Shown: one piece after another, positions 1 to 64,000 of the stretch
How positions within the stretch are numbered: the stretch's first letter is position 1
Layout: each line of letters opens with the position of its first letter
From: Flavihumibacter cheonanensis
GTDB taxonomy: Bacteria; Bacteroidota; Bacteroidia; Chitinophagales; Chitinophagaceae
DNA: 64,000 nucleotides
NCBI RefSeq assembly: GCF_022352215.1
Contig: NZ_JAKRWF010000002.1
Location: forward strand, 558,001 to 622,000
Direction of reading: 5' to 3'
Made by a program: the position numbers and the translations under genes
The notes under the pieces: generated by a model
The model's input: only the letters and a program-made list of their open reading frames with translations
Told to the model about the DNA's origin: nothing
Database searches by the model: none

Positions 1-707
1 CTCCCGGAACCCCTCCTCCGAACCCAAAAGACCTGGTTGCAGGTTCAATGGTATTCAGTCCGCCAACTCGTGACGTACCCCTAACTGATATCAGCAACTG
101 GTGGAAATGGGTACATGGTGCCAGTTGGAAACACCCGGAGGGTCCGGGTTCTGATTTGAAAGGGCGCGAACAGCATCCGGTGATTCATATCAGCTGGAAT
201 GATGCCATGGCCTATTGCAAATGGGCGGGCAAACGCTTACCAACTGAAGCGGAATGGGAGTTTGCTGCCAGGGGTGGACTGGAGGGTAAGAATTTTGTCT
301 GGGGAGATGAAGCACCGACTGATGATAAAACCTTCGCCAATACCTGGCAGGGTAAATTTCCAGCTGAAAATTTAAAGCGTGACGGATATGCAGGAACAGC
401 CCCGGTTGGGCAATATGCGCCTAATGGATATGGGCTATATGATATGGCTGGAAATGTGTGGGAGTGGTGCCAGGACTGGTATGATAAATACCTCTATCAA
501 TCCTGTGGCCCAGGGGAGGTAAGAGATAATCCGGATGGTCCACCAGTAAGTCGTGATCCCGCACAACCCAATATGCCTTTAAGAGTTCAGAAAGGCGGCT
601 CCTTTTTGTGTCATGATTCCTATTGCCAGCGATACCGGCCCAGTGCCCGGCAAGCAAGTTCCCCTGAAAGTGGCATGAGTCATGTGGGTTTTCGCTGTGT
701 TCGTTAA
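1..707 (+). CDS. Formylglycine-generating enzyme (SUMF1/FGE family), C-terminal part, cut by window edge
   Basis: The reading frame is open to base 1 (frame of position 3), so the N-terminus lies outside the window; the ATG at 48 is internal. The protein has the FGE-sulfatase fold signatures: HPVIHISWNDAMAYCKWAG, RLPTEAEWEFAARGG, YDMAGNVWEWCQDWY and the terminal VGFRCVR. The segment GGSFLCHDSYCQRYR carries two cysteines (codons 609-611 and 624-626) at the positions of the two active-site cysteines of human FGE. Many bacterial FGE-sulfatase proteins lack these, so this one may be a true oxidase that turns a sulfatase cysteine into formylglycine. No sulfatase lies in the visible neighbourhood. 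Family certain; formylglycine activity inferred. Confidence 0.85.
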   Translation, partial: PGTPPPNPKDLVAGSMVFSPPTRDVPLTDISNWWKWVHGASWKHPEGPGSDLKGREQHPVIHISWNDAMAYCKWAGKRLPTEAEWEFAARGGLEGKNFVWGDEAPTDDKTFANTWQGKFPAENLKRDGYAGTAPVGQYAPNGYGLYDMAGNVWEWCQDWYDKYLYQSCGPGEVRDNPDGPPVSRDPAQPNMPLRVQKGGSFLCHDSYCQRYRPSARQASSPESGMSHVGFRCVR

Positions 708-776
708 AGTTGGATTGGTACGATGTTCGCATTCAACCAGGGAATAGCTTCAATTGTTGAACTATAAACCTTGGGT

Positions 777-1436
777 ATGAAAAAATTAGCCAAACAGGGA
801 TCCCTGAACTTTCGGTTTGCTCTGCTGGCGATGCTCTCTCTACTGGGTGTTTCCTGCCAGCCATCTGCTCCGGAGTTTGTTTCCGATTACGATGTTGTTT
901 ACACGAACTATGAGCGCAGTTTTGATTTTGGCGCCGTGAGAACGTATTTTCTTCCGGATACGGTAGTTCATGCTGTTCCTCCCGGAGAAACAGCCGATCA
1001 TCGCTTTGATGATCAGATTCTGAGCAGCCTGGAAACCAACCTGAATGCACTTGGCTGGACACGCCTGAATGAAAGTGCAGGAACCGGCGCAGATGTTGTC
1101 ATTCTTCCCAATGTAAGTGAACAGGCCTATGGTAGTTGTGCTACTTACTGCTGGTACTGTGACTGGGGATGGTATCCGGGATGGGGTGCCTATTCACCAG
1201 GTTGGGGACCGGGCAGGGGTTGGGGATATCCCTCCGGAATTGTTTGCGGCTCTTATGCTACCGGCACCGTGGTGGTAAATATTACAGCACCATCAATAGC
1301 CCGTGATTCAACTCTTCCGGTAGTTTGGGTGGGAATATTGAATGGTTTGCTGGAAGGATCCGACGCCTCCATCAACACCCGCATTGGTCGCAATATTGAT
1401 CAGATGTTCAGGCAATCAGCTTACTTAAAAAACTAA
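777..1436 (+). CDS. DUF4136 family lipoprotein
   Basis: 219 residues from ATG 777; a TTG at 771 would add only two residues and is less likely. The N-terminus is a lipoprotein signal peptide ending in LLGVSC, so the mature protein should be lipid-anchored at Cys. The segment FDFGAVRTYFLPD and the following repeated Trp/Gly/Tyr-rich stretch match the DUF4136 family, secreted proteins of unknown function common in Bacteroidota. It is followed after 4 nt by the beta-barrel protein gene at 1441, suggesting cotranscription and a shared envelope role. No enzymatic residues are recognised. Confidence 0.75.
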   Translation: MKKLAKQGSLNFRFALLAMLSLLGVSCQPSAPEFVSDYDVVYTNYERSFDFGAVRTYFLPDTVVHAVPPGETADHRFDDQILSSLETNLNALGWTRLNESAGTGADVVILPNVSEQAYGSCATYCWYCDWGWYPGWGAYSPGWGPGRGWGYPSGIVCGSYATGTVVVNITAPSIARDSTLPVVWVGILNGLLEGSDASINTRIGRNIDQMFRQSAYLKN

Positions 1437-1440
1437 GCGC

Positions 1441-2049
1441 ATGAAAAAATTCATCACCATATTGGTAGGGGCACTGGCCTTTTGGACTGAATCTGCAAAC
1501 GCCCAGGTAGTACCTGAAATCCATTACCAGTTTTCCATTCCAACCGGAACATTCCGAAATTTTGTGGAGAAACCCGGTCCGCTTGGAGCTGGCTTTCAGA
1601 TCCGGAAAACGCTACCCAACAACAGAATATCATTAGGTGGTGGCCTGTCCTGGTTTTATTTCCCTGATAAAAAAGGAAAACAAACACTGGAACTACCCGG
1701 GGATGATGGTACCTATACCGGATTTGTAACCAACTACACTAATATCTATGGACTGCAGTTCCTTGCTCAGTATGAGTTCAAAGACCCCAATGAAAACCTG
1801 GTACCCTTTGTGAAAACCGGTTTGGGGCTAGCTTACCAGAATCAACGCCAGGACATTGGATTATTTGCCTTTAAATATGATGGATTTCAGTTTATGCCTC
1901 ACCTGGAAACTGGTATGCGATTCAGACTTCCCAGGCAGGGAGCGCTTAATCTTTCATTGACCTATCATTATTTACCCGGCGCGGGAGAAGTTAACGCAAC
2001 CAGCTTTGCAGGTTTGCGGATCGGATATTCTGGCTTCCGGATTCGATAG
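1441..2049 (+). CDS. Predicted outer-membrane beta-barrel protein
   Basis: 202 residues with a cleavable signal peptide (MKKFITILVGALAFWTESANAQ). The rest alternates hydrophobic and polar residues with many aromatic residues and Gly turns, and ends in GLRIGYSGFRIR, as expected of an eight-strand porin-like barrel. No Pfam family is recognised with certainty. It starts 4 nt after the DUF4136 lipoprotein stop and is followed 31 nt later by another lipoprotein, so the three probably form one envelope operon. Function unknown. Confidence 0.65.
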   Translation: MKKFITILVGALAFWTESANAQVVPEIHYQFSIPTGTFRNFVEKPGPLGAGFQIRKTLPNNRISLGGGLSWFYFPDKKGKQTLELPGDDGTYTGFVTNYTNIYGLQFLAQYEFKDPNENLVPFVKTGLGLAYQNQRQDIGLFAFKYDGFQFMPHLETGMRFRLPRQGALNLSLTYHYLPGAGEVNATSFAGLRIGYSGFRIR

Positions 2050-2080
2050 GTGAGCGGACTTACGTATATTTAAAATAAAA

Positions 2081-2566
2081 ATGTTTAAGCTCCTTAAAAC
2101 CCTGGTACTAGTTGGGTTTGTTGCAGCTTGTAGCCCTAAGTTGCAGCCCTCCCCACTGACTTCCCAGGAAGTTTTGCAACTGGTTGATGACCAAACCTAT
2201 CAATTCAATATGGAGTATGTGCAGCCGATGGGTGGAAGGCAGCGCCTGATCACCGGATCTTATACCTTTCGGGTAAACAAGGATCAACTGGAAGCTGATT
2301 TGCCTTATATCGGCAGAGCTTTCCAGGCACCGATAGGCAGTGGAGAAGGTGGAATGAAATTCACCTCGAAAGAGTTTACTTATTCCAGTACGATTGGTAA
2401 GGGCAATCGGAGAGAAATTAGCATTCAGCCTAAAGATCAACAGGATATTACCGGCATTAATCTGATCATATTTGAAAATGGCAATGCAGATCTGCGAATC
2501 AATTCAGTAAACCGCCAGCCGATCTCCTATACCGGAAATATAAGCCGATTGCCGCAGCCCAAATAG
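2081..2566 (+). CDS. DUF4251 family lipoprotein
   Basis: 161 residues. The signal peptide ends in the lipobox FVAACS, predicting a lipid anchor. The mature part (QTYQFNMEYVQPMGGRQR, ITGSYTFRVNKDQLEADLPYIGRAF, ISIQPKDQQDITGINLIIFENGNADLRI) matches the DUF4251 family, found almost only in Bacteroidota and without known function. It is the third gene of a possible envelope operon with the genes at 777 and 1441. Confidence 0.75.
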   Translation: MFKLLKTLVLVGFVAACSPKLQPSPLTSQEVLQLVDDQTYQFNMEYVQPMGGRQRLITGSYTFRVNKDQLEADLPYIGRAFQAPIGSGEGGMKFTSKEFTYSSTIGKGNRREISIQPKDQQDITGINLIIFENGNADLRINSVNRQPISYTGNISRLPQPK

Positions 2567-2592
2567 CAGTGGAAAACAGCAACAGAATGCCT

Positions 2593-2600
2593 TAAGTTTG
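2593..2600 (+). promoter_or_regulatory. Bacteroidota -7 box (TAAGTTTG) before the TonB receptor gene
   Basis: TAAGTTTG fits TAnnTTTG exactly and lies 19 nt before the ATG at 2620. No clear TTTG is seen at the -33 position, so this is half of a promoter only. Confidence 0.35.
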
Positions 2601-2619
2601 CTGCCCTAAACAGCAGGAT

Positions 2620-4860
2620 ATGTGGGGTCGTTTAATTCAAATTAGTTTTTTAAGTCTGTTAGCCTCAACCACTTCCTATTCCCAGATTATTTCAGGAAGA
2701 ATAATAGCCCGTGATACCGATTTGCCATTGGAGGAAGCTACTATTCAAATTAAGGGGCAGCCTGTGCATACGCACTCTGGCCTGGATGGACGGTTCACCA
2801 TTACGCTGACAAAGCCGACTGACACTTTGTACATCACCCATATCGGGTATGATCCAAAGACTATAATATGGAATCAGCAGTTGGATAAAGAAGCAACGAT
2901 CTACCTGTTGCCAGCCCCCGTTCAACTGAGCCAGGTGGTGGTACAGGACAGCCGGCGAGCTTTACAGCAGGTAATGCAAATCGATTTGAAGACCAACCCT
3001 GTTAATTCTGCGCAGGATATACTTAGAAAGGTACCTGGATTATTTATTGGCCAACATGCAGGTGGAGGAAAAGCGGAACAGATCTTCCTGCGCGGTTTTG
3101 ATATTGATCATGGTACCGATATCCGGATTACTACGGATGGCATGCCCGTGAATATGGTTAGCCATGCACACGGCCAGGGATATGCAGATTTACATTACCT
3201 GATTCCGGAAACCATAAAAGATATTCAGTTTGGGAAGGGTTCCTATTATGCTGAAGAGGGAGATTTTGCCACGGCAGGATATGTAAATTTCACAACCCAC
3301 AACAGGCTGGATCGCAACCTGCTGAAAGTGGAAGCTGGACAATTCAATACGCTGAGAACGGTGGGTATGTTCAATCTTTTTGAAAAGACCGGTGAAAAAA
3401 ACAGCAATGCATATATAGCCGGAGAGTATCTTTTCTCCAATGGACCTTTTGAGGCCCCGCAAAATTTCAACCGGCTGAATTTTTTGGCGAAATACAATAC
3501 ACAGATCAACCAGAAATCAAGTCTGCAGGTACTGGCTTCCACTTTTACTTCTAAATGGGATGCTTCCGGGCAAATCCCGGACAGGGCTGTAAGAGCTGGG
3601 CTGATTACACGTTGGGGTGCGATTGATGCAACAGAAGGCGGCAATACGTCGAGGTCGAATATTGCTGCCAAATACCGGAGTAAAATCAGTGATACGGAAG
3701 ACTGGCAATCGAATTTTTATTTCAGTCAATACGATTTCAGCCTGTTCTCCAACTTTACTTTCTTCCTGGAAGATCCTGTAAACGGCGACCAGATTCATCA
3801 ATCCGAAAAAAGAAAGATTTACGGTATGGATCACCGTTATACAAAGCAACTTTTTGGTGACAAGGCTGACTGGGTTTTAACAGCCGGTATGGGGTTGCGG
3901 AATGATGCGGTGAGAGATATTCAATTGAGTCATACCCTGCAGCGAAAAGAAGTTCTGGAGTATTTTGCATTGGGTGATATTGATCAGACCAATGCCTCTT
4001 TGTATGGATCAGCAGAGTGGAGAAAAGGCCACTGGAAGGTAATTCCGGGTATCCGGCTCGATCATTTTATTTTCAATTATGTAGATAAACTGCAGCCGGT
4101 GTACAGTACCCAGGCGGCACAAAAAACAATACTTAGCCCAAAGTTGAACCTGGTCTATACCCCCCATGCTAACTGGCAGGGCTACCTGAAGATGGGTAAA
4201 GGATTCCATTCCAATGATACACGGGTGGTAGTGGCACAGCAGGGCCGTGAAATATTACCTGCAACATATGGTGCAGACCTGGGTGCAATTATCAAGCTTC
4301 ATCCTAAATTTTTAGTGCAGCCCGCGATCTGGTATCTGTATATGGAGCAGGAGTTTGTATATGTAGGAGATGCGGCGATTGTAGAACCATCCGGCAAAAC
4401 CCGCCGGCTGGGTGCTGAACTGGGAATAAGATATCAACCTTTCAGTTGGCTTTACCTGGATGCTGATATTAATTATGCAAAAGCAAGAGCGATTGAAGAA
4501 GCCAAAGGGAACGATTTTATCCCCCTTGCTCCATCACTTACCAGTACAGGAGGCATATCGGTTAGTCCGGTTAAGCGGCTTGACCTCAACTGGCGCTACC
4601 GGTATATGAAGGATCGTCCGGCTAATGAAGACAATTCCATCCAGGCCCAGGGTTATTTTGTAAATGATTTGCTCATTAACTATACCCGTAGCAAATGGGC
4701 GTTGGGACTACAGGTTGAAAATCTCTTTGATACAGAATGGAGAGAAGCCCAGTTTGAAACCGAATCGCGGTTACGAAATGAGGCTGCTCCGGTTACAGAA
4801 ATTCATTACACGCCCGGTACCCCTTTCTTTGCGCGGATTAAATGGAGCTTGTTTTTTTGA
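2620..4860 (+). CDS. TonB-dependent receptor with carboxypeptidase-like regulatory domain
   Basis: 746 residues. A signal peptide (about 1-21, ending SYSQ) is followed by a carboxypeptidase-D-regulatory-like beta-sandwich (about 23-100, SGRIIARDTDLPLEEATIQIKG), a plug domain (about 110-230, with VPGLFIGQHAGGGKAEQIFLRGFD) and a 22-strand barrel ending in aromatic FARIKWSLFF. The plug has the segment MVSHAHGQGYADLHY, and then GSYYAEEGDFATAGYV, shared by a distinct receptor subgroup whose substrate I do not know. The length is far below SusC size and no SusD follows, so it is a classical TonB receptor, perhaps for a metal chelate or small organic molecule. Confidence 0.88.
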   Translation: MWGRLIQISFLSLLASTTSYSQIISGRIIARDTDLPLEEATIQIKGQPVHTHSGLDGRFTITLTKPTDTLYITHIGYDPKTIIWNQQLDKEATIYLLPAPVQLSQVVVQDSRRALQQVMQIDLKTNPVNSAQDILRKVPGLFIGQHAGGGKAEQIFLRGFDIDHGTDIRITTDGMPVNMVSHAHGQGYADLHYLIPETIKDIQFGKGSYYAEEGDFATAGYVNFTTHNRLDRNLLKVEAGQFNTLRTVGMFNLFEKTGEKNSNAYIAGEYLFSNGPFEAPQNFNRLNFLAKYNTQINQKSSLQVLASTFTSKWDASGQIPDRAVRAGLITRWGAIDATEGGNTSRSNIAAKYRSKISDTEDWQSNFYFSQYDFSLFSNFTFFLEDPVNGDQIHQSEKRKIYGMDHRYTKQLFGDKADWVLTAGMGLRNDAVRDIQLSHTLQRKEVLEYFALGDIDQTNASLYGSAEWRKGHWKVIPGIRLDHFIFNYVDKLQPVYSTQAAQKTILSPKLNLVYTPHANWQGYLKMGKGFHSNDTRVVVAQQGREILPATYGADLGAIIKLHPKFLVQPAIWYLYMEQEFVYVGDAAIVEPSGKTRRLGAELGIRYQPFSWLYLDADINYAKARAIEEAKGNDFIPLAPSLTSTGGISVSPVKRLDLNWRYRYMKDRPANEDNSIQAQGYFVNDLLINYTRSKWALGLQVENLFDTEWREAQFETESRLRNEAAPVTEIHYTPGTPFFARIKWSLFF

Positions 4861-4883
4861 TTAACTTCAACAAAACAACTGGT

Positions 4884-5228
4884 ATGAATTTCCTGACCCG
4901 ATTGCTGATCACCGCGCTGGTGGCATTTGGATTATCCTATTTGCTTCCCGGGGTGCATATGGACTCCTTTATTGCTGCTTTGATTCTGGCCCTGGTACTT
5001 GCCTTATTAAATACTTTGGTAAAGCCCATACTGGTAATACTGACTTTCCCGATTACGATCATCACACTGGGTTTGTTCCTGCTGGTGATAAATGCGGTTA
5101 TTATATTGCTGGCTGCGAAGCTCGTGGATGGTTTCAAAGTTGACGGGTTCTGGTGGGCATTGTTATTCAGTATTCTGTTATCTGTTACGAGCTCCCTGTT
5201 ACAGGGTTCTGATGAACGTAAATCCTAG
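4884..5228 (+). CDS. Phage-holin-4_2 family small membrane protein
   Basis: 114 residues starting at ATG 4884, 23 nt after the TonB receptor stop; an upstream in-frame ATG at 4842 lies inside the receptor gene and is unlikely. Four hydrophobic segments (about 5-22, 25-46, 50-72, 83-103) and the motif NTLVKPILVILTFPITIITLGLF identify the Phage_holin_4_2 family, also called the membrane protein YvlD group. Despite the name these are ordinary chromosomal inner-membrane proteins of unknown role. The E1 gene begins 4 nt after its stop. Confidence 0.8.
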   Translation: MNFLTRLLITALVAFGLSYLLPGVHMDSFIAALILALVLALLNTLVKPILVILTFPITIITLGLFLLVINAVIILLAAKLVDGFKVDGFWWALLFSILLSVTSSLLQGSDERKS

Positions 5229-5231
5229 TGT

Positions 5232-7229
5232 ATGCAATTTGATCGAAAGGCTTTGTCCGATGAGGAGCTGTTGAGGTTTTACCTGGCAATCTTACGGCCA
5301 CGTATGATCGAAGAGAAGATGCTGGTACTGTTGCGGCAGGGTAGGATTAGCAAATGGTTCAGTGGAATTGGTCAGGAAGCAATTTCTGTTGGAGCAGCAC
5401 TGGCATTGCAGCCCGATGAATGGGTGATGCCCCTGCATCGTAACCTGGGGATATTTACAACACGTGGCATGCCGCTCCATAAATTATTCATGCAATGGCA
5501 GGGACAAAAAGAAGGGTATAGCAAGGGTCGAGAAAGGAGTTTTCATTTTGGATCAGGAGAACACCATATCTGTGGCATGATCTCGCATCTGGGACCCCAA
5601 TTGAGTATCGCCGATGGAGTTGCATTGGCGCATAAACTTCGCCGTGAGGATAAAGTAAGTCTCAGTTTTACAGGTGATGGTGGCACGAGTGAAGGTGATT
5701 TCCATGAGGCGCTGAATGTTGCTGCAGTATGGGATCTGCCCGTGATTTTCATCATTGAGAATAATGGGTATGGACTCAGTACGCCGGTTGCTGAACAATA
5801 TCGATGTGAAACACTTGTACAAAGGGCTAAGGGCTATGGCATGGAAGGAGTATGTATTGATGGAAATAATCTCCTGACGGTGTATGATACTATTAAAGGC
5901 GTGCGTGAATACTGTATCCGGGAGCAGAAACCTTATTTGATTGAATGTATGACCTTCCGGATGCGGGGACATGAGGAAGCCAGTGGTACCAAATATGTAC
6001 CACCGGAATTATTTGTGCAATGGGCAGAGAAAGATCCCGTAAAAAAATTTGAGGAATGGCTCTTACTGGAAGGGATATTAACCTACTCCCATATGGAGCA
6101 GGTAAAAGCGTCTTTGAAGGCGGAAATAGAATCCGAATTGACAAGAGCGGAGCTGGGCGGACCAATTGTTCCGGTAACAACAGAAGAGCTGGAAGATGTG
6201 TATGCACCGGTTCCCGAAGCTGGTACTGATAAAGACATTGAAACAGTACACAAATTTTCAAGTTCCCGGACGATACGCTTTATTGATGCCATTCAAGATG
6301 GGTTGAAAGCTGGCATGGAAGCGCATTCCAACCTGGTACTGATGGGGCAGGATATTGCTGATTACGGCGGGGCCTTTAAGATTACAGAAGGATTTGTGGA
6401 GCTGTTTGGCAAGGAAAGAGTTCGAAATACACCACTATGTGAAAGTGCCATTCTGGGCGCAGCACTTGGGCTATCGCTCGAAGGGTTCAAGTCGATGGTT
6501 GAAATGCAGTTTGCTGATTTTGTGAGTGTGGGATTAAACCAGATCGTTAATAACCTGGCTAAAATTCATTACCGCTGGGGGCAGCATGCCGATGTGGTGG
6601 TAAGGCTTCCTACAGGTGCTGGTGTAGGTGCGGGGCCCTTTCACAGTCAGAGTAATGAGGCCTGGTTTGTACATACTCCCGGATTAAAAATTGTGTATCC
6701 CTCAACTCCGGAAGATGCGAAGGGCTTGTTATTAGCTTCCCTTGCGGATCCGAATCCTGTTTTGTTTTTTGAACACAAGGCGTTGTATAGAAGTATAAGT
6801 GGAGAAGTTCCTGAAGCTTATTACACCGTTCCAATTGGTAAAGCCAGGATCGTACAGGAGGGTAGTGATCTGAGTATCATTACTTATGGAGCAGCAGTGC
6901 ACTGGGCAAAAGAATATGCAGAGCAGCATCCGGAATTAAGTATCGACATAGTAGATCTCAGGAGTTTGTTACCACTTGATTATGATGCTATCAGGGCTTC
7001 GGTTATGCGTACCGGTAAGGTGATTGTGCTGCATGAAGATACCCTGACCGGAGGTATTGGAGGAGAGATCAGTGCCTGGATAGGAGAACATTGTTTTGAA
7101 TTGCTGGATGCACCTGTATTACGTTGCGCGTCCCTTGATACTCCTGTTCCCTTTAATCTCGAGCTGGAGAAAAACTTCCTGGCGAAAGCAAGACTGGCTA
7201 CAACAGTGGATCGTCTGTTGCGGTATTGA
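5232..7229 (+). CDS. 2-oxoacid dehydrogenase E1, fused alpha and beta subunits (branched-chain type)
   Basis: 665 residues joining both halves of a thiamine diphosphate E1 enzyme. The alpha half (about 1-330) carries the ThDP/Mg motif starting GDGGTSEGDFHEALN at residue 148 and closing with IIENNGYG; RFRMRGHEEA-like sequence FRMRGHEEAS follows. The beta half (about 345-665) has GQDIADYGGAFK, CESAILGAALGLSLEG and EMQFADF. Fused E1 proteins of this type occur in Bacteroidota and are annotated as 2-oxoisovalerate dehydrogenases: they decarboxylate branched 2-oxoacids and acylate the lipoyl E2. No E2 or E3 lies in the window. Its 3' end overlaps the convergent ABC gene by 32 nt. Confidence 0.88.
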   Translation: MQFDRKALSDEELLRFYLAILRPRMIEEKMLVLLRQGRISKWFSGIGQEAISVGAALALQPDEWVMPLHRNLGIFTTRGMPLHKLFMQWQGQKEGYSKGRERSFHFGSGEHHICGMISHLGPQLSIADGVALAHKLRREDKVSLSFTGDGGTSEGDFHEALNVAAVWDLPVIFIIENNGYGLSTPVAEQYRCETLVQRAKGYGMEGVCIDGNNLLTVYDTIKGVREYCIREQKPYLIECMTFRMRGHEEASGTKYVPPELFVQWAEKDPVKKFEEWLLLEGILTYSHMEQVKASLKAEIESELTRAELGGPIVPVTTEELEDVYAPVPEAGTDKDIETVHKFSSSRTIRFIDAIQDGLKAGMEAHSNLVLMGQDIADYGGAFKITEGFVELFGKERVRNTPLCESAILGAALGLSLEGFKSMVEMQFADFVSVGLNQIVNNLAKIHYRWGQHADVVVRLPTGAGVGAGPFHSQSNEAWFVHTPGLKIVYPSTPEDAKGLLLASLADPNPVLFFEHKALYRSISGEVPEAYYTVPIGKARIVQEGSDLSIITYGAAVHWAKEYAEQHPELSIDIVDLRSLLPLDYDAIRASVMRTGKVIVLHEDTLTGGIGGEISAWIGEHCFELLDAPVLRCASLDTPVPFNLELEKNFLAKARLATTVDRLLRY

Positions 7230-9021
7230 TAGCATCTTCATCGGGCTCTTCCAGGGCAAGCTCCTTAACGGGAACTATTGGATCGCGTTCACCAATTTGT
7301 TGCCTCCACATGGCGTAATAAAGTCCTTTTTGTTCCAGTAATTCCTGGTGTTTGCCCTTTTCGGTAATCTTTCCTTTCTCCAGCACGAAGATGGTATCGG
7401 CATGCATGATCGTAGAAAGCCGGTGAGCAATCAGGATGGTCATCTGTTTATTGGTAGCAGAAATCTCCCGGATCGTGTCTGTTATTTCTTCTTCGGTGAT
7501 GGAATCAAGTGCTGAAGTAGCTTCATCAAAGATCAATAACCTGGGTTCACGAAGCAGGGCCCGGGCAATGGCGAGTCGTTGTTTTTCTCCCCCTGAAACA
7601 CGTTTACCACCTTCACCCAGGACAGTATCAAGACCTTTAGGCGAATTGGTTACCAGGTTGAGGCAGGATGCTTTTCCCATTGCATCAAAGATCTGTTCAT
7701 CTGTGGCGTCCGGTTTAACAAAGAGCATATTGTCGCGAATGGTGCCGGAAAACATCTGGGTCTCCTGTGTTACAAAGCCAAGTTGCCGCCGAACCCGGTT
7801 ATAACGGAGTTGCCTGACCGAAATTCCATCAATCCGGATATCACCTTCAACGGGTGAATAGAGTCCGACCAACAGTTTTACCAGGGTGGATTTTCCGGAA
7901 CCGGAGGGTCCAACAAATGCAATGGTTTGTCCAAGACCTACGCGGAAACTGATATCATCCACTGCCTTTTGTGTTGCATTCCGGTGACGGAAGCTGACGC
8001 GGTCGAATTCCAGTTCTTCAATAGCCTGAATATCGATTGGTTCTTCGGGGCGGTATTCGGGCTCTTTCAGCATGAGTTGGTTGAATACCTGCAGGGAGGC
8101 TTCCGCTTCGCGATACTGAAGAATGATATTGCCCAGATCCTGCAAAGGTCCGATGATAGCTGTTGAAATAAACTGCATCGAAATCAATTCTCCCGTAGTT
8201 AATACATTCCGGAAGATGAGCCAGAGCAGGATGAAGAGAATGGATTGTTTGAGCAGGTTCAGTGTGGTTCCCTGGAAAAAGGAAAGGGTACGCACTTTCC
8301 TGTTCTTCATCATTTCCAGATCAAATATCTTTTGTGTTTTATCGCGCAGGCGCCTGATCTCGGAATAGGTTAGCCCAAGACTTTTCACCAGTTCAATGTT
8401 TCGGATGGATTCGGTTATGCTGCCACTCATGATATTGGTCTGACGTACGACCTGGCGCTGGATCATTTTTATTTTTCGGCTAAGCAATGATGTGAGTCCG
8501 CCCAGCAATAACACCCCAATTAAAAATACCGGTATCAGTGCCCAGTGTTTGGTGATGGCATACCAGATAAGAAATCCCATTCCAACCAGGGTTGAAAACA
8601 GGATATTGATAAAGGAGTTGATAAATCGTTCTGTGTCAGTACGCACTTTCTGCAGTTTGGAAAGGGTTTCACCACTGCTTTGGTCTTCAAATCCGTCATA
8701 AGGAAGGCGAAGGGTTTGCCGAAGGCCATCATTGAAGATTTGCATCCCGAATTTCTGCACGACCAGGCGTACCACATAGTCTTTAAAAGTGGAAGCAATG
8801 CGTGCCAGTAAAGCTACGCCGATAGCAAGCAGGAGCAGCCAGATAACACCATTGGTCCTTTCCTTTTCAGAGAGATTATCCGGGTTAAGCGCATAGGTAT
8901 CTATGACTTTTCCGAATATAACCGGATCGTAGAGGGCGAGCACCTGTGCCAGTGCTGCCAGCCCGAGTGCTAAAAAAACCCAACCCCGGTAGGGCTGGAG
9001 ATACTTCCATAAAATTCTCAT
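7198..9021 (-). CDS. ABC exporter, fused permease and ATPase (MsbA/LmrA type)
   Basis: 607 residues. An ABC transmembrane domain with six helices (about 1-310) precedes a nucleotide-binding domain: Walker A GPSGSGKST at 371-379, Q-loop near VTQETQM (418-424), signature VSGGEKQR at 475-482, Walker B RLLIFDE at 494-500 and the switch histidine in LIAHRLST. This is a half-transporter that would act as a homodimer exporting lipid, drug or peptide. It starts one nucleotide after the stop of the dipeptidase gene, so the two are cotranscribed. The last 32 nt overlap the 3' end of the convergent E1 gene. Substrate unknown. Confidence 0.9.
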   Translation of the reverse strand: MRILWKYLQPYRGWVFLALGLAALAQVLALYDPVIFGKVIDTYALNPDNLSEKERTNGVIWLLLLAIGVALLARIASTFKDYVVRLVVQKFGMQIFNDGLRQTLRLPYDGFEDQSSGETLSKLQKVRTDTERFINSFINILFSTLVGMGFLIWYAITKHWALIPVFLIGVLLLGGLTSLLSRKIKMIQRQVVRQTNIMSGSITESIRNIELVKSLGLTYSEIRRLRDKTQKIFDLEMMKNRKVRTLSFFQGTTLNLLKQSILFILLWLIFRNVLTTGELISMQFISTAIIGPLQDLGNIILQYREAEASLQVFNQLMLKEPEYRPEEPIDIQAIEELEFDRVSFRHRNATQKAVDDISFRVGLGQTIAFVGPSGSGKSTLVKLLVGLYSPVEGDIRIDGISVRQLRYNRVRRQLGFVTQETQMFSGTIRDNMLFVKPDATDEQIFDAMGKASCLNLVTNSPKGLDTVLGEGGKRVSGGEKQRLAIARALLREPRLLIFDEATSALDSITEEEITDTIREISATNKQMTILIAHRLSTIMHADTIFVLEKGKITEKGKHQELLEQKGLYYAMWRQQIGERDPIVPVKELALEEPDEDAINTATDDPLL

Positions 9022-9022
9022 G

Positions 9023-10231
9023 TCATTTACTTACGGCTTTGAAGACACGTATAAAATTGCCGCCCAGTATCTTTCTGATATCCTGCCTGCTGTAACCGCG
9101 TACCAGCAATGCAGAGGTAATATTCGGCATATCTTCCACACCATCCAGATCCTGGGGAGCCAGTTCAATGCCATCAAAATCAGAGCCAAGTCCGACATGG
9201 TCCACACCAATCATTCGAACTATATAATCCAGGTGATCGAGTAAAATATTCATAGAAGGCCGGAGCGCTTCTGCTTCTTCGGGAAACCGGTTACTAAGAT
9301 AACCGTCAATTTCGTAGGCAGGCATTTTTTGTTGAAGCAGAGAATCCACAATGGGTTGGTGTTTATTGATAAAATCTGCCTTATTGCGGTTATAGGTGCT
9401 ATCCAGGAAACCTGCATAAAAATTCAGGAAGATAACACCACCATTTTTCCCAATTGTGCGAATTTGTTCATCTTTCAGATTCCTAGGAACAGGACAAAGC
9501 GCATACACACAACTGTGAGAAACGATCACTGGTTTGGTAGAAACGGCGATTGCATCATTGAAGGTTTGTTCCCCTACATGGCTAAGGTCAATCATCATAC
9601 CCAGTTCATTCATTCTTCGTACGACCTGTTTGCCAAAATCATTAAGTCCCTTTTTTTCGATGGGTGTTGGTTGCTGCCGGTCGTAATAAGTTTCATCCCA
9701 GGCTGAACTCGCCCAGGAAGTGGAGTTATTCCAGGTAAGCGTCAGGTACCTGGCTCCCCGATGATAGAGGCTATCCAGGTATTCCATTTTATCTTCAATC
9801 ATATGACCACCTTCCACACCTTTCATGGCTCCCAGTTTTTTCTTTCTAACAGCCATTCTAAGGTCTGCTGGAGAATTTACCAGCATCATTTTACGCGGAT
9901 TCCGGGCTACAATCGCATCCAGTGAATCAATTTCCCGGAGAGCGTGCGCAAAGGCAGCTCCTTTACCAAATCGTTCATCGCAGAAAATGGAAAAGATCTG
10001 AATATCAATTCCACCTCTTCGAAAACGCTCCAGGTCGCTATGCGTTTTGCCACTCAGGTCCTCTTCAATATTCAATCCTTTCAGGGTTGCACTGGAAAGC
10101 ACATCATTATGGGTGTCTACCACTATACTTTTCTCATGCAGGTTTTTTTGCGCAGGAAGCCAAAGTGAACAGGTTAGCAAAACCAAGGTGGTAAACAAAA
10201 AACGGAAGAATGAGATAGAAGAAAGGTGCAT
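9023..10231 (-). CDS. Secreted M19 (renal) dipeptidase
   Basis: 402 residues from the ATG at 10231, which gives a proper signal peptide (MHLSSISFFRFLFTTLVLL...PAQ); the longer frame to 10318 adds a non-signal leader. Peptidase M19 signatures are clear: VVDTHNDVLS with the zinc ligands His41 and Asp43, the bridging Glu in MKGVEGG, then IDLSHVG and VIVSHSCVYA with two His ligands, and VGLGSDFDG near the end. It should cut L-X or D-X dipeptides outside the cytoplasm. It is directly followed by the ABC exporter gene (1 nt), so a link between exported peptide and hydrolysis is possible but unproven. Confidence 0.88.
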   Translation of the reverse strand: MHLSSISFFRFLFTTLVLLTCSLWLPAQKNLHEKSIVVDTHNDVLSSATLKGLNIEEDLSGKTHSDLERFRRGGIDIQIFSIFCDERFGKGAAFAHALREIDSLDAIVARNPRKMMLVNSPADLRMAVRKKKLGAMKGVEGGHMIEDKMEYLDSLYHRGARYLTLTWNNSTSWASSAWDETYYDRQQPTPIEKKGLNDFGKQVVRRMNELGMMIDLSHVGEQTFNDAIAVSTKPVIVSHSCVYALCPVPRNLKDEQIRTIGKNGGVIFLNFYAGFLDSTYNRNKADFINKHQPIVDSLLQQKMPAYEIDGYLSNRFPEEAEALRPSMNILLDHLDYIVRMIGVDHVGLGSDFDGIELAPQDLDGVEDMPNITSALLVRGYSRQDIRKILGGNFIRVFKAVSK

Positions 10232-10368
10232 ATGGCAAATTATACCTTTAATATACCAAATCCGTGGCATGCTAAGGTTGGGGAGTGGATAAAACTCACA
10301 AGCCAACCTGACCTGCATCAGTAAATTGGTGTTTTTATCCGGTTAATTTCACTGTTCAAACATAGTAT

Positions 10369-10578
10369 ATGAAAAAGAACATGGGTGGTACTGACCGGCT
10401 TATCCGCGTACTGGTAGCAGTAGTATTGGGATATCTTTATTTTTCCGGCACTGTAACCGGCACCTTAGGATTGATCCTTGCAATTGTTGGAGGCGTATTT
10501 ATCCTGACCAGTCTGGTTGGATTTTGTCCGCTTTATACCTTGCTTGGATTGAATACCTGTCCCACTAAAAAGGCCTGA
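10369..10578 (+). CDS. DUF2892 (YgaP-like transmembrane) small protein
   Basis: 69 residues with two hydrophobic helices (about 11-27 and 31-50) and the family pattern MGGTDRLIRVLVAVVLGYLY followed by GFCPLYTLLGLNTC. DUF2892 is the membrane module found at the end of rhodanese YgaP and as stand-alone inner-membrane proteins; role unknown. The gene is isolated on the plus strand between a divergent dipeptidase and a convergent hypothetical gene that ends 3 nt away. Confidence 0.8.
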   Translation: MKKNMGGTDRLIRVLVAVVLGYLYFSGTVTGTLGLILAIVGGVFILTSLVGFCPLYTLLGLNTCPTKKA

Positions 10579-10581
10579 TAG

Positions 10582-11121
10582 TTAATCGGAACTTTTGTCG
10601 CCTATAAACCAGTCTTCTTTGTTTCTGAAAAGCACATTGAAGGTGGTCAGGCTGCCATAGATCCGGGTAACATATTGCTGCAGGTTGATCTTCTCTTCGT
10701 CGGTCAGCACTTTATGTGCGTTGATCTGTTGTTCCATTACCCGTAAGCGGTCGCGCAACATTACAATTTTATGGAAGAATACCTCTATGGGAACTTCTTT
10801 GGCCTTGAGGGATGGGTCTCCTGGCTGAAGGATCATCGTACCATTTTTCCAGCGGTCTCCAAGAGGAACGACCTCACTAACGCCATTCCATAAGCGAAGA
10901 ATTTTCAGGAGCGATTTTTCGACTTCAGAATGCGTTTCTATTTCTTCGGATACATTTTCAGGAATGATTTCTTCCAGCTGTTCGTCGGTTTTATCAATTT
11001 CTTTTATTCCATGATGGATAAAGGAGATCAGGTAGGTTGCATACCGGAGGCCTACTATTACTCCGGGACCGAATTGTGTGTGTTGAAGTCGGGTTCCAAT
11101 ACCCAATACAAGTTGTTCCAT
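10582..11121 (-). CDS. Conserved hypothetical protein with a PcrA/CarD-like N-terminal motif
   Basis: 179 residues, soluble, no signal peptide. The first 45 residues (GTRLQHTQFGPGVIVGLRYA...YLISFIHHGIKEID) resemble the small beta-barrel found at the C-terminus of PcrA/UvrD helicases, where the pattern H-x-x-FG-x-G-x-V is typical; the rest is helical with a coiled-coil-like stretch near 120-150. I do not know its function. The gene begins 6 nt after the stop of the serine hydrolase, so the two are probably cotranscribed. Confidence 0.6.
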   Translation of the reverse strand: MEQLVLGIGTRLQHTQFGPGVIVGLRYATYLISFIHHGIKEIDKTDEQLEEIIPENVSEEIETHSEVEKSLLKILRLWNGVSEVVPLGDRWKNGTMILQPGDPSLKAKEVPIEVFFHKIVMLRDRLRVMEQQINAHKVLTDEEKINLQQYVTRIYGSLTTFNVLFRNKEDWFIGDKSSD

Positions 11122-11127
11122 ATTCGT

Positions 11128-12654
11128 CTATTGTTTGTAGAATTCGTAAGAAGTAAATTCAATGAAATCAGAAACGGTGACAGTAACAGATTTTACTTTG
11201 CCATCACTGATGCTAAAAGGCCATACTTTGTTGCCGAAGAGGGGATCATTGAAGCTTGCAAAAAAACGGGTACCTCCCAAGGAACCGAGTGTCGCAAAAC
11301 GTCCCGGGTGATGTTCAAAGCGGGCAACCAGCTGACCTTTTTCCAGTTGAAGGGTCATTTTCCCATAAACCTCATGCTGATAGGTTCCGGCAAATGCAGT
11401 AAGTGGTAACTGCGGCGTAAGCTTTAATGCTATTGAATCCCTTTTCTCCTTAAGCGTAGCGGCTGCTCTTTTTTCGTGTTGCTCCTGTTGTTGTAAAGCC
11501 ATCGAATTGTAATCGCGGAAAGGGAGTCCAAGGCAGGCATCCACCAATTCCCATTTCATGGCTTCAAAAAATCCGTTGGCATCTGTATTGGTCAGTACAA
11601 CGATCCCGATATTTTCTTCCGGAATCAAGGTAAAGCTGGTAACAAAACCATTTACGCCGCCGGTATGTTCCACCAATTTGTTGCCTTCATACGATTGTAA
11701 GAGCCAACCCAGCCCGTACAAATAAAAATGTGCGCGGTTAAAGGGATGTCCGCCACTACCCAGTATGGAATGAGGTTCCATAGGTGTCTGTACTGCAGAC
11801 GCAGAAAGAATTCGTTTGCCGTTTAGTTCGCCCCTGTTTAGTAATGTCTGAGCCCAGAGTCCCATATCATAGGCACTTGAAGCAATGGCACCTGCGGGTG
11901 CCATATTATCCAGGTTTCCATAGGCAACTTTTTTTAGTACTCCTTCCGTAACAGTATGGGCAGCTGCAATATTTGGCGCTTTCGCATACTGGTTAGAGTT
12001 AGCAATGGAGTTTTTCATCCCGATGGGTTGAAAAATTTGTGTGGTAATAAATTCTCCGAATGACTGGCCGCTTGCTTTCTGAATAATTTCTCCTGCGATG
12101 GCAAACCCTGCATTGGTATAACCCCAGCGGGAGCGAAAACCGTACATCGGTTTAACCAGGCCAAATTTTTCTTTGACCTCCTGGTAGCTGAGATCGGAAT
12201 CAAAATACATGAAATCACCCTGGAAGGTTTCATAACCCATACGGTGACTGACCAGATCACGGATGGTAAGTTCTTTGGTAACCCAGGTATCATAGACCTG
12301 GAAATCGGGAATCCATTTTTTTACTTTATCGTCGAGTGAAAGTTTGCCCTGCGATTCCAGCATGGCAAGGGCAGTGCCGGTAAAAGCCTTGGTATTACTA
12401 CCAATTCCAAACAGCGTGTGTTCATCAACGGTAGCATTGCTGCCGGCTGTTTTTACACCATATCCTTTTACTACCAGCCATTCCCCATTTTTCACAACTG
12501 CAATGGAAACACCTGGAATCTTCCAGGCCTGCATGGCTTTCTGAACATAGGAATCCAGACTGTCTTTCAGAAAATTGCGGGAAGCTTGTTGTGCTGAAGC
12601 TGGGTTGGCTGTTAGCAGGCAGGAGGCAAGTACCGCAAAAAATATTCGGCGCAT
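11128..12654 (-). CDS. Serine hydrolase of the class C beta-lactamase family with C-terminal DUF3471-like domain
   Basis: 508 residues. Signal peptide about 1-21 (PASAQ). The beta-lactamase/transpeptidase-like fold is shown by SNTK at 86-89 (SxxK nucleophile and base), YTN at 179-181 (YxN) and HTGG in LVEHTGGVNGF. The last hundred residues (TAFAGTYQHEVYGKMTLQLEKG) resemble DUF3471, a lipocalin-like tail common in Bacteroidota hydrolases. Periplasmic esterase, peptidase or D-amino-acid amidase activity is all possible; resistance is not implied. It lies between two minus-strand genes of unknown role. Confidence 0.85.
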   Translation of the reverse strand: MRRIFFAVLASCLLTANPASAQQASRNFLKDSLDSYVQKAMQAWKIPGVSIAVVKNGEWLVVKGYGVKTAGSNATVDEHTLFGIGSNTKAFTGTALAMLESQGKLSLDDKVKKWIPDFQVYDTWVTKELTIRDLVSHRMGYETFQGDFMYFDSDLSYQEVKEKFGLVKPMYGFRSRWGYTNAGFAIAGEIIQKASGQSFGEFITTQIFQPIGMKNSIANSNQYAKAPNIAAAHTVTEGVLKKVAYGNLDNMAPAGAIASSAYDMGLWAQTLLNRGELNGKRILSASAVQTPMEPHSILGSGGHPFNRAHFYLYGLGWLLQSYEGNKLVEHTGGVNGFVTSFTLIPEENIGIVVLTNTDANGFFEAMKWELVDACLGLPFRDYNSMALQQQEQHEKRAAATLKEKRDSIALKLTPQLPLTAFAGTYQHEVYGKMTLQLEKGQLVARFEHHPGRFATLGSLGGTRFFASFNDPLFGNKVWPFSISDGKVKSVTVTVSDFIEFTSYEFYKQ

Positions 12655-12686
12655 GGGAGTTGATTTTCAACCTAAAAATAGCCGTA

Positions 12687-13460
12687 TTATTCCCACCAGT
12701 TGTCTTCTTTTCTGCCCGAAATTTTTCCACCCATGGCACGAATCCTTTTGTATTGTTCTCCGGCTTTCTTCATGTACTCGAGTAATTCATACTCTGAGGC
12801 GGCTACCACTGCTTCATAAGGGGGGGCATAGTAGCGATAGAAGGTATCCAGGTCGGGGCCTGTAATGCCGGTTATCTTGATAATTTTGGCGCGGGAAAAA
12901 CGGTAGGCAACATATTTATCCTGCTCTTCCACTAGGAGGCGATCCTGGAAAGCAGCCATGCTCCTGTTTCGCCGGAAACGGAACATGTTAATCAGTTCAT
13001 TGATATCAAGTCCTACACCAAAGTTGCCGGAAGCAGGGTTGGCGGAAGACAGGGACAGACCAGGTTTTTTGTAGTCAAACACTTTTGCGTAATCCTGGCG
13101 ATTCTGCATACTATCGATGCGGTAGTCCTTGGGCATCACCCTGATTTCGCGAAGGGTGGTGACGTTGACGTGAAGTGATATATCGAATTGGGAGAGCGAC
13201 TGTATATTGCTTACGGCATATTTTGGGGTAGCTTTTCCCAGGTAAGAGAAATAAATAGAATCTTTTTCGTTGACAACGATGCTGTAACGCCCGGAAGAAT
13301 CTGTAACAGTTCCTTTGCCGCTGCTTGTTAGTACGCTAACCGAACCCATTGGAAACAGCTTATTCATTTCATATACAGTGCCGCTTACCCGCACCTGGGC
13401 TTGCAGGAGATTTGCCAGGAGGAGGCAAAGCAATACTAATATGGAACCGAACCAGTTCAT
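12687..13460 (-). CDS. Carboxypeptidase-like regulatory domain protein
   Basis: 257 residues. Signal peptide (MNWFGSILVLLCLLLANLLQAQ), then a CarboxypepD_reg-like beta-sandwich (VRVSGTVYEMNKLFPMGSVSV ... TDSSGRYSIVV) and a helical, charged C-terminal half with FRFRRNRSMAAFQDRLLVEEQDK. This two-part arrangement is frequent in Bacteroidota envelope proteins of unknown role; no barrel is present. It starts 39 nt after the purN-fusion stop on the same strand. Confidence 0.7.
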   Translation of the reverse strand: MNWFGSILVLLCLLLANLLQAQVRVSGTVYEMNKLFPMGSVSVLTSSGKGTVTDSSGRYSIVVNEKDSIYFSYLGKATPKYAVSNIQSLSQFDISLHVNVTTLREIRVMPKDYRIDSMQNRQDYAKVFDYKKPGLSLSSANPASGNFGVGLDINELINMFRFRRNRSMAAFQDRLLVEEQDKYVAYRFSRAKIIKITGITGPDLDTFYRYYAPPYEAVVAASEYELLEYMKKAGEQYKRIRAMGGKISGRKEDNWWE

Positions 13461-13499
13461 CCAGGGTTACAAGGGTACAACCAAAACCTGAAAATTATA

Positions 13500-14411
13500 T
13501 CAGGAGGATTGATTTTTAACGAGTTTGCTAAGAATTACAGATTCAATAACAGCAGGGAAGTGCTGATGTTCGAGTGTATGAATTCGATTGGCCAGGGTTT
13601 CCGGGGTATCTTCCGGAAATACCGGGCAGCTGGCCTGGAAGATGGTACCACCATGGTCGTATTGTTCATCCACATAATGGATGGTTATTCCTGATTCTTT
13701 TTCTCCTGCCGCGATGACAGCTTCATGAACAAAGTTACCATACATGCCCTTGCCACCATACTTGGGCAGCAGGGCAGGATGGATATTGATCATCCGGGAG
13801 GGATAGGCTTGAATTAAAGTGGGCGGCACTTTCCATAGGAATCCTGCCAGTACGATGAAGTCGATTCCGAGGGTGGTCAGTTCTGGCACAAAGCCATCGC
13901 CCCGGAAAAAACGTTCTTTATCAATGAGCAAGGTTGGAATACCGGCTGATGCAGCTTTGTCCAGTACGCCGGCAGTGGCCTTATTACTCACAACCAGGGC
14001 TACCCGAATGGAGGGATGGTTGCGGAAATGTTCAATTATTTTCTGGGCGTTGGATCCTGTGCCGGAAGCGAAGATGGCAATTGAAAAGGGAGGAATGGAA
14101 GATGGAGGATTGGAGGAGGGGGGAATGGAAGAGGGGGTGTTTGTCATCTTTTGGAAGATTCGGGATAAATAATTTTTGAAAAAGGGGTATTGACCGAAGG
14201 GGATGCTGACCAGGACTACCATCAGGGGCCAGATCAGGGTCATGGTAATAATATATAAGATAGTCCAGCCGACAGGATGTACTTCCGGAAGCTGTTGCAG
14301 GATTTTGCGGCCGACAATACCAGTCAGACTGCCTCCAATGGCAAAGGTGCATAAGATGGCGAGCAATTGCCATCCGTTGACCTTCCACTTCTTCTGAAGC
14401 TTTTCAAACAT
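13500..14411 (-). CDS. purN: DUF6787 membrane domain fused to phosphoribosylglycinamide formyltransferase
   Basis: 303 residues if started at ATG 14411 (MFEKLQKKWKVNGWQ); ATG 14441 is also in frame. Residues 1-88 hold two membrane helices (about 16-36 and 52-76) resembling the DUF6787 family. Residues 89-111 are a Pro/Ser linker (starting MTNTPSSIPP). Residues 112-303 are PurN: SIAIFASGTGSN, NIHPALLPKYGGKG with the catalytic Asn and His, and HYVDEQYDHGG with the catalytic Asp. PurN transfers formyl from 10-formyl-THF to GAR in purine synthesis and is normally about 190 residues and soluble. ATG 14147 (residue 89) may be an internal start giving free PurN. The linker DNA is a copy of the purine-rich repeat. 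Confidence 0.82.
   Translation of the reverse strand: MFEKLQKKWKVNGWQLLAILCTFAIGGSLTGIVGRKILQQLPEVHPVGWTILYIITMTLIWPLMVVLVSIPFGQYPFFKNYLSRIFQKMTNTPSSIPPSSNPPSSIPPFSIAIFASGTGSNAQKIIEHFRNHPSIRVALVVSNKATAGVLDKAASAGIPTLLIDKERFFRGDGFVPELTTLGIDFIVLAGFLWKVPPTLIQAYPSRMINIHPALLPKYGGKGMYGNFVHEAVIAAGEKESGITIHYVDEQYDHGGTIFQASCPVFPEDTPETLANRIHTLEHQHFPAVIESVILSKLVKNQSS
14090..14140 (+). repeat. Purine-rich repeat, copy 1 (inside the purN fusion)
   Basis: Plus-strand G/A tract with units such as GGAGGAATGGAAGATGG and GGAATGGAAGAGGGGG. The same words recur near 27310, 32290 and 36456. Here it is read on the minus strand as the PSSIPPSSNPPSSIPP linker. Confidence 0.6.
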
Positions 14412-14533
14412 GCTGCAAAGAAACTGGAATAACTTGAACAAAAGCGTTTACGAATGGCAAGTAATTACCATTTGAAAAATTGCACAATTCGTTGAAAAGC
14501 AAGCCCCGCGCGGCTAAAAAAAAATCAGAGATG

Positions 14534-14566
14534 TTGATAGATTGTCAATAACGTGTCATATTTTTG
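14534..14566 (+). promoter_or_regulatory. Candidate promoter of the act operon
   Basis: TATTTTTG at 14559-14566 fits the Bacteroidota TAnnTTTG box. A TTG at 14534-14536 stands 22 nt upstream, a little longer than the usual spacing. The actA ATG lies 46 nt downstream of the box. Confidence 0.5.
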
Positions 14567-14612
14567 CCCCCGAATTGAGGCATTTTAACATTACCAACGA
14601 TATTTCCAGCTT

Positions 14613-15860
14613 ATGATTCACTATAGATCGATCTTGCAGAGAGTAGCACTCATTCTTTCAGTTTTGACCGTGCTTTGTTTCGATCAGGGCGTATTTGCAC
14701 AGGATGGAAAGGCTTTGTTTCAGCAGAACTGTGCTTCCTGTCACGCGGTTCATAAAAATCTTACTGGTCCGGCTTTGGCTGGTATCGAGGAGCGTGTTCC
14801 GGATAAGAAACTGCTGTACGACTGGATTCGTAACAACCAGGCAGTGCTGGCAACCGGTAATAAATACTTTACTGATCTTTACGCAGCCTGGAATAAAACA
14901 GCGATGAACCTCTTCCCGAACCTGACGGATGAGGAGATCGGTGCAATGATTACCTATATTAATTCTGTGCCAGCACCTGGGGCTGCCACAGGAACTGGTG
15001 AAGCTGGTGTACAAGCAGCTGCAGCTGAAAATGATAACTCCCTGATATTCGGCGTGTTAACACTGATCCTGGCGATTATCGTGCTGGTATTGCTGCAGGT
15101 AAACTCTAACCTGAAGCGCCTCAGTGATGAAAAAGAAGGTATTCCTTCCTATGAGCCGGTTCCATTCTATCGTAACAAAGCATACATCGCACTGTTTGCG
15201 GTGGTACTCTTTATAGTTGGTGGTTATTATACCATTCAGGGTGCGGTAGGTCTGGGTCGCTCCAAGGATTATCAGCCTGAACAACCTATTTATTATTCAC
15301 ACAAAGTGCATGCAGGTACCAACCAGATCAACTGTCTGTACTGCCACAGTGGTGCCCAGGAAGGCAAACATGCCAATATTCCTTCATTGAATACCTGTAT
15401 GAACTGTCACATGGCAATTAATGAATACGCCGGTGAAAAATTGTACAGAGAAGATGGAACGGAAGTAGATGGTACTGCAGAAATCAAAAAGCTTTATTCT
15501 TATACAGGCTGGGACCCGGATCAAAAGAAATATGTGAACGAGCCCAAGCCGATCGAGTGGGTGAAGATTCACAACCTGCCTGACCATGTATATTTCAACC
15601 ACGCTCAGCACGTTAAAGCAGGAAAAGTTGCCTGTCAGACTTGTCACGGTGATATCCAGAATATGGGTGAAGTATATCAGTATTCTGATCTGAGCATGGG
15701 CTGGTGTATAAACTGTCACAGGGAAACCAAAGTGCAGTTTGAAGACAACAAGTTCTACAGCATTTACGAAAAATTCCACAATGATCTTAAGAGTGGAAAG
15801 ATGGATAGTGTAACCGTTGAAAGCATCGGCGGTACTGAGTGTCAGAAATGTCACTATTAA
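14613..15860 (+). CDS. actA: Alternative Complex III subunit ActA, multiheme cytochrome c with extra N-terminal heme domain
   Basis: 415 residues with a signal peptide ending GVFAQ. Six CxxCH heme sites are visible: CASCH 40-44, CLYCH 241-245, CMNCH 262-266, CQTCH 341-345, CINCH 365-369 and CQKCH 410-414. The last five form the pentaheme domain of ActA; the first lies in a small class I cytochrome c domain (about 30-122). Membrane helices are at about 143-162 and 189-209. ActA takes electrons from the quinol-oxidising part of the complex and passes them to cytochrome c or the oxidase. It is the first gene of an ActABCDEF-cox series, which fixes the assignment. Confidence 0.92.
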   Translation: MIHYRSILQRVALILSVLTVLCFDQGVFAQDGKALFQQNCASCHAVHKNLTGPALAGIEERVPDKKLLYDWIRNNQAVLATGNKYFTDLYAAWNKTAMNLFPNLTDEEIGAMITYINSVPAPGAATGTGEAGVQAAAAENDNSLIFGVLTLILAIIVLVLLQVNSNLKRLSDEKEGIPSYEPVPFYRNKAYIALFAVVLFIVGGYYTIQGAVGLGRSKDYQPEQPIYYSHKVHAGTNQINCLYCHSGAQEGKHANIPSLNTCMNCHMAINEYAGEKLYREDGTEVDGTAEIKKLYSYTGWDPDQKKYVNEPKPIEWVKIHNLPDHVYFNHAQHVKAGKVACQTCHGDIQNMGEVYQYSDLSMGWCINCHRETKVQFEDNKFYSIYEKFHNDLKSGKMDSVTVESIGGTECQKCHY

Positions 15861-15925
15861 TAGAATAGCATCTCAATAAACCATTTTTTATCACCAAAAT
15901 CAGCACCCCTTCCGGGGTTTGGTAT

Positions 15926-18900
15926 ATGGAGCAAAAAAAGTACTGGCAAAGTTTCGGAGAGTTGAACAACTCAGCAGCACATCAGCAAAATGCACAGGAT
16001 GAGTTCAAAGAAGAGTTACCCTTTGAAGGATTCGATGACAAAGGGCTGGGTTCTGCCACCACTCCTCGCCGCGACTTCCTTAAATACGTTGGTTTCAGCA
16101 CAGCTGCAGCAGCAGTAGCTGCAAGTTGTGAAATGCCTGTAAAAAAGGCGATCCCATTTGTTAACCGTCCGGTTGATGCTATTCCGGGAGTACCTAACTA
16201 TTATGCTACAACGTATGTAGCGGGTGGTAATGCGATTCCTGTTGTGGCAAAGGTTCGTGACGGACGTCCGATTAAGATTGAAGGAAACGAATTGTCAAGC
16301 TGGTCAAAAGGTGCTACCACCGCGCAGGTGCAGGCATCTGTACTCGACCTGTATGATACGGCTCGTCTGCGTTTCCCGATGGCCGACAAAAAAGAAGTAA
16401 GCACATTTGATGCTTTTGATAAAATGGTGGGCGAAGCACTGGCCGGTTTAAATGGTGCACCTGTTGTACTCTTAACCAGCACTGTTAACTCTCCTTCCTC
16501 CAAAGCTGTAATTGCAGAGTTCCTGGCGAAATATCCCGGATCCCGTCATGTTCAATATGATGGTATTTCTTACAGTGGTATGCTGCTGGCCAATGAAGCT
16601 AGTTTTGGAAGCCGCATGATTCCCTCTTATGCATTTGACAAAGCAAAGGTAATTGTGAGTCTGGGTGCTGATTTCCTGGGAACCTGGCTGAATCCTGTTG
16701 AATTCCAGCATGGATATACCCGCGGTCGTAAGGTGGATCCCAAAAATCCATCCATGAGCAAGCATTATCAGTTTGAATCCATGCTTAGCATGACCGGTGC
16801 AAATGCTGATGAGCGTTTTACCCATCGTCCTTCTGAAATTGGTGTTGTAGCTGCAGCTTTACTTTCTGCTATCAATGGTCAGGGTGCTGCTGGTATCAGC
16901 GATGCTGCACTGAAAAAGGGAATCGAGCAGGCTGCGAAAGACCTGGCTGCCAACAAAGGCCAGGCGCTTGTAGTAGCTGGTAGCAACGACGTGAATGTTC
17001 AGCTGATCGTGAATGCGATCAATGATGCGGTTGGGTCTTATGGAACAACCATTGATCTTGTTAGCAAACTGCAGAACAAGGCAGGTATCGATGCCGAGTT
17101 TGCTAAACTGGTAGAAGAAATGAATGCCGGATCTGTGGGTGCGGTATTAGTATACGATGTGAATCCTGCATACGACTATTTCGATGCGGAAAAGTTCATT
17201 GCCGGATTGAAAAAAGTGCGGGTATCCGTTTCTTTCAATGAAAAAATGGATGAAACCACTGAGCTCTGCAAATATGTATTGCCAGCTAACCATTACCTGG
17301 AAAGCTGGGGTGATGCGGAGCAAAAAGCTGGTTACATCAGCATGCTGCAGCCGACCATTGCGCCTTTGTTTAAGACAAGACAGTGGCAGGATAACCTTCT
17401 GAAATGGAGCGGTAGTGCGGTAATCTATGCTGATTATTTCAAAAACTTCTGGACAACCCGTTTGGGTGGTGAAAATACCTATCTGAAAGCGCTTCAGGAT
17501 GGCGTGGTGGAATCACCTGCCATGATAATGGGCTTCCCGAGCTTTAATGGCGGATCTGTAGCTGCTGCAGTTGCTGCGGTAGGATCAGCAAAAAAATCCA
17601 GTGGAACTGAACTGGTTATATACCAGAAAGCTACGTTTACAGATGGCCGTCAGTCGAACAACCCCTGGTTACAGGAAACACCTGATCCAATTACACGTGC
17701 TACCTGGGACAACTACCTGATGGTTTCACCTGCGTTGGGTAAGAGCATGTTTAATATAGACATTACCAACCCAACCCAGGCGGATGAGTACGAAGCTTTT
17801 CCCAAGAAGCCGGTTGTAAAAGTAAAGCTGGGCAATAAAGAAGAAGAATTACCGGTTTTGATCATTCCGGGTATGCAGGCTGATACAGTTGCACTGGCTG
17901 TTGGTTATGGTCGTGCAGAAGCTATCGGCAGGGCAGCAGCCGGAGTGGGTAAAAACGCATATAAGTTTGCCGTTTCCAATGGTACAACGGTTCTGAATAC
18001 TGCAGCGGTTACGGTTGAGAAAACTGCTGGTGAATATAAAATTGCCACCACGCAAACGCATAGCTCTTATGAGGGTCGTTACGAGGTGGTCAAAGAAATC
18101 ACGCTGGCTGATTATACTAAAAATCCAACCAAGATCCTGGATGCCCGTGCGAAAGAGCTTGAGCCCTGGGGTGGATTGGAGAATTACGAGAAGGATGGTA
18201 CTATTTATCCTGTATTCGATAAGCCGGGTATCAAGTGGGGTATGAGCATTGACCTGAACAGTTGTTATGGTTGCGGTGCCTGTGTGGTTGCCTGTACAGC
18301 AGAGAACAACGTTTCAGTTGTTGGTAAGCCTGAAGTTTTGCGTGCGCATGATATGCACTGGTTGCGTATTGACCGCTATTTCGCTGGTGATCCTAATGAT
18401 CCGAACAGCATCCAGACAGTGTTTCAACCGATGATGTGCCAGCACTGTGATAATGCTCCTTGTGAGAACGTTTGTCCGGTTGCTGCAACCAACCACAGTT
18501 CTGAGGGTTTGAACCAGATGACTTACAATCGTTGTATCGGTACCAGATATTGCGCGAATAACTGTCCGTATAAAGTACGTCGCTTCAACTGGGCTGACTA
18601 TACCGGAGCAGACAGTTTCGGAGACAATATGGTAGGCGGTAAGGGTGAGAATGATGTGATCCTGATGATGAACGATGACCTGACCCGCATGGTACTGAAT
18701 CCGGATGTTACTGTTCGTAGCCGTGGTGTAATTGAAAAATGTTCTTTCTGTGTTCAGCGTCTCCAGGAAGGCAAACTGGCTGCGAAGAAAGCTGGTCGCC
18801 CATTGGAAGATCGTGATGTTAAAACCGCCTGTCAGCAGGCTTGCGCTGCCGATGCGATAGTATTCGGTAATGTGAACAATGCTGAAAGTGCAGTATCCAA

Positions 18901-19078
18901 ACACCGCGCTGATAACAAAAACCGTCTCTTCTATGTGCAGGAGCAAATCCACGTATTACCGAATGTGAGCTACCTGGCCAAGGTTCGGAATACCGGTGAA
19001 ATTAGTGCGCATGAGCAGTATGGAAAACCTCATTTTATGAATGAGGGTGGACATGCAGCGGAAGGAGGACACCATTAA
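15926..19078 (+). CDS. actB: Alternative Complex III subunit ActB, molybdopterin-oxidoreductase-like and iron-sulfur protein
   Basis: 1050 residues. A Tat motif TPRRDFLKYVGF (from residue 46) precedes a long molybdopterin-oxidoreductase-like part (about 80-740) that in ActB proteins binds no cofactor, then a ferredoxin part with cysteine clusters starting at 780 (CYGCGACVVAC), 838 (CQHCDNAPCENVCP), 870 (CIGTRYCANNCP), 939 (CSFC) and 969 (CQQAC). ActB of studied complexes carries three 4Fe4S and one 3Fe4S cluster. The Tat signal sits about 45 residues from the start, the known variant form of this family. It faces the periplasm and bridges ActC to ActA. Confidence 0.93.
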   Translation: MEQKKYWQSFGELNNSAAHQQNAQDEFKEELPFEGFDDKGLGSATTPRRDFLKYVGFSTAAAAVAASCEMPVKKAIPFVNRPVDAIPGVPNYYATTYVAGGNAIPVVAKVRDGRPIKIEGNELSSWSKGATTAQVQASVLDLYDTARLRFPMADKKEVSTFDAFDKMVGEALAGLNGAPVVLLTSTVNSPSSKAVIAEFLAKYPGSRHVQYDGISYSGMLLANEASFGSRMIPSYAFDKAKVIVSLGADFLGTWLNPVEFQHGYTRGRKVDPKNPSMSKHYQFESMLSMTGANADERFTHRPSEIGVVAAALLSAINGQGAAGISDAALKKGIEQAAKDLAANKGQALVVAGSNDVNVQLIVNAINDAVGSYGTTIDLVSKLQNKAGIDAEFAKLVEEMNAGSVGAVLVYDVNPAYDYFDAEKFIAGLKKVRVSVSFNEKMDETTELCKYVLPANHYLESWGDAEQKAGYISMLQPTIAPLFKTRQWQDNLLKWSGSAVIYADYFKNFWTTRLGGENTYLKALQDGVVESPAMIMGFPSFNGGSVAAAVAAVGSAKKSSGTELVIYQKATFTDGRQSNNPWLQETPDPITRATWDNYLMVSPALGKSMFNIDITNPTQADEYEAFPKKPVVKVKLGNKEEELPVLIIPGMQADTVALAVGYGRAEAIGRAAAGVGKNAYKFAVSNGTTVLNTAAVTVEKTAGEYKIATTQTHSSYEGRYEVVKEITLADYTKNPTKILDARAKELEPWGGLENYEKDGTIYPVFDKPGIKWGMSIDLNSCYGCGACVVACTAENNVSVVGKPEVLRAHDMHWLRIDRYFAGDPNDPNSIQTVFQPMMCQHCDNAPCENVCPVAATNHSSEGLNQMTYNRCIGTRYCANNCPYKVRRFNWADYTGADSFGDNMVGGKGENDVILMMNDDLTRMVLNPDVTVRSRGVIEKCSFCVQRLQEGKLAAKKAGRPLEDRDVKTACQQACAADAIVFGNVNNAESAVSKHRADNKNRLFYVQEQIHVLPNVSYLAKVRNTGEISAHEQYGKPHFMNEGGHAAEGGHH

Positions 19079-19119
19079 GAAGTAAGAAGTGAGAAGTAAG
19101 AAGTGAGAAGTGGGAACGA
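19079..19119 (+). repeat. Heptanucleotide tandem repeat, copy 1
   Basis: Starts at the base after the actB stop. Five to six 7-nt units GAAGTAA/GAAGTGA in tandem, then GGAACG. Lies in the 125-nt actB-actC gap. Confidence 0.75.
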
Positions 19120-19203
19120 AAAGAAAGTTGTAGAAAGAAGAAACTGAACTTATAAAAACCAACAAGCGAAGGGGTTAGAGCCGACGCTAAATGCTTATAC
19201 GAT

Positions 19204-20646
19204 ATGGCATTATTAAGATACGAATCGCAAGTTAGAGAGCCACTGGTAACAGGTGCTAAGACTTATCACGATGTAACAGAAGACATCGTTCGGCCAATTG
19301 AAGCGGCTCCATCCAGGTTATGGAAGATCGGTTTTACCATCTCTGTATTACTGTTGTTATTTGGGGTTTATTCTGTATATCGTGAAGTGGTTTACGGTAT
19401 CGGGGAATGGAACCTGAACAAGACCATTGGATGGGGTTGGGATATCACCAACTTCGTGTGGTGGGTTGGTATCGGTCACGCGGGTACCCTAATCTCCGCG
19501 ATCCTGCTGCTTTTCCGCCAGGGATGGCGTACCGGTGTAAACCGTGCGGCAGAAGCGATGACGATTTTTGCGGTAATGTGTGCGGGCCAGTTCCCCATCT
19601 TCCACATGGGTCGTGTATGGATGGCTTTCTTTGTACTGCCATATCCTAACAGTCGCGGTCCTTTGTGGGTGAATTTTAACTCACCACTCTTGTGGGACGT
19701 ATTTGCGATCTCAACCTACTTTACGGTATCCCTGCTTTTCTGGTATGCTGGTTTGTTACCTGATCTGGCAACTGTACGGGATCGTGCCAAAGTAAAGTGG
19801 AGAAAAAATCTGTACGGGGTGCTTTCATTCGGTTGGACCGGTTCTACCAAACACTGGCAGCGTCATGAAGCCCTCTCTCTTGTACTGGCTGGTTTGAGTA
19901 CACCACTGGTACTTTCTGTACACACCATCGTATCCTTCGACTTCGCTACTTCAGTAATTCCCGGATGGCATACCACGATCTTCCCGCCTTACTTTGTTGC
20001 GGGTGCGATCTTCTCTGGATTTGCGATGGTACAAACACTGCTGATCATTACCCGAAAGGTGCTGAACCTGAACGATTATATTACCATGGAACATATCGAG
20101 GTAATGAACAAAGTAATTGTTCTGACCGGTTCCATCGTGGGTATTGCTTATATCACTGAGTTGTTTATCTCCTGGTATGGTCAGAACCCATATGAAATGG
20201 CGGCGTTCAAAAACCGTTATGACCTGAGTACCCCATATGCCTGGAGTTACTGGCTGATGATGAGCTGTAACGTAATCGCTCCCCAGTTCTTCTGGTTCCG
20301 CAAACTGAGAAGAAATATCATCTTCACGTTCTTCATGAGTATCATTGTGAACGTAGGTATGTGGTTTGAGCGTTTCGTAATCATCGTTACATCCATTTAT
20401 CGCGATTACCTGCCCAGTAGCTGGAGTACCTACTATACTCCGTCAGTATGGGAGGTCGGATTTTACCTTGGTACGTTTGGATTGTTCTTTACCTGCTTCT
20501 TCGCATTTGCCAAATACTTCCCGGTTATTGCGATCGCTGAGATCAAACATATCCTGAAGAAAAATGGCGAAAGCTACAAAGACAATATGGGCGAGGAAGA
20601 AAAAGCTACAGTGGAGCATTTCACACATGAGCATGCGCACCATTAG
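19204..20646 (+). CDS. actC: Alternative Complex III subunit ActC, NrfD-like quinol-binding membrane protein
   Basis: 480 residues with about ten membrane helices and the NrfD/PsrC pattern (WWVGIGHAGTLISAILLLFRQGWR, GQFPIFHMGRVW, LSVHTIVSFDFATSVIPGWH). ActC holds the quinol site and anchors ActB in the membrane; it may also contribute to proton movement. A His-rich end (FTHEHAHH) is typical for the Bacteroidota form. It lies between actB and actD with heptad repeats in both flanking gaps. Confidence 0.93.
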   Translation: MALLRYESQVREPLVTGAKTYHDVTEDIVRPIEAAPSRLWKIGFTISVLLLLFGVYSVYREVVYGIGEWNLNKTIGWGWDITNFVWWVGIGHAGTLISAILLLFRQGWRTGVNRAAEAMTIFAVMCAGQFPIFHMGRVWMAFFVLPYPNSRGPLWVNFNSPLLWDVFAISTYFTVSLLFWYAGLLPDLATVRDRAKVKWRKNLYGVLSFGWTGSTKHWQRHEALSLVLAGLSTPLVLSVHTIVSFDFATSVIPGWHTTIFPPYFVAGAIFSGFAMVQTLLIITRKVLNLNDYITMEHIEVMNKVIVLTGSIVGIAYITELFISWYGQNPYEMAAFKNRYDLSTPYAWSYWLMMSCNVIAPQFFWFRKLRRNIIFTFFMSIIVNVGMWFERFVIIVTSIYRDYLPSSWSTYYTPSVWEVGFYLGTFGLFFTCFFAFAKYFPVIAIAEIKHILKKNGESYKDNMGEEEKATVEHFTHEHAHH

Positions 20647-20692
20647 GAAGTGAGACGTCAGATGTGAGACGTCAGACGTGAGAAGTGAGACG
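20647..20692 (+). repeat. Heptanucleotide tandem repeat, copy 2
   Basis: Begins at the base after the actC stop. Units read GAAGTGA, GACGTCA, GATGTGA, GACGTCA, GACGTGA, GAAGTGA, GACG: six full units of seven. Confidence 0.85.
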
Positions 20693-20724
20693 AAAAAAAT
20701 TAACAACAAAGAATTCGAATAAAA

Positions 20725-21318
20725 ATGGCAAAAAAGAAATTCGTAGTTGGATGCTTTGATGACGAAAAAGTCCTTTTTCCTGCAGTGAAGAAGGTTCGTA
20801 AGGCCGGCTATAAAATTCATGATGTGTACACTCCCTTTCCTATTCACGGACTTGATCAGGCTATGGGATTACGGGATACTAGTTTGCACACAGCGGGTTT
20901 TATTTATGGTATCACTGGCACCACAACTGCCCTGACTTTCATGAGCTGGGTATTCAATAAAGACTGGCCTTTGAATATTGGTGGTAAGCCACATTTCCCG
21001 CTGCCTGCTTTTATTCCCATTACGTTCGAATTAACCGTTTTATTTTCTGCTGTGGGCATGGTGCTGACATTTTGCTATCTCTGTCAGCTCGCTCCTTTCG
21101 TAAAGAAGCATCATTTCCATGCGCGCGCTACTGATGATTTGTTTGTGATGGTATTGGAATGTACATCCAGAACTAATGAGGCGGATGCCAAAGCATTTCT
21201 GGAATCTGTTGGTGCAAAAGAGATCAATGTTCAGGAAGCAGAAGATGGCTGGTGGCTTGGCAGGTATGCTAAGGAGCAAAAACTGTATAGTACGCCATCA
21301 GAAAATAGTTTAGCATAA
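20725..21318 (+). CDS. actD: Alternative Complex III subunit ActD (DUF3341)
   Basis: 197 residues. The segment KVRKAGYKIHDVYTPFPIHG is the DUF3341 signature; two membrane helices (about 58-80 and 96-120) follow, and the C-terminal part is soluble. ActD is a structural membrane subunit of the complex. It starts 78 nt after actC and is followed after 21 nt by actE. Confidence 0.93.
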   Translation: MAKKKFVVGCFDDEKVLFPAVKKVRKAGYKIHDVYTPFPIHGLDQAMGLRDTSLHTAGFIYGITGTTTALTFMSWVFNKDWPLNIGGKPHFPLPAFIPITFELTVLFSAVGMVLTFCYLCQLAPFVKKHHFHARATDDLFVMVLECTSRTNEADAKAFLESVGAKEINVQEAEDGWWLGRYAKEQKLYSTPSENSLA

Positions 21319-21339
21319 CCCTAGAAGAAGTCAAGAAGC

Positions 21340-21987
21340 ATGAATAAGAAATCCATCATAGCGGTAGTTTTCGGTGCAGTGGCTTTCAGCAGCTGTAGCG
21401 ACGTGAAGCGCACACCAGGTAAGATTTACATGCCTGACATGGCATATAGCCGCGCTGTAGAGACTTACAATGACAACCGGGAGTTGCAGGCTGAAGGTAT
21501 TAATTACAATGCCGAACCGGTAGCAGGAACTGTTGCCCGAGGCGAAGAAGTAATTTACCGGATGTTAAAAGACACAACTGGCACCTATGTGACTTCCGCA
21601 GCGCTCACCAATCCAATGACTACCAAATTGACAGAGGAAGAATATACAGAAACCGAGAGATTGTACCTGATCAATTGTGGTATTTGTCACGGTACCAAAC
21701 TGGATGGCAATGGACCTTTATACAATGATGGAAAAGGACCTTATCCGCTGGCCCCTAAGAATCTTGTTTCTGATGAAATCAAAAAGATGGCAGATGGTAC
21801 CATTTTTCATTCCATCACGTATGGAAAGAACCTGATGGGGTCCTATGCTTCACACCTGACACCGAAGCAACGTTGGATGATGGTGCAGTATATACGTATG
21901 AAACAAAATGGAGAAACCCCGGGAGCTGCTGCTACCGACAGTACAGCTGCTGCTGCTCCTGCCGGCACTGCAACTGCGATGAAATAA
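21340..21987 (+). CDS. actE: Alternative Complex III subunit ActE, monoheme cytochrome c lipoprotein
   Basis: 215 residues. The N-terminus ends in a lipobox-like FSSCS, so Cys lipid anchoring is likely. One heme site CGICHGT is present (about residues 113-117) and a distal Met is expected in the NLMGSYASHLTPKQRW segment. ActE is the monoheme cytochrome of the complex. The C-terminus is a low-complexity Ala/Thr tail. It stands between actD and actF. Confidence 0.92.
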   Translation: MNKKSIIAVVFGAVAFSSCSDVKRTPGKIYMPDMAYSRAVETYNDNRELQAEGINYNAEPVAGTVARGEEVIYRMLKDTTGTYVTSAALTNPMTTKLTEEEYTETERLYLINCGICHGTKLDGNGPLYNDGKGPYPLAPKNLVSDEIKKMADGTIFHSITYGKNLMGSYASHLTPKQRWMMVQYIRMKQNGETPGAAATDSTAAAAPAGTATAMK

Positions 21988-22020
21988 AAACCAATTTGAC
22001 CAAACGATAAATTTTTGAGA

Positions 22021-23241
22021 ATGTCTTTCAGAGAGCAATTTGAAATACCTGCCAAGTACAAGATGTGGTCGTTGATTCTGATGGCGGTGGGATTGGTTTC
22101 CATCCTTGTAGGATATTTTATGTATGGCACGGGTGATGAGCATACGAATGCACGTTTCTGGGCTGTATTACTGTATAACAGTGTTTATTTTCTGCTGATC
22201 GTAAATGCTGCGATGTTTTTTATCTGTGCTACCACGCTTGCTATGGGTGGCTGGCAAATGAGCTTCCGCAGGGTTGCCGAAGCAATTTCTACAGCAGTTA
22301 TTCCTATCGGAATTATTACAGGTGTTATTTTAATAGCGCTTGTAGTAGGTCACAAGCATCATATTTACCATTGGATTACACCTGATCCAAACGATCATAT
22401 CCTGATGGGAAAAACAGGATTCCTGAATCCAACATTCTTCATCGTTTGGACCAGCCTCACGCTGATTGGATGGATTTTCCTGGGTGCCAAAATGCGTTCT
22501 GTTAGTCGCGAGATTGACAACGGTGGTCCGCTTAGCGCTGAAGAAGGAAAGAAATACATTTTCAAGAATACGATCTGGGGATCCCTTTACCTGGTATGGT
22601 TTGGTCTGACTGTTGCGTCTACTGTACCCTGGTTATGGTTCATGAGTATTGATGCACACTGGTACAGCACCATGTATAGCTGGTATACGTTTGCATCTTC
22701 CTTTGTTGCTGGTATTTCACTTATTACACTTTATGTAATCTACCTGAAGAACCAGGGTTACCTCGAATTGGTAAACCAGGAGCACTTACATGATCTGGGT
22801 AAATTCATGTTTGCATTCTCTGTATTCTGGACCTACTTGTGGTTCAGTCAGTATATGCTGATCTGGTATGCAAATATTCCGGAAGAAACCGTTTATTTCA
22901 AACATCGTGTTCAGGGTCCTTATCGTGGAATTTTCTTCCTGAACTTAATCATCAACTTTATTGCTCCGCTGCTGATACTGATGAGAAGAAGTTCAAAGCG
23001 TAACTATACCTTGCTGGTATTCATGTCGGTGCTGATCATCTTCGGTCACTGGATCGATTTTTACCAGATGGTAATTGCTTCTGTATCCAAAGAGCATGTG
23101 GAATTGGGGTTATTTGATTTTGGTGTGGCGGCCGGATTTATCGGACTGATCATGTGGGCAACCGGAAATGCATTAAGTAAGCATTCCCTGATAAACCGGA
23201 ACCATCCCTTCCTTAAGGAAAGTATAATTCACCATACTTAA
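22021..23241 (+). CDS. actF: Alternative Complex III subunit ActF, NrfD-like membrane protein
   Basis: 406 residues from ATG 22021; a TTG at 22015 is in frame but unneeded. About ten membrane helices. The fold is related to ActC (VWTSLTLIGWIFLGAKMRS, KFMFAFSVFWTYLWFSQYMLIWYAN, RSSKRNYTLLVFMSVLIIFGHWIDFYQMV), but it lacks the ActC quinol region and is thought to take part in proton transfer. It ends the act set and is followed 73 nt later by coxB. Confidence 0.92.
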   Translation: MSFREQFEIPAKYKMWSLILMAVGLVSILVGYFMYGTGDEHTNARFWAVLLYNSVYFLLIVNAAMFFICATTLAMGGWQMSFRRVAEAISTAVIPIGIITGVILIALVVGHKHHIYHWITPDPNDHILMGKTGFLNPTFFIVWTSLTLIGWIFLGAKMRSVSREIDNGGPLSAEEGKKYIFKNTIWGSLYLVWFGLTVASTVPWLWFMSIDAHWYSTMYSWYTFASSFVAGISLITLYVIYLKNQGYLELVNQEHLHDLGKFMFAFSVFWTYLWFSQYMLIWYANIPEETVYFKHRVQGPYRGIFFLNLIINFIAPLLILMRRSSKRNYTLLVFMSVLIIFGHWIDFYQMVIASVSKEHVELGLFDFGVAAGFIGLIMWATGNALSKHSLINRNHPFLKESIIHHT

Positions 23242-23314
23242 GAAAAAGGAAGATTAAACAAAAGCATAGCATATAAGCTTTCATTCAAAACTTTGTATAA
23301 ACACGGAATAAGAC

Positions 23315-24382
23315 ATGTCAACATTATTAATCATTGCGATCCTGTTGTTGGGTTTTATAGTGGTCTTTCAGATCGCAAAAGCCAGCGAATATGTATCTGT
23401 GTTGAAAGGTGAAAAGAAAACCTTTGAGCAGAATAACAAGATTAATGGTTTTCTGCTCCTGGCTTTCATGATCCTGGGGCTGATCGGAGTGTATTGGTGC
23501 AATGAATTGTACAAGGGTAAAATTCTTGGCGAAGCAGCATCTGATCATGGGGAGAAAATTGACACGATGTTGTATATCACTATCGCCATTACAGGGGTAG
23601 TATTCATCATCACGCAGATCCTGCTGTTCTGGTTTTCTTTCAAATACCAGTATAAGGAAGGCAGAAAAGCCTTTTACTATCCGCACAACAACAAACTGGA
23701 AGTAATCTGGACTGTAATACCTGCAATCGCCCTGACTGTTCTGGTTGGATTTGGTTTGTATTACTGGTTCAAGATTACCGGTGATGCTCCAAAAGAAGCG
23801 AATGTGGTTGAGATCACCGGAAAACAGTTTGGCTGGATTTATCGTTATCCAGGTAAAGACAAAGTTTTTGGTAAAAAATATTATAAGAACATTGATGAGG
23901 GCAAGTTAAACCAGCTCGGTTTGATCTGGGATGATAAAGCTGCTCATGATGATGTAGTAACCAACGAAGCCATGTACCTGGTTGTTGGTAAACCTGTAAA
24001 ATTGATCATCAATAGTCGTGATGTGGTGCATGATGTGGGTTTGGCACATTTCCGTATGAAAATGGACGCAGTGCCTGGAACACCTACAACCATGTGGTTC
24101 ACGCCAAAATATACCACGGCGCAGATGAAAGAAAAAACTGGTAATCCTGATTTTGAATATGAAATTTCCTGTGACCAGATGTGTGGTAAGGGACATTATT
24201 CCATGAAGGGAATTGTAAAAGTGGTTGAGCCTGCAGAATATCTGTTATGGCTGGCCAAGCAAAAGCCCAACTATGTAATGTCAAATCCGGAGCTGGAAAC
24301 CAAACCTGCCGTACCGGTAGCAACACCGGCAGACAGTACAGTTACAGCTGCTGCAAAAATTGCAGGGTCTAATTCAAATTAA
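23315..24382 (+). CDS. coxB: Cytochrome c oxidase subunit II
   Basis: 355 residues. An N-terminal helix plus two helices typical of subunit II precede a cupredoxin domain. The CuA ligands are seen in VHDVGLAHFRMKMDAVPG (His) and CDQMCGKGHYSMKG (two Cys, His, Met). There is no fused cytochrome c domain; the tail is Ala/Thr-rich. CuA would receive electrons from the ActA/ActE cytochromes or a soluble cytochrome. It is 28 nt upstream of coxA. Confidence 0.93.
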   Translation: MSTLLIIAILLLGFIVVFQIAKASEYVSVLKGEKKTFEQNNKINGFLLLAFMILGLIGVYWCNELYKGKILGEAASDHGEKIDTMLYITIAITGVVFIITQILLFWFSFKYQYKEGRKAFYYPHNNKLEVIWTVIPAIALTVLVGFGLYYWFKITGDAPKEANVVEITGKQFGWIYRYPGKDKVFGKKYYKNIDEGKLNQLGLIWDDKAAHDDVVTNEAMYLVVGKPVKLIINSRDVVHDVGLAHFRMKMDAVPGTPTTMWFTPKYTTAQMKEKTGNPDFEYEISCDQMCGKGHYSMKGIVKVVEPAEYLLWLAKQKPNYVMSNPELETKPAVPVATPADSTVTAAAKIAGSNSN

Positions 24383-24410
24383 GGTCGTACCGAAAAACAA
24401 ATAGATTTTT

Positions 24411-26243
24411 ATGAGCCAAGAAGTGAATTTGCACGAGCAGGTGGGAGCGATGACCACGCATGAGGTTCATCATGATGAGCACCATGGTCATCACCACAAG
24501 GAAACCTTCATTACGAAGTATGTGTTCAGCCAGGATCACAAAATGATTGCCAAGCAATTCCTGATCACGGGTATGATCTGGGCAATTATCGGAGGTCTGT
24601 TTTCGGTACTTTTCCGACTGCAACTCGGGTTTCCTAATGAAACATTCCCGATACTTGAAGATATTCTGGGTAAATGGGCAGCAGGTGGTAAGATCCAGCC
24701 TGAATTCTACTACGCCCTGACAACCATGCATGGTACCGTACTGGTATTCTTTGTGTTGACAGCTGGTTTGAGTGGTACCTTTGCCAACTTCCTTATTCCA
24801 TTACAGTTGGGTGCACGTGATATGGCTTCTCCATTCATGAATATGCTCAGCTATTGGTTTTTCTTTATTGCCAGTATCGTAATGGTTTCTTCCCTGTTTG
24901 TTCAAACAGGTCCGGCTAGTGGTGGATGGACCGTATATCCGCCATTGAGTGCACTAGGTGATGCATCAGAAGGATCAAAAATTGGTATGGATCTCTGGTT
25001 GATTGCGATGGCCTTGTTCGTGGTGTCTTCGCTGCTAGGAGGTCTTAACTATATTTCCACTATTTTGAACATGCGGACCAAGGGTATGAGTATGACCCGT
25101 ATGCCGCTTACCATCTGGGCATTGTTCTTCACAGCTGTATTGGGAGTATTATCCTTCCCGGTATTGCTGTCTGGTTTCATTCTGTTGTTGTTTGACCGTC
25201 ATGCCGGAACCAGTTTCTATCTTTCTGATATCTTTTTGGCCTCTACTCAGAAAGCATTACCGAATGAGGGAGGAAGTGCGATCCTGTACCAACACCTGTT
25301 CTGGTTCCTTGGTCACCCAGAGGTATATATTATCATTCTTCCAACCATGGGTCTGGTATCGGATGTTATGTCCGCTAATGCGCGTAAGCCCATTTTTGGA
25401 TATATGGCGATGGTTGGTTCTATGTTCGCGATTGCAGTACTGGCCTTCCTGGTTTGGGCACACCACATGTTTGTAACCGGACTGAATCCATTCCTTGGTG
25501 CCTTCTTCGTATTGTTGACATTGTTAATTGCGGTTCCATCTGCGATAAAGGTGTTTAACTGGATAACGACCCTATGGAGAGGCAACCTGCGGTTTACTCC
25601 TGGTATGTTGTTCTCTATCGGATTTGTGAGTCTGTTCATTTCAGGTGGACTTACTGGTATCTTCCTGGGTAACTCTACTCTTGATATTCACCTGCACGAT
25701 ACGTACTTCGTAATTGCACACTTCCATATTGTGATGGGTGTTTCAGCGTTCTTTGGCATGTTTGCCGGAATCTACCACTGGTTCCCCAAGATGTATGGTC
25801 GCTATTTGAATAATACACTGGCTTATATCCATTTTTGGATTACGTTGGTAGGTGCTTACCTGATTTTCTGGCCCATGCACTACCAGGGTCTGGCAGGTGT
25901 ACCTCGCCGTTACCTGGATTTCAGCGGTTGGGCATCTTTCAACCAGTTTGATGGATTGAACCGCTTTATCTCCATCGTGACAATCATGGTATTCGCAGTA
26001 CAGTTGTTATTTGTATTCAACTTTATCTATAGCATCTTCAAAGGACGCAGGGTAACTACCCAGAATCCATGGGGAGCAACTACGCTGGAATGGACAACCC
26101 CAATTAATCCGGGACACGGAAACTGGGAGGGAGAGATTCCGGAAGTTCACCGCTGGGCTTATGATTATGGTAAGGATGGCCGCGATTTTGTTCCTCAAAC
26201 TGAGGCTATATCGCCCAATGAAAGTCCGGAAAGCAAGCATTGA
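24411..26243 (+). CDS. coxA: Cytochrome c oxidase subunit I, aa3 type A1
   Basis: 610 residues, twelve membrane helices. Heme a ligand in TMHGTVLVFF, CuB and cross-linked Tyr region in LGHPEVYIIILP, a CuB His pair in VWAHHMF, and the heme ligands in HDTYFVIAHFHIVMG. The Glu in GHPEV marks the D-channel of subfamily A1 heme-copper oxidases. A His-rich N-terminus (HHDEHHGHHHKE) is present before the first helix. It catalyses oxygen reduction coupled to proton pumping. A good terminator follows at 26285. Confidence 0.95.
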   Translation: MSQEVNLHEQVGAMTTHEVHHDEHHGHHHKETFITKYVFSQDHKMIAKQFLITGMIWAIIGGLFSVLFRLQLGFPNETFPILEDILGKWAAGGKIQPEFYYALTTMHGTVLVFFVLTAGLSGTFANFLIPLQLGARDMASPFMNMLSYWFFFIASIVMVSSLFVQTGPASGGWTVYPPLSALGDASEGSKIGMDLWLIAMALFVVSSLLGGLNYISTILNMRTKGMSMTRMPLTIWALFFTAVLGVLSFPVLLSGFILLLFDRHAGTSFYLSDIFLASTQKALPNEGGSAILYQHLFWFLGHPEVYIIILPTMGLVSDVMSANARKPIFGYMAMVGSMFAIAVLAFLVWAHHMFVTGLNPFLGAFFVLLTLLIAVPSAIKVFNWITTLWRGNLRFTPGMLFSIGFVSLFISGGLTGIFLGNSTLDIHLHDTYFVIAHFHIVMGVSAFFGMFAGIYHWFPKMYGRYLNNTLAYIHFWITLVGAYLIFWPMHYQGLAGVPRRYLDFSGWASFNQFDGLNRFISIVTIMVFAVQLLFVFNFIYSIFKGRRVTTQNPWGATTLEWTTPINPGHGNWEGEIPEVHRWAYDYGKDGRDFVPQTEAISPNESPESKH

Positions 26244-26284
26244 TTCGGGGGTGATAGTTGATGAATACTGAATCGAGTTAAAAT

Positions 26285-26313
26285 GCCCTGATCAGCAATC
26301 GGGGCGTTTTTTT
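26285..26313 (+). terminator. Rho-independent terminator after coxA
   Basis: Stem GCCCTGAT / ATCGGGGC (one G-T pair) around the loop CAGCA, followed by G and seven T. It ends the act-cox transcript, at least in part, before ctaB. Confidence 0.8.
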
Positions 26314-26344
26314 AGAGTGTACGATTTTTGTTTAATAATGATGA

Positions 26345-27271
26345 ATGCAGCAGAGTGAATCAGTTCAACCCGGTAAGGAAAATGGCGTAATGGCGCGGTT
26401 GCGTGATTACCTCTTGCTGATAAAGTTCTCTTTGACAACAATGGTGGTGTTTTCAGCGGTAATTAGTTACCTGCTGGCACCAAAAATTGTGGAGTATGAC
26501 TGGGCGATGATCTTAGTTCTGTTCCTGGCAGGAATGCTTGTAACAGGAAGTGCCAATACCATTAACCAGGTAGTGGAAAAAGATACAGATGCCCTGATGA
26601 AGCGTACTGCCAGCAGACCCATAGCATCGGGTCGCATGTCAGTAACGGAGGGTTGGGCTTTTGCAGTGATTAGTGGATTGCTGGGGGTATTTCTCCTCTG
26701 GTATTTTTTTAACGGTTTATCCGCTGGTCTTGCAGCATTCAGCCTCTTTCTCTATGCTTTTATTTATACTCCGCTAAAAAAGGTGAATTCCATCTCCGTA
26801 TTGGTAGGTGCATTTCCCGGAGGGTTACCCTGTCTGATTGGGTTTGCAGCCGGAAATGATACCATCTTTTTTGGAGAGCATGGATGGCTTGACCTGGGTG
26901 GATGGGCTTTGTTTGCGATCCAGTTTTTCTGGCAGTTCCCTCATTTTTGGGCGATTGCCTGGCTGTCGCACAAAGATTATGAAGCAGCTGGTTTTCGGTT
27001 GTTGCCATCAGAAAAGGGTCCTACCAAGTACTCGGCGATGCAGTCGATTATTTATTCAGTGTTTCTGATACCGGTAGGGTTGATGCCTTATTTCACAGGT
27101 ATTACTGGCTGGGTAAGTCTGCTGATAATTCTGGTATGCAACCTGCTGATGGTAGCCCTGAGTGTCAGGTTGTATATGAAAATGGAAAAGTCTGCAGCCC
27201 GGGGTGTGATGTTTGGGAGTTACCTGTACCTGATGATTGTTTTTTTCGCCCTGTTGGCGGATAAGGTGTAG
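26345..27271 (+). CDS. ctaB: Protoheme IX farnesyltransferase (heme O synthase)
   Basis: 308 residues, UbiA-family membrane prenyltransferase with about nine helices. The allylic diphosphate motif NQVVEKDTDALMKRTASRP and the second Asp-rich loop near SHKDYEAAGFRLLP are visible. It converts protoheme to heme O for cytochrome aa3 assembly. A heme A synthase gene is not in the window. Start at ATG 26345, chosen because nearby ATGs at 26338 and 26341 are out of frame. Confidence 0.93.
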   Translation: MQQSESVQPGKENGVMARLRDYLLLIKFSLTTMVVFSAVISYLLAPKIVEYDWAMILVLFLAGMLVTGSANTINQVVEKDTDALMKRTASRPIASGRMSVTEGWAFAVISGLLGVFLLWYFFNGLSAGLAAFSLFLYAFIYTPLKKVNSISVLVGAFPGGLPCLIGFAAGNDTIFFGEHGWLDLGGWALFAIQFFWQFPHFWAIAWLSHKDYEAAGFRLLPSEKGPTKYSAMQSIIYSVFLIPVGLMPYFTGITGWVSLLIILVCNLLMVALSVRLYMKMEKSAARGVMFGSYLYLMIVFFALLADKV

Positions 27272-27346
27272 GTAAGAGGAAACAAAGGAGACGGGGAAAC
27301 AAAGGAGAAGGGAGGAATGGAAGAGGGAGAAAAGGAGGAGAAATTA
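27272..27346 (+). repeat. Purine-rich repeat, copy 2
   Basis: Begins at the ctaB stop. Contains GGAAACAAAGGAGA twice in variant form and GGAGGAATGGAAGAGGG; ends AAAAGGAGGAG, which could serve as a ribosome site 11 nt before the next ATG. Confidence 0.65.
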
Positions 27347-27357
27347 AAATTTAATGT

Positions 27358-27924
27358 ATGAGGGTAGAAGCTATGGAGCAGCGAAAGAGAATACATCCCA
27401 ATAAATTCACGATGTGGGTGGCGATTGCAAGTATCACCATGATGTTTGCAGGTTTGACCAGTGCTTATATCGTAAAGAGGAGTCAGCCGAGTTGGACAAG
27501 TTTTGAAATGCCGGTAATCTTCTGGTATTCAACCGCGGTGATGTTGGCGAGCAGTGTTACGATCTATCTTGCACTGAATGCATTTCGTGAGCGCGAGCGG
27601 GTAAAGTACCGGCAGCTGATAACGGTTACGGCTGTGCTTGGGGTGTTGTTTGTTGTACTTCAGTACCTGGGCTTTAAGGAGATCTGGGCCTCCGGTATCA
27701 GCTTTTCCGGAGCAGGTGGGGGGCAGTTTTTGTATATCATTGCCGGGCTTCATGGATTGCACGTGGTAGGAGGAGTAATTGCGTTGATCGTCCTGTTTTT
27801 TAAGGCTTTCAGTACCCGATTCCGGAATTATAACCCGGTACCGGTGGAGGTGATGAGTACCTATTGGCATTTTGTAGATCTGTTATGGCTCTACCTGATG
27901 GTATTTTTTATGTTATTGCAATAG
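27358..27924 (+). CDS. Cytochrome c oxidase subunit III-like protein, first copy
   Basis: 188 residues with five membrane helices. The pattern PNKFTMWVAIASITMMFAGLTSAY at the start and GLHGLHVVGGVIAL followed by STYWHFVDLLWLYLMVFFMLL at the end are those of heme-copper oxidase subunit III. The short form lacks the first two helices of the mitochondrial type. A second subunit III gene follows 50 nt later, so the oxidase may use both or the two may split one role. Confidence 0.88.
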   Translation: MRVEAMEQRKRIHPNKFTMWVAIASITMMFAGLTSAYIVKRSQPSWTSFEMPVIFWYSTAVMLASSVTIYLALNAFRERERVKYRQLITVTAVLGVLFVVLQYLGFKEIWASGISFSGAGGGQFLYIIAGLHGLHVVGGVIALIVLFFKAFSTRFRNYNPVPVEVMSTYWHFVDLLWLYLMVFFMLLQ

Positions 27925-27943
27925 TATTTTCCGTATATCCAAT

Positions 27944-27951
27944 TAAATTTG
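27944..27951 (+). promoter_or_regulatory. Bacteroidota -7 box (TAAATTTG) between the two subunit III genes
   Basis: Exact TAnnTTTG 23 nt before ATG 27975. No TTTG at the right distance upstream, so an internal promoter is only possible. Confidence 0.3.
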
Positions 27952-27974
27952 CGAACCAATCTTAAACACTGAAC

Positions 27975-28646
27975 ATGGCACAAGCAGTACCTGCAGAACA
28001 AAAATGGTGGAGTGGTGGAAAAAGCCCCTTCAACGTGGAGTATGGTAAACTGATGATGTGGTATTTCCTGATGAGTGATGCGTTCACCTTTGGTGCGTTT
28101 CTGATCTCTTATGGCACCATCCGTTTCGCCTCCAACTCATGGCCCGATCCCAATGAAGTTTTCCAGTCTTTTCCCGGTCTAGGAAACGGGCTTCCACTCA
28201 TGTTTGTGAGTTTAATGACCTTTATCCTGATTATCAGCTCTGTAACCATGGTATTGGCCGTACAGGCTGGTCATGCGATGGACAAGAAAGCAGTAGTAAG
28301 AAACCTGGTACTTACCATTATTGGAGGTATTGCATTTTTGAGCTGCCAGGCCTGGGAATGGACACATTTACACCATGAAGGTGCCTGGTGGGGAAGCAAT
28401 CCCTTCCTGAATGCAGATGGAACAAAAGCTACTACCAACTTTACCAATTTCTTTTTTACGATTACGGGATTCCATGGCTTTCACGTATTTAGCGGTGTGG
28501 TGATCAATATTATCATGCTGATCATGACTCTCAATAACGTATTTGAGCGGAAAGGTCATTACCTGATGATTGAAAAAGCGGGTTTATACTGGCACTTCGT
28601 GGACCTGGTGTGGGTGTTTGTATTTACTGTATTCTATCTCGTATAA
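27975..28646 (+). CDS. coxC: Cytochrome c oxidase subunit III, second copy
   Basis: 223 residues with five to six helices, starting with a short loop and KSPFNVEYGKLMMWYFLMSDA. The signature WEWTHLHHEG, ITGFHGFHVFSGVVINI and the end YWHFVDLVWVFVFTVFYLV are standard for subunit III. It contains the regions that bind lipid and border the D-channel entry. Followed after 19 nt by the subunit IV gene. Confidence 0.9.
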   Translation: MAQAVPAEQKWWSGGKSPFNVEYGKLMMWYFLMSDAFTFGAFLISYGTIRFASNSWPDPNEVFQSFPGLGNGLPLMFVSLMTFILIISSVTMVLAVQAGHAMDKKAVVRNLVLTIIGGIAFLSCQAWEWTHLHHEGAWWGSNPFLNADGTKATTNFTNFFFTITGFHGFHVFSGVVINIIMLIMTLNNVFERKGHYLMIEKAGLYWHFVDLVWVFVFTVFYLV

Positions 28647-28665
28647 CCATTTAAGAAACGCAATT

Positions 28666-29115
28666 ATGCATCAAGATAATAACACTGAAATCACCTTCCA
28701 TCATGAATATGATAGGGAGGCCAGCAGAAAAGAAGTAATTAAGATTACTGTAATCCTTTCTGTAATTACACTTATAGAACTGGCACTTGGCTTTTGGTTA
28801 TACCTGTCTCATCAGAGTCTGGGTCCGTTTATGGTTCACTTGATCAAGGGGGTGATTTTAATTCTCATGCTGGCTAAAGCCTTTTACATTGTTGCTTATT
28901 TCATGCACCTGAAGCATGAATTGCGCAACATGATTATGACAATTGTTGTTCCTTTGCTGCTCTTCGTTTGGTTTATCATTGCTTTCCTGGCGGATGGCAA
29001 TTCGTACCGGAATCTGAAGAATACCTATGATCCGTATCATAAGGAACAGAGCGAGACAAAAGTGCAAAAGACCGAACACGGTAGCAAGGAAACGGATACC
29101 AAAGTTGGACATTAA
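28666..29115 (+). CDS. Cytochrome c oxidase subunit IV-type protein (COX4_pro)
   Basis: 149 residues from ATG 28666; the longer frame from 28570 overlaps coxC. Three helices (about 26-46, 53-75, 82-103) with the segment KAFYIVAYFMHLKHELRNM typical for prokaryotic subunit IV. The C-terminus is charged (KETDTKVGH). It would stabilise the oxidase. A strong terminator follows at 29171. Confidence 0.85.
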   Translation: MHQDNNTEITFHHEYDREASRKEVIKITVILSVITLIELALGFWLYLSHQSLGPFMVHLIKGVILILMLAKAFYIVAYFMHLKHELRNMIMTIVVPLLLFVWFIIAFLADGNSYRNLKNTYDPYHKEQSETKVQKTEHGSKETDTKVGH

Positions 29116-29170
29116 GGTTTGAGGCGGATTAGATACTGACCAACAGGGTAATAACTTTATTAAACAACTG

Positions 29171-29197
29171 AACCATCCGCTGCTGCGGATGGTTTTT
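29171..29197 (+). terminator. Rho-independent terminator after subunit IV gene
   Basis: Stem ACCATCCGC / GCGGATGGT with a TGCT loop, then five T. The SCO gene begins 20 nt later, so its expression needs readthrough or a promoter within the hairpin region. Confidence 0.8.
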
Positions 29198-29216
29198 ACT
29201 ATTAATACTATCGGAT

Positions 29217-29936
29217 TTGAATAAAACAGCATTAGCAGGGATTTTTTTAGCGGTAATCGTTCCGGTGATCTGTTATTTTATCGTTGATCATTATAGTACA
29301 GATGCTGTGGATATGCCTCGCCGGTATTATGTGGATACTGTGCTGACCAAAGTTGAAGGCGGAAAAGAAATTACCGATACCGTTTGGCATAAAGTGGCTA
29401 ATATCCAGCTTACCAATCAGCTGGGAGAAGAAGTGAGTCTGGATGATATCCAGGGCAAAGTAATAGTAGCCAATTTTTTCTTTACCCGCTGCCCATCTAT
29501 TTGTCCGACTTTGACGGTCAATATGAAAAGATTGCAGAATGCATTAAAGCTGCAGGATGTTACCCGTAAAATTGATACCACTTTTGTTCAGTTTTTATCG
29601 TTCAGTGTGGATCCGGAGCGGGATTCGGCAGTACAATTAAAGAAGTTTGCGGACCGGTATGGAGTTAATCATGATGTGTGGTGGATGCTGACGGGAGATA
29701 AAAAAACCATTTATGATTTCGCTTTAAATGAAGTAAAGCTTTCTGCAATTGATGGAGAGGGAGTGGATTCGAATTTTATTCATACCGAAAAGTTTGTATT
29801 GATGGATCGGGATCGGGTAGTACGGGGTTATTACAATGGACTGGACAGTATGGCAATGGCTGACCTGGCTGGTGATATCGTGAAGATCTTCATCGAGAAG
29901 GACAAAAAGAAAAAACGAAATCTCTTTAGAAAATAG
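29217..29936 (+). CDS. SCO1/SenC copper chaperone for cytochrome oxidase
   Basis: 239 residues from a TTG start at 29217; this gives a membrane anchor (about 4-24), while the next in-frame Met is past it. The thioredoxin-like fold has the copper motif FFTRCPSICPTL and the distal His in FIHTEKFVLMD. SCO proteins deliver copper to CuA of subunit II, which fits the oxidase genes upstream. The sequence DITDTVWHKVANIQLTNQLGEE-like lead is the usual beta-hairpin before the redox motif. Confidence 0.88.
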   Translation: MNKTALAGIFLAVIVPVICYFIVDHYSTDAVDMPRRYYVDTVLTKVEGGKEITDTVWHKVANIQLTNQLGEEVSLDDIQGKVIVANFFFTRCPSICPTLTVNMKRLQNALKLQDVTRKIDTTFVQFLSFSVDPERDSAVQLKKFADRYGVNHDVWWMLTGDKKTIYDFALNEVKLSAIDGEGVDSNFIHTEKFVLMDRDRVVRGYYNGLDSMAMADLAGDIVKIFIEKDKKKKRNLFRK

Positions 29937-29941
29937 AAGTT

Positions 29942-30484
29942 ATGTTATCAGCAATGATCAAAAAGAATGATGTGACAGCAAAGTGGTTGATCGGATTGGT
30001 TTCTTTTGTTGTTTTTATTGCAGTGGTTATTTTGTCCAGGGTTAAACTGGATTTTCAACTTGGTTTCGATGTACATGTGTTTGCACGCATTAATGCCCTC
30101 CTGAACAGTGCTGTTGCAGTACTGCTGGTAGCTGCGCTTATTGCGGTGAAACAGAAAAAATTTCAATGGCATAAGCGGCTGATGTTCCTGGCGATTGGGC
30201 TATCTTCCTTATTCCTGATCTCCTATATTGCACATCACCTGCTGTCGGAGCAAACACTATATGGTGGTACGGGATGGATGCGGACTGTCTACTATTTTAT
30301 TCTTATTACTCATATTTTTCTGGCCGCCATCATACTTCCTTTTATTTTGTTTACTGCCTACCGGGCTATGATAGCAGAATGGCCGGCGCACAAAAAGATT
30401 GCGAGAATTACCTGGCCAATTTGGTTTTATGTAGCTGTAACCGGGGTGCTGGTATACCTGATGATCAACCCCTATTACACCTGA
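29942..30484 (+). CDS. DUF420 membrane protein (CtaM-like oxidase assembly factor)
   Basis: 180 residues with five membrane helices. HARINALLNSAVAVLLVAAL-like sequence (FARINALLNSAVAVLL), KRLMFLAIGLSSLFLISYIAHH and HIFLAAIILPFILF mark DUF420. Members such as CtaM are needed for maturation of heme-copper oxidases in Firmicutes. It starts 5 nt after the SCO gene, strongly suggesting that it serves the same oxidase. Confidence 0.82.
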   Translation: MLSAMIKKNDVTAKWLIGLVSFVVFIAVVILSRVKLDFQLGFDVHVFARINALLNSAVAVLLVAALIAVKQKKFQWHKRLMFLAIGLSSLFLISYIAHHLLSEQTLYGGTGWMRTVYYFILITHIFLAAIILPFILFTAYRAMIAEWPAHKKIARITWPIWFYVAVTGVLVYLMINPYYT

Positions 30485-30506
30485 GCGAAAACCTGTAAAT
30501 TGTGCC

Positions 30507-30980
30507 ATGAGCAAAGCAACTGCGCCCTCCATTTTCAGGGATCTTCAACATCTGTACAAGACGTTATTGTATGTGCTGGTATTATCCATGTTGGCAGCTT
30601 TTCTGTTGGTTCAGTTTAACATTATTGATCCTGTTGTAGATATTCCAACGGATCGGCTGCTGCAGGTTGTGGCTGTTTTGTATTGTTTCGCTGCTGTGTT
30701 TGCGGGATTGCAGTTGTTTCGCCGAAAGCTGGAACAGATCAAGACCAGTGACAGTACGGCCAGGGAAAAACTAAACCGATTCAAGTCTGCTTCCATTCTT
30801 CAATGGGGGCTGATGGAATCTGCGGCAATATTCAGTACACTTTGTTATCTGCTTACCGGTAACTGGGCTTTTCTAGCATTGTCCTTTACGCTCCTGGTTA
30901 TATTTGGAGGGTTGAATCCTTTCAAACATAAAGTGATGATTCAATTGCGTCTTAGTGAGCAGGAAGTGGCGGGTTTGTAA
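30507..30980 (+). CDS. Hypothetical membrane protein
   Basis: 157 residues with four hydrophobic helices (about 19-38, 48-69, 99-117, 120-139) and charged loops. I do not recognise a family. It is the last gene of the plus-strand respiratory block, 22 nt after the DUF420 gene, and ends 3 nt from the convergent alkyltransferase-like gene. A link to the oxidase is only by position. Confidence 0.6.
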   Translation: MSKATAPSIFRDLQHLYKTLLYVLVLSMLAAFLLVQFNIIDPVVDIPTDRLLQVVAVLYCFAAVFAGLQLFRRKLEQIKTSDSTAREKLNRFKSASILQWGLMESAAIFSTLCYLLTGNWAFLALSFTLLVIFGGLNPFKHKVMIQLRLSEQEVAGL

Positions 30981-30983
30981 AAT

Positions 30984-31397
30984 TTAGAGTTCCTCTGCCG
31001 GATCCCAGAATACTTTGCTGAAGTTCTGAATGGTATCGTTTAGTACTGTGATACCTTCTTTTTCGAGTAACTCCTGCATGCGAGTGGGAGTTGGAAAATG
31101 TGCTTTACCGGATAATTGTCCATTTCTGTTTACTACCCGCTGAGCGGGAATTTTTCGATCGGAAAGAAAGGATCCATTAAGTGCCCACCCAACCATTCTT
31201 GCAGATAGTCCTGAGCCAAGACTGCGGGCAATCGCACCATATGTAGTAACTCTGCCTTTGGGGATCTGCTCTACCAGGTCATATACCTGTTCAAAGAATG
31301 AGACGGATTTTTTTCCGGAGGGATCAACTTGTTTGAGTTTGTCTCCCTTGCTGGATTTGGTGGTTGCTGATCTATTTTTCTTTTTCGGACTGGCCAT
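30984..31397 (-). CDS. Alkyltransferase-like protein (MGMT family, no active cysteine)
   Basis: 137 residues. The DNA-binding winged helix of the Ada/MGMT family is clear (VYDLVEQIPKGRVTTYGAIA, ARMVGWALNG). In true methyltransferases the next motif is PCHRV; here it reads IPAQRVVNRNG, so the acceptor Cys is Ala and the His is Gln. This places it in the ATL group, which binds O6-alkylguanine and hands it to nucleotide excision repair. A Lys/Ser-rich N-terminus (1-28) precedes the domain. Start overlaps the end of the DUF5522 gene by 26 nt. Confidence 0.85.
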   Translation of the reverse strand: MASPKKKNRSATTKSSKGDKLKQVDPSGKKSVSFFEQVYDLVEQIPKGRVTTYGAIARSLGSGLSARMVGWALNGSFLSDRKIPAQRVVNRNGQLSGKAHFPTPTRMQELLEKEGITVLNDTIQNFSKVFWDPAEEL

Positions 31398-31584
31398 GGC
31401 TGGAATCCCGGTTTAATCGAAGTTGCGATCTTTTTGGCTCCGGAACATTAATATAATCAAAAGGGCAATGCAAACAGCCGTTACCACAGCAGAAGCCTTT
31501 GTCAAGATGGTATTTCGCTGTTAATACGACGAAACCGGATTCGTTATAATAAAAATCTTCGCCTTCAATCAGTTGCTTTTTCAT
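31372..31584 (-). CDS. DUF5522 small protein
   Basis: 70 residues from ATG 31584 (MKKQLIEGEDFYYN); the upstream Met at 31617 lies deeper in trmB. The core VLTAKYHLDKGFCCGNGCLHCPFDY has four cysteines in the DUF5522 pattern and may bind metal. It overlaps trmB upstream (about 20 nt) and the ATL gene downstream (26 nt), so translation of the three is likely coupled. Confidence 0.8.
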   Translation of the reverse strand: MKKQLIEGEDFYYNESGFVVLTAKYHLDKGFCCGNGCLHCPFDYINVPEPKRSQLRLNRDSSHGQSEKEK

Positions 31585-32275
31585 GTTCAAAAACCAGGTC
31601 GTGTAGCTTTTCATCAAAATCCGGCAGTATGGTAGCCGGTAGACGGAAAGCCAGGTAATGAATGCGGTTGCTTTGAGCGATATCCAGTCCTTCGTAATGC
31701 GTTTTAATTTTCAATTCCGGGCTGATATCCGGCAGAGCATAGAGATCGTCTGTTTTGTTAACAAGCTCAAGCCCATAGAGTTCAATAACCCATAAAGTAA
31801 ATTGGAATAGTACAGGGGAATCTGTTTTCAGGTGAATGAGTCCGCCGGGTTTCAATAATTGCTGGTATTTGCGGAGGAATTTCGGGTGAGTAAGTCGCTT
31901 GGTGTGACGTGAACGTCTCAACTGCGGGTCCGGGAAAGTGATCCAGATCTCAGAAACTTCTGCAGGAGCAAAATAGTTGGTAATCTGATCGATCTTGGTT
32001 CTAAGGAAGGCGGCATTGGTCTGGTTGTTATCAAGACATTTTTTTGCTCCAATGTAAATGCGGTTGCCCTTCACATCAATACCAATGAAATTCTGGCTTG
32101 GGTGCAGCGCAGATAATCCAACCGTATACTCGCCTTTTCCACAGGCAAGTTCCAGGACAAGGGGATTGGTATTGCCGAAATGTGCTGACCACTTACCAGC
32201 CATTCCTTCAGGATATTGGAAAACATTGGAAAAACTTTTGATAGCTTCAAAACGGATGAGTTTTTTTTGTCCCAT
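31565..32275 (-). CDS. trmB: tRNA (guanine-N7-)-methyltransferase
   Basis: 236 residues from ATG 32275 (MGQKKLIRFEAIKSFSN). The frame stays open 49 codons further upstream, but that part is a Pro/Ser translation of the purine-rich repeat. The SAM motif VLELACGKGEY, IGIDVKGNR and the family motif WITFPDPQLRRSRHTKRLT identify TrmB, which methylates G46 of tRNA. The -7 box 6 nt ahead of the ATG suggests a leaderless or nearly leaderless mRNA. Confidence 0.9.
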   Translation of the reverse strand: MGQKKLIRFEAIKSFSNVFQYPEGMAGKWSAHFGNTNPLVLELACGKGEYTVGLSALHPSQNFIGIDVKGNRIYIGAKKCLDNNQTNAAFLRTKIDQITNYFAPAEVSEIWITFPDPQLRRSRHTKRLTHPKFLRKYQQLLKPGGLIHLKTDSPVLFQFTLWVIELYGLELVNKTDDLYALPDISPELKIKTHYEGLDIAQSNRIHYLAFRLPATILPDFDEKLHDLVFEHEKATD

Positions 32276-32280
32276 ACCGG

Positions 32281-32288
32281 CAAAGATA
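32281..32288 (-). promoter_or_regulatory. Bacteroidota -7 box (TATCTTTG) directly before trmB
   Basis: Minus-strand TATCTTTG, an exact TAnnTTTG, ending 6 nt from the trmB ATG at 32275. Its -33 region would lie in the purine-rich repeat and has no TTTG. Confidence 0.45.
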
Positions 32289-32388
32289 GGAAGGGAAGGA
32301 ATGGAAGAGGAGACAAAGGATACGGGAGACAAAGGGGGAAGGGAAGATGGAGGAAAGGAAGAAAGGGAGGAGTGGAGGAAGGGGGGAT
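32285..32388 (+). repeat. Purine-rich repeat, copy 3
   Basis: About 100 nt of plus-strand purines with GGAATGGAAGAGGAGACAAAGG, GGGAGACAAAGGGGG and GGAGGAAAGGAAGAAAGGGAGG-type units. It fills the space between trmB and the divergent phosphatase gene. Confidence 0.65.
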
Positions 32389-32451
32389 TAAGTTTTCGTG
32401 AAATGAGGTGTGTTGGGCGCAATTTGCGAATAGGTGAAGGATTGCATTCAG

Positions 32452-32459
32452 TACATTTG
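32452..32459 (+). promoter_or_regulatory. Bacteroidota -7 box (TACATTTG) before the phosphatase-family gene
   Basis: Exact TAnnTTTG 22 nt before ATG 32482. A TTTG at 32423-32426 is 25 nt upstream, longer than the usual 19-21. Confidence 0.4.
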
Positions 32460-32481
32460 GTAACACTAAACCCGGTAGCAA

Positions 32482-33576
32482 ATGAAAAAGGCTGGATTAT
32501 TGGTATACCTTTTATTGTTGTTGCTTGTTAACATACAGGCTCAATCCAAGATTGAAAATGTTATCCTAATTACTACTGATGGACTGCGGTGGCAGGAAGT
32601 ATTCCAGGGAATGGATCCTGTGCTGGCAAATGACCGTGCCTTTAACCAGGGCGACAGCGCTGATATTTACAAAGCGTATTGGGCTGCGGACGCGGTTGAA
32701 AGAAGGACTAAACTGATGCCTTTTTTCTGGTCAATCATAGCACAAAATGGACAACTATATGGAAACCGTGCCTATGGTAATAAGGTGAATAATTCAAATC
32801 CGCACTGGTTCTCCTATCCTGGTTATAGTGAGATACTTACCGGTTATGGAGATGAGAAGATCAATTCAAATGATTTTCCTCCGAATCCTCATGTTACCGT
32901 GTTGGAATTTCTGCACAAGCAGCCGGCTTTTAAAAATAAAATTGCAGTATTCGGGGCCTGGGATGCATTTGATCGCATTGTAAATGAACAGCGCTCAGGC
33001 ATTCCTGTTATAAGTGCATTTGATCCGGTTGGTGGAAGCAAACCAACAGCAACTGAACAGCTGATCAATCAAATGCAAAAAGATGTGTTTAAGCCCTGGG
33101 ATCTGCATGAATGCCTGGATGTATTTACACATTTTGCAGCGATGGAAAACCTGAAAGTACGTAAACCAAAAGTGATGCAAATCTCTTATGGTGAAACAGA
33201 TGAGTGGGCCCATGCCGGGATGTATAAGAACTACCTTAATGCTGCCCATATGGTTGACAAATGGATTGGGGATATCTGGAACTATGTTCAATCAGATCCG
33301 CATTATAAAAACAAAACTGCCATCATCATTACAACAGATCATGGAAGGGGTGATGAGGTTAAAGAAGAGTGGAAACACCATGGTAGCAAAATCGTAGGTG
33401 CAGATGAAATCTGGATAGCTGTATTGGCACCCGGTATCCCTGCAAAAGGAGAAGTAAAACAACCGTTGCAGTTATATCAGCAACAGGTTGCGCAGACAGT
33501 TGCGAATTTTTTGGGTCAGACTTATACTGCAACTCATCCCATTGCACCAGCAGTGAAAGAAATCTGGGAAAAGTAA
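32482..33576 (+). CDS. Secreted alkaline phosphatase superfamily protein
   Basis: 364 residues with a signal peptide (ending NIQAQ). The metal and nucleophile site ILITTDGLRWQEVF, the motif GETDEWAHAGMYKNYL, AIIITTDHGRG and KHHGSK are those of the alkaline phosphatase/phosphodiesterase/phosphoglyceromutase superfamily. Bacteroidota homologues are often annotated as phosphoglyceromutase, but the secreted form here suggests an outer hydrolase of phosphate or sulfate esters. Substrate unknown. It ends exactly at the base before the convergent gene at 33577. Confidence 0.78.
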   Translation: MKKAGLLVYLLLLLLVNIQAQSKIENVILITTDGLRWQEVFQGMDPVLANDRAFNQGDSADIYKAYWAADAVERRTKLMPFFWSIIAQNGQLYGNRAYGNKVNNSNPHWFSYPGYSEILTGYGDEKINSNDFPPNPHVTVLEFLHKQPAFKNKIAVFGAWDAFDRIVNEQRSGIPVISAFDPVGGSKPTATEQLINQMQKDVFKPWDLHECLDVFTHFAAMENLKVRKPKVMQISYGETDEWAHAGMYKNYLNAAHMVDKWIGDIWNYVQSDPHYKNKTAIIITTDHGRGDEVKEEWKHHGSKIVGADEIWIAVLAPGIPAKGEVKQPLQLYQQQVAQTVANFLGQTYTATHPIAPAVKEIWEK

Positions 33577-33912
33577 TCAACGTTTTAAACTGTTGACAGA
33601 CTGAATTTCGATATTAACCAGGGCTGATTTACCGTTCCTGGAATGAATGGTGGATCGTCCGTTAATGACTACCAGCATCCTGGAATCCGGAGTAAGAAAA
33701 TGAGCAAAGACCTCAAGAGGTCTCTGCTCATTTTTATATAAGAACTGATCGTCCTGTACTTCGGCCTGAAGGATGTTGGAATCCTGCAGATTAAAATCCT
33801 TTATTATGGTGCGCAGAACCAGATCAGGGTACTGCGAAACAGCTTCCTTGAGTGTACCGATACTGCAATTTTTGAGAGCTGAAAGAATGCTATGTTTTTT
33901 ATAAACTGTCAT
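33577..33912 (-). CDS. Hypothetical protein
   Basis: 111 residues, soluble, no signal peptide. The sequence is mixed alpha/beta (LKNCSIGTLKEAVSQYP, FLTPDSRMLVVINGRSTIHSRNG) and not recognised. It starts 6 nt after the stop of the OmpA-like lipoprotein gene, in the same operon, and its stop meets that of the convergent phosphatase gene with no gap. Confidence 0.5.
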   Translation of the reverse strand: MTVYKKHSILSALKNCSIGTLKEAVSQYPDLVLRTIIKDFNLQDSNILQAEVQDDQFLYKNEQRPLEVFAHFLTPDSRMLVVINGRSTIHSRNGKSALVNIEIQSVNSLKR

Positions 33913-33918
33913 ACTGGT

Positions 33919-34611
33919 TTATTTTGTGGCTTCTTTCTTAGCATCCTCTACCATTTTTTCATTGGCATAGATGGCAAACTCAACCCTCCTGTTTTTTGCC
34001 CTGTTTTCTTCGGTACTGTTATCAAATTTTGGCTGGTCTTCACCATACCAGGATGTACGTATCCGTTTGCCTTTAATATCTTTTTGTTCAAGATAAGAAG
34101 CGACAGACTGCGCCCTTTGTCTGGAGAGCCGATCATTATATGAATGGCTTCCCTTATCATCTGTATGACCCTCAATAAGAATATAGGTATCAGGGTATTT
34201 CTTCAGGATCTCAGACAGATCGGCAATTCTTTCAGATGCTACACCTGTAAGATTGGACTGGTCAAAACCGAAGAGTACTCCTGAGTCGAAGGTTACATTA
34301 ATACCTTCACCTACTCGTTTAACTTCTGCACCAGGAATTTTTTCAATCTCTTCTGCCTGTTTATCCATTTTCCGACCAATAATACCGCCGGTTACACCGC
34401 CAACTGCAGCCCCAATTATGGCGCCGACTGCAGTATTACCTGCAGCTTTTCCAACGCCTGCACCCAGTACAGCACCACCAGCTGCTCCGATGGCTACTCC
34501 TTTCTGTGTTTTATTCATGGATTTACATCCTATGGTTGTTGCACTCACGAGGCTGAACGCAGCTGCAGCCCATGCAACCTGCCTTATTTTTTTTCCTATG
34601 TTATAGTTCAT
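33919..34611 (-). CDS. OmpA-family lipoprotein with glycine zipper
   Basis: 230 residues. Lipobox TTIGC about residue 29. A glycine-zipper segment (about 38-83, GVAIGAAGGAVLGAGVGKAAG) can span or associate with a membrane. The C-terminal OmpA domain (about 105-215) contains LIEGHTDDKGSHSYND and SRQRAQSVASYL, where Asp and Arg bind peptidoglycan. It probably ties the envelope to the cell wall. Operon with the genes at 34643 (31 nt upstream) and 33577. Confidence 0.88.
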   Translation of the reverse strand: MNYNIGKKIRQVAWAAAAFSLVSATTIGCKSMNKTQKGVAIGAAGGAVLGAGVGKAAGNTAVGAIIGAAVGGVTGGIIGRKMDKQAEEIEKIPGAEVKRVGEGINVTFDSGVLFGFDQSNLTGVASERIADLSEILKKYPDTYILIEGHTDDKGSHSYNDRLSRQRAQSVASYLEQKDIKGKRIRTSWYGEDQPKFDNSTEENRAKNRRVEFAIYANEKMVEDAKKEATK

Positions 34612-34642
34612 ATGGTATAGTATAACGTTAATAAATATGCGA

Positions 34643-35278
34643 TTACTGAACTTTTCCGATGCCGAAGCTTACACCTACGTTGATTCCGATATTTCTGTTT
34701 TTCTGATCAACGGAAGCTGCCTCAAGTACGTCAGTTAATCCATGATAGTAGTTCAGATCAACGTTTAGCCAGGTGCGTTCAACCAATCGGTAGTTAAATC
34801 CTGCACTGGCAGCTACTCCCAGATCAACTGATTTAGCAAAATCGGAGGCGTTGGTTTCAACAGTTGTTTTAGTATCGCCTGCAATGGTAGTTGCTTCGTT
34901 TTTACCTCCAACTAGAAAACCAACAGAGGGGCCCACCGTTAATTTGGGTCTGAAAGCGTTTCCGCGTTCACCAAAAAAGTACATGACTTTAACTGGAACA
35001 CGTACATAGTCGAGTCGCGTAGTGCTGGTAAAATTGGCTGTGGAAGTTTTTCCCCCTTCTATGGACCATTTAAGGTCTGCGCCAAATCCCCAGTTTGTTT
35101 CTGTACTGTAGGTTAAACTTAGGCCCAGGTTACCAGCTGGCTGATAGCGGCTATTCGTTGAATTGGAAAGCCAGGTATGGCCAAATCCGGCAGTTCCGCC
35201 GAGAGATAGATTGTCTTGTGCAAATATGCTACCGCTGATGGTAAGTGCAGCAAGGGTAATGCGGATGCTTTTTTTCAT
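34643..35278 (-). CDS. Outer-membrane beta-barrel protein (PorT-like)
   Basis: 211 residues. Signal peptide MKKSIRITLAALTISGSIFAQ, then an eight-strand barrel-like sequence with GTAGFGHTWLSNSTNSRY, LDYVRVPVKVMYFFGER, and LTVGPSVGFLVGG, ending GVSFGIGKVQ. This is the outer_membrane_beta-barrel_2 (PorT) type common in Bacteroidota. It precedes the OmpA-like lipoprotein. The upstream region has a heptad repeat, a terminator-like hairpin and a possible leader peptide. Confidence 0.8.
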   Translation of the reverse strand: MKKSIRITLAALTISGSIFAQDNLSLGGTAGFGHTWLSNSTNSRYQPAGNLGLSLTYSTETNWGFGADLKWSIEGGKTSTANFTSTTRLDYVRVPVKVMYFFGERGNAFRPKLTVGPSVGFLVGGKNEATTIAGDTKTTVETNASDFAKSVDLGVAASAGFNYRLVERTWLNVDLNYYHGLTDVLEAASVDQKNRNIGINVGVSFGIGKVQ

Positions 35279-35322
35279 GTTCTGAAGTTTTTCAGGGCAT
35301 GAAAAAAAATTATGCCAGGGAG

Positions 35323-35363
35323 GAAGTGAGACGTGAGATGTGAGACGTCAGAAGTGAGAAATG
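35323..35363 (+). repeat. Heptanucleotide tandem repeat, copy 3
   Basis: Units GAAGTGA, GACGTGA, GATGTGA, GACGTCA, GAAGTGA, then GAAATGA. Lies between the beta-barrel gene start and the hairpin at 35364. Confidence 0.85.
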
Positions 35364-35392
35364 AAAAAAGCCCCTCAGTGAACGGAGGGGCT
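35364..35392 (-). terminator. Rho-independent terminator or attenuator hairpin before the beta-barrel gene
   Basis: On the minus strand AGCCCCTC, loop CGTTCACT, GAGGGGCT and then six T. It stands 86 nt upstream of the gene at 35278. It may end a short transcript or attenuate that gene. Confidence 0.75.
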
Positions 35393-35417
35393 ACCTAACA
35401 GCTGTAAACACACACAT
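35391..35417 (-). other. Possible leader peptide (8 codons and stop)
   Basis: Minus-strand ATG at 35417 reads M-C-V-F-T-A-V-R and a TAG whose bases form the foot of the hairpin at 35364-35392. This is attenuator-like geometry. No ribosome site is seen, so it may be chance. Confidence 0.25.
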
Positions 35418-35470
35418 GAGAAAAAACTGTGTGTACCAATGGCATGCAATCGAAACCGATGCGACGGTAC

Positions 35471-35500
35471 AAAAAAATCCCGCGTTTAGGCCGGGATTTT
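35471..35500 (-). terminator. Rho-independent terminator of the tandem tRNA-like RNAs
   Basis: Minus-strand ATCCCG, nine-base loop, CGGGAT and seven T. It lies just after the 3' end of the RNA at 35507. Confidence 0.8.
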
Positions 35501-35506
35501 AAAATG

Positions 35507-35699
35507 CTGTAGGGGGAGGAGTCGAACCTCCACGGGGCAGTTAGCCGTAGTACAATGCTTAGTGGTCAACCCTGGTCGGCTTTATTACAGTCCAGTTTGC
35601 ACTGAACAGCAATACCAGTCGGCTCTATGCTACGTTTATCCTGTAATCCCCACCCCCGAGACGAGAGGGCATGTCTGCCAAAAATTTCATCACCCCACA
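35507..35699 (-). ncRNA. tRNA-like RNA, copy 1, with a 121-nt variable region
   Basis: Read on the minus strand it folds as a class II cloverleaf: acceptor TGTGGGG (35693-35699) with CCCTACA (35508-35514); D stem ATG/CAT and a Leu-like D loop with GGCAGA; anticodon stem CCCTC/GGGGG (35665-35669, 35653-35657) around loop TCGTCTC, reading GTC at 35660-35662; T arm GGAGG-TTCGACT-CCTCC (35515-35531); discriminator G at 35507. The variable region (35532-35652) is far larger than in any normal tRNA, is bounded by GGGG and CCCC, and has its own pairings (CGTAG/CTACG). No CCA is encoded. Base 33 of the loop is C, not U, so ordinary decoding is doubtful. Confidence 0.7.
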
Positions 35700-35723
35700 G
35701 TGTAAAGAGCAACTATTAAAAGC

Positions 35724-35843
35724 TGGCTGTAGGAGGAGGAGTCGAACCTCCACGGGGCAGTTAGTAAGTTTTCACTTCTTTATCCTGTAATCCCCACCCC
35801 CGAGACAAGGGGGCATGTCTGCCGAAAATTTCATCATCCCACA
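35724..35843 (-). ncRNA. tRNA-like RNA, copy 2, with a 45-nt variable region
   Basis: Same cloverleaf as the RNA at 35507, which lies 24 nt downstream. Acceptor TGTGGGA (35837-35843) pairs with TCCTACA (35728-35734); relative to copy 1 the inner pair changes from G-C to A-U, a compensated change. Anticodon stem CCCCC/GGGGG, loop TTGTCTC, anticodon GTC at 35804-35806; T arm 35735-35751 identical; discriminator G at 35727 followed by an encoded CCA at 35724-35726. In place of the 90-nt insert of copy 1 the variable arm has a small AAGT-GAAA-ACTT hairpin. Anticodon suggests Asp, but the D loop and long arm are Leu/Ser-like. Confidence 0.72.
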
Positions 35844-35868
35844 GTATATTCTAAGAACTTTGATAGTG

Positions 35869-35900
35869 CAAACATACAGCAAAAGGCCAATTCATTGCAA
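35869..35900 (-). promoter_or_regulatory. Promoter of the tandem tRNA-like RNAs
   Basis: Minus-strand TTTG (35897-35900), 20-nt spacer, TATGTTTG (35869-35876): a full match to the Bacteroidota sigma consensus. Transcription would start near 35862, about 20 nt before copy 2. Confidence 0.75.
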
Positions 35901-35985
35901 ATATTTCAAACAAAATTTAAAATATATTGAAATCATTCAAATAATTGTATATTGCAATAGAATTTATCAAAAAATACTTTCTAAA

Positions 35986-36453
35986 ATGGCTGGTAAATTG
36001 AATTTAGACAAACTGGATTATCAGATTATCCAGGAGATGATGGAAAATGCCGAAACGTCCTATGCTGATTTAGGTAAAAAGTTATTTGTTTCCGGTGGAA
36101 CTATTCATGTTCGCATCAAAAAATTACAGGAAATGGGCATCGTAAAAGGGAGCCGCCTGAACGTAGATCTGAAATTACTGGGGTACGATGTAATTGCCTT
36201 TATTGGTATTTACCTGGAAAAAAGTTCGTTGTATGACAATGTTGCGAAGGAACTCAGCAAGATTCCAGAGATTGTTCGGATGAATTATACAACTGGCAAT
36301 TACAGCATCCTGGCAGAGATTATTTGTAAGGATATCAATCATTTAAGAAATGTATTACACGACCAGTTGCAGAAAATCAAAGGAATTGAGCGAACCGAAA
36401 CCTTTATTTCGTTGGATGAGAGTTTGAACAGGAATGTGGAAGTACGGATATGA
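35986..36453 (+). CDS. Lrp/AsnC family transcriptional regulator
   Basis: 155 residues from ATG 35986 (MAGKLNLDKLDYQIIQ); the frame opens at 35815, but that ATG lies within the tRNA-like RNA. An N-terminal helix-turn-helix (about 8-60, SYADLGKKLFVSGGTIHVRIKKLQEMGIV) is followed by the RAM ligand-binding domain (about 70-150, with YTTGNYSILAEIICKD). Such proteins form octamers and respond to amino acids. It is divergent from the tRNA-like RNAs and shares the 140-nt AT-rich gap with them. Confidence 0.9.
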   Translation: MAGKLNLDKLDYQIIQEMMENAETSYADLGKKLFVSGGTIHVRIKKLQEMGIVKGSRLNVDLKLLGYDVIAFIGIYLEKSSLYDNVAKELSKIPEIVRMNYTTGNYSILAEIICKDINHLRNVLHDQLQKIKGIERTETFISLDESLNRNVEVRI

Positions 36454-36455
36454 GT

Positions 36456-36498
36456 ATGGAAGAGGGAGGAAAGGAAGAGGGAGGAAGGGAGGAGGGGA
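36456..36498 (+). repeat. Purine-rich repeat, copy 4
   Basis: Begins 2 nt after the lrp-type gene stop: GGAAGAGGGAGGAAAGG repeated, then GGAAGGGAGGAGGGG. Directly followed by an inverted heptad repeat. Confidence 0.65.
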
Positions 36499-36509
36499 TT
36501 GTGGAAGTT

Positions 36510-36552
36510 CTTCTCACGTCTCACATCTGACGTCTCACGTTTGCGTTTCACA
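36510..36552 (-). repeat. Heptanucleotide tandem repeat, copy 4 (inverted)
   Basis: On the minus strand the units are GTGA, GACGTCA, GATGTGA, GACGTGA, GAAGAAC: the same family in opposite direction. Confidence 0.8.
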
Positions 36553-36613
36553 TTTCTTGCGGTTCTTGGCGAGAAGCCCTATCTTTAAACTAAACGTATA
36601 ATTTACACATTAC

Positions 36614-37030
36614 ATGAAATCCGTTTTTGCCAGATTACTGCTTGCCTCTTTAACTACTGTTATCCTTTTACCTGCCTGTAGTGGCGGTGGAGATGATCCG
36701 GAACCTGCAGAAGAAAACCTTGTAATCACAACTACCCCTGTTTTAAATGGTCAGCAGGAAGCAGTGGCTCCGGGACCCAATTTCCCATTGACTGTAACTG
36801 TGACTTCCAAAATGCCTCCGCAGGGAGTACGTATTGAAGTTTCTGCACGCCCGGATGGAAGCGGTACAACGGCTTTCTTTACTGCTAATCAGACTACCTC
36901 CAATGCCACTACCAATTTCACAATAACGAATACGCCTCAATTGACGGTTTCACGGGTTACCGTAACTGTTACTTCCGTTTCAAAACCAAGTAATAATAAG
37001 ACGGGATTTTATCTGTATTCACGCAAGTGA
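36614..37030 (+). CDS. Hypothetical lipoprotein
   Basis: 138 residues. Lipobox LLPACSGGG gives a lipid-anchored mature protein of about 115 residues rich in Thr/Val beta-strands (LTVTVTSKMPPQGVRIEVSA and VSRVTVTVTSVSKPS), resembling an immunoglobulin-like fold. No family recognised. Monocistronic by position; the stop TGA at 37028-37030 is itself part of a heptad repeat. Confidence 0.6.
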   Translation: MKSVFARLLLASLTTVILLPACSGGGDDPEPAEENLVITTTPVLNGQQEAVAPGPNFPLTVTVTSKMPPQGVRIEVSARPDGSGTTAFFTANQTTSNATTNFTITNTPQLTVSRVTVTVTSVSKPSNNKTGFYLYSRK

Positions 37031-37062
37031 GATGTGAGACGTCAGATGTGAGACGTGAGAAG
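37027..37062 (+). repeat. Heptanucleotide tandem repeat, copy 5
   Basis: GTGA, GATGTGA, GACGTCA, GATGTGA, GACGTGA, GAAGATA. The TGA stop of the lipoprotein gene is in its first unit. Confidence 0.85.
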
Positions 37063-37065
37063 ATA

Positions 37066-38220
37066 TCAGGAGCGAACGTCGAGGGCGTCGCGAATGCCGT
37101 TGCCAATAAGATTAAAAGCGAGAACCAATAACATAATTGCAAAACCCGGTGCCAATGCAAGCATCGGGTTATTTGTTATAATAAAATTATAGTTCTCCTT
37201 AATCATGGCTCCCCAACTGGGTTGAGGGGGCTGTACGCCCACTCCTAAAAAACTGAGTCCTGCTTCCACCACAATGGCAGAAGCAAAATTTGCAGCGGCC
37301 ACTACCAACACGGGTCCCATTATGTTGGGAAGGATATGTTTTACAAGGATTCTGAAATCCCGGTAGCCCAGTGCTCTCGCAGCTTCCACATATTCCAGGT
37401 TTCGGGTTGCAATCAATTGCCCACGGACCAGCCTGGCCACATTCACCCACATGGTTAGTCCCACCGCAATAAACACCTGCCAGAAACCCTTGCCCAACAG
37501 CAATGTTATCGCAAATACCAGTAAGAGTGTGGGAATGCTCCAGATGACATTGATCAGCCACATAATTACCTGATCTGATTTGCCCCCATAAAATCCGGCA
37601 ATGCTTCCGAGCAAAAGCCCGATTGTGAGTGATAGCACCATCGCGATACCACCCACCAATAAACTGATCCGGGTACCGATGATGAGCCGGCTCAGCATGT
37701 CGCGGCCAAATTTATCCGTTCCCAAAAGAAAACGTTGTTCTTTAATATAGCGATCGGGGTTAACCGAAACAATCGATTGCTGGTTGTTCAGTTTTTGATC
37801 GGAGCTTGTTGTCTGGGTAGAGGCATGCTGATCAACCGAAAATAGTGTAAGCGAAAAAGCGACTCTATCGTATAAGTCTTCATCGATGAATTGTTGCACA
37901 ACCACTGAATCCTGGTCCCATTCATGACTACCAATCGGGATAAAGGTGAAGCGATCGGGTTGTCCGAACAGGGTGCGTTTCCACCAGGATACTTCTGGGG
38001 GTTGAGGAGATTTTGGGAGTAAGAGAAATTGCTGCCGGAAGCCGGGAGGGCGACTTGCAATTTCTACGATCATTCGGTTGGCATCCGGACTGCTATCCGG
38101 ACTAATCCAATATCCGAATATTGCCAGCAATACAGCAAGGATAGTAATCAAGCCTCCAATAATGGTGGAAGGTTGTCGTATTAATTTCAACCAGACAGAG
38201 GGTGATTCAGCAGCTGACAT
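37066..38220 (-). CDS. Peptide/nickel-type ABC transporter permease (OppC family)
   Basis: 384 residues from ATG 38220; earlier Met codons overlap the glycosyltransferase gene. An OppC N-terminal helix (about 20-42) is followed by a long periplasmic part (about 45-150) that is unusual in size, then the BPD_transp_1 domain with GTDKFGRDMLSRLIIGTR, EAARALGYRDFRILVKHILPN (EAA loop) and LGVGVQPPQPSWGAMI. It should form a permease with an OppB partner, which is not nearby. Last gene of a minus-strand operon with the glycosyltransferase (17 nt) and hydrolase. Confidence 0.85.
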   Translation of the reverse strand: MSAAESPSVWLKLIRQPSTIIGGLITILAVLLAIFGYWISPDSSPDANRMIVEIASRPPGFRQQFLLLPKSPQPPEVSWWKRTLFGQPDRFTFIPIGSHEWDQDSVVVQQFIDEDLYDRVAFSLTLFSVDQHASTQTTSSDQKLNNQQSIVSVNPDRYIKEQRFLLGTDKFGRDMLSRLIIGTRISLLVGGIAMVLSLTIGLLLGSIAGFYGGKSDQVIMWLINVIWSIPTLLLVFAITLLLGKGFWQVFIAVGLTMWVNVARLVRGQLIATRNLEYVEAARALGYRDFRILVKHILPNIMGPVLVVAAANFASAIVVEAGLSFLGVGVQPPQPSWGAMIKENYNFIITNNPMLALAPGFAIMLLVLAFNLIGNGIRDALDVRS

Positions 38221-38237
38221 GTGATAAAAATAAACAA

Positions 38238-39380
38238 TTAGCGAACTTGACGACCCTTCCATTGATAGGTTCCGAACTGTCCGAAGGTTCCTGCTGCTAC
38301 CGTATACAAAATATGAAGTGGTTGATAAAAGGGGAAGAAAGTAACGAGGCGGGAGTAACCGAAAAATTCACCAACCCGGATCATGAAGGGCCACTCAATG
38401 AGTGTTTTAATCAGTATTGCAGGCAGCGCAATCCACCATAGCTTTTGGATAAAGATTCCTGAGATCAATAGAATCAGCAAGAGCAGATTTAATAGGTAAA
38501 CTAACAAAAGCACCCATTTGAGTCGGGATTCCTGATAAGTTCGGGCTTTACTCGCCCAGCGTATTCGTTGCTGAAGAAAGCTGGTAATATCGGGCATGGC
38601 AGCTGTTTCAACAATTGCATTTTTACTTTTCAGGTAAGCGGATTTTCCTGGAAAGCGGGCAGCAATTTTTTGATGAAGAAACATGTCATCTCCGGATGCA
38701 AGCTGGTCAATTCCTTCAAATCCGTTGACATCGAGAAAAGCGGATTTCAGATAAGATAGATTTGCGCCATTGCTCATAGCATGAAAGCCTTTGGAAATGG
38801 AAGCACCAGTGATTCCCTGGAGACTAATGAAATCAAGTGCCTGAAAATGGGTAAGCCATGAAGTGCCGCAACTAATTTTTACCGGTCCGGATATAAAGCA
38901 GGCGCCTGTATTCTGCTGGAAAAAAACATGCTGGAGGATCCAGTCGGGCGGCAGTAAACAATCTGCATCTGTAGTTAGTATTAGTTCTCCGGATGCCAAG
39001 GCAATACCGGTTTCAAGTGCCTTTTTTTTGTAGGAATTGATTGGCAGTACGGGTAGCTTGTCTGACAGCCGGATCAGTTTAATTCCCTGGCCCGCATATT
39101 CCTCCACAATTGCAGCTGTGTTGTCTTCGGAATGATCGTCTATTACCATACATTCCCGCAATTCAAAAGGATAGCTTTGTTTCAGATAAGATTCTATACA
39201 GGCTCGGATATTCGAGCCTTCATTCCTGGCCGGAATCAAAACAGTAATTTTTAATGCAGGAGTAAAGTTTGACGGAATCTCATCCTGCCCGGCTACTGCC
39301 TTCCAGCTCCGGTGGTAGAAAGCTATAAGTGCAGCATATAAAACCAGCAGCAGCAATGTTATGAATACCAGGATGGTCAT
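38238..39380 (-). CDS. Family 2 glycosyltransferase, membrane-bound
   Basis: 380 residues. N-terminal helix (about 2-20), then a GT-A domain with VLIPARNEGSNIRACIESYL, CMVIDDHSED, LTTDADCLLP (DxD-like) and QQRIRWASKARTY (QxxRW, the processive-type acceptor motif), and three C-terminal helices (about 285-365). It probably adds or polymerises sugars on a lipid or surface glycan at the inner face. 12 nt after the hydrolase gene, 17 nt before the OppC-type gene. Confidence 0.87.
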   Translation of the reverse strand: MTILVFITLLLLVLYAALIAFYHRSWKAVAGQDEIPSNFTPALKITVLIPARNEGSNIRACIESYLKQSYPFELRECMVIDDHSEDNTAAIVEEYAGQGIKLIRLSDKLPVLPINSYKKKALETGIALASGELILTTDADCLLPPDWILQHVFFQQNTGACFISGPVKISCGTSWLTHFQALDFISLQGITGASISKGFHAMSNGANLSYLKSAFLDVNGFEGIDQLASGDDMFLHQKIAARFPGKSAYLKSKNAIVETAAMPDITSFLQQRIRWASKARTYQESRLKWVLLLVYLLNLLLLILLISGIFIQKLWWIALPAILIKTLIEWPFMIRVGEFFGYSRLVTFFPFYQPLHILYTVAAGTFGQFGTYQWKGRQVR

Positions 39381-39392
39381 GAGGTGGAAGCA

Positions 39393-40214
39393 TCAGGCGC
39401 CGGGTTCGTGAATAGGCAGCCGGATTGCTGCGGCAATATTAGGCGTAATGGCCGGATCAAGCAAACGGTGACCTGAATTAAGCAGGATGGTAGTTGATAA
39501 GTCAGCATTATTTTCCTCCATCCACCGGCCATGCGAAACTGGAATGATCCGGTCAAATTTTCCGAAGAATTGCCTTAGTGGAATTTGATTTGTTATCAAT
39601 TGATCTCTTAATTTAACCTTGTTAACGTTAAAGTTTTTGTAGAAGGTCCAGCGTTCATACAAATCTTTCCTGGCCTTTTCCTGAAGCAGGAACTGAATAG
39701 AGAATTTATAAATTCCCGGGTGAAGCAGTTTTAGTGACCTTGAAAATTTCATGGCTTTCAAAAACCATTGAGGTTGTTGCATCGTAAACTTAAAGAGGCG
39801 ATTCCCCCAACCTGTTTTGGTGGCAATCCAATACCAGGGGTTACGATGAAAACCATCCGGTGCAAACAACCAGAGTTCTTCTATTGGCAACCTGCTGTTG
39901 GCTGCCAGGCAGCTGACCAAACGCCCTCCCATTGAATAGCCTGCGAGTACCATGGAATTAAACTCATGCTCCTGCATCAGCAATCGAATTATTTCTTCCA
40001 GGTCTTTGGGCGCAAATGGGGAGGCAGCTTGCCAGACTGATTTTCCGTGAAGCGGCAGATCAGGACAAATAAATGTAAACTCCCTACTCAATTCAGCAGC
40101 CAGGGAGTGAAAGGAAATTCCGCTTTCACCATACCCGTGAAGAGCGATCACCCAACGGGGACCGTTCCCGATCAGCTGATAGTGGAGGTATTGATTCCGG
40201 AAGGAAATCTTCAT
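39393..40214 (-). CDS. Alpha/beta hydrolase
   Basis: 273 residues, no signal peptide. Oxyanion motif ALHGYGESG (HG), nucleophile elbow LAGYSMGGRLVS (GxSxG), an Asp region in FGKFDRIIPVSHGRW and the final catalytic His in LNSGHRLLD. Belongs to the alpha/beta hydrolase fold; substrate not known. First gene of a minus-strand operon and divergent from the MarR gene (96-nt gap). Confidence 0.85.
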   Translation of the reverse strand: MKISFRNQYLHYQLIGNGPRWVIALHGYGESGISFHSLAAELSREFTFICPDLPLHGKSVWQAASPFAPKDLEEIIRLLMQEHEFNSMVLAGYSMGGRLVSCLAANSRLPIEELWLFAPDGFHRNPWYWIATKTGWGNRLFKFTMQQPQWFLKAMKFSRSLKLLHPGIYKFSIQFLLQEKARKDLYERWTFYKNFNVNKVKLRDQLITNQIPLRQFFGKFDRIIPVSHGRWMEENNADLSTTILLNSGHRLLDPAITPNIAAAIRLPIHEPGA

Positions 40215-40290
40215 GTTGGATAGCGAATATTTTTCCGTCCGAAATTAGCAGGAAAAGATTGCAGGAGTCAAGAAAATTTAGTACATTCGA

Positions 40291-40306
40291 ATAGTTGTTT
40301 AACTAA
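40291..40306 (+). promoter_or_regulatory. Candidate MarR operator
   Basis: Perfect inverted repeat TAGTT-GTTT-AACTA (40292-40305) ending 5 nt before the MarR ATG. It fits autoregulation by a MarR dimer and could also act on the divergent hydrolase gene. Confidence 0.4.
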
Positions 40307-40310
40307 CTAT

Positions 40311-40751
40311 ATGCCAAACAACCAATTTAAGAAAGGCGAGTTATACAGTTTTATCACGGGTAAGGCATCGACAGCAATAGCGAGGCGGTTACAGAAAAAA
40401 TTCAACTCGGCTCAACTGAACCTGACCATAGAGCAATGGAGTGTATTATATCATCTATGGAAAGAGGATGGGATTAGTCAGCAGGAATTATGTAATGCCA
40501 CTTTCCGGGATAAACCCAGTATTACGAGGCTGGTGGACAATCTGGAAAAGCTGAAACTGGTAAAGCGGGTAGCATCGAAAGAAGACCGCCGGATGAATAT
40601 GATTTACCTGACACCGGAAGCACGTAAGATGCAGGAAGCATCAATGGAGCTGGCAGAAGAGACCTTGAATGAAGCGCTTACCGGTGTACCGGCTGATCAG
40701 GTGGAGATATGTAAAGCAGTGTTGCAGATTGTTTATGACAATTTAAAGTGA
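40311..40751 (+). CDS. MarR family transcriptional regulator
   Basis: 146 residues. Winged helix with EQWSVLYHLWKEDGISQQEL, the recognition helix region DKPSITRLVDNLEKLKLVKR and the wing SKEDRRMNMIYLT, all typical MarR signatures. As it lies 49 nt before the acyl-CoA dehydrogenase gene, it may control fatty-acid or acyl-aromatic use. Its last codons run into a heptad repeat. Confidence 0.9.
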   Translation: MPNNQFKKGELYSFITGKASTAIARRLQKKFNSAQLNLTIEQWSVLYHLWKEDGISQQELCNATFRDKPSITRLVDNLEKLKLVKRVASKEDRRMNMIYLTPEARKMQEASMELAEETLNEALTGVPADQVEICKAVLQIVYDNLK

Positions 40752-40772
40752 GACGTCAGACGTGAAATGAGA
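40748..40772 (+). repeat. Heptanucleotide tandem repeat, copy 6 (short)
   Basis: GTGA, GACGTCA, GACGTGA, AATGAGA. The TGA of the first unit is the MarR stop codon (40749-40751). Confidence 0.7.
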
Positions 40773-40800
40773 GATCTATTAACTATTTAATCTTATAACA

Positions 40801-42597
40801 ATGTCCAGTGCATCCCAACAACAAGCGACCATCCTTAAGGGTGGCGAATGGCTGATCAAAGAAAGTTCCCCGTTTGAAACCTTTATACCTGAGGATTTTA
40901 ACGAAGAGCAGCAAATGGTAAAAGATATGTGTGCCAGTTTCTTGGACACGGAAGTTTTACCCATTGTAGACCGGATTGATAAATTGGAGCAGGGCTTAAT
41001 GCCTTCCCTGGTGGAGAAAGCGGGTGAGCAGGGCTTGTTGGGAACATCTATTCCTGAGGAATTTGGCGGACTAGGGAAAGATTTCATAACTGCTACCCTG
41101 GTGAATGAAGGCCTGGGCGGTGGATTTTCTTTTTCTGTAGCGGTAGCGGCACATACCGGGATTGGCACACTGCCCATTTTGTATTTTGGAGCACCGGAGC
41201 AAAAAGCTAAGTATATACCCAAGCTGGCAACCGGAGAATGGAAGGGTGCATACGGATTGACAGAGCCAAACTCCGGGTCTGATGCATTAGGCGCCAAAAC
41301 AACAGCTAAGCTATCGGAAGATGGAAAATATTATATCCTGAACGGGCAAAAATGCTGGATCACCAATGGCGGCTTTGCGGACGTCTATACCGTGTTTGCT
41401 AAAGTGGATGGCGATAAGTTCACCGGTTTTATTGTAGAGCGTGGAATGGAAGGGTTTACGCAGGGTCCGGAAGAACACAAAATGGGTATTAAAGGATCCT
41501 CCACAGTTCAATTGTATTTTCAGGATTGCAAAGTGCCGGTTGAAAATGTATTAGGAGAGATCGGTAAGGGGCATATCATTGCTTTTAATATCCTGAATAT
41601 TGGTCGCCTTAAATTATGTGCCGCCGCACTGGGTGGAGCCAAGCGGGCTTTTAATACCTCCATCGAGTATGCCAATACACGGGAGCAGTTCAAGCAGCCC
41701 ATCAGCAATTTCGGTGCAATCAAAAACAAGATTGCGGAAATGGCCATCCAGATCTGGGTATGTGAATCGGCACTTTACCGTTCCAGTAAATGGATTGATA
41801 ATAAAGAAGTGGAATTACTTGGCAGCGGTAAACCATTTAATGAAGCGCTGTTAGGCGCTGCAGAGGAGTATGCCATTGAATGTGCCATGCTAAAAGTATT
41901 TGGAAGTGAGGTATTAGATTTCGTGGTAGATGAAGGGGTACAGATCCATGGTGGAAATGGATTCAGTGACGAATACATTATTTCAAAAGCGTATCGCGAT
42001 AGCCGGATTAACCGGATCTATGAGGGAACGAATGAAATTAACCGGTTACTTACCGTTGATATGGTTTTGAAGCGTGCCATGAAAGGCAAGCTGGATTTGC
42101 TAAATCCGGCTATGGCAGTAATGAAAGAACTCATGAGCATTCCAGATTTTGGTTCGGGGGACGAGCAAGCATTTGATGCTGAGAAAAAACTCATTGCCAA
42201 TTTCAAAAAGGCGATCCTGATGACTGCAGGGGCTGCGGTTCAGAAGCTTCAGATGAAGATCGAAGCTGAACAGGAAATCCTGATGAATATTGCCGATATG
42301 GCCATCCTGACCTATAATGCAGAATCCGCCTTACTGCGCCTTATGAAGCTGTCTGACCAGCGTGGAGAAGGCCAATGCCAGTTGGAAGCAGATATGGCAA
42401 GGACCTACCTTTACGACGTGGCTGATAAGATCAATAAATATGGAAAAGACGCCATTAATGCTTTTGCGGATGGTGATGAGCAACGTATGATGCTACTGGG
42501 GCTGAAACGCTTCACTAAAGCAGCGGCCTTTAACAGTAAGGAAGCAAGGAGAAGGATCTCGGCGAAAATACTTGCGGACAATCGCTATCCCCTCTAA
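40801..42597 (+). CDS. Acyl-CoA dehydrogenase (VLCAD-like, long form)
   Basis: 598 residues, longer than the 380 of short-chain types because of a C-terminal extension (about 450-598) as in VLCAD/ACAD9. Motifs: LTEPNSGSDALGAKTTA (FAD domain), CWITNGGFADVYTVFAK, QIHGGNGFSDEY and RIYEGTNEINRLL, where the Glu is the catalytic base. It performs the first step of fatty-acid beta-oxidation using an electron transfer flavoprotein. Followed by a strong terminator. The MarR gene upstream may regulate it. Confidence 0.92.
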   Translation: MSSASQQQATILKGGEWLIKESSPFETFIPEDFNEEQQMVKDMCASFLDTEVLPIVDRIDKLEQGLMPSLVEKAGEQGLLGTSIPEEFGGLGKDFITATLVNEGLGGGFSFSVAVAAHTGIGTLPILYFGAPEQKAKYIPKLATGEWKGAYGLTEPNSGSDALGAKTTAKLSEDGKYYILNGQKCWITNGGFADVYTVFAKVDGDKFTGFIVERGMEGFTQGPEEHKMGIKGSSTVQLYFQDCKVPVENVLGEIGKGHIIAFNILNIGRLKLCAAALGGAKRAFNTSIEYANTREQFKQPISNFGAIKNKIAEMAIQIWVCESALYRSSKWIDNKEVELLGSGKPFNEALLGAAEEYAIECAMLKVFGSEVLDFVVDEGVQIHGGNGFSDEYIISKAYRDSRINRIYEGTNEINRLLTVDMVLKRAMKGKLDLLNPAMAVMKELMSIPDFGSGDEQAFDAEKKLIANFKKAILMTAGAAVQKLQMKIEAEQEILMNIADMAILTYNAESALLRLMKLSDQRGEGQCQLEADMARTYLYDVADKINKYGKDAINAFADGDEQRMMLLGLKRFTKAAAFNSKEARRRISAKILADNRYPL

Positions 42598-42625
42598 AAA
42601 TCATATTTTATAAATGTTTACACTT

Positions 42626-42649
42626 AAGGAGCCTAAGGCTCCTTTTTTT
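42626..42649 (+). terminator. Rho-independent terminator after the acyl-CoA dehydrogenase gene
   Basis: AAGGAGCC, loop TAA, GGCTCCTT followed by five more T. Confidence 0.9.
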
Positions 42650-42956
42650 ATACCTGCAATAAATTGACATATGTTTAGCTTATTTTAACATTTGCCAAAA
42701 TAAATATTAAGTGTTTGATTGACTGTTATAATTTTTAACATATATTCAACATTGTAACCAAGCTAAAACCATTTTTATGTCACGATTGCTGCTCTGGCTC
42801 CGCCATGTTCGGGGCGATTTGTACCATTCTATAAGACAGTTCCCTATTTATCTATTGATAGTTAATGTTTTACGTCTGATTTTGACGATACAAAAGAGGT
42901 GCGTGTTGCGCATCAATTAACTCTAATCCAATTCAATCATTTTTTAATCTACTTAA
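42650..42956. other. Gene-free spacer before the SusC gene
   Basis: About 300 nt, AT-rich. No exact TTTG/TAnnTTTG promoter pair was found; near matches (TTTG at 42691, GTGTTTG about 20 nt later) are imperfect. No ORF or hairpin of note. Confidence 0.5.
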
Positions 42957-45900
42957 ATGAATGCTTCATTTAAACTCAACCAGCTAACTGGAAAGGGCTT
43001 TGCTGCGCTGCTCCTTGCTGCTACGCTCGGGCTTGGGGTTTCGTCTCCATATCCCGTTCTTGCTGCACCGGATGGTTATGCGGAAGCTCCTTATCAGCAG
43101 GGGCGTGAAATCAGTGGACGTGTAACGGACGAAAAAGGAAATCCAATTTCCAATGCAAGTGTAACGGTTAAAGGACGTTCTTCCGGTACTACAACAAATG
43201 ACGATGGTTTATTTAAACTGACTATTGGAGAAGGCGATAAAACGCTTGTTTTCAGTTTTGTTGGATACAAAACCCTGGAATATGATTTGACAGCATCCAA
43301 TTCTGTTGCGATCACGCTGTCTGCTGCCAATGAGCAGTTATCAGATGTGGTGGTTGTGGGATATGGAACGCAACGAAAGGTTACAGTAACAGGTGCAGTA
43401 ACAGCGGTAAAGGGCGAAGCTCTGGTAAAATCACCGGCAGTAGATTTATCGAATTCACTGGCAGGTCGTTTACCCGGACTGGTAGTAATTCAAACCAGTG
43501 GTGAACCAGGATACGATGGTGCCACCTTGCGTATCCGGGGTAATAATACCCTTGGTAACAGCAGTCCGCTTATTGTAATTGATGGTATTCCGGACCGGGA
43601 TGGTGGTCTGGGGCGTTTGAACCCCAAAGATATTGAGTCCATCTCCGTATTGAAGGATGCATCTGCTGCTATTTATGGAGCACGTGCGGCAAACGGTGCG
43701 ATCCTTGTAACTACCAAGAGAGGGGCTTCCGGCAAACCAAAGATTACCTATGATTTCAACCAGGGCTGGAGCCAGCCGGCAAGAATTCCAAAAATGGCCA
43801 ACGCTTATCAGTATGCCACCATCATGAATGAATTGCCAATTTACCGAAATGTGGCGCCAGCCAACTGGGCCGCAGCCTGGGAATCCATTCAGGCCACTGG
43901 AACCTATCCAGGTGTACCCAGTGTTCAATATTCTCCTGAATCTGTACAGAAATTCAAGGATGGAAGTGATCCCTGGGGTCATCCTGATACCGATTGGTTT
44001 GGGGATGCATTCAAAACATGGTCTCCACAATCAAGACATAATTTACAGTTGACAGGGGGTAATGAGAACATCCGGTATTTTACTTCATTAGGTTATGTTC
44101 ACCAGGATGCTTATTATAAGAACTCAGCCACTTATTACAAGCAGTATAATTTCCGCACTAACCTGACGGCTAAAGTAAATCCATACATAAATGTCAATGT
44201 AGGAATTCTGGCCAGGCGAGAAGACAGAAACTTTCCTACAGAAAGCGCTGGTGCGATCTTCAGAATGTTGATGAGAGGTCGCCCTACTGAGCCGGAAGTG
44301 TGGCCCAATGGATTGCCGGGGCCGGATATTGAGAATGGACAGAACCCATATGTAATTACAACCAATGCCACGGGTTACCAGAAAAACCCCACTGATTTTG
44401 TGCAGGGCAATGGTTCCGTGGAAATTACCAATCCCTGGATCAAAGGGCTGAAGCTTACGTTGTCGGGCGCTGTGGATAAAACCACATCCACCAACAAAAC
44501 CTGGCAAACTCCCTGGAAACTTTACAGCTGGGATAAGATCTCCTACGAGGCAGATGGAGTAACTCCTTTACTGGTTGGGGCAGTACGTTCGAATTTTACG
44601 GATCCACGTCTGACACAGTCTTACTCTTCTGTGTTGAATACCAACCTGACAGGGATGCTGAATTATGATACCCGTATCGGGGATGATCATTCAATAGGAG
44701 TGTTGGTGGGGGTTACCCGTGAAACTTTTTCGGGTGAAGGATTTCTTGCTTATAGAAGAGATTTTCTGTCTACAGCAGTAGCGCAGATTGCAGCTGGTGG
44801 AACGGCCAACCAACGTACGGATGGAGGAGCCTATGAGCGCGCCCGTTTGGGTTATTATGGTCGTGCGCAGTATAACTACAAAGAAAAATACCTGGCAGAA
44901 TTTATCTGGCGCTATGATGGTTCCTATATGTTCCCGGAAGATTCCCGGTTTGGTTTCTTCCCCGGGGTTTTATTGGGATGGAACGTTTCCAATGAAAACT
45001 GGTGGAATGTGAAGGCCGTTAATAACCTGAAATTACGAGCCTCCTATGGCCAGATGGGTAATGACCAGATCCTTTATAATGGCGTATTACAGGAGTTTGC
45101 TTATTTATCCATTTATGGAAGCGGACAATACCCGATCAACGGCCAGGTACAGAATACGCTGTTCGAGCGGTTGCTGCCCAACCCCTTCTTTACCTGGGAG
45201 CGTGCGCAGAACTATAATATCGGTATGGATGCGAGCTTTTTGGATAACCGGTTTGATCTGACATTGGAATACTTCTACAATAACCGGACAAAAATCCTGA
45301 TACCCAATACGGGTGTTACGCCGGGTTCATCTGGTATTGCGGATCGTTTGCCACCTCAGAACCTGGGTGAAGTAGACAACAGAGGATTTGAATTTGCCTT
45401 GAATTACAACGCGAGAGCGGGCAAAGACTTGGTTATCCGTGCAGGTATTAACGGTGGTTATGCGAAAAATAAAGTTGTGTTCATGTCTGAAACGCCTGGT
45501 ATTCCCGATTATCAGCGGATGGAAGGCAAGCAGATCGGAGCCTTCCTGGCCTTCCAGTACGATGGAGTATTCCGTGATGTGGAAGACATCAATAAAAATA
45601 CGGTTGACTACAGTGGGGTAACAGGTCAGTTGTTACCAGGAGACATGAAGATCCGGGATGTGAACGGCGACAATGTGATCAATGCCGATGATGCAGTGCG
45701 GCTGGATAAAAATAATACACCCACTTTCAACTATGGTGCAACCTTTGATCTTCGTTACAAGGGATTTGATCTGAGTATGTTGTTCCAGGGAGCAACCGGG
45801 GCGTTGATCAGAATTCAAACTGAGTCCGGAGACATTGGTAACTACCTGGAATATTTCTATAAGAACAGGTGGTCCATTGACAATCCCAGCAGTGTGCATC

Positions 45901-46193
45901 CAAGGTTAGCCAGCAGGGGTGATACTTATTTCACTGGAGGAAACTATGGTAATAACACTTACTATATGTTCAGTAAAAATTATATGCGTTTGAAGAATAT
46001 TGAAATCGGATATAATTTATCTCCTGAATTACTGCAGCGCATTAAGATCAGCAATCTCCGCGTCTTTGCGAATGGATTGAATGTATTTACCATCGACAAG
46101 ATGAAAGTATACGATCCGGAAGCAACCGTTGAAAGTGGTGTTTATTATCCACAGGCGAGAGTGATCAACCTGGGCTTTAGTGTAACTTTTTAA
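42957..46193 (+). CDS. SusC/RagA family TonB-linked outer-membrane protein
   Basis: 1078 residues. Signal peptide (to about PVLAAPDG), then a carboxypeptidase-like regulatory domain (about 50-125, ISGRVTDEKGNPISNASVTVKG), the SusC TonB-box region with VVVGYGTQRKVTVTGAV, a plug (about 140-250, IRGNNTLGNSSPLIVIDGIPD and LKDASAAIYGARAANGAILVTT) and a large barrel to VINLGFSVTF. It imports oligomeric nutrient together with the SusD partner that starts 10 nt later. No sigma/anti-sigma pair is beside it. Confidence 0.95.
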   Translation: MNASFKLNQLTGKGFAALLLAATLGLGVSSPYPVLAAPDGYAEAPYQQGREISGRVTDEKGNPISNASVTVKGRSSGTTTNDDGLFKLTIGEGDKTLVFSFVGYKTLEYDLTASNSVAITLSAANEQLSDVVVVGYGTQRKVTVTGAVTAVKGEALVKSPAVDLSNSLAGRLPGLVVIQTSGEPGYDGATLRIRGNNTLGNSSPLIVIDGIPDRDGGLGRLNPKDIESISVLKDASAAIYGARAANGAILVTTKRGASGKPKITYDFNQGWSQPARIPKMANAYQYATIMNELPIYRNVAPANWAAAWESIQATGTYPGVPSVQYSPESVQKFKDGSDPWGHPDTDWFGDAFKTWSPQSRHNLQLTGGNENIRYFTSLGYVHQDAYYKNSATYYKQYNFRTNLTAKVNPYINVNVGILARREDRNFPTESAGAIFRMLMRGRPTEPEVWPNGLPGPDIENGQNPYVITTNATGYQKNPTDFVQGNGSVEITNPWIKGLKLTLSGAVDKTTSTNKTWQTPWKLYSWDKISYEADGVTPLLVGAVRSNFTDPRLTQSYSSVLNTNLTGMLNYDTRIGDDHSIGVLVGVTRETFSGEGFLAYRRDFLSTAVAQIAAGGTANQRTDGGAYERARLGYYGRAQYNYKEKYLAEFIWRYDGSYMFPEDSRFGFFPGVLLGWNVSNENWWNVKAVNNLKLRASYGQMGNDQILYNGVLQEFAYLSIYGSGQYPINGQVQNTLFERLLPNPFFTWERAQNYNIGMDASFLDNRFDLTLEYFYNNRTKILIPNTGVTPGSSGIADRLPPQNLGEVDNRGFEFALNYNARAGKDLVIRAGINGGYAKNKVVFMSETPGIPDYQRMEGKQIGAFLAFQYDGVFRDVEDINKNTVDYSGVTGQLLPGDMKIRDVNGDNVINADDAVRLDKNNTPTFNYGATFDLRYKGFDLSMLFQGATGALIRIQTESGDIGNYLEYFYKNRWSIDNPSSVHPRLASRGDTYFTGGNYGNNTYYMFSKNYMRLKNIEIGYNLSPELLQRIKISNLRVFANGLNVFTIDKMKVYDPEATVESGVYYPQARVINLGFSVTF

Positions 46194-46203
46194 ACTAGTA
46201 CAG

Positions 46204-48084
46204 ATGAAAAACGGGAAAATAATTACCACGATCGCATTGGCAGTTTTAGTGACAGCCGGTGCTTGTAAGAAAGACTTCCTGAACACGGAACCTCAGAACG
46301 AGTTCTCAAGTGAGTCGACCTGGACCGATGGTCCGCTCGCACAGGCATTCGTGTTCAATTTATACTCCTACCTGGGTTATGGTGGGTTTGAGGAACAGAT
46401 GCTGGCAGCTTATACAGATGAAGCGATGTTTACTCACGCAGGAAGAAACATCAACACGTTCACGGAAGGAGCCGAAACACCTTCGAACCCTGCCTGGTTT
46501 AGTGGCACCTATAGCTGGAATACCATGTATGAAGCTATACGGGATGCAAATATTGCCATCAACAGATTGCCTGGCGCATCCTTTGATGATCAGCCATTAA
46601 AGGATCGTCTATTGGGAGAAGCCTATTTCCTGAGAGGCTATTATTACCAGCAACTAATGCGCTTCTATGGAGGTGTTCCACTGGTGAAACGTCCTTATGG
46701 ATTGAATGAAGATTACAGCATTGAGAGAAGCAGCTTTGAAGCAACTGTGGCTTCCATTGTTTCTGACCTGGATAGTGCAGCGCTATTGCTTGACGGTAAG
46801 CCGGTAACACCAGGTCGTGCTTCTGAATTGTCAGCAATGGCATTAAAATCAAGAGTATTGCTGTATGCAGCCAGTGATTTACACGATGCGAATACTGCAA
46901 AATCTAAATCTGCTACACTTAGTTCATTCTCTAATATTGAATTGGTAGCATACAATGGTGGCGATCGAACAGCACGCTGGCAAGCAGCAAAAAATGCAGC
47001 GAAAGCAGTGCTGGATGCAGGCACTGGATATAAACTTGATCTTACAGCTCCGGTATCTGCCGAGGAAGGCAAGAATAACTATGTTTCGTTATCAATGGGA
47101 GGTGGCAGTAAGGCTGCGGAAGCGGATGCAGCTGCTGCAGCTGAACTGATCTTTTTCAGAACACTTTCCGGCTTATATACTCAGGAAAGCAACTGGCCAC
47201 TGGGTGGTTTGCATTTTGGAATCAACAATGGCCCGAATGGTTATCATAACTGGGGAGGTAATACGCCAATTCAGCAACTGGTAGATGATTATGAAATGAT
47301 GGATGGCAGCAAATTTGACTGGAATGATCCGGATCATAAAGCCGACCCCTATACAGGTCGTGATCCCCGCTTTTATGCAACAGTTCTGTATGATGGTGCG
47401 CCCTGGAAACCCCGGCCTTCAGATGTAATCGGACTTGATCCGGTAAGCCAGATACAAGCTGGTTATTATAACAACGGATCCGGAACAATCAATGGTATTG
47501 ATACCCGTTCCTCTTCCGTAGAAAACTGGAATGGATCCAGAACGCACTATTACAACCGGAAGTTTATTGATCCAAACCCGGCGTTACCGGATAATCAGTC
47601 CAATTTCCAACTGGTACCCTGGCCGTTTGTGCGTTACACAGAAGTTGTCTTGAATTATATTGAAGCCTGTTTGGCACTGGGTGAAGAAGCTGAGGCCCGG
47701 GCATGGCTTAACAAAATTCGTTTCCGTGCGGGTATGCCGGGTGTAACGGATGCCGGTCAGGACCTGGTCAACCGCTATCGCAACGAAAGGCGGGTTGAAC
47801 TAGCGTTCGAAGAGCATCGGTATCATGACGCCCGCAGGTGGATGATTGCAGCTGAAACAGTAGGCAGAGGTATTAAGAGCATCATCGTAAATGGTACACT
47901 GAAAAGTGGAGCCACTCCGCATATTCCGTATCGGCATGATAAATCGCGGTATAACTATACCTATACCGTGGTGGACAATAACGAAAACGAACGGAGGAAA
48001 TGGGACGATAAAATGTATTACCGTCCAATCCTGAGGGATGAAATGAATCGGAATGACAAGCTGATTCAGAATCCAGGTTACTAA
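46204..48084 (+). CDS. SusD/RagB family nutrient-binding lipoprotein
   Basis: 626 residues. Lipobox region TAGACKKDFLNTEPQNEFS is standard for SusD. TPR-like helices follow, with EAYFLRGYYYQQLMRFYGGVPLV and the C-terminal VLNYIEACLALGEEAEARAWLNKIRFRAGMPG, NERRVELAFEEHRYHDARRW. It is the lid and binding protein of the SusC channel. Substrate cannot be told; no glycoside hydrolase is near. A terminator-like hairpin lies after it. Confidence 0.94.
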   Translation: MKNGKIITTIALAVLVTAGACKKDFLNTEPQNEFSSESTWTDGPLAQAFVFNLYSYLGYGGFEEQMLAAYTDEAMFTHAGRNINTFTEGAETPSNPAWFSGTYSWNTMYEAIRDANIAINRLPGASFDDQPLKDRLLGEAYFLRGYYYQQLMRFYGGVPLVKRPYGLNEDYSIERSSFEATVASIVSDLDSAALLLDGKPVTPGRASELSAMALKSRVLLYAASDLHDANTAKSKSATLSSFSNIELVAYNGGDRTARWQAAKNAAKAVLDAGTGYKLDLTAPVSAEEGKNNYVSLSMGGGSKAAEADAAAAAELIFFRTLSGLYTQESNWPLGGLHFGINNGPNGYHNWGGNTPIQQLVDDYEMMDGSKFDWNDPDHKADPYTGRDPRFYATVLYDGAPWKPRPSDVIGLDPVSQIQAGYYNNGSGTINGIDTRSSSVENWNGSRTHYYNRKFIDPNPALPDNQSNFQLVPWPFVRYTEVVLNYIEACLALGEEAEARAWLNKIRFRAGMPGVTDAGQDLVNRYRNERRVELAFEEHRYHDARRWMIAAETVGRGIKSIIVNGTLKSGATPHIPYRHDKSRYNYTYTVVDNNENERRKWDDKMYYRPILRDEMNRNDKLIQNPGY

Positions 48085-48103
48085 TAAGAAAGATCACATG
48101 AAT

Positions 48104-48141
48104 AAAAAGAATCTATTCCTAAATTGGGATAGATTCTTTTT
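48104..48141 (+). terminator. Long hairpin after the SusD gene
   Basis: AAAAAGAATCTATTCC with GGGATAGATTCTTTTT, six-base loop, ending in a T run. Could terminate or lower transcription into the genes from 48157. Confidence 0.7.
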
Positions 48142-48156
48142 ATATAGAACTGTTTC

Positions 48157-51100
48157 ATGAAATCACCTTGTTCACTCATACTACTACTGATCGTTTATTT
48201 AACGGCTTGCAATAACCGAAACGAACCGGCTTCCACTCAGGCTGAAAACGGCCTTTTTGAATTATTACCGGCAGAACAAACCGGAATTGCCTTTGAGAAC
48301 CGACTTACGGAAGGGTTGAATACAAACATCCTGATGTATGAATATTTTTACAATGGGGCAGGGATTGCAACCGGTGATTTCAATGGAGATGGACTCGAGG
48401 ACTTATACTTCAGCTCCAATATGGGAGAGAATAAGTTCTACCTCAACAGGGGTGATTTTAAGTTTGAAGATATCACCCTGCAATCAATGGCAGGTGGCAG
48501 ACCCGGACCCTGGAAATCCGGCGTGAATGCTATAGATATCAATGGGGATGGGAGGCTGGATATTTATCTTTGTTATTCCGGTGCCATGCCGGCGGAAAAA
48601 AGAAAGAACCAATTGTTTATCAATACCGGCAATACTCCGTCGGGTATTCCGGTGTTCGAAGAGAAAGCAGAAGCTTACGGACTTGCACAAACGGGCTTCA
48701 GCAATCAATCCTATTTTCTTGATTATGATCGGGATGGCGATCTGGATATGCTGTTGATGAATCACAATCCCAAGAATCTTCCCATTCTGAACAATGTTCA
48801 GACAAAGCAGATGAACGAACAGGATAATCCCGAGAAAGGAGTCAGGCTTTTTAAGCAGCAGGATGGAAGGTTCACAGATGTAACTGTTGGTTCGGGTATT
48901 AATGGTTCTGAACTTTGTTACGGATTGGGAATTGGAATTGGTGATTTCAACAATGATGGCTGGCCTGACTTTTATCTTTCAAACGATTATGCAGTGCCTG
49001 ATTTTCTCTATATCAACAATCAGAAAGGAGGGTTTATCAACCAGCTGGAAACAGCCATGGGACATATCAGTCAGTTTTCAATGGGCAATGATGTGGCAGA
49101 CATTAATAACGACGGGTTGACGGATATTTTTACCCTCGACATGCTCCCTGAAGATAACCGCAGGCAAAAACTGCTGATGTCGCCTGATAATTACGAAAAG
49201 TTTTCTGTGAACCTGAATAATGGTTTCTATTACCAGTATATGCGCAACATGTTGCACCTGAACAATGGCAATGGAACCTTTAGTGAAATAGGACAGCAAG
49301 CGGGGATTTCCAACACGGATTGGAGCTGGTCGGCCCTGCTGGCTGATTTTGATAATGATGGATGGAAAGATCTTCATATAACAAATGGTTACCTGAAGGA
49401 TTTTACCAACCTTGATTTTATTCATTACATGAATTCCTATATAGAACAAAAGGGAAGATTGCAACGGGAGGATGTAATGGAAATTATTCAGCAAATGCCA
49501 TCTTCCAATGTAAGGAATTACATTTTTAAAAATACCGGGACATCCGGTTTTAAAAATATGGCTTCCAGTTGGGGAGTGGACCAGGTATCCAATAGTAATG
49601 GTGCCGTGTATGCCGATCTTGATAAGGATGGTGACCTGGACCTGATTGTTAATAATATCAACCAGCCTGCTTTTGTATATCGGAATACTGCTGCTGCACA
49701 AAATGACAATAACTACCTGGGAGTTAAATTACTGGGCGATGCGCCAAATACCTTAGGTATTGGAGCAAAGGTGGTGTGTTACGGTAAGCAGGGTATGCAG
49801 GTGCTGGAGCAATATCCTGCAAGGGGTTATTTATCCAATGTAAGTTATCAGTTACATTTTGGAACCGGTAAGGATTCCATAGTGGATTCATTGGTTGTAA
49901 CATGGAACAGTGGAAAGGTGCAGGTCCTGAAGCAGGTTGGCATAAATCAGGTTGTCACCTTACTGGAGAAAGAAGCACTTGAAAAACCCCGGTTACCAGA
50001 TGCATCCGCTCCCATTTTCAGATCAATTGAAAGTCCGGTTAGACATAGCATGGCAGACAATACAATCAATGATTTTAACCGGCAATCGCTGTTATTGCAC
50101 CAGTTTTCAAATGAGGGTACCTGTATGGTGAAGGCCGATATCAACCAGGACGGACTGGAGGATATATTGATAGGAGGTGCTCCGGGTGAACCTACTACTT
50201 TGTTTATTCAGACAGCAGGGGGAGGCTTTACGCAAAAAAGAATACCCATATTTGAGCAGGATAAACAATACCAGGATGCAGCAATAGCTGTGTTTGATGC
50301 TAACGGAGATGGATATGCGGATATTTATATAGCAAGTGGCGGGTATCATGATTTTCAGCCTGGGGACGAAAGGCTGCAGGATCGGTTGTATATTAACTCT
50401 GGTAAACTGGAGTTTTTGAAATCGCCCGGATTGCCGGAATTGCGCTCCAGTAGTTCTACAGTTGTTGTTGAAGACATCAATGGAGATGGTTCATTGGATC
50501 TATTTGTAGGAGGTAGGGTGGTACCCGGCCGGTATCCGGAAGCTCCGGTATCTGCTGTACTGGTGAACGACGGAAAGGGTAATTTCAGGAATGCTACCGC
50601 AGAACTGGCACCGGAGCTGGAAAAAATAGGCATGATAACAACGTCGGTATGGGTGGATTTAAATGGCGACAAGCAAAAAGAATTGATTGTAGCAGGTGAA
50701 TGGATGCCGGTATCCGTATTTGGAAATCAAAATGGAAAATTAAAAAATCGTACTGCTGAATTTTTACCGGATGCTGAATCAGGATTCTGGAATACAATAG
50801 TGACAGCCGATGTAAATGAAGATGGGAAACCGGATTTACTGGCAGGTAACCTGGGACTGAATACACAAATACGTATCAGTAAAAAGGAACCTGCTGAAAT
50901 GTATTATGCCGATTTTGACGGGAATGGTTCAGTTGATCCCATATTCAGTACGTATTTGCAGGGGAAACAGTACCCTTATCTCACACGTGATGAATTGATA
51001 GGACAGCTACCGGTGATGCGTAAGCGATTTTCCAGTTTCAAAAGTTATGCGGACATAACAATGGAAGATTTACTGGACAAACCAGCAATGGATAAAGCAG

Positions 51101-51477
51101 GTTATTTACAGGCAACTCAAACGGAGACGGTCCTTTACCTAAGTTCTGCAAATGGAAAATGGGTGAAATCAGCCTTGCCTGCTGAGGTACAATACTCGCC
51201 GGTATTTGCCATTCAACCCCTGGATTTCAATGGTGACGGTCACCTGGATATTTTATTCGGTGGCAACAGTGGATCAGCCAAAATCCGGTTGGGCAAGATG
51301 GATGCCTCCTATGGCGGAATACTGCAGGGGGATGGGAAGGGAGGATTTGAATGGGTTTCCAATAGAAAATCCGGACTGGCTATTCGTGGAAACATCCGAT
51401 CCATTCTTCAGGTAAATGATAAAATATTAATTGGAGTAGTTGGTGAACGAATAAAAGCAGTAACAATAAGAAAATAA
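48157..51477 (+). CDS. FG-GAP/VCBS repeat lipoprotein with ASPIC/UnbV domain
   Basis: 1106 residues. Lipobox IVYLTAC. Many FG-GAP/VCBS calcium-loop repeats read DFNGDG, DINGDGRLDIY, DYDRDGDLDM, DFNNDGWPDFY, DLDKDGDLDLI and so on, forming two seven-bladed propellers. Between them an ASPIC/UnbV domain (about 520-600, GIGAKVVCYG and QLHFGTGKDSIVDSLVVTWNSG). Proteins of this type often follow SusCD in Bacteroidota and may bind or position extracellular substrate; no enzyme activity is known. Confidence 0.85.
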   Translation: MKSPCSLILLLIVYLTACNNRNEPASTQAENGLFELLPAEQTGIAFENRLTEGLNTNILMYEYFYNGAGIATGDFNGDGLEDLYFSSNMGENKFYLNRGDFKFEDITLQSMAGGRPGPWKSGVNAIDINGDGRLDIYLCYSGAMPAEKRKNQLFINTGNTPSGIPVFEEKAEAYGLAQTGFSNQSYFLDYDRDGDLDMLLMNHNPKNLPILNNVQTKQMNEQDNPEKGVRLFKQQDGRFTDVTVGSGINGSELCYGLGIGIGDFNNDGWPDFYLSNDYAVPDFLYINNQKGGFINQLETAMGHISQFSMGNDVADINNDGLTDIFTLDMLPEDNRRQKLLMSPDNYEKFSVNLNNGFYYQYMRNMLHLNNGNGTFSEIGQQAGISNTDWSWSALLADFDNDGWKDLHITNGYLKDFTNLDFIHYMNSYIEQKGRLQREDVMEIIQQMPSSNVRNYIFKNTGTSGFKNMASSWGVDQVSNSNGAVYADLDKDGDLDLIVNNINQPAFVYRNTAAAQNDNNYLGVKLLGDAPNTLGIGAKVVCYGKQGMQVLEQYPARGYLSNVSYQLHFGTGKDSIVDSLVVTWNSGKVQVLKQVGINQVVTLLEKEALEKPRLPDASAPIFRSIESPVRHSMADNTINDFNRQSLLLHQFSNEGTCMVKADINQDGLEDILIGGAPGEPTTLFIQTAGGGFTQKRIPIFEQDKQYQDAAIAVFDANGDGYADIYIASGGYHDFQPGDERLQDRLYINSGKLEFLKSPGLPELRSSSSTVVVEDINGDGSLDLFVGGRVVPGRYPEAPVSAVLVNDGKGNFRNATAELAPELEKIGMITTSVWVDLNGDKQKELIVAGEWMPVSVFGNQNGKLKNRTAEFLPDAESGFWNTIVTADVNEDGKPDLLAGNLGLNTQIRISKKEPAEMYYADFDGNGSVDPIFSTYLQGKQYPYLTRDELIGQLPVMRKRFSSFKSYADITMEDLLDKPAMDKAGYLQATQTETVLYLSSANGKWVKSALPAEVQYSPVFAIQPLDFNGDGHLDILFGGNSGSAKIRLGKMDASYGGILQGDGKGGFEWVSNRKSGLAIRGNIRSILQVNDKILIGVVGERIKAVTIRK

Positions 51478-51482
51478 GCAAA

Positions 51483-52835
51483 ATGCTGAACGGAGTCAAT
51501 AACCGAAAGTATTGCTGGCCACTTTTATTGTGGACGATTCTAATTTGTGCCTGCAAGCCCTCTGTATTGCCTCCACCAACGGATGCGGAACTGACCACGA
51601 CATGGGCAGAAATGACAACTTACCTGACGCAAAACACACCTTCCAATTCACCAACATTTGCGTCCAGAGCCTTTGGATATATCGGACTTACGATGTACGA
51701 GTCGATCGTACAGGGGTATTCTGATCACCAATCAGTTGCCCCACAATTAAATGGATTGGGTTTACTGGCCCTGCCTGAAAAAGGGTTTGTTTACAATTGG
51801 CAACTTGCATTGAATGCAGGACAAGCAGAAATACTCCGATCTATTTATATACAAACCAGTGCTGCCAATAAAAAGCGAATTGACTCACTGGAAGCAGCAA
51901 TTGAACAGCGATGGAGAAAACAGGTGAAAGATGAAGTGCAGCTCTCGCGATCCATTCAATATGGCAGAACCATCGCCAGGCAAATCTTTGAGTGGTCAAA
52001 AACGGATGGTGGTCACAGGGCCTATTTAAAAAACTTTGACAAGGAGTTGCCAATCCGGACATTTCCAGGCTCATGGAAGCCACCATTGTATGCCCAGTCA
52101 TTCAGTCATTATCCACTTCATCCGCATTGGGGTAAAAACCGTTGTTTCCTGGTAGCGGATTCAGTGATAGAGGCACCGGTGCCGTTGCCCTATGATACGA
52201 CACCCGGATCTCCGTATTTTGAACAGTTCCGTCAGGTGTATGAAAAAAATAAAATGCTTACCCTGGAGGAAAAGGAAGCCGCTATCTGGTGGGGCGATGA
52301 TCCTGATGTAAGTTTTACCCCACCTGGTCACTCCTACTCATTAGGAACGATAGCAATCCGGCAGCAGCAGCCGGATCTGATCACTTGTGCAGAAACCTAT
52401 GCTCGCATAGGCATTGCCGTTGCAGATGCTTTCAGAAATTGCTGGAAGTGGAAATTTCAATATTATACGGAGAGAGCCAATACCTATATACCAGAACATA
52501 TTGATCCAGGCTGGGAGTCTTTCTGGCCGGATCCTCCATTTCCAGCCTTCCCTTCAGGGCATGCTATTCAAGCAGCAGCGGCAGCAACAGTTCTTACAGA
52601 CTTGTATGGAGAGTCCTTTCGGTTTACGGATAGCTCACATGTGGGGAAACCGGAAGATCCAATTCGCAAAGTTGGTTTTAAAATAAGAACCTTTAACTCC
52701 TTTTGGGCTGCTGCTGAGGAAACGGCTAATTCACGTTTTTATGGAGGTATTCATGTACCCATGGATAATGAAAAAGGATTAGAGAAAGGAAAAGAAATTG
52801 GTCAAAATGTAAATCGCCTGAAATGGAAAAAATAA
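51483..52835 (+). CDS. Vanadium-dependent haloperoxidase-like / PAP2 superfamily lipoprotein
   Basis: 450 residues. Lipobox-like TILICAC. The three PAP2/haloperoxidase motifs are complete: K324 and R331 in KFQYYTER, PSGHA at 357-361 with His360, and SRFYGGIH at 417-424 with Arg418 and His424. These residues hold vanadate in haloperoxidases or phosphate in phosphatases, and the Pro after R331 is replaced by Ala. The long helical N-terminal half is typical for the bacterial VHPO-like group. Secreted, so halide oxidation or phosphate release outside the inner membrane are both possible. Starts 5 nt after the FG-GAP gene and overlaps the next gene by 13 nt. Confidence 0.85.
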   Translation: MLNGVNNRKYCWPLLLWTILICACKPSVLPPPTDAELTTTWAEMTTYLTQNTPSNSPTFASRAFGYIGLTMYESIVQGYSDHQSVAPQLNGLGLLALPEKGFVYNWQLALNAGQAEILRSIYIQTSAANKKRIDSLEAAIEQRWRKQVKDEVQLSRSIQYGRTIARQIFEWSKTDGGHRAYLKNFDKELPIRTFPGSWKPPLYAQSFSHYPLHPHWGKNRCFLVADSVIEAPVPLPYDTTPGSPYFEQFRQVYEKNKMLTLEEKEAAIWWGDDPDVSFTPPGHSYSLGTIAIRQQQPDLITCAETYARIGIAVADAFRNCWKWKFQYYTERANTYIPEHIDPGWESFWPDPPFPAFPSGHAIQAAAAATVLTDLYGESFRFTDSSHVGKPEDPIRKVGFKIRTFNSFWAAAEETANSRFYGGIHVPMDNEKGLEKGKEIGQNVNRLKWKK

Positions 52836-54511
52836 TTGTCCTGTTGAACGGCTTAATACTGCTTGCATTTTCTCCCTTAATGGCGCAATTGAAGTTTACT
52901 GATATTAGTTCAGAAGCAGGTATCCGGCATGTATATAAAGTACATGAGGGATTGTTTGGTGGTGGTGCCTGTGTGTTTGACTTTAATAAAGATGGATGGG
53001 AAGACCTGTATATTACAGGGGGTAAAAATTCGGATCAGCTTTATAAAAACAATGGGGATGGAACGTTTAGCGAGATGCTGGAGGCATCTGGGTTAACTAC
53101 TACCCGGAATTATGTTACCAATGGAGTGGCAAGTGCGGATATCAATCGGGATGGCTGGCCGGATCTGGTGGTCACTACAATGACCACCATTAAGAACCCA
53201 CCTGCTATTCCGCGCGCGATTAATTTGCTGTTTTTAAATAATGGGAAAGGAGGGTTTCTGGATGTAACCAAAGAATTTGGTTTCGGAGAACTACTTTCAT
53301 TTAGTACTGCTGCAAGTTTTGGCGATATCAATGCAGACGGCTGGCCGGATCTTTATATTGGTAACTATTTCAATGAGTTTACAGGTAACCTGGCGAGCAT
53401 TACTGATGAAACAGTGGTAGGTGCGAATCAGATAGCTAAGGGTTATTTATTTCTTAATGAAAAAGGAAAACGATTTAGGGAAGTAGGTGCAGGGTATGGC
53501 TTGAATACAGCAGGGTTTGGATTTGGCGGGATCTTCACCGATTTTGACAATGATCGCGATCAGGATTTGTATATCAATCATGATTTTGGATATAAACGTA
53601 CTCCCAACCTCATGTATGAAAATAAATACCCTTCCGTTTATTTTCAGGAAGTAGGTAAACCTACACAAATGGACTTACGGATCAACTCAATGAGTGCAGC
53701 TGCGGGTGATTTCAACAATGATGGCTGGATGGATTATTATATGACCAATATCCGGTTTAACTGGTTTATGGTAAATGAGGGGAAAGGGAAATTTTTTGTA
53801 AATCGTGTTAAGGAGTTGGGTTGTAATTATATCGCCATTAGTTGGGGTGCCAATTTTGCAGATTTTGATCAGGATGGTGATTTGGATTTATATGTAGCTA
53901 ATGGCGATCTGAATCCCAATTGTAATCCCATTGGCGATTATTTTTTCGAAAATACGGGAGGTAAATTTCAGGAAATTGCAAGGCTTGTTGGCTTGCAGGA
54001 TTATGGTATGGGCAGAGGCTCCGTGGTATTTGATTATGATAAAGATGGCGATCTTGATATTCTCGTAGTTAACCAGGAAGCAATTTGCCCCGAATACCCA
54101 GCAAGTTCTGTTACCCGCTTATACCGCAATGATTCGAAAACAGGGAACTGGATCTCCGTAGCGCTGCAAGGTACAGATGCAGAGTCCAACGGGATTGGCT
54201 CCCGGGTTAAACTGGTAGTCGGAAAAACCGCGATGATCCGCGAAATTGATGGCGGCGGATCCAGTCATGTTTCTCAGAATTCCATTCATGCACATTTCGG
54301 GGTAGGATCTAGTGAATTAATTGATTCTCTGATTGTGCAATGGACAGGAGGAAATACGCAGGTACTCACGAATGTGAAAGCCAACCAGTTTTTGGTGATC
54401 AGGGAAATACCAAAGCCGGTAAAAAAAATGAATTGGATGTATTGGCTGATAGGTTTTGGGGTTGTGCTGGCTGGATTTTCAGTGTGGGCGCTGCGCAAAA
54501 AAAAATCGTAG
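52823..54511 (+). CDS. CRTAC1-type FG-GAP/ASPIC protein with C-terminal membrane anchor
   Basis: 562 residues. Signal peptide (to about MAQ). FG-GAP repeats (DFNKDGWEDLY, DINRDGWPDLV, DINADGWPDLY, DFDNDRDQDLY, DFNNDGWMDYY, DFDQDGDLDLY) are followed by an ASPIC/UnbV domain (about 440-520, SNGIGSRVKLVVG, HAHFGVGSSELIDSLIVQW) and a membrane helix with a Lys tail (540-562, WMYWLIGFGVVLAGF and RKKKS). Its start overlaps the haloperoxidase-like gene by 13 nt, so the two are translationally coupled. A partner role with that enzyme is inferred. Confidence 0.88.
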   Translation: MEKIIVLLNGLILLAFSPLMAQLKFTDISSEAGIRHVYKVHEGLFGGGACVFDFNKDGWEDLYITGGKNSDQLYKNNGDGTFSEMLEASGLTTTRNYVTNGVASADINRDGWPDLVVTTMTTIKNPPAIPRAINLLFLNNGKGGFLDVTKEFGFGELLSFSTAASFGDINADGWPDLYIGNYFNEFTGNLASITDETVVGANQIAKGYLFLNEKGKRFREVGAGYGLNTAGFGFGGIFTDFDNDRDQDLYINHDFGYKRTPNLMYENKYPSVYFQEVGKPTQMDLRINSMSAAAGDFNNDGWMDYYMTNIRFNWFMVNEGKGKFFVNRVKELGCNYIAISWGANFADFDQDGDLDLYVANGDLNPNCNPIGDYFFENTGGKFQEIARLVGLQDYGMGRGSVVFDYDKDGDLDILVVNQEAICPEYPASSVTRLYRNDSKTGNWISVALQGTDAESNGIGSRVKLVVGKTAMIREIDGGGSSHVSQNSIHAHFGVGSSELIDSLIVQWTGGNTQVLTNVKANQFLVIREIPKPVKKMNWMYWLIGFGVVLAGFSVWALRKKKS

Positions 54512-54536
54512 TTTCAACACTTTAAAGCAAGCAAAT

Positions 54537-54956
54537 ATGGATACACAATCCCGTCGGGAATTTATTTCGTCAAGCGGAAAACTTACAATTATGAGCGGAT
54601 TTGGACTTAGCGCTGCCTCTATGGAAGGAGATACTGCCCAACTTAAGAACAAGTTTATTCATCATGTATTTTTTTGGCTTAAAAATCCTGATAGCCAGGA
54701 AGACAAACAAAAGCTGATAGCGGGTTTACAAAAACTGACCAAGGCTAAAACAATTGAATCAGCTCATATCGGTGTTCCGGCAACAACCAATCGGGAGGTG
54801 ATTGAACGCAGTTATCAGGTTTCCTGGCTGCTGGTGTTTAAAAATGATGCAGATCAGGAAGTTTACCAGAGTGATCCCATACATCTCAAGTTTATTGAGG
54901 AATGCAGCATGCTTTGGGAGAAAGTGGTGGTGTACGATAGTGTTCAGGCCAAATAA
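54537..54956 (+). CDS. Dabb (stress-response A/B-barrel) family protein with Tat-like leader
   Basis: 139 residues from ATG 54537 (MDTQSRREFISSSGKLT); the RR-containing leader looks like a Tat signal. The rest (KFIHHVFFWLKNPDSQEDKQ, IESAHIGVPATTNREV, SYQVSWLLVFKNDADQEVYQ) is a dimeric alpha/beta barrel of the Dabb family. These are small dimers of mostly unknown function, some acting on polyketides. Last gene of the SusCD-linked series, 25 nt after the FG-GAP gene. A minus-strand terminator follows. Confidence 0.82.
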   Translation: MDTQSRREFISSSGKLTIMSGFGLSAASMEGDTAQLKNKFIHHVFFWLKNPDSQEDKQKLIAGLQKLTKAKTIESAHIGVPATTNREVIERSYQVSWLLVFKNDADQEVYQSDPIHLKFIEECSMLWEKVVVYDSVQAK

Positions 54957-55003
54957 AAAAAAGATTCCTGGCTGCGCTTGTTAGAAAACGGACAGTCCAG
55001 GAA
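54957..55003 (-). terminator. Terminator of the minus-strand T9SS cargo gene
   Basis: Minus-strand TTCCTGG, about 25-nt loop, CCAGGAA, TC and a T run. Lies 55 nt after the gene end at 55058. Confidence 0.5.
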
Positions 55004-55057
55004 CTCTACCAGAAGTGATCCTCTACACCTTCCAAATTAATCGAACCGTGTAGTATT

Positions 55058-56227
55058 TTAAAGCACCATGATTTTGATGGCTTCACCATTTACCTGCATA
55101 ACGTACATACCTTTTTGCAGTCCCTGGTGATCAAAAGCGTGACGGTTGCTATTGAAATTGATTTGTTTTACAAGTTGACCTGAGAAGGAGAACAATTTGA
55201 TATTTCTTGCTTTCGACTCAGAAAATATTAATTCCGTGCGGCCAACCTGGTTGATAACACGCATGGTGCTGAAGCTTTGATTGATCCGGATAACACCTGA
55301 ATAAACCATACGATCCAGGATATTTACACCACGTACGCGGTAGAATCCATTCTGTAAAGGCGTTTTGTCAATGAACGTATATTGACCGGTGCGACCATTA
55401 ACCGTAGCCACCTGGCCGATTGTTTCATACTTCATACCATCTTCGGAACGCTCGATATAAAAAGTTTTAGCCTCGTGGTTATCGGCGGTAGTAAAGTTGA
55501 TACGATTCTGACCGTTTTCTGCAAATCCTTTGATGCTGGTGAATTCCAGGGGAAGAGTTGCAAAGTCGTAGAAGTAACCGGTTGAAAACTGAACAAAATT
55601 ATTTCGACGCTGGTTGCCATTACTTTGAAAGCTTCCAGAAGTACGGATTCGACCAGTCAGTGTAAATCCATTGGCAAGTGTAGCATCAAGAAGATACACT
55701 GAGTTATTATCACCACGGCTTACAGTATAGGTCTCCTGAATATTCCTTCCATTCAATACCAATTGATCGATGGTCATAGTGCCACGGTTATTTCCATTGT
55801 TACCAATACCCATATCTAATTGCAGGTAATTCATATTGGCCAGATCTGCACTTTTACGATTCCCTAAAAAGTTGCGGAGGTTATTAATTCTTCCATTTCC
55901 TCTGTCTTCACGACGTCCTCTGTTGTCATAAGTATCCACATTATTGGTGAATTCATCTCTTGAGGGGTTATAGCTAATTGTGAAACGGATTTCCGATTCA
56001 TTTTCAAAATCAAAATCTTCACTATTTCCTCTTGCTGTTAAGTCCGGTGTCCCATAAATTACTTCAGCGTCACCTTCGTTTGGATGAAGACCCTGAAAAC
56101 GTTGAGCCAATAAAGCATTTGATCTGTTAGCGGGAATAGCTCCGTTAGAGAACTGCGCCTGGCTGGAAACAGCGCATAAGATGGTCAGGAAGAGCACGAG
56201 CATGCTCTTGTAAAAAATAGTTTTCAT
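55058..56227 (-). CDS. Secreted protein with T9SS type A sorting domain
   Basis: 389 residues. Signal peptide (ending SSQAQ). The middle is beta-rich (RFTISYNPSRDEF, YLLDATLANGFTLTGRIRTSG), followed by a FN3-like domain (about 230-320, FYIERSEDGMKYETIGQV) and a type A Por-secretion C-terminus (about 335-389, IKLFSFSGQLVKQINF, GMYVMQVNGEAIKIMVL). It should pass the outer membrane through the type IX system. No catalytic motif is seen; could be an adhesin. Confidence 0.78.
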   Translation of the reverse strand: MKTIFYKSMLVLFLTILCAVSSQAQFSNGAIPANRSNALLAQRFQGLHPNEGDAEVIYGTPDLTARGNSEDFDFENESEIRFTISYNPSRDEFTNNVDTYDNRGRREDRGNGRINNLRNFLGNRKSADLANMNYLQLDMGIGNNGNNRGTMTIDQLVLNGRNIQETYTVSRGDNNSVYLLDATLANGFTLTGRIRTSGSFQSNGNQRRNNFVQFSTGYFYDFATLPLEFTSIKGFAENGQNRINFTTADNHEAKTFYIERSEDGMKYETIGQVATVNGRTGQYTFIDKTPLQNGFYRVRGVNILDRMVYSGVIRINQSFSTMRVINQVGRTELIFSESKARNIKLFSFSGQLVKQINFNSNRHAFDHQGLQKGMYVMQVNGEAIKIMVL

Positions 56228-56340
56228 TTCTGGTACGATTAATTGTTTAATCGGCTTTTGGTAGGACGAGGATCGATTCTGGTATAGGGTTGATAAGGCT
56301 TAATCTGTAGATCGGTCTAAGGTTTCTACCGATGACAACA

Positions 56341-56348
56341 CAAAGGTA
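56341..56348 (-). promoter_or_regulatory. Bacteroidota -7 box (TACCTTTG) before the T9SS cargo gene
   Basis: Exact TAnnTTTG on the minus strand, 114 nt ahead of the ATG at 56227. No TTTG at -33. The rest of the 263-nt gap shows nothing clear. Confidence 0.35.
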
Positions 56349-56490
56349 AACACTTAGATGAATTTTACTAAGGGTAAGCACCTATATTCGATGATAAGGC
56401 GATTTTCTTCGATGAATAGCATTTTTACCCAAAAAAAACCGTAGTTCTTCGGGCCTAACCGTATTTTCTGCAGGAATTCAGGGAGAGGGA

Positions 56491-57222
56491 TCAACGACGT
56501 TCCAGTGCTGCTGCCGCAGCCTCATCCACCATCCAGATGGTGGATCCTTCCGTGGATTGAACAGATTGGGAAGGGTATTGGTCGATATTTCTTGGTCCTT
56601 CCAATACGTTAGCCAATGCTTTTGCTTTGCCCTCCCCGGTGGTGAGGAATAAGATACAGCTGGATCGGTTGGCGATCGGCCGGGTGATGGTTACCCGGAA
56701 CATATCCTGTTGTTCCAGGAAAAAGGAACTGCACCAACGCGTGTTCTCGTGAATTACATCTGTATTTGGGAAAAGAGAAAGCGTATGAGCGTCATCTCCC
56801 ATACCAAGGATTAGGAGGTCAAAGCTATGTGGTTGATTATCAAAGTACTGGTGTAGAATTTTTTCATAGGCATCGGCCGCATCAGCCGGACTATTATAAT
56901 CCGTCCGCATAACATGGATTTGCTCTTCCGGGATATTCACTTTATTTAAGAGGGTGTCATAGGCCATCCTGGCATTATTGCGCTCATCTTCAAGGGGTAC
57001 ATACCGTTCATCTCCCCAGAATACATGGATTTTACTCCAATCAACCTGGCTTTGTAAGGGATCTTCCGCCAATAACTGGTGCAGGCGTTTGGGTGTGGAA
57101 CCGCCTGATAAACAGATCGTAAACCGATCCTGTTGGCTCAGCACTTCCTTGATCCGGTGAACAATGAAATGTGCTGCTTCGGTTGCTACTGTTTCTGCAT
57201 TGGAGAAAACATGGAGTTGCAT
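56491..57222 (-). CDS. pgl: 6-phosphogluconolactonase
   Basis: 243 residues from ATG 57222 (MQLHVFSNAET); the upstream Met would include the intergenic hairpin. SugarP_isomerase fold with ICLSGGSTPKRLHQLL, KIHVFWGDERYVPLEDERNN and LLILGMGDDAHTLSLFP, all of the DevB/Pgl type. It hydrolyses 6-phosphogluconolactone in the oxidative pentose phosphate path, and follows zwf and gnd in the same operon. Confidence 0.93.
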   Translation of the reverse strand: MQLHVFSNAETVATEAAHFIVHRIKEVLSQQDRFTICLSGGSTPKRLHQLLAEDPLQSQVDWSKIHVFWGDERYVPLEDERNNARMAYDTLLNKVNIPEEQIHVMRTDYNSPADAADAYEKILHQYFDNQPHSFDLLILGMGDDAHTLSLFPNTDVIHENTRWCSSFFLEQQDMFRVTITRPIANRSSCILFLTTGEGKAKALANVLEGPRNIDQYPSQSVQSTEGSTIWMVDEAAAAALERR

Positions 57223-57235
57223 ATACTTTGTTTTA

Positions 57236-57278
57236 CCAGTCGGAGCTTGTCCGCCTATGGCGGATAGCACCCGACTGG
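57236..57278 (-). repeat. Nested hairpin between zwf and pgl
   Basis: Outer arms CCAGTCGG and CCGACTGG, inner arms TCCGCC and GGCGGA round a three-base loop. It lies 13 nt before the pgl ATG. It has no T run, so it looks more like a mobile palindrome or RNA stability element than a terminator. Confidence 0.6.
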
Positions 57279-57284
57279 TGAGGG

Positions 57285-58805
57285 TTAGCGTTCTTTATGG
57301 GGTTCTGGCAGGGAAGCCCAGTTTCGGCCATCCCTTGCGATCAGGGCCTCGGAGTCTTCTGGTCCCCAGGAGCCTGGTGCATAATTCGGAAAGTCGACCG
57401 GTGGGCGTTGTTGCCAGGCTTCCAGGATAGGCATAATCACTTTCCAGGCAGCTGCCACCTGATCCTCCCGCATAAAAAGTGTAGCATTTCCTTCCATCAC
57501 ATCCAGGAGCAAAGTTTCATACGCTTCGGGTTCATGTTCTTCGTAAGCATCCTGGTAACTGAAAATCATATCTACCGGGCTCAGAGTCAGATCTTGTCCG
57601 GGTCGCTTGGCCTGGAACCGCAGGCGGATATCCATTTCCGGAGCAATACTGATGGTAAGGCGATTTGCTCTCCAGGTTTCAGCAGATTCCGGTGGGAAAG
57701 CATAATTCGGAGCAGCTTTGAATTGAACGGTTACGATCGTTTCCTTGTCCGCCATTCGTTTGCCCGTGCGTACATAAAATGGAACATCCTGCCAGCGCCA
57801 GTTATCGATATAAAACTTGACTGCTGCAAAGGTTTCCACCGGTGAATCGGCAGCTACATTTTTTTCCTGACGATATCCTGCCACTTCCTGGCCTTTCATC
57901 CAGCCTTCACTGTATTGGCCGCGTACTGCCATTTTATGAACGTCTTCTTTGGAAATCTTCCGGATGGCGTGCAATACATCTACTTTTTTATTCCGGATCT
58001 CGTCGGCATCGAAACTTACGGGTGCTTCCATGGCTACCATGCAAAGCAGCTGGAGGATATGGTTTTGTACCATATCCCGAAGGGCGCCGGAGCTTTCATA
58101 AAAATCGCCCCTTCCTTCTACTCCTACTGTTTCGGAAGCAGTTATCTGGATATGATCGATATAATTCCGGTTCCAGATGGGTTCAAATAGTGCATTGGCA
58201 AAACGCATTGCGAGGATATTCTGAACGGTTTCCTTTCCCAGGTAGTGATCGATCCGGTAAATCTGTTTTTCATCAAACATACCGGCGAGCAGCTTATTCA
58301 GCTCCAGGGCAGAAGCGAGATCGTGACCAAATGGTTTCTCTACAACAACACGGGTGCATTTGGTGTCTGCACAGATATTGAGCGGTCCCAGTTTGCTAAC
58401 GATTCCGGGCACGAGTTGGGGTGCTACAGCCAGGTAAAAAATCACATTGGGGTGCTCTCCGTATTCAGCCTCCTTGATTTTTACGATCTCTGCAATCTTT
58501 TCATATTCCTCCTCTTTTTCGGCATCCATCTGGAGGTAGGCAACATGATTGGCGAATACCTGCCATTTTCCTCCCTGGTCATCTTTACGGCGACTGAATT
58601 GCTGAATCCCGTTAAAGAGGTGAACGCGATAAGATTCATTATCATAAGGCCGGCGGCCGATACCCACGATGTCAAATTTTTCGGGCATCCATTCATCGAT
58701 AAAGAGATTATAGAGGGCAGGAGAAAGTTTACGGTGATTGAGATCACCACTTCCACCGAAGATAAAAATCAGAGAAGAGGCAGGTCTTTTATGAGTAGCA
58801 GACAT
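57285..58805 (-). CDS. zwf: Glucose-6-phosphate 1-dehydrogenase
   Basis: 506 residues from ATG 58805 (MSATHKRPASS); the earlier Met overlaps the gnd 3' region. The NADP motif FIFGGSGDLNHRKL and the active-site motif RIDHYLGKE (about 190) are present, with EKPFGHDLASALEL before it. First enzyme of the oxidative pentose phosphate path, supplying NADPH. Starts 29 nt after gnd. Confidence 0.95.
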   Translation of the reverse strand: MSATHKRPASSLIFIFGGSGDLNHRKLSPALYNLFIDEWMPEKFDIVGIGRRPYDNESYRVHLFNGIQQFSRRKDDQGGKWQVFANHVAYLQMDAEKEEEYEKIAEIVKIKEAEYGEHPNVIFYLAVAPQLVPGIVSKLGPLNICADTKCTRVVVEKPFGHDLASALELNKLLAGMFDEKQIYRIDHYLGKETVQNILAMRFANALFEPIWNRNYIDHIQITASETVGVEGRGDFYESSGALRDMVQNHILQLLCMVAMEAPVSFDADEIRNKKVDVLHAIRKISKEDVHKMAVRGQYSEGWMKGQEVAGYRQEKNVAADSPVETFAAVKFYIDNWRWQDVPFYVRTGKRMADKETIVTVQFKAAPNYAFPPESAETWRANRLTISIAPEMDIRLRFQAKRPGQDLTLSPVDMIFSYQDAYEEHEPEAYETLLLDVMEGNATLFMREDQVAAAWKVIMPILEAWQQRPPVDFPNYAPGSWGPEDSEALIARDGRNWASLPEPHKER

Positions 58806-58834
58806 GATTTTTGAGTTTGTTGAATTTGCAGTTC

Positions 58835-60274
58835 TCAGGTCCATTGAGTATGAAATTTCCCTTCGCGATCCACTCTTTCATAGGTATGAGCACCGAAATA
58901 ATCGCGCTGGGCCTGTAAGAGGTTCAGCGGCAATCTGCCGGTAGTAAACGCATCGTAATAGCTAAGAGCTGTCATGAGTCCACCTGCCGTAAATCCATTC
59001 AATGCAGCCAGGCTTACCGTTTTCCGCAGCGAGCTGATTTGACTGGTTACAACAGTTGCGATTTTGTCATCGAGCAGCAGGTTGCTTATAGCAGGGTTTC
59101 GCAGGTAGGCTTCGTAAAAAGTTTCCAGCAAGGTAGACCGGATGATACACCCACCGCGCCATACTTTAACGGCGTTATGCAATGGAATATCCATCGACAA
59201 TTCTTTGGAGGCGGTATGCAGCATGGCCAAACCCTGCACATAGGAAAGAATTACTGCTGCAAAAAGTGCTTTGCGGTAATCTTCTGCCAATGCGTTTTTA
59301 TCAAGTGACAGCGATTCAGATGCGGATGCATGGGTATGTCGGCTGCTTAACTCACTGTGTAGTTTTTCAGCGGTTAAGCGATCGGTTTTTAAGGCAGAGA
59401 TGGCGCGCATGGTTACGGCCATATCAATAGTAGGGATAGCAACTCCCAGGTCCATCGCGATCTGGGAAGTCCATTTACCAGTGCCTTTGGAACCTGCTTT
59501 ATCAAGAATCTGATCTACCAGGTGAGTCCCTGTTTCAGGATCCATCTGTTGGAAGATGGCAGCGGTAATTTCAATGAGGTAGGATTTCAATTCGCCCTCA
59601 TTCCAGGTGGTGAAGAGCTGGTGCAGTTCTTCATTGCTGAAGTTTCCACCCCGACGCAAAAGGTCGTAGGTTTCACAGATGAGCTGCATGATCGCATATT
59701 CGATGCCGTTATGCACCATTTTCACGAAATGGCCAGCAGCGCCCTTGCCCATATAATCCACGCAAGGCTCATTGTTTACTTTGGCTGCTATGGAAGAAAG
59801 GACAGGTTTCAGTTGTTGCCAGGCGGTTTCATCTCCACCAGGCATCATGGAAGGACCTGTTCGGGCACCTTCTTCGCCACCGGAAACACCGATCCCGATA
59901 AAATGGATTCCTTTGGGTTGCAGGTATTCATACCGGCGAAGTGTATCCGTATAGTAGGTATTACCACCATCAATAATGATATCGCCCTGGCTAATAAGTG
60001 GTAAGAGGCTTTCAATTACATCGTCAACGGGTTTGCCGGCGGGAACGAGAATCATGATGCGGCGGGGCAAAGAAAGTTGCGCCACCATTTCTTCCAGGGT
60101 ATTCACACCTTTTACTGTGGTGCCGGGGGTGGCAGCAGCTTCAAAGTCCCGTGTTTTCTGGGAATCTTTATCAAAACCGATGGTTTTAAAGCCGTGATCG
60201 GCAACATTTAACAGGAGGTTGCGGCCCATTACACCGAGCCCTACCATACCGAAATCAAAGGTTTGGTTGTCCAT
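58835..60274 (-). CDS. gnd: 6-phosphogluconate dehydrogenase, decarboxylating
   Basis: 479 residues from ATG 60274 (MDNQTFDFGMVGLGVMG), the usual length. NADP site GLGVMGRNLLLN, substrate motif GVSGGEEGARTGPSMMPGG, catalytic Lys in GHFVKMVHNGIEYA and the C-terminal all-helical part with RGGCIIRSTLL. It yields ribulose 5-phosphate. A -7 box (TACCTTTG) lies 22 nt before the start, so gnd-zwf-pgl probably have their own promoter. Confidence 0.95.
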   Translation of the reverse strand: MDNQTFDFGMVGLGVMGRNLLLNVADHGFKTIGFDKDSQKTRDFEAAATPGTTVKGVNTLEEMVAQLSLPRRIMILVPAGKPVDDVIESLLPLISQGDIIIDGGNTYYTDTLRRYEYLQPKGIHFIGIGVSGGEEGARTGPSMMPGGDETAWQQLKPVLSSIAAKVNNEPCVDYMGKGAAGHFVKMVHNGIEYAIMQLICETYDLLRRGGNFSNEELHQLFTTWNEGELKSYLIEITAAIFQQMDPETGTHLVDQILDKAGSKGTGKWTSQIAMDLGVAIPTIDMAVTMRAISALKTDRLTAEKLHSELSSRHTHASASESLSLDKNALAEDYRKALFAAVILSYVQGLAMLHTASKELSMDIPLHNAVKVWRGGCIIRSTLLETFYEAYLRNPAISNLLLDDKIATVVTSQISSLRKTVSLAALNGFTAGGLMTALSYYDAFTTGRLPLNLLQAQRDYFGAHTYERVDREGKFHTQWT

Positions 60275-60295
60275 TGCAGTTGGTTGGATTGGCCG

Positions 60296-60303
60296 CAAAG
60301 GTA
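60296..60303 (-). promoter_or_regulatory. Bacteroidota -7 box (TACCTTTG) before gnd
   Basis: Exact TAnnTTTG on the minus strand between the sugar transporter gene and gnd; predicts a leader of about 15 nt. No clear -33 element. Confidence 0.45.
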
Positions 60304-60353
60304 AGCAGCAATGCCGAACCATTGGTCAGCATTCTCCCGAAGACTTCCGAAAC

Positions 60354-61631
60354 CTATGCAAACGTTTTACCGGCTTTATATCCTTTGGCTGCGTAATAGA
60401 GGATATACAGATAAGCAGGAGCTGAACAAAGGAAGAAGGAAAGCTGGTTGGAGAGGCCTTGCGTATCCTTAAGCCATCCGTATAAAGGGGGCACTACTGC
60501 ACCACCGGCAATGCCCATGATCAAAAAGGCAGAACCGATCTGCGTATATTTTCCAATACCGTCGATTGCCAACGGGAAGATGGCTGGCCACATAAGTGCA
60601 TTCGCGAGTCCCAGTGCTGCAATCAGTAAAATAGCGGTGTATCCAGAAGCAAAATAGATACCGATGGAGATCAACAGCCCAAGAATGGCTGAATAGCGAA
60701 GTGCTCCTTGTTGGGAAAGGTATTTTGGAATCGTGAAAATGCCGATGATATAACCCAACAACATAGCGAACAGGGTATAGGAAGTAAAATATTTGGTTTC
60801 ATCCAGGCTCATGCCCATTGCTTTGCCATAGGTTCCGATGGCATCACCGGCCAGTACCTCCACTCCAACATATAGAAAAAGGCAAAGTACGCCAAGGAGC
60901 AGATGTGGATAGGAAAAGACAGACGCGCGCGTAGGATTGTTACCGGAAGCTTCCTCCTTGGGTTCTTCAATTTCAGGCAATCCGGAGCGATAGGTCAGGA
61001 AGGCTAGTATAAACAGGCAGACAGCGATTACAATATAAGGTGGAATGATCCTGCCGGTAAGTTCGGTCAGCAGTTCGGATTTGAGCAAGGGATCAGAAGT
61101 TGCCAGAACCTTTTCTTCAATGGCCTGCGCATTTTTGAGCACGATGGCACCAAGTATAAGCGGACTTAGGATACCGGCAATCTTATTACAAACGCCAAGT
61201 ATACTAATACGTTTGGCAGCGCTTTCAATTGGCCCGAGTATACTGGCATATGGGTTGGAAGCGGTTTGTAAAAGAGCGAGTCCGGCTCCCTGTACAAAAA
61301 GCCCAATCAGGAAGAGAGGGAAACTCCTGTCGTTGGCAGCTGGTATGAAAACCAGGGAACCCAGCGCCATTACTGCGAGGCCGAGTGCCATGCCATTTTT
61401 ATAGCCGGATCTTTTCAATATCCAGGCGGAGGGGATGGCGAGGAAAAAATAGGCCATATAAAAGGCGGTAGTAACAAAGAAAGCCTGCATATCGGATTCC
61501 AGTTCGCAGGCAAGTTTTAAGAAGGGAATTAGTGTACTGTTCAACCAGGTAATAAAGCCAAAAATGAAAAACAAAACGGCGATAATTGCCAGCGCATAGG
61601 CCTGACTCTTAGGTGTTTGGGTTTGGTTCAT
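60354..61631 (-). CDS. Glucose/galactose MFS transporter (FucP/GluP family)
   Basis: 425 residues, twelve helices. FFIFGFITWLNSTLIPFLK in helix 1, QGAGLALLQTASNPYASILGP and the central loop are standard for the FucP/GluP sugar:proton symporters. It would feed glucose or galactose to the gnd-zwf-pgl path encoded just downstream (79-nt gap with a promoter box). Exact sugar not provable. Confidence 0.88.
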   Translation of the reverse strand: MNQTQTPKSQAYALAIIAVLFFIFGFITWLNSTLIPFLKLACELESDMQAFFVTTAFYMAYFFLAIPSAWILKRSGYKNGMALGLAVMALGSLVFIPAANDRSFPLFLIGLFVQGAGLALLQTASNPYASILGPIESAAKRISILGVCNKIAGILSPLILGAIVLKNAQAIEEKVLATSDPLLKSELLTELTGRIIPPYIVIAVCLFILAFLTYRSGLPEIEEPKEEASGNNPTRASVFSYPHLLLGVLCLFLYVGVEVLAGDAIGTYGKAMGMSLDETKYFTSYTLFAMLLGYIIGIFTIPKYLSQQGALRYSAILGLLISIGIYFASGYTAILLIAALGLANALMWPAIFPLAIDGIGKYTQIGSAFLIMGIAGGAVVPPLYGWLKDTQGLSNQLSFFLCSAPAYLYILYYAAKGYKAGKTFA

Positions 61632-61723
61632 GCTACTGTGTTCAAACCATTAAAATACAATGTTTGATATAATAAATCGTACGCAATCGATTCCGTATGT
61701 AATTTGCAGTCCTTAATGCATAT

Positions 61724-62920
61724 ATGTTGAAGAACCGGAAAGCCGCGCTGAGCTTCATTTTCATTACTCTCATTGTTGATGTAACCGGATTAGCTATAAT
61801 CATACCGGTTATACCCAAATTAATAAGTGAACTGATTCATGGAAATGTTAGTGACGCAGCAGATTATGGCGGATGGTTAGGCTTTGCCTATGCAATTACA
61901 CAATTCGTTTGTGCCCCGGTGTTAGGTAACCTGAGTGATAAGTATGGCAGGAGGCCGGTGTTGTTATTCTCCTTATTGGGATTTGGTATTGATTATATTC
62001 TGATGGCATTTGCTCCAACTATCGGGTGGCTGTTTGTAGGCAGAATTATAGCAGGATTGTTTGGTGCCAGTATTACTACGGCCTCTGCCTATATTGCTGA
62101 CATCAGTACGCCTGAAAACAGGGCACAGAACTTTGGAATGATTGGAGCTGCATTTGGGTTGGGATTTATCATTGGACCTGTACTAGGCGGCATTTTAGGA
62201 GAATACGGAGCGCGTATACCGTTTTTTGCAGCTGCGGGCTTAAGTCTCCTGAATGCGTTGTATGGTTATTTTGTATTACCTGAATCTTTGTCGGTAGCCA
62301 ACAGGCGAAAGTTTGAATGGAAGCGGGCAAATCCACTGGGATCGTTCAAACAACTGCGCAAATATCCGGAGGTGTCCGGGCTTGTTATATCGCTGGTATT
62401 GATTTATGTAGCAGCGCATGCGGTGCAAACGACCTGGACCTATTATAATATAGAAAAGTTTGGGTGGTCAGAGCAAATGATCGGGTATTCACTGGGGTTG
62501 GTGGGATTGATGGTGGCCCTGGTGCAGGGAGGTTTGATCAGGATAATAATGCCAAAGCTTGGGTATCAGCGAAGTATTTATACCGGATTATTTCTGTATA
62601 GCCTTGGTTTTCTGCTATTCGCTTTTGCTACGGAGACCTGGATGATGTTTGTTTTTTCTGTAGTGTATTGCCTGGGGGGCATAACGATGCCATCCATACA
62701 AGGGTATATATCTACAGTGGTTCCTCCCAGTGAACAGGGCGAATTGCAAGGCGGACTAACCAGCCTGATGAGCGCCACTTCCATTGTTGGCCCACTCCTG
62801 ATGACCAGGTTGTTTTCTTTTTTTACGAAAACCGGCACACCGTTGTATTTTCCCGGAGCTCCCTTCCTGGCCGCTGCTGTATTGGTATTGATAAGCGGAC
62901 TGCTGGCAAGAAAAGCTTAG
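61724..62920 (+). CDS. MFS transporter of the TCR/Tet type
   Basis: 398 residues, twelve helices. The MFS motif [15 protein letters not shown] and the motif C-like stretch [16 protein letters not shown] mark a drug:proton antiporter of the DHA1 class; closest general name is TCR/Tet. Such chromosomal Bacteroidota proteins are common and tetracycline export should not be assumed. Divergent from the sugar transporter. Confidence 0.85.
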
Positions 62921-62932
62921 AATAAGGATACA

Positions 62933-62964
62933 TTTGGCGGAACCAGTAATATAGTCTAGCTTTG
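62933..62964 (+). promoter_or_regulatory. Promoter of the RRM protein gene
   Basis: TTTG at 62933-62936, 20-nt spacer, TAGCTTTG at 62957-62964: a full Bacteroidota consensus. Predicted start near 62970 gives an untranslated leader of about 115 nt with a GATCC/GGATC hairpin. Confidence 0.75.
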
Positions 62965-63084
62965 CCGCGTTATTGAGTTATTGATCCCGGTTAGGATCGA
63001 GTTATTCTGCTACGCAAATTCTGCTATCTGATTTCTCCCGCCCGTATCGTATCGCTCATTTTTTATTATCATTTTTTTATTTAC

Positions 63085-63393
63085 ATGAACATTTACGTTT
63101 CAAACCTGAGCTTCAATGTTGAAGACGAAGACCTGAGAGAATTTTTCGCTGAGTATGGCGAAGTAACATCTGCCCGTGTTATCATGGACAAATTCACCAA
63201 CAAGAGCCGTGGTTTCGGTTTTGTTGAAATGTCTGATGATGCAGCTGCCCAGAAAGCAATCGCTGAACTGGATGGTGGTATGGTAGAAGGTCGTGCTATC
63301 CGCGTAACTGTTGCCAAGCCTCGTGAAGAGCGCAGCAACAACGGTGGTGGTGGTAACCGTCGTTCTTTCAGCAACAGCGGAAGCCGCTGGTAA
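63085..63393 (+). CDS. RNA-binding protein with a single RRM domain
   Basis: 102 residues. RRM with RNP2 IYVSNLSF and RNP1 KSRGFGFVEM, followed by a Gly/Ser/Asn/Arg-rich tail (NNGGGGNRRSFSNSG). These small proteins are abundant in Bacteroidota and cyanobacteria, may act as RNA chaperones and often respond to cold. Strong promoter, long leader and a tight terminator suggest a highly expressed single gene. Confidence 0.92.
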   Translation: MNIYVSNLSFNVEDEDLREFFAEYGEVTSARVIMDKFTNKSRGFGFVEMSDDAAAQKAIAELDGGMVEGRAIRVTVAKPREERSNNGGGGNRRSFSNSGSRW

Positions 63394-63401
63394 TCTGATT
63401 T

Positions 63402-63427
63402 AACCGGTCAGGTTAACCTGACCGGTT
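63402..63427. terminator. Bidirectional terminator after the RRM gene
   Basis: Perfect AACCGGTCAGG, loop TTAA, CCTGACCGGTT, then ATTCTTT. It separates two convergent genes. Confidence 0.8.
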
Positions 63428-63439
63428 ATTCTTTCTCAT

Positions 63440-64000
63440 TTATTCTACGATGCGTTCCATACGTGTCAGTTTTCCTTCCACGTTAACTCCTTCCACAATT
63501 ATTCTCCAGCGTTTTGTGATATCGTTGTTATAAACGGTAAACAGAATTCTTCGGTTGTCTTTATCCGTTATAATAAAGGGGTTCCAGAATAGTGTAGTGC
63601 GGTTGTCTGCCTGGTCGTGTCGTTGATCATAACGCATGTAATCAGGAGAATAAAATTCTTTTTGAGGCACATATCCCGGAATGGTGGCAAAGTTTAATCC
63701 TTTAATATTATCATTGGCAGCCGCACCTTTTTTGGTATATACAGCGATAGCACCTCCGCTACCACCGCCAGGAGCACCAAGGAAGGGCGGTCTGAATACT
63801 TTTACCATGGCAATATCGGTCATTGGAATATTCTGTACCATCGATAAATCACTGATCATCTCATTCAAAAAGAGAGAAGGAACTCCACCTCTCCAGCTCA
63901 TCGACATATTTGTGCCCATGCCTGAAATCTGTAGTCCCGCCACTCTGCCCTGCAGGTATTGCAGCACGGTCATGGCTCCTCTTCCAGCCGGGTCATCTTC
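63440..64000 (-). CDS. TonB plug-domain protein, C-terminal part, cut by window edge
   Basis: The frame is open to base 64000, so the N-terminus is missing; the ATG at 63973 is internal. The visible 186 residues include a plug-like segment: LQYLQGRVAGLQISG, VPSLFLNEMISDLSMVQNIPMTDIAMVKVFRPP and SGGAIAVYTKKG, then about 95 residues of beta-rich tail and no barrel. This fits the large Bacteroidota proteins with macroglobulin-like repeats ending in a plug domain, not a true channel. Confidence 0.75.
   Translation of the reverse strand, partial: EDDPAGRGAMTVLQYLQGRVAGLQISGMGTNMSMSWRGGVPSLFLNEMISDLSMVQNIPMTDIAMVKVFRPPFLGAPGGGSGGAIAVYTKKGAAANDNIKGLNFATIPGYVPQKEFYSPDYMRYDQRHDQADNRTTLFWNPFIITDKDNRRILFTVYNNDITKRWRIIVEGVNVEGKLTRMERIVE

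Follow-up and report, generated by a model that had tools for sequence, protein, structure and literature searches.

A tRNA-like RNA family of Bacteroidota and phages with aspartate identity elements and a possible role in asparagine formation

We found that two tandem genes in the window (the whole 64,000-nt stretch of Flavihumibacter cheonanensis DNA analyzed in this work) encode members of a tRNA-like RNA family that is widespread in Bacteroidota and on phage contigs and that is undescribed in Rfam and in the literature searched. The family was missed by Rfam and ARAGORN although it is present in most sampled genomes of one bacterial order. We lean toward the reading that its members are non-decoding carrier RNAs, on which aspartyl-tRNA synthetase (AspRS) would load Asp and the amidotransferase GatCAB would make Asn, with expression under the control of an AsnC-type regulator.

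Two tandem tRNA-like genes and their relatives

Both genes lie on the minus strand, at the places and with the variable-region lengths given in the initial annotation, whose copy 1 is the lower-coordinate, downstream gene. The upstream, short-arm copy (35727..35843, 117 nt) has a 7-bp acceptor stem, a 3-bp D arm, a 5-bp T arm, the anticodon loop UUGUCUC, G73 and a variable region of 45 nt (35752..35796). The downstream, long-arm copy (35507..35699, 193 nt) has the anticodon loop UCGUCUC with C33, G73 and a variable region of 121 nt (35532..35652). The anticodon stem-loops are found at 35797..35813 and 35653..35669, respectively, and G34 U35 C36 and C38 of the upstream copy are Asp determinants (PMC9976931). 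The conserved internal loop GAUAAA/CUAA is present in both variable regions, and that of the downstream copy also contains a GGGG/CCCC base stem, a further covarying stem and the conserved motif GGGUUGACCAC. The two copies differ at pair 7-66 (A-U or G-C) and at an anticodon-stem pair (C-G or U-G); both changes had been read correctly from the start. In Flavihumibacter the short-arm copy usually precedes the long-arm copy, and the short copy may have arisen by a later duplication, because in other genera the relatives mostly carry the long form alone.

A Bacteroidota-type promoter, TTTG-N-TATGTTTG (35869..35901, minus strand), ends 25 nt before position 1 of the upstream copy, as had been predicted, and its element TAnnTTTG was present in 59/90 homologous upstream regions vs 8% of shuffles. 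The predicted terminator was read by eye as a hairpin with a T-run after the downstream copy (35471..35497, minus strand), which the scan tool did not list. A second terminator-like hairpin (35369-35392, same strand), ~100 nt past the first, was the only one reported by the scan tool. Putative boxA-like leader elements, recognized by sequence, precede the upstream copy (35851..35861) and, in similar form, the downstream copy (35703-35712), both on the minus strand, an arrangement that resembles stable-RNA operons. Such an element was detected within 40 nt of the RNA in 45/131 members vs 7% of shuffled sequences. The 3' end is tRNA-like, because the ordinary tRNA genes of this genome also mostly encode only N73-C74.

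Alignment of homologues, which had been proposed as a check, showed that the pairings are kept. Across 39 diverse members, 98.9% of cells pair in a 30-pair model of the cloverleaf and the variable-arm base, compared to 48-56% with partners slid, and none of 500 shuffles reached the observed value. Half of the pairs (15/30) change on both sides; for example, U-G, U-A, C-G, G-C and A-U are found at anticodon-stem pair 30-40, G-U, G-C, A-U, C-G and U-A at T-stem pair 50-64, and U-A, C-G and U-G at D-stem pair 11-24. The acceptor stem of 7 bp and the anticodon and T stems of 5 bp each, all covarying, together with the D arm and the T loop TTCRANT, are those of a tRNA. The variable arms share the GGGG/CCCC stem, a 3-bp stem and the GAUAAA/CUAA loop, and the long forms add the covarying stem and GGGUUGACCAC described above. 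The GGGUUGACCAC motif recurs in the variable arms of distant hosts and of phages (86/104 parsed phage copies).

The derivation from a tRNA suggested in the initial annotation is supported, and by family-model score the core most resembles tRNA-Leu: the host tRNA-Leu-GAG scored 56.5 bits and the two window copies 128-130 bits. The core sequence and D arm are like those of tRNA-Leu, a type II tRNA, whereas G73 in place of A73, the GUC anticodon and the long structured arm with GAUAAA/CUAA are not. Judged from these sequences, tRNA-Leu is the likely ancestor of the RNA.

ARAGORN with default settings called no tRNA in the window, and cmscan found no Rfam family above gathering score, so the expectation that no known family would match held. 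The only tRNA-related cmscan matches at E<=10 were 17-nt T-arm matches to tmRNA (9.4 bits), and identity with tmRNA was rejected; the genome's tmRNA was found elsewhere. A replacement for a missing tmRNA or a missing tRNA-Asp was also rejected, since tmRNA and a standard tRNA-Asp are present in the genome. After the arms had been shortened in the query copies, ARAGORN still failed unless its thresholds were relaxed, and only the mitochondrial mode called tRNA-Asp(gtc). Other family members are likewise missed by the Rfam tRNA model and ARAGORN, except ~90-nt phage forms, which are called as tRNA-Asp. No published description of the family was found in a literature search that covered mostly papers outside subscription.

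By blastn the RNA is present in 24/41 relatives. When up to three mismatches were allowed anywhere, a core pattern matched 246/398 genomes of the order, and the reversed control gave one match; these counts and the covarying structure argue that the RNA pair is not a product of chance. A covariance model identified members elsewhere in the class, in other families, and also in one family outside it. With this model, members score above ~80 bits and tRNA-Leu below 70 bits, and the raw tally of 292/296 should not be taken as family prevalence because matches under ~70 bits appear to be tRNA-Leu. Members in the named-genome scan came from Chitinophagaceae, Saprospiraceae, Cyclobacteriaceae, Spirosoma, Dyadobacter, Fulvivirga, Pedobacter and Ignavibacteria. 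A match in Auraticoccus (L276) was discarded as a chance pattern match that the family model does not find. Phaeodactylibacter xiamenensis (L242, 309-1056) carries five tandem short-arm copies, the fifth with a duplication-like insertion in the T arm.

Identity elements and co-occurrence with GatCAB

U1-A72, G2-C71, G34 U35 C36, C38, G73 and C74 were invariant in 39/39 and 131/131 parsed members, with the caveat that several search patterns fixed GTC and C38 and that some parsing assumed the acceptor start or a 'GC' after the stem. With up to three mismatches permitted anywhere in the core pattern, no listed match deviated at GUC or C38, and the model-based search revealed one anticodon exception, CTC in L163 (1501-1622), with the rest of the core kept. 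Position 33 was T in 82, C in 36, G in 7 and A in 6 of 131 cellular members, so that U33 is replaced in 49/131; position 37 also varies, and A37 is absent in nearly all of them. The family therefore lacks the conserved U33 (U-turn) of decoding tRNAs, and its loss, first noticed in one window copy, proved to be general.

Asp identity is set by G73, G34, U35, C36 and C38, with G2-C71 as a minor determinant, and G1-C72 is strictly conserved in bacterial tRNA-Asp (PMC9976931). U1-A72 confers amidation of Asp-tRNA-Asn, and G1-C72 and U20a prevent amidation in tRNA-Asp (PMC9976931). The RNA shares the complete Asp set, including G2-C71, with tRNA-Asp, but it has U1-A72 in place of G1-C72 (131/131), A20a in place of U20a, a tRNA-Leu-like core, no conserved U33 and, in parsed members, a type II arm whose length is 35-119 nt. 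Both features that block amidation (G1-C72 and U20a) are present in the host tRNA-Asp and missing from the RNA, and therefore the RNA combines the AspRS determinants with the amidotransferase determinant; in sequence it has what is expected of a GatCAB substrate (U1-A72, and neither G1-C72 nor U20a).

The initial annotation had considered charging with Leu or Ser, and the conserved positions speak against both. Leu identity needs A73, but G73 is found in all members. The anticodon plays no part in recognition by SerRS, yet G34 U35 C36 and C38 stay invariant while positions 33 and 37 drift, and the invariant set matches AspRS.

The co-occurrence of the RNA with GatCAB, scored by the presence of GatB, was predicted before the search. 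GatB was found in 41/41 RNA-positive vs 4/39 RNA-negative genomes (Fisher value 1.4e-18, in which independence is overstated, the genomes being related). The contrast also holds within three families, with GatB in 15/15 RNA-positive vs 0/16 RNA-negative genomes in f1, 7/7 vs 0/7 in f19 and 4/4 vs 0/2 in f23. GatB close to the RNA was seen in one genome only (G171, ~5 kb), which we took as coincidence. AsnRS scored above cut-off in all tested genomes except G427 and G443, both RNA-negative, and GlnRS was found in 28/32 RNA-positive genomes tested, where misses may reflect divergence instead of absence (the query was a chimeric E. coli AsnA+GlnRS+AsnB sequence). GatCAB thus appears to be without a standard substrate in the RNA-positive genomes. 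The four RNA-negative genomes with GatB lack AsnRS (G427 and G443) or a GlnRS match (G028, G450 and G427), and therefore they probably need GatCAB for translation. Wherever a genome yielded both AsnRS and GlnRS, GatB was present or absent together with the RNA, without exception. Many bacteria with AsnRS and GlnRS keep GatCAB for reasons that are unclear, or possibly as a vestige (PMC4206432). The RNA family may explain the retention of GatCAB by many bacteria with no other use for it, and, as GatCAB co-occurs with an RNA bearing its recognition pair, the question of why bacteria keep it becomes directly testable.

The distribution of asparagine enzymes was surveyed in parallel. E. coli-type AsnB was detected in 0/32 RNA-positive vs 6/30 RNA-negative genomes, and AsnA in 2/32 vs 3/30. 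Longer AsnB-superfamily proteins are common in both groups and are found in most RNA-positive genomes; three RNA-positive genomes (G119, G200 and G192) gave no AsnB-superfamily match. The RNA pathway may be the only source of Asn in a few hosts and a parallel source in most.

The AsnC-type neighbor and the proposed function

A gene for a 155-aa AsnC-type regulator (35986..36453, plus strand) is divergent from the RNA genes. It is closer to AsnC than to Lrp (NCBIfam AsnC 162.2 bits vs Lrp 54 bits), and its best PDB sequence match is the AsnC structure 2cg4. We call it only an AsnC-type homologue because its score is below the NCBIfam AsnC equivalog cut-off of 227 bits. In every RNA locus where an AsnC homologue was detected, it is divergent from the RNA and starts 138-287 nt from the RNA D-loop GG. 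About 80 loci have no AsnC beside the RNA; some of these are incomplete, and the rest are chiefly from Saprospiraceae or Cyclobacteriaceae or are extra copies. A close AsnC is present in 9/9 RNA-positive genomes of the family and absent from 16/22 RNA-negative ones; of AsnC-bearing genomes without a pattern match, five lack the RNA next to the gene and one carries it there. No Asn synthetase was found beside AsnC in the RNA-less genomes. A link to trmB was dropped, as it was seen in only 7 loci. In Chitinophaga sp. E66 (L203), the AsnC-type gene gives two overlapping matches, as though it were frameshifted, and the adjoining RNA match is intact.

The E. coli genes asnC and asnA are divergently arranged at a distance of ~150 bp. 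The arrangement here is similar if the RNA has the role in asparagine supply that we propose, except that an RNA stands where the enzyme AsnA stands in E. coli. We propose that the RNA pair would be transcribed from its own promoter, probably regulated by the divergent AsnC homologue, and that its ends would be processed and CCA completed as in tRNA. AspRS would load Asp through G34 U35 C36, C38, G73 and G2-C71; GatCAB would recognize U1-A72, unrepelled by G1-C72 or U20a, and amidate Asp-RNA to Asn-RNA. The Asn may then be released or passed on and so supply the asparagine pool from which AsnRS charges tRNA-Asn. The RNA's large variable arm, together with the loosened constraint at position 33, would hold Asn-RNA away from ribosomes and so avoid Asn at Asp codons, and the arm may also dock a synthetase-amidotransferase complex. 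If this is true, a tRNA look-alike would be devoted to metabolism, with an amino-acid step carried out on a specialized RNA cofactor outside translation.

The proposal resembles tRNA-dependent Asn synthesis, in which AspRS and GatCAB act on tRNA-Asn in Deinococcus radiodurans, Thermus thermophilus and Bdellovibrio (PMC4206432). The AspRS determinants, U1-A72 and G73 are common to both, and here GatCAB is present despite AsnRS and GlnRS; the differences are the AsnC-type partner gene and the carrier, a separate RNA whose anticodon is that of Asp, whose U33 is relaxed and whose variable arm is large. Given such a carrier, a non-discriminating AspRS would not be needed. Several observations count against the carrier reading. 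Asp charging may be weak because the G1-C72 pair, which assists AspRS in positioning the acceptor end, is replaced by U1-A72. In addition, A10 stands in place of G10. The need for asparagine is not obvious because most RNA-positive genomes also hold AsnB-superfamily proteins. Many loci are without AsnC beside the RNA, five genomes have AsnC with no RNA next to it, one member has the anticodon CTC, and U33 is kept in most members.

The same identity elements and GatCAB evidence would also fit an RNA whose Asp or Asn is given by a tRNA-dependent transferase to a peptide, lipid, cell wall or secondary metabolite. The asparagine synthetase relatives in most RNA-positive genomes, which could make a pool function redundant, add to this reading, but the conserved neighbors of the RNA include no transferase gene and the adjoining AsnC points to Asn homeostasis; we consider it unlikely. 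Slightly less credible to us is a regulator, scaffold or decoy, charged or not, that titrates AspRS or assembles AspRS and GatCAB for tRNA-Asn, reporting Asp/Asn levels to AsnC or to translation. The non-decoding traits, the large variable arm, the AsnC synteny and the GatCAB linkage are all consistent with it, and tRNA-Asn is the usual amidation substrate (PMC4206432); the strict conservation of G73-C74 and U1-A72, however, points to catalysis at the 3' end and not only to binding.

A genuine Asp isoacceptor that takes part in decoding, has an enlarged variable arm and serves special conditions or phages would account for the GUC anticodon and Asp determinants and for the phage copies, which often lie near other tRNA-like matches and mostly keep U33. 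We judge it quite improbable: the drift at position 33 and near-absence of A37 in cellular members and the presence of a normal tRNA-Asp argue against decoding, and the GatCAB linkage and U1-A72 would be unexplained and, in a decoding tRNA, dangerous. A Ser-accepting or allo-tRNA-type RNA, the least probable reading, would share G73 and a long variable arm (SerRS features, also of tRNA-Sec) and an anticodon, GUC, that occurs among allo-tRNAs (PMC7609411), but the acceptor/T stems are 7/5 and not 8/4, 9/3 or 8/5 (a possible -1:73 C-G or U-G pair does not yield 8/4), the 3-bp D stem is conserved with the Asp determinants, and the anticodon-loop conservation, U1-A72 and the GatCAB linkage would be unexplained, so that the allo-tRNA kind named in the initial annotation is not borne out by the structure.

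Copies on phage contigs

In IMG/VR, at least 80 contigs carry the core pattern (L325-L404), and all those listed score 78-144 bits with the family model. The listed contigs are up to 288 kb in length, and many have other tRNA-like matches nearby. Among parsed phage copies, U1-A72 was found in 102/104, G73 in 104/104 and C74 in 104/104, in a parsing that left pair 1-72 and positions 73 and 74 free; U33 was kept in 94/104. Some phage forms have an ordinary type II length or a near-ordinary variable arm, and these are the forms called tRNA-Asp by ARAGORN. No homologue of AsnC, GatB, AsnA, AsnB or GlnRS was detected in the viral stretches. In a blastn search of INPHARED, the window RNA and two phage forms had no match and a third form had one weak unannotated match.

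The presence of the RNA on phage contigs suggests that it is of importance in infection. Whether the family as a whole represents a dedicated non-decoding aminoacylated RNA for Asp to Asn conversion by GatCAB, controlled by an AsnC-type regulator and serving phages as an auxiliary metabolic RNA, we regard as evenly balanced; if so, it would be understandable that phages carry a 'tRNA' whose part in decoding is not apparent. Among the recurrent neighbors of the RNA on phage contigs, one matches a large terminase in PHROG and a second one matches a portal protein.
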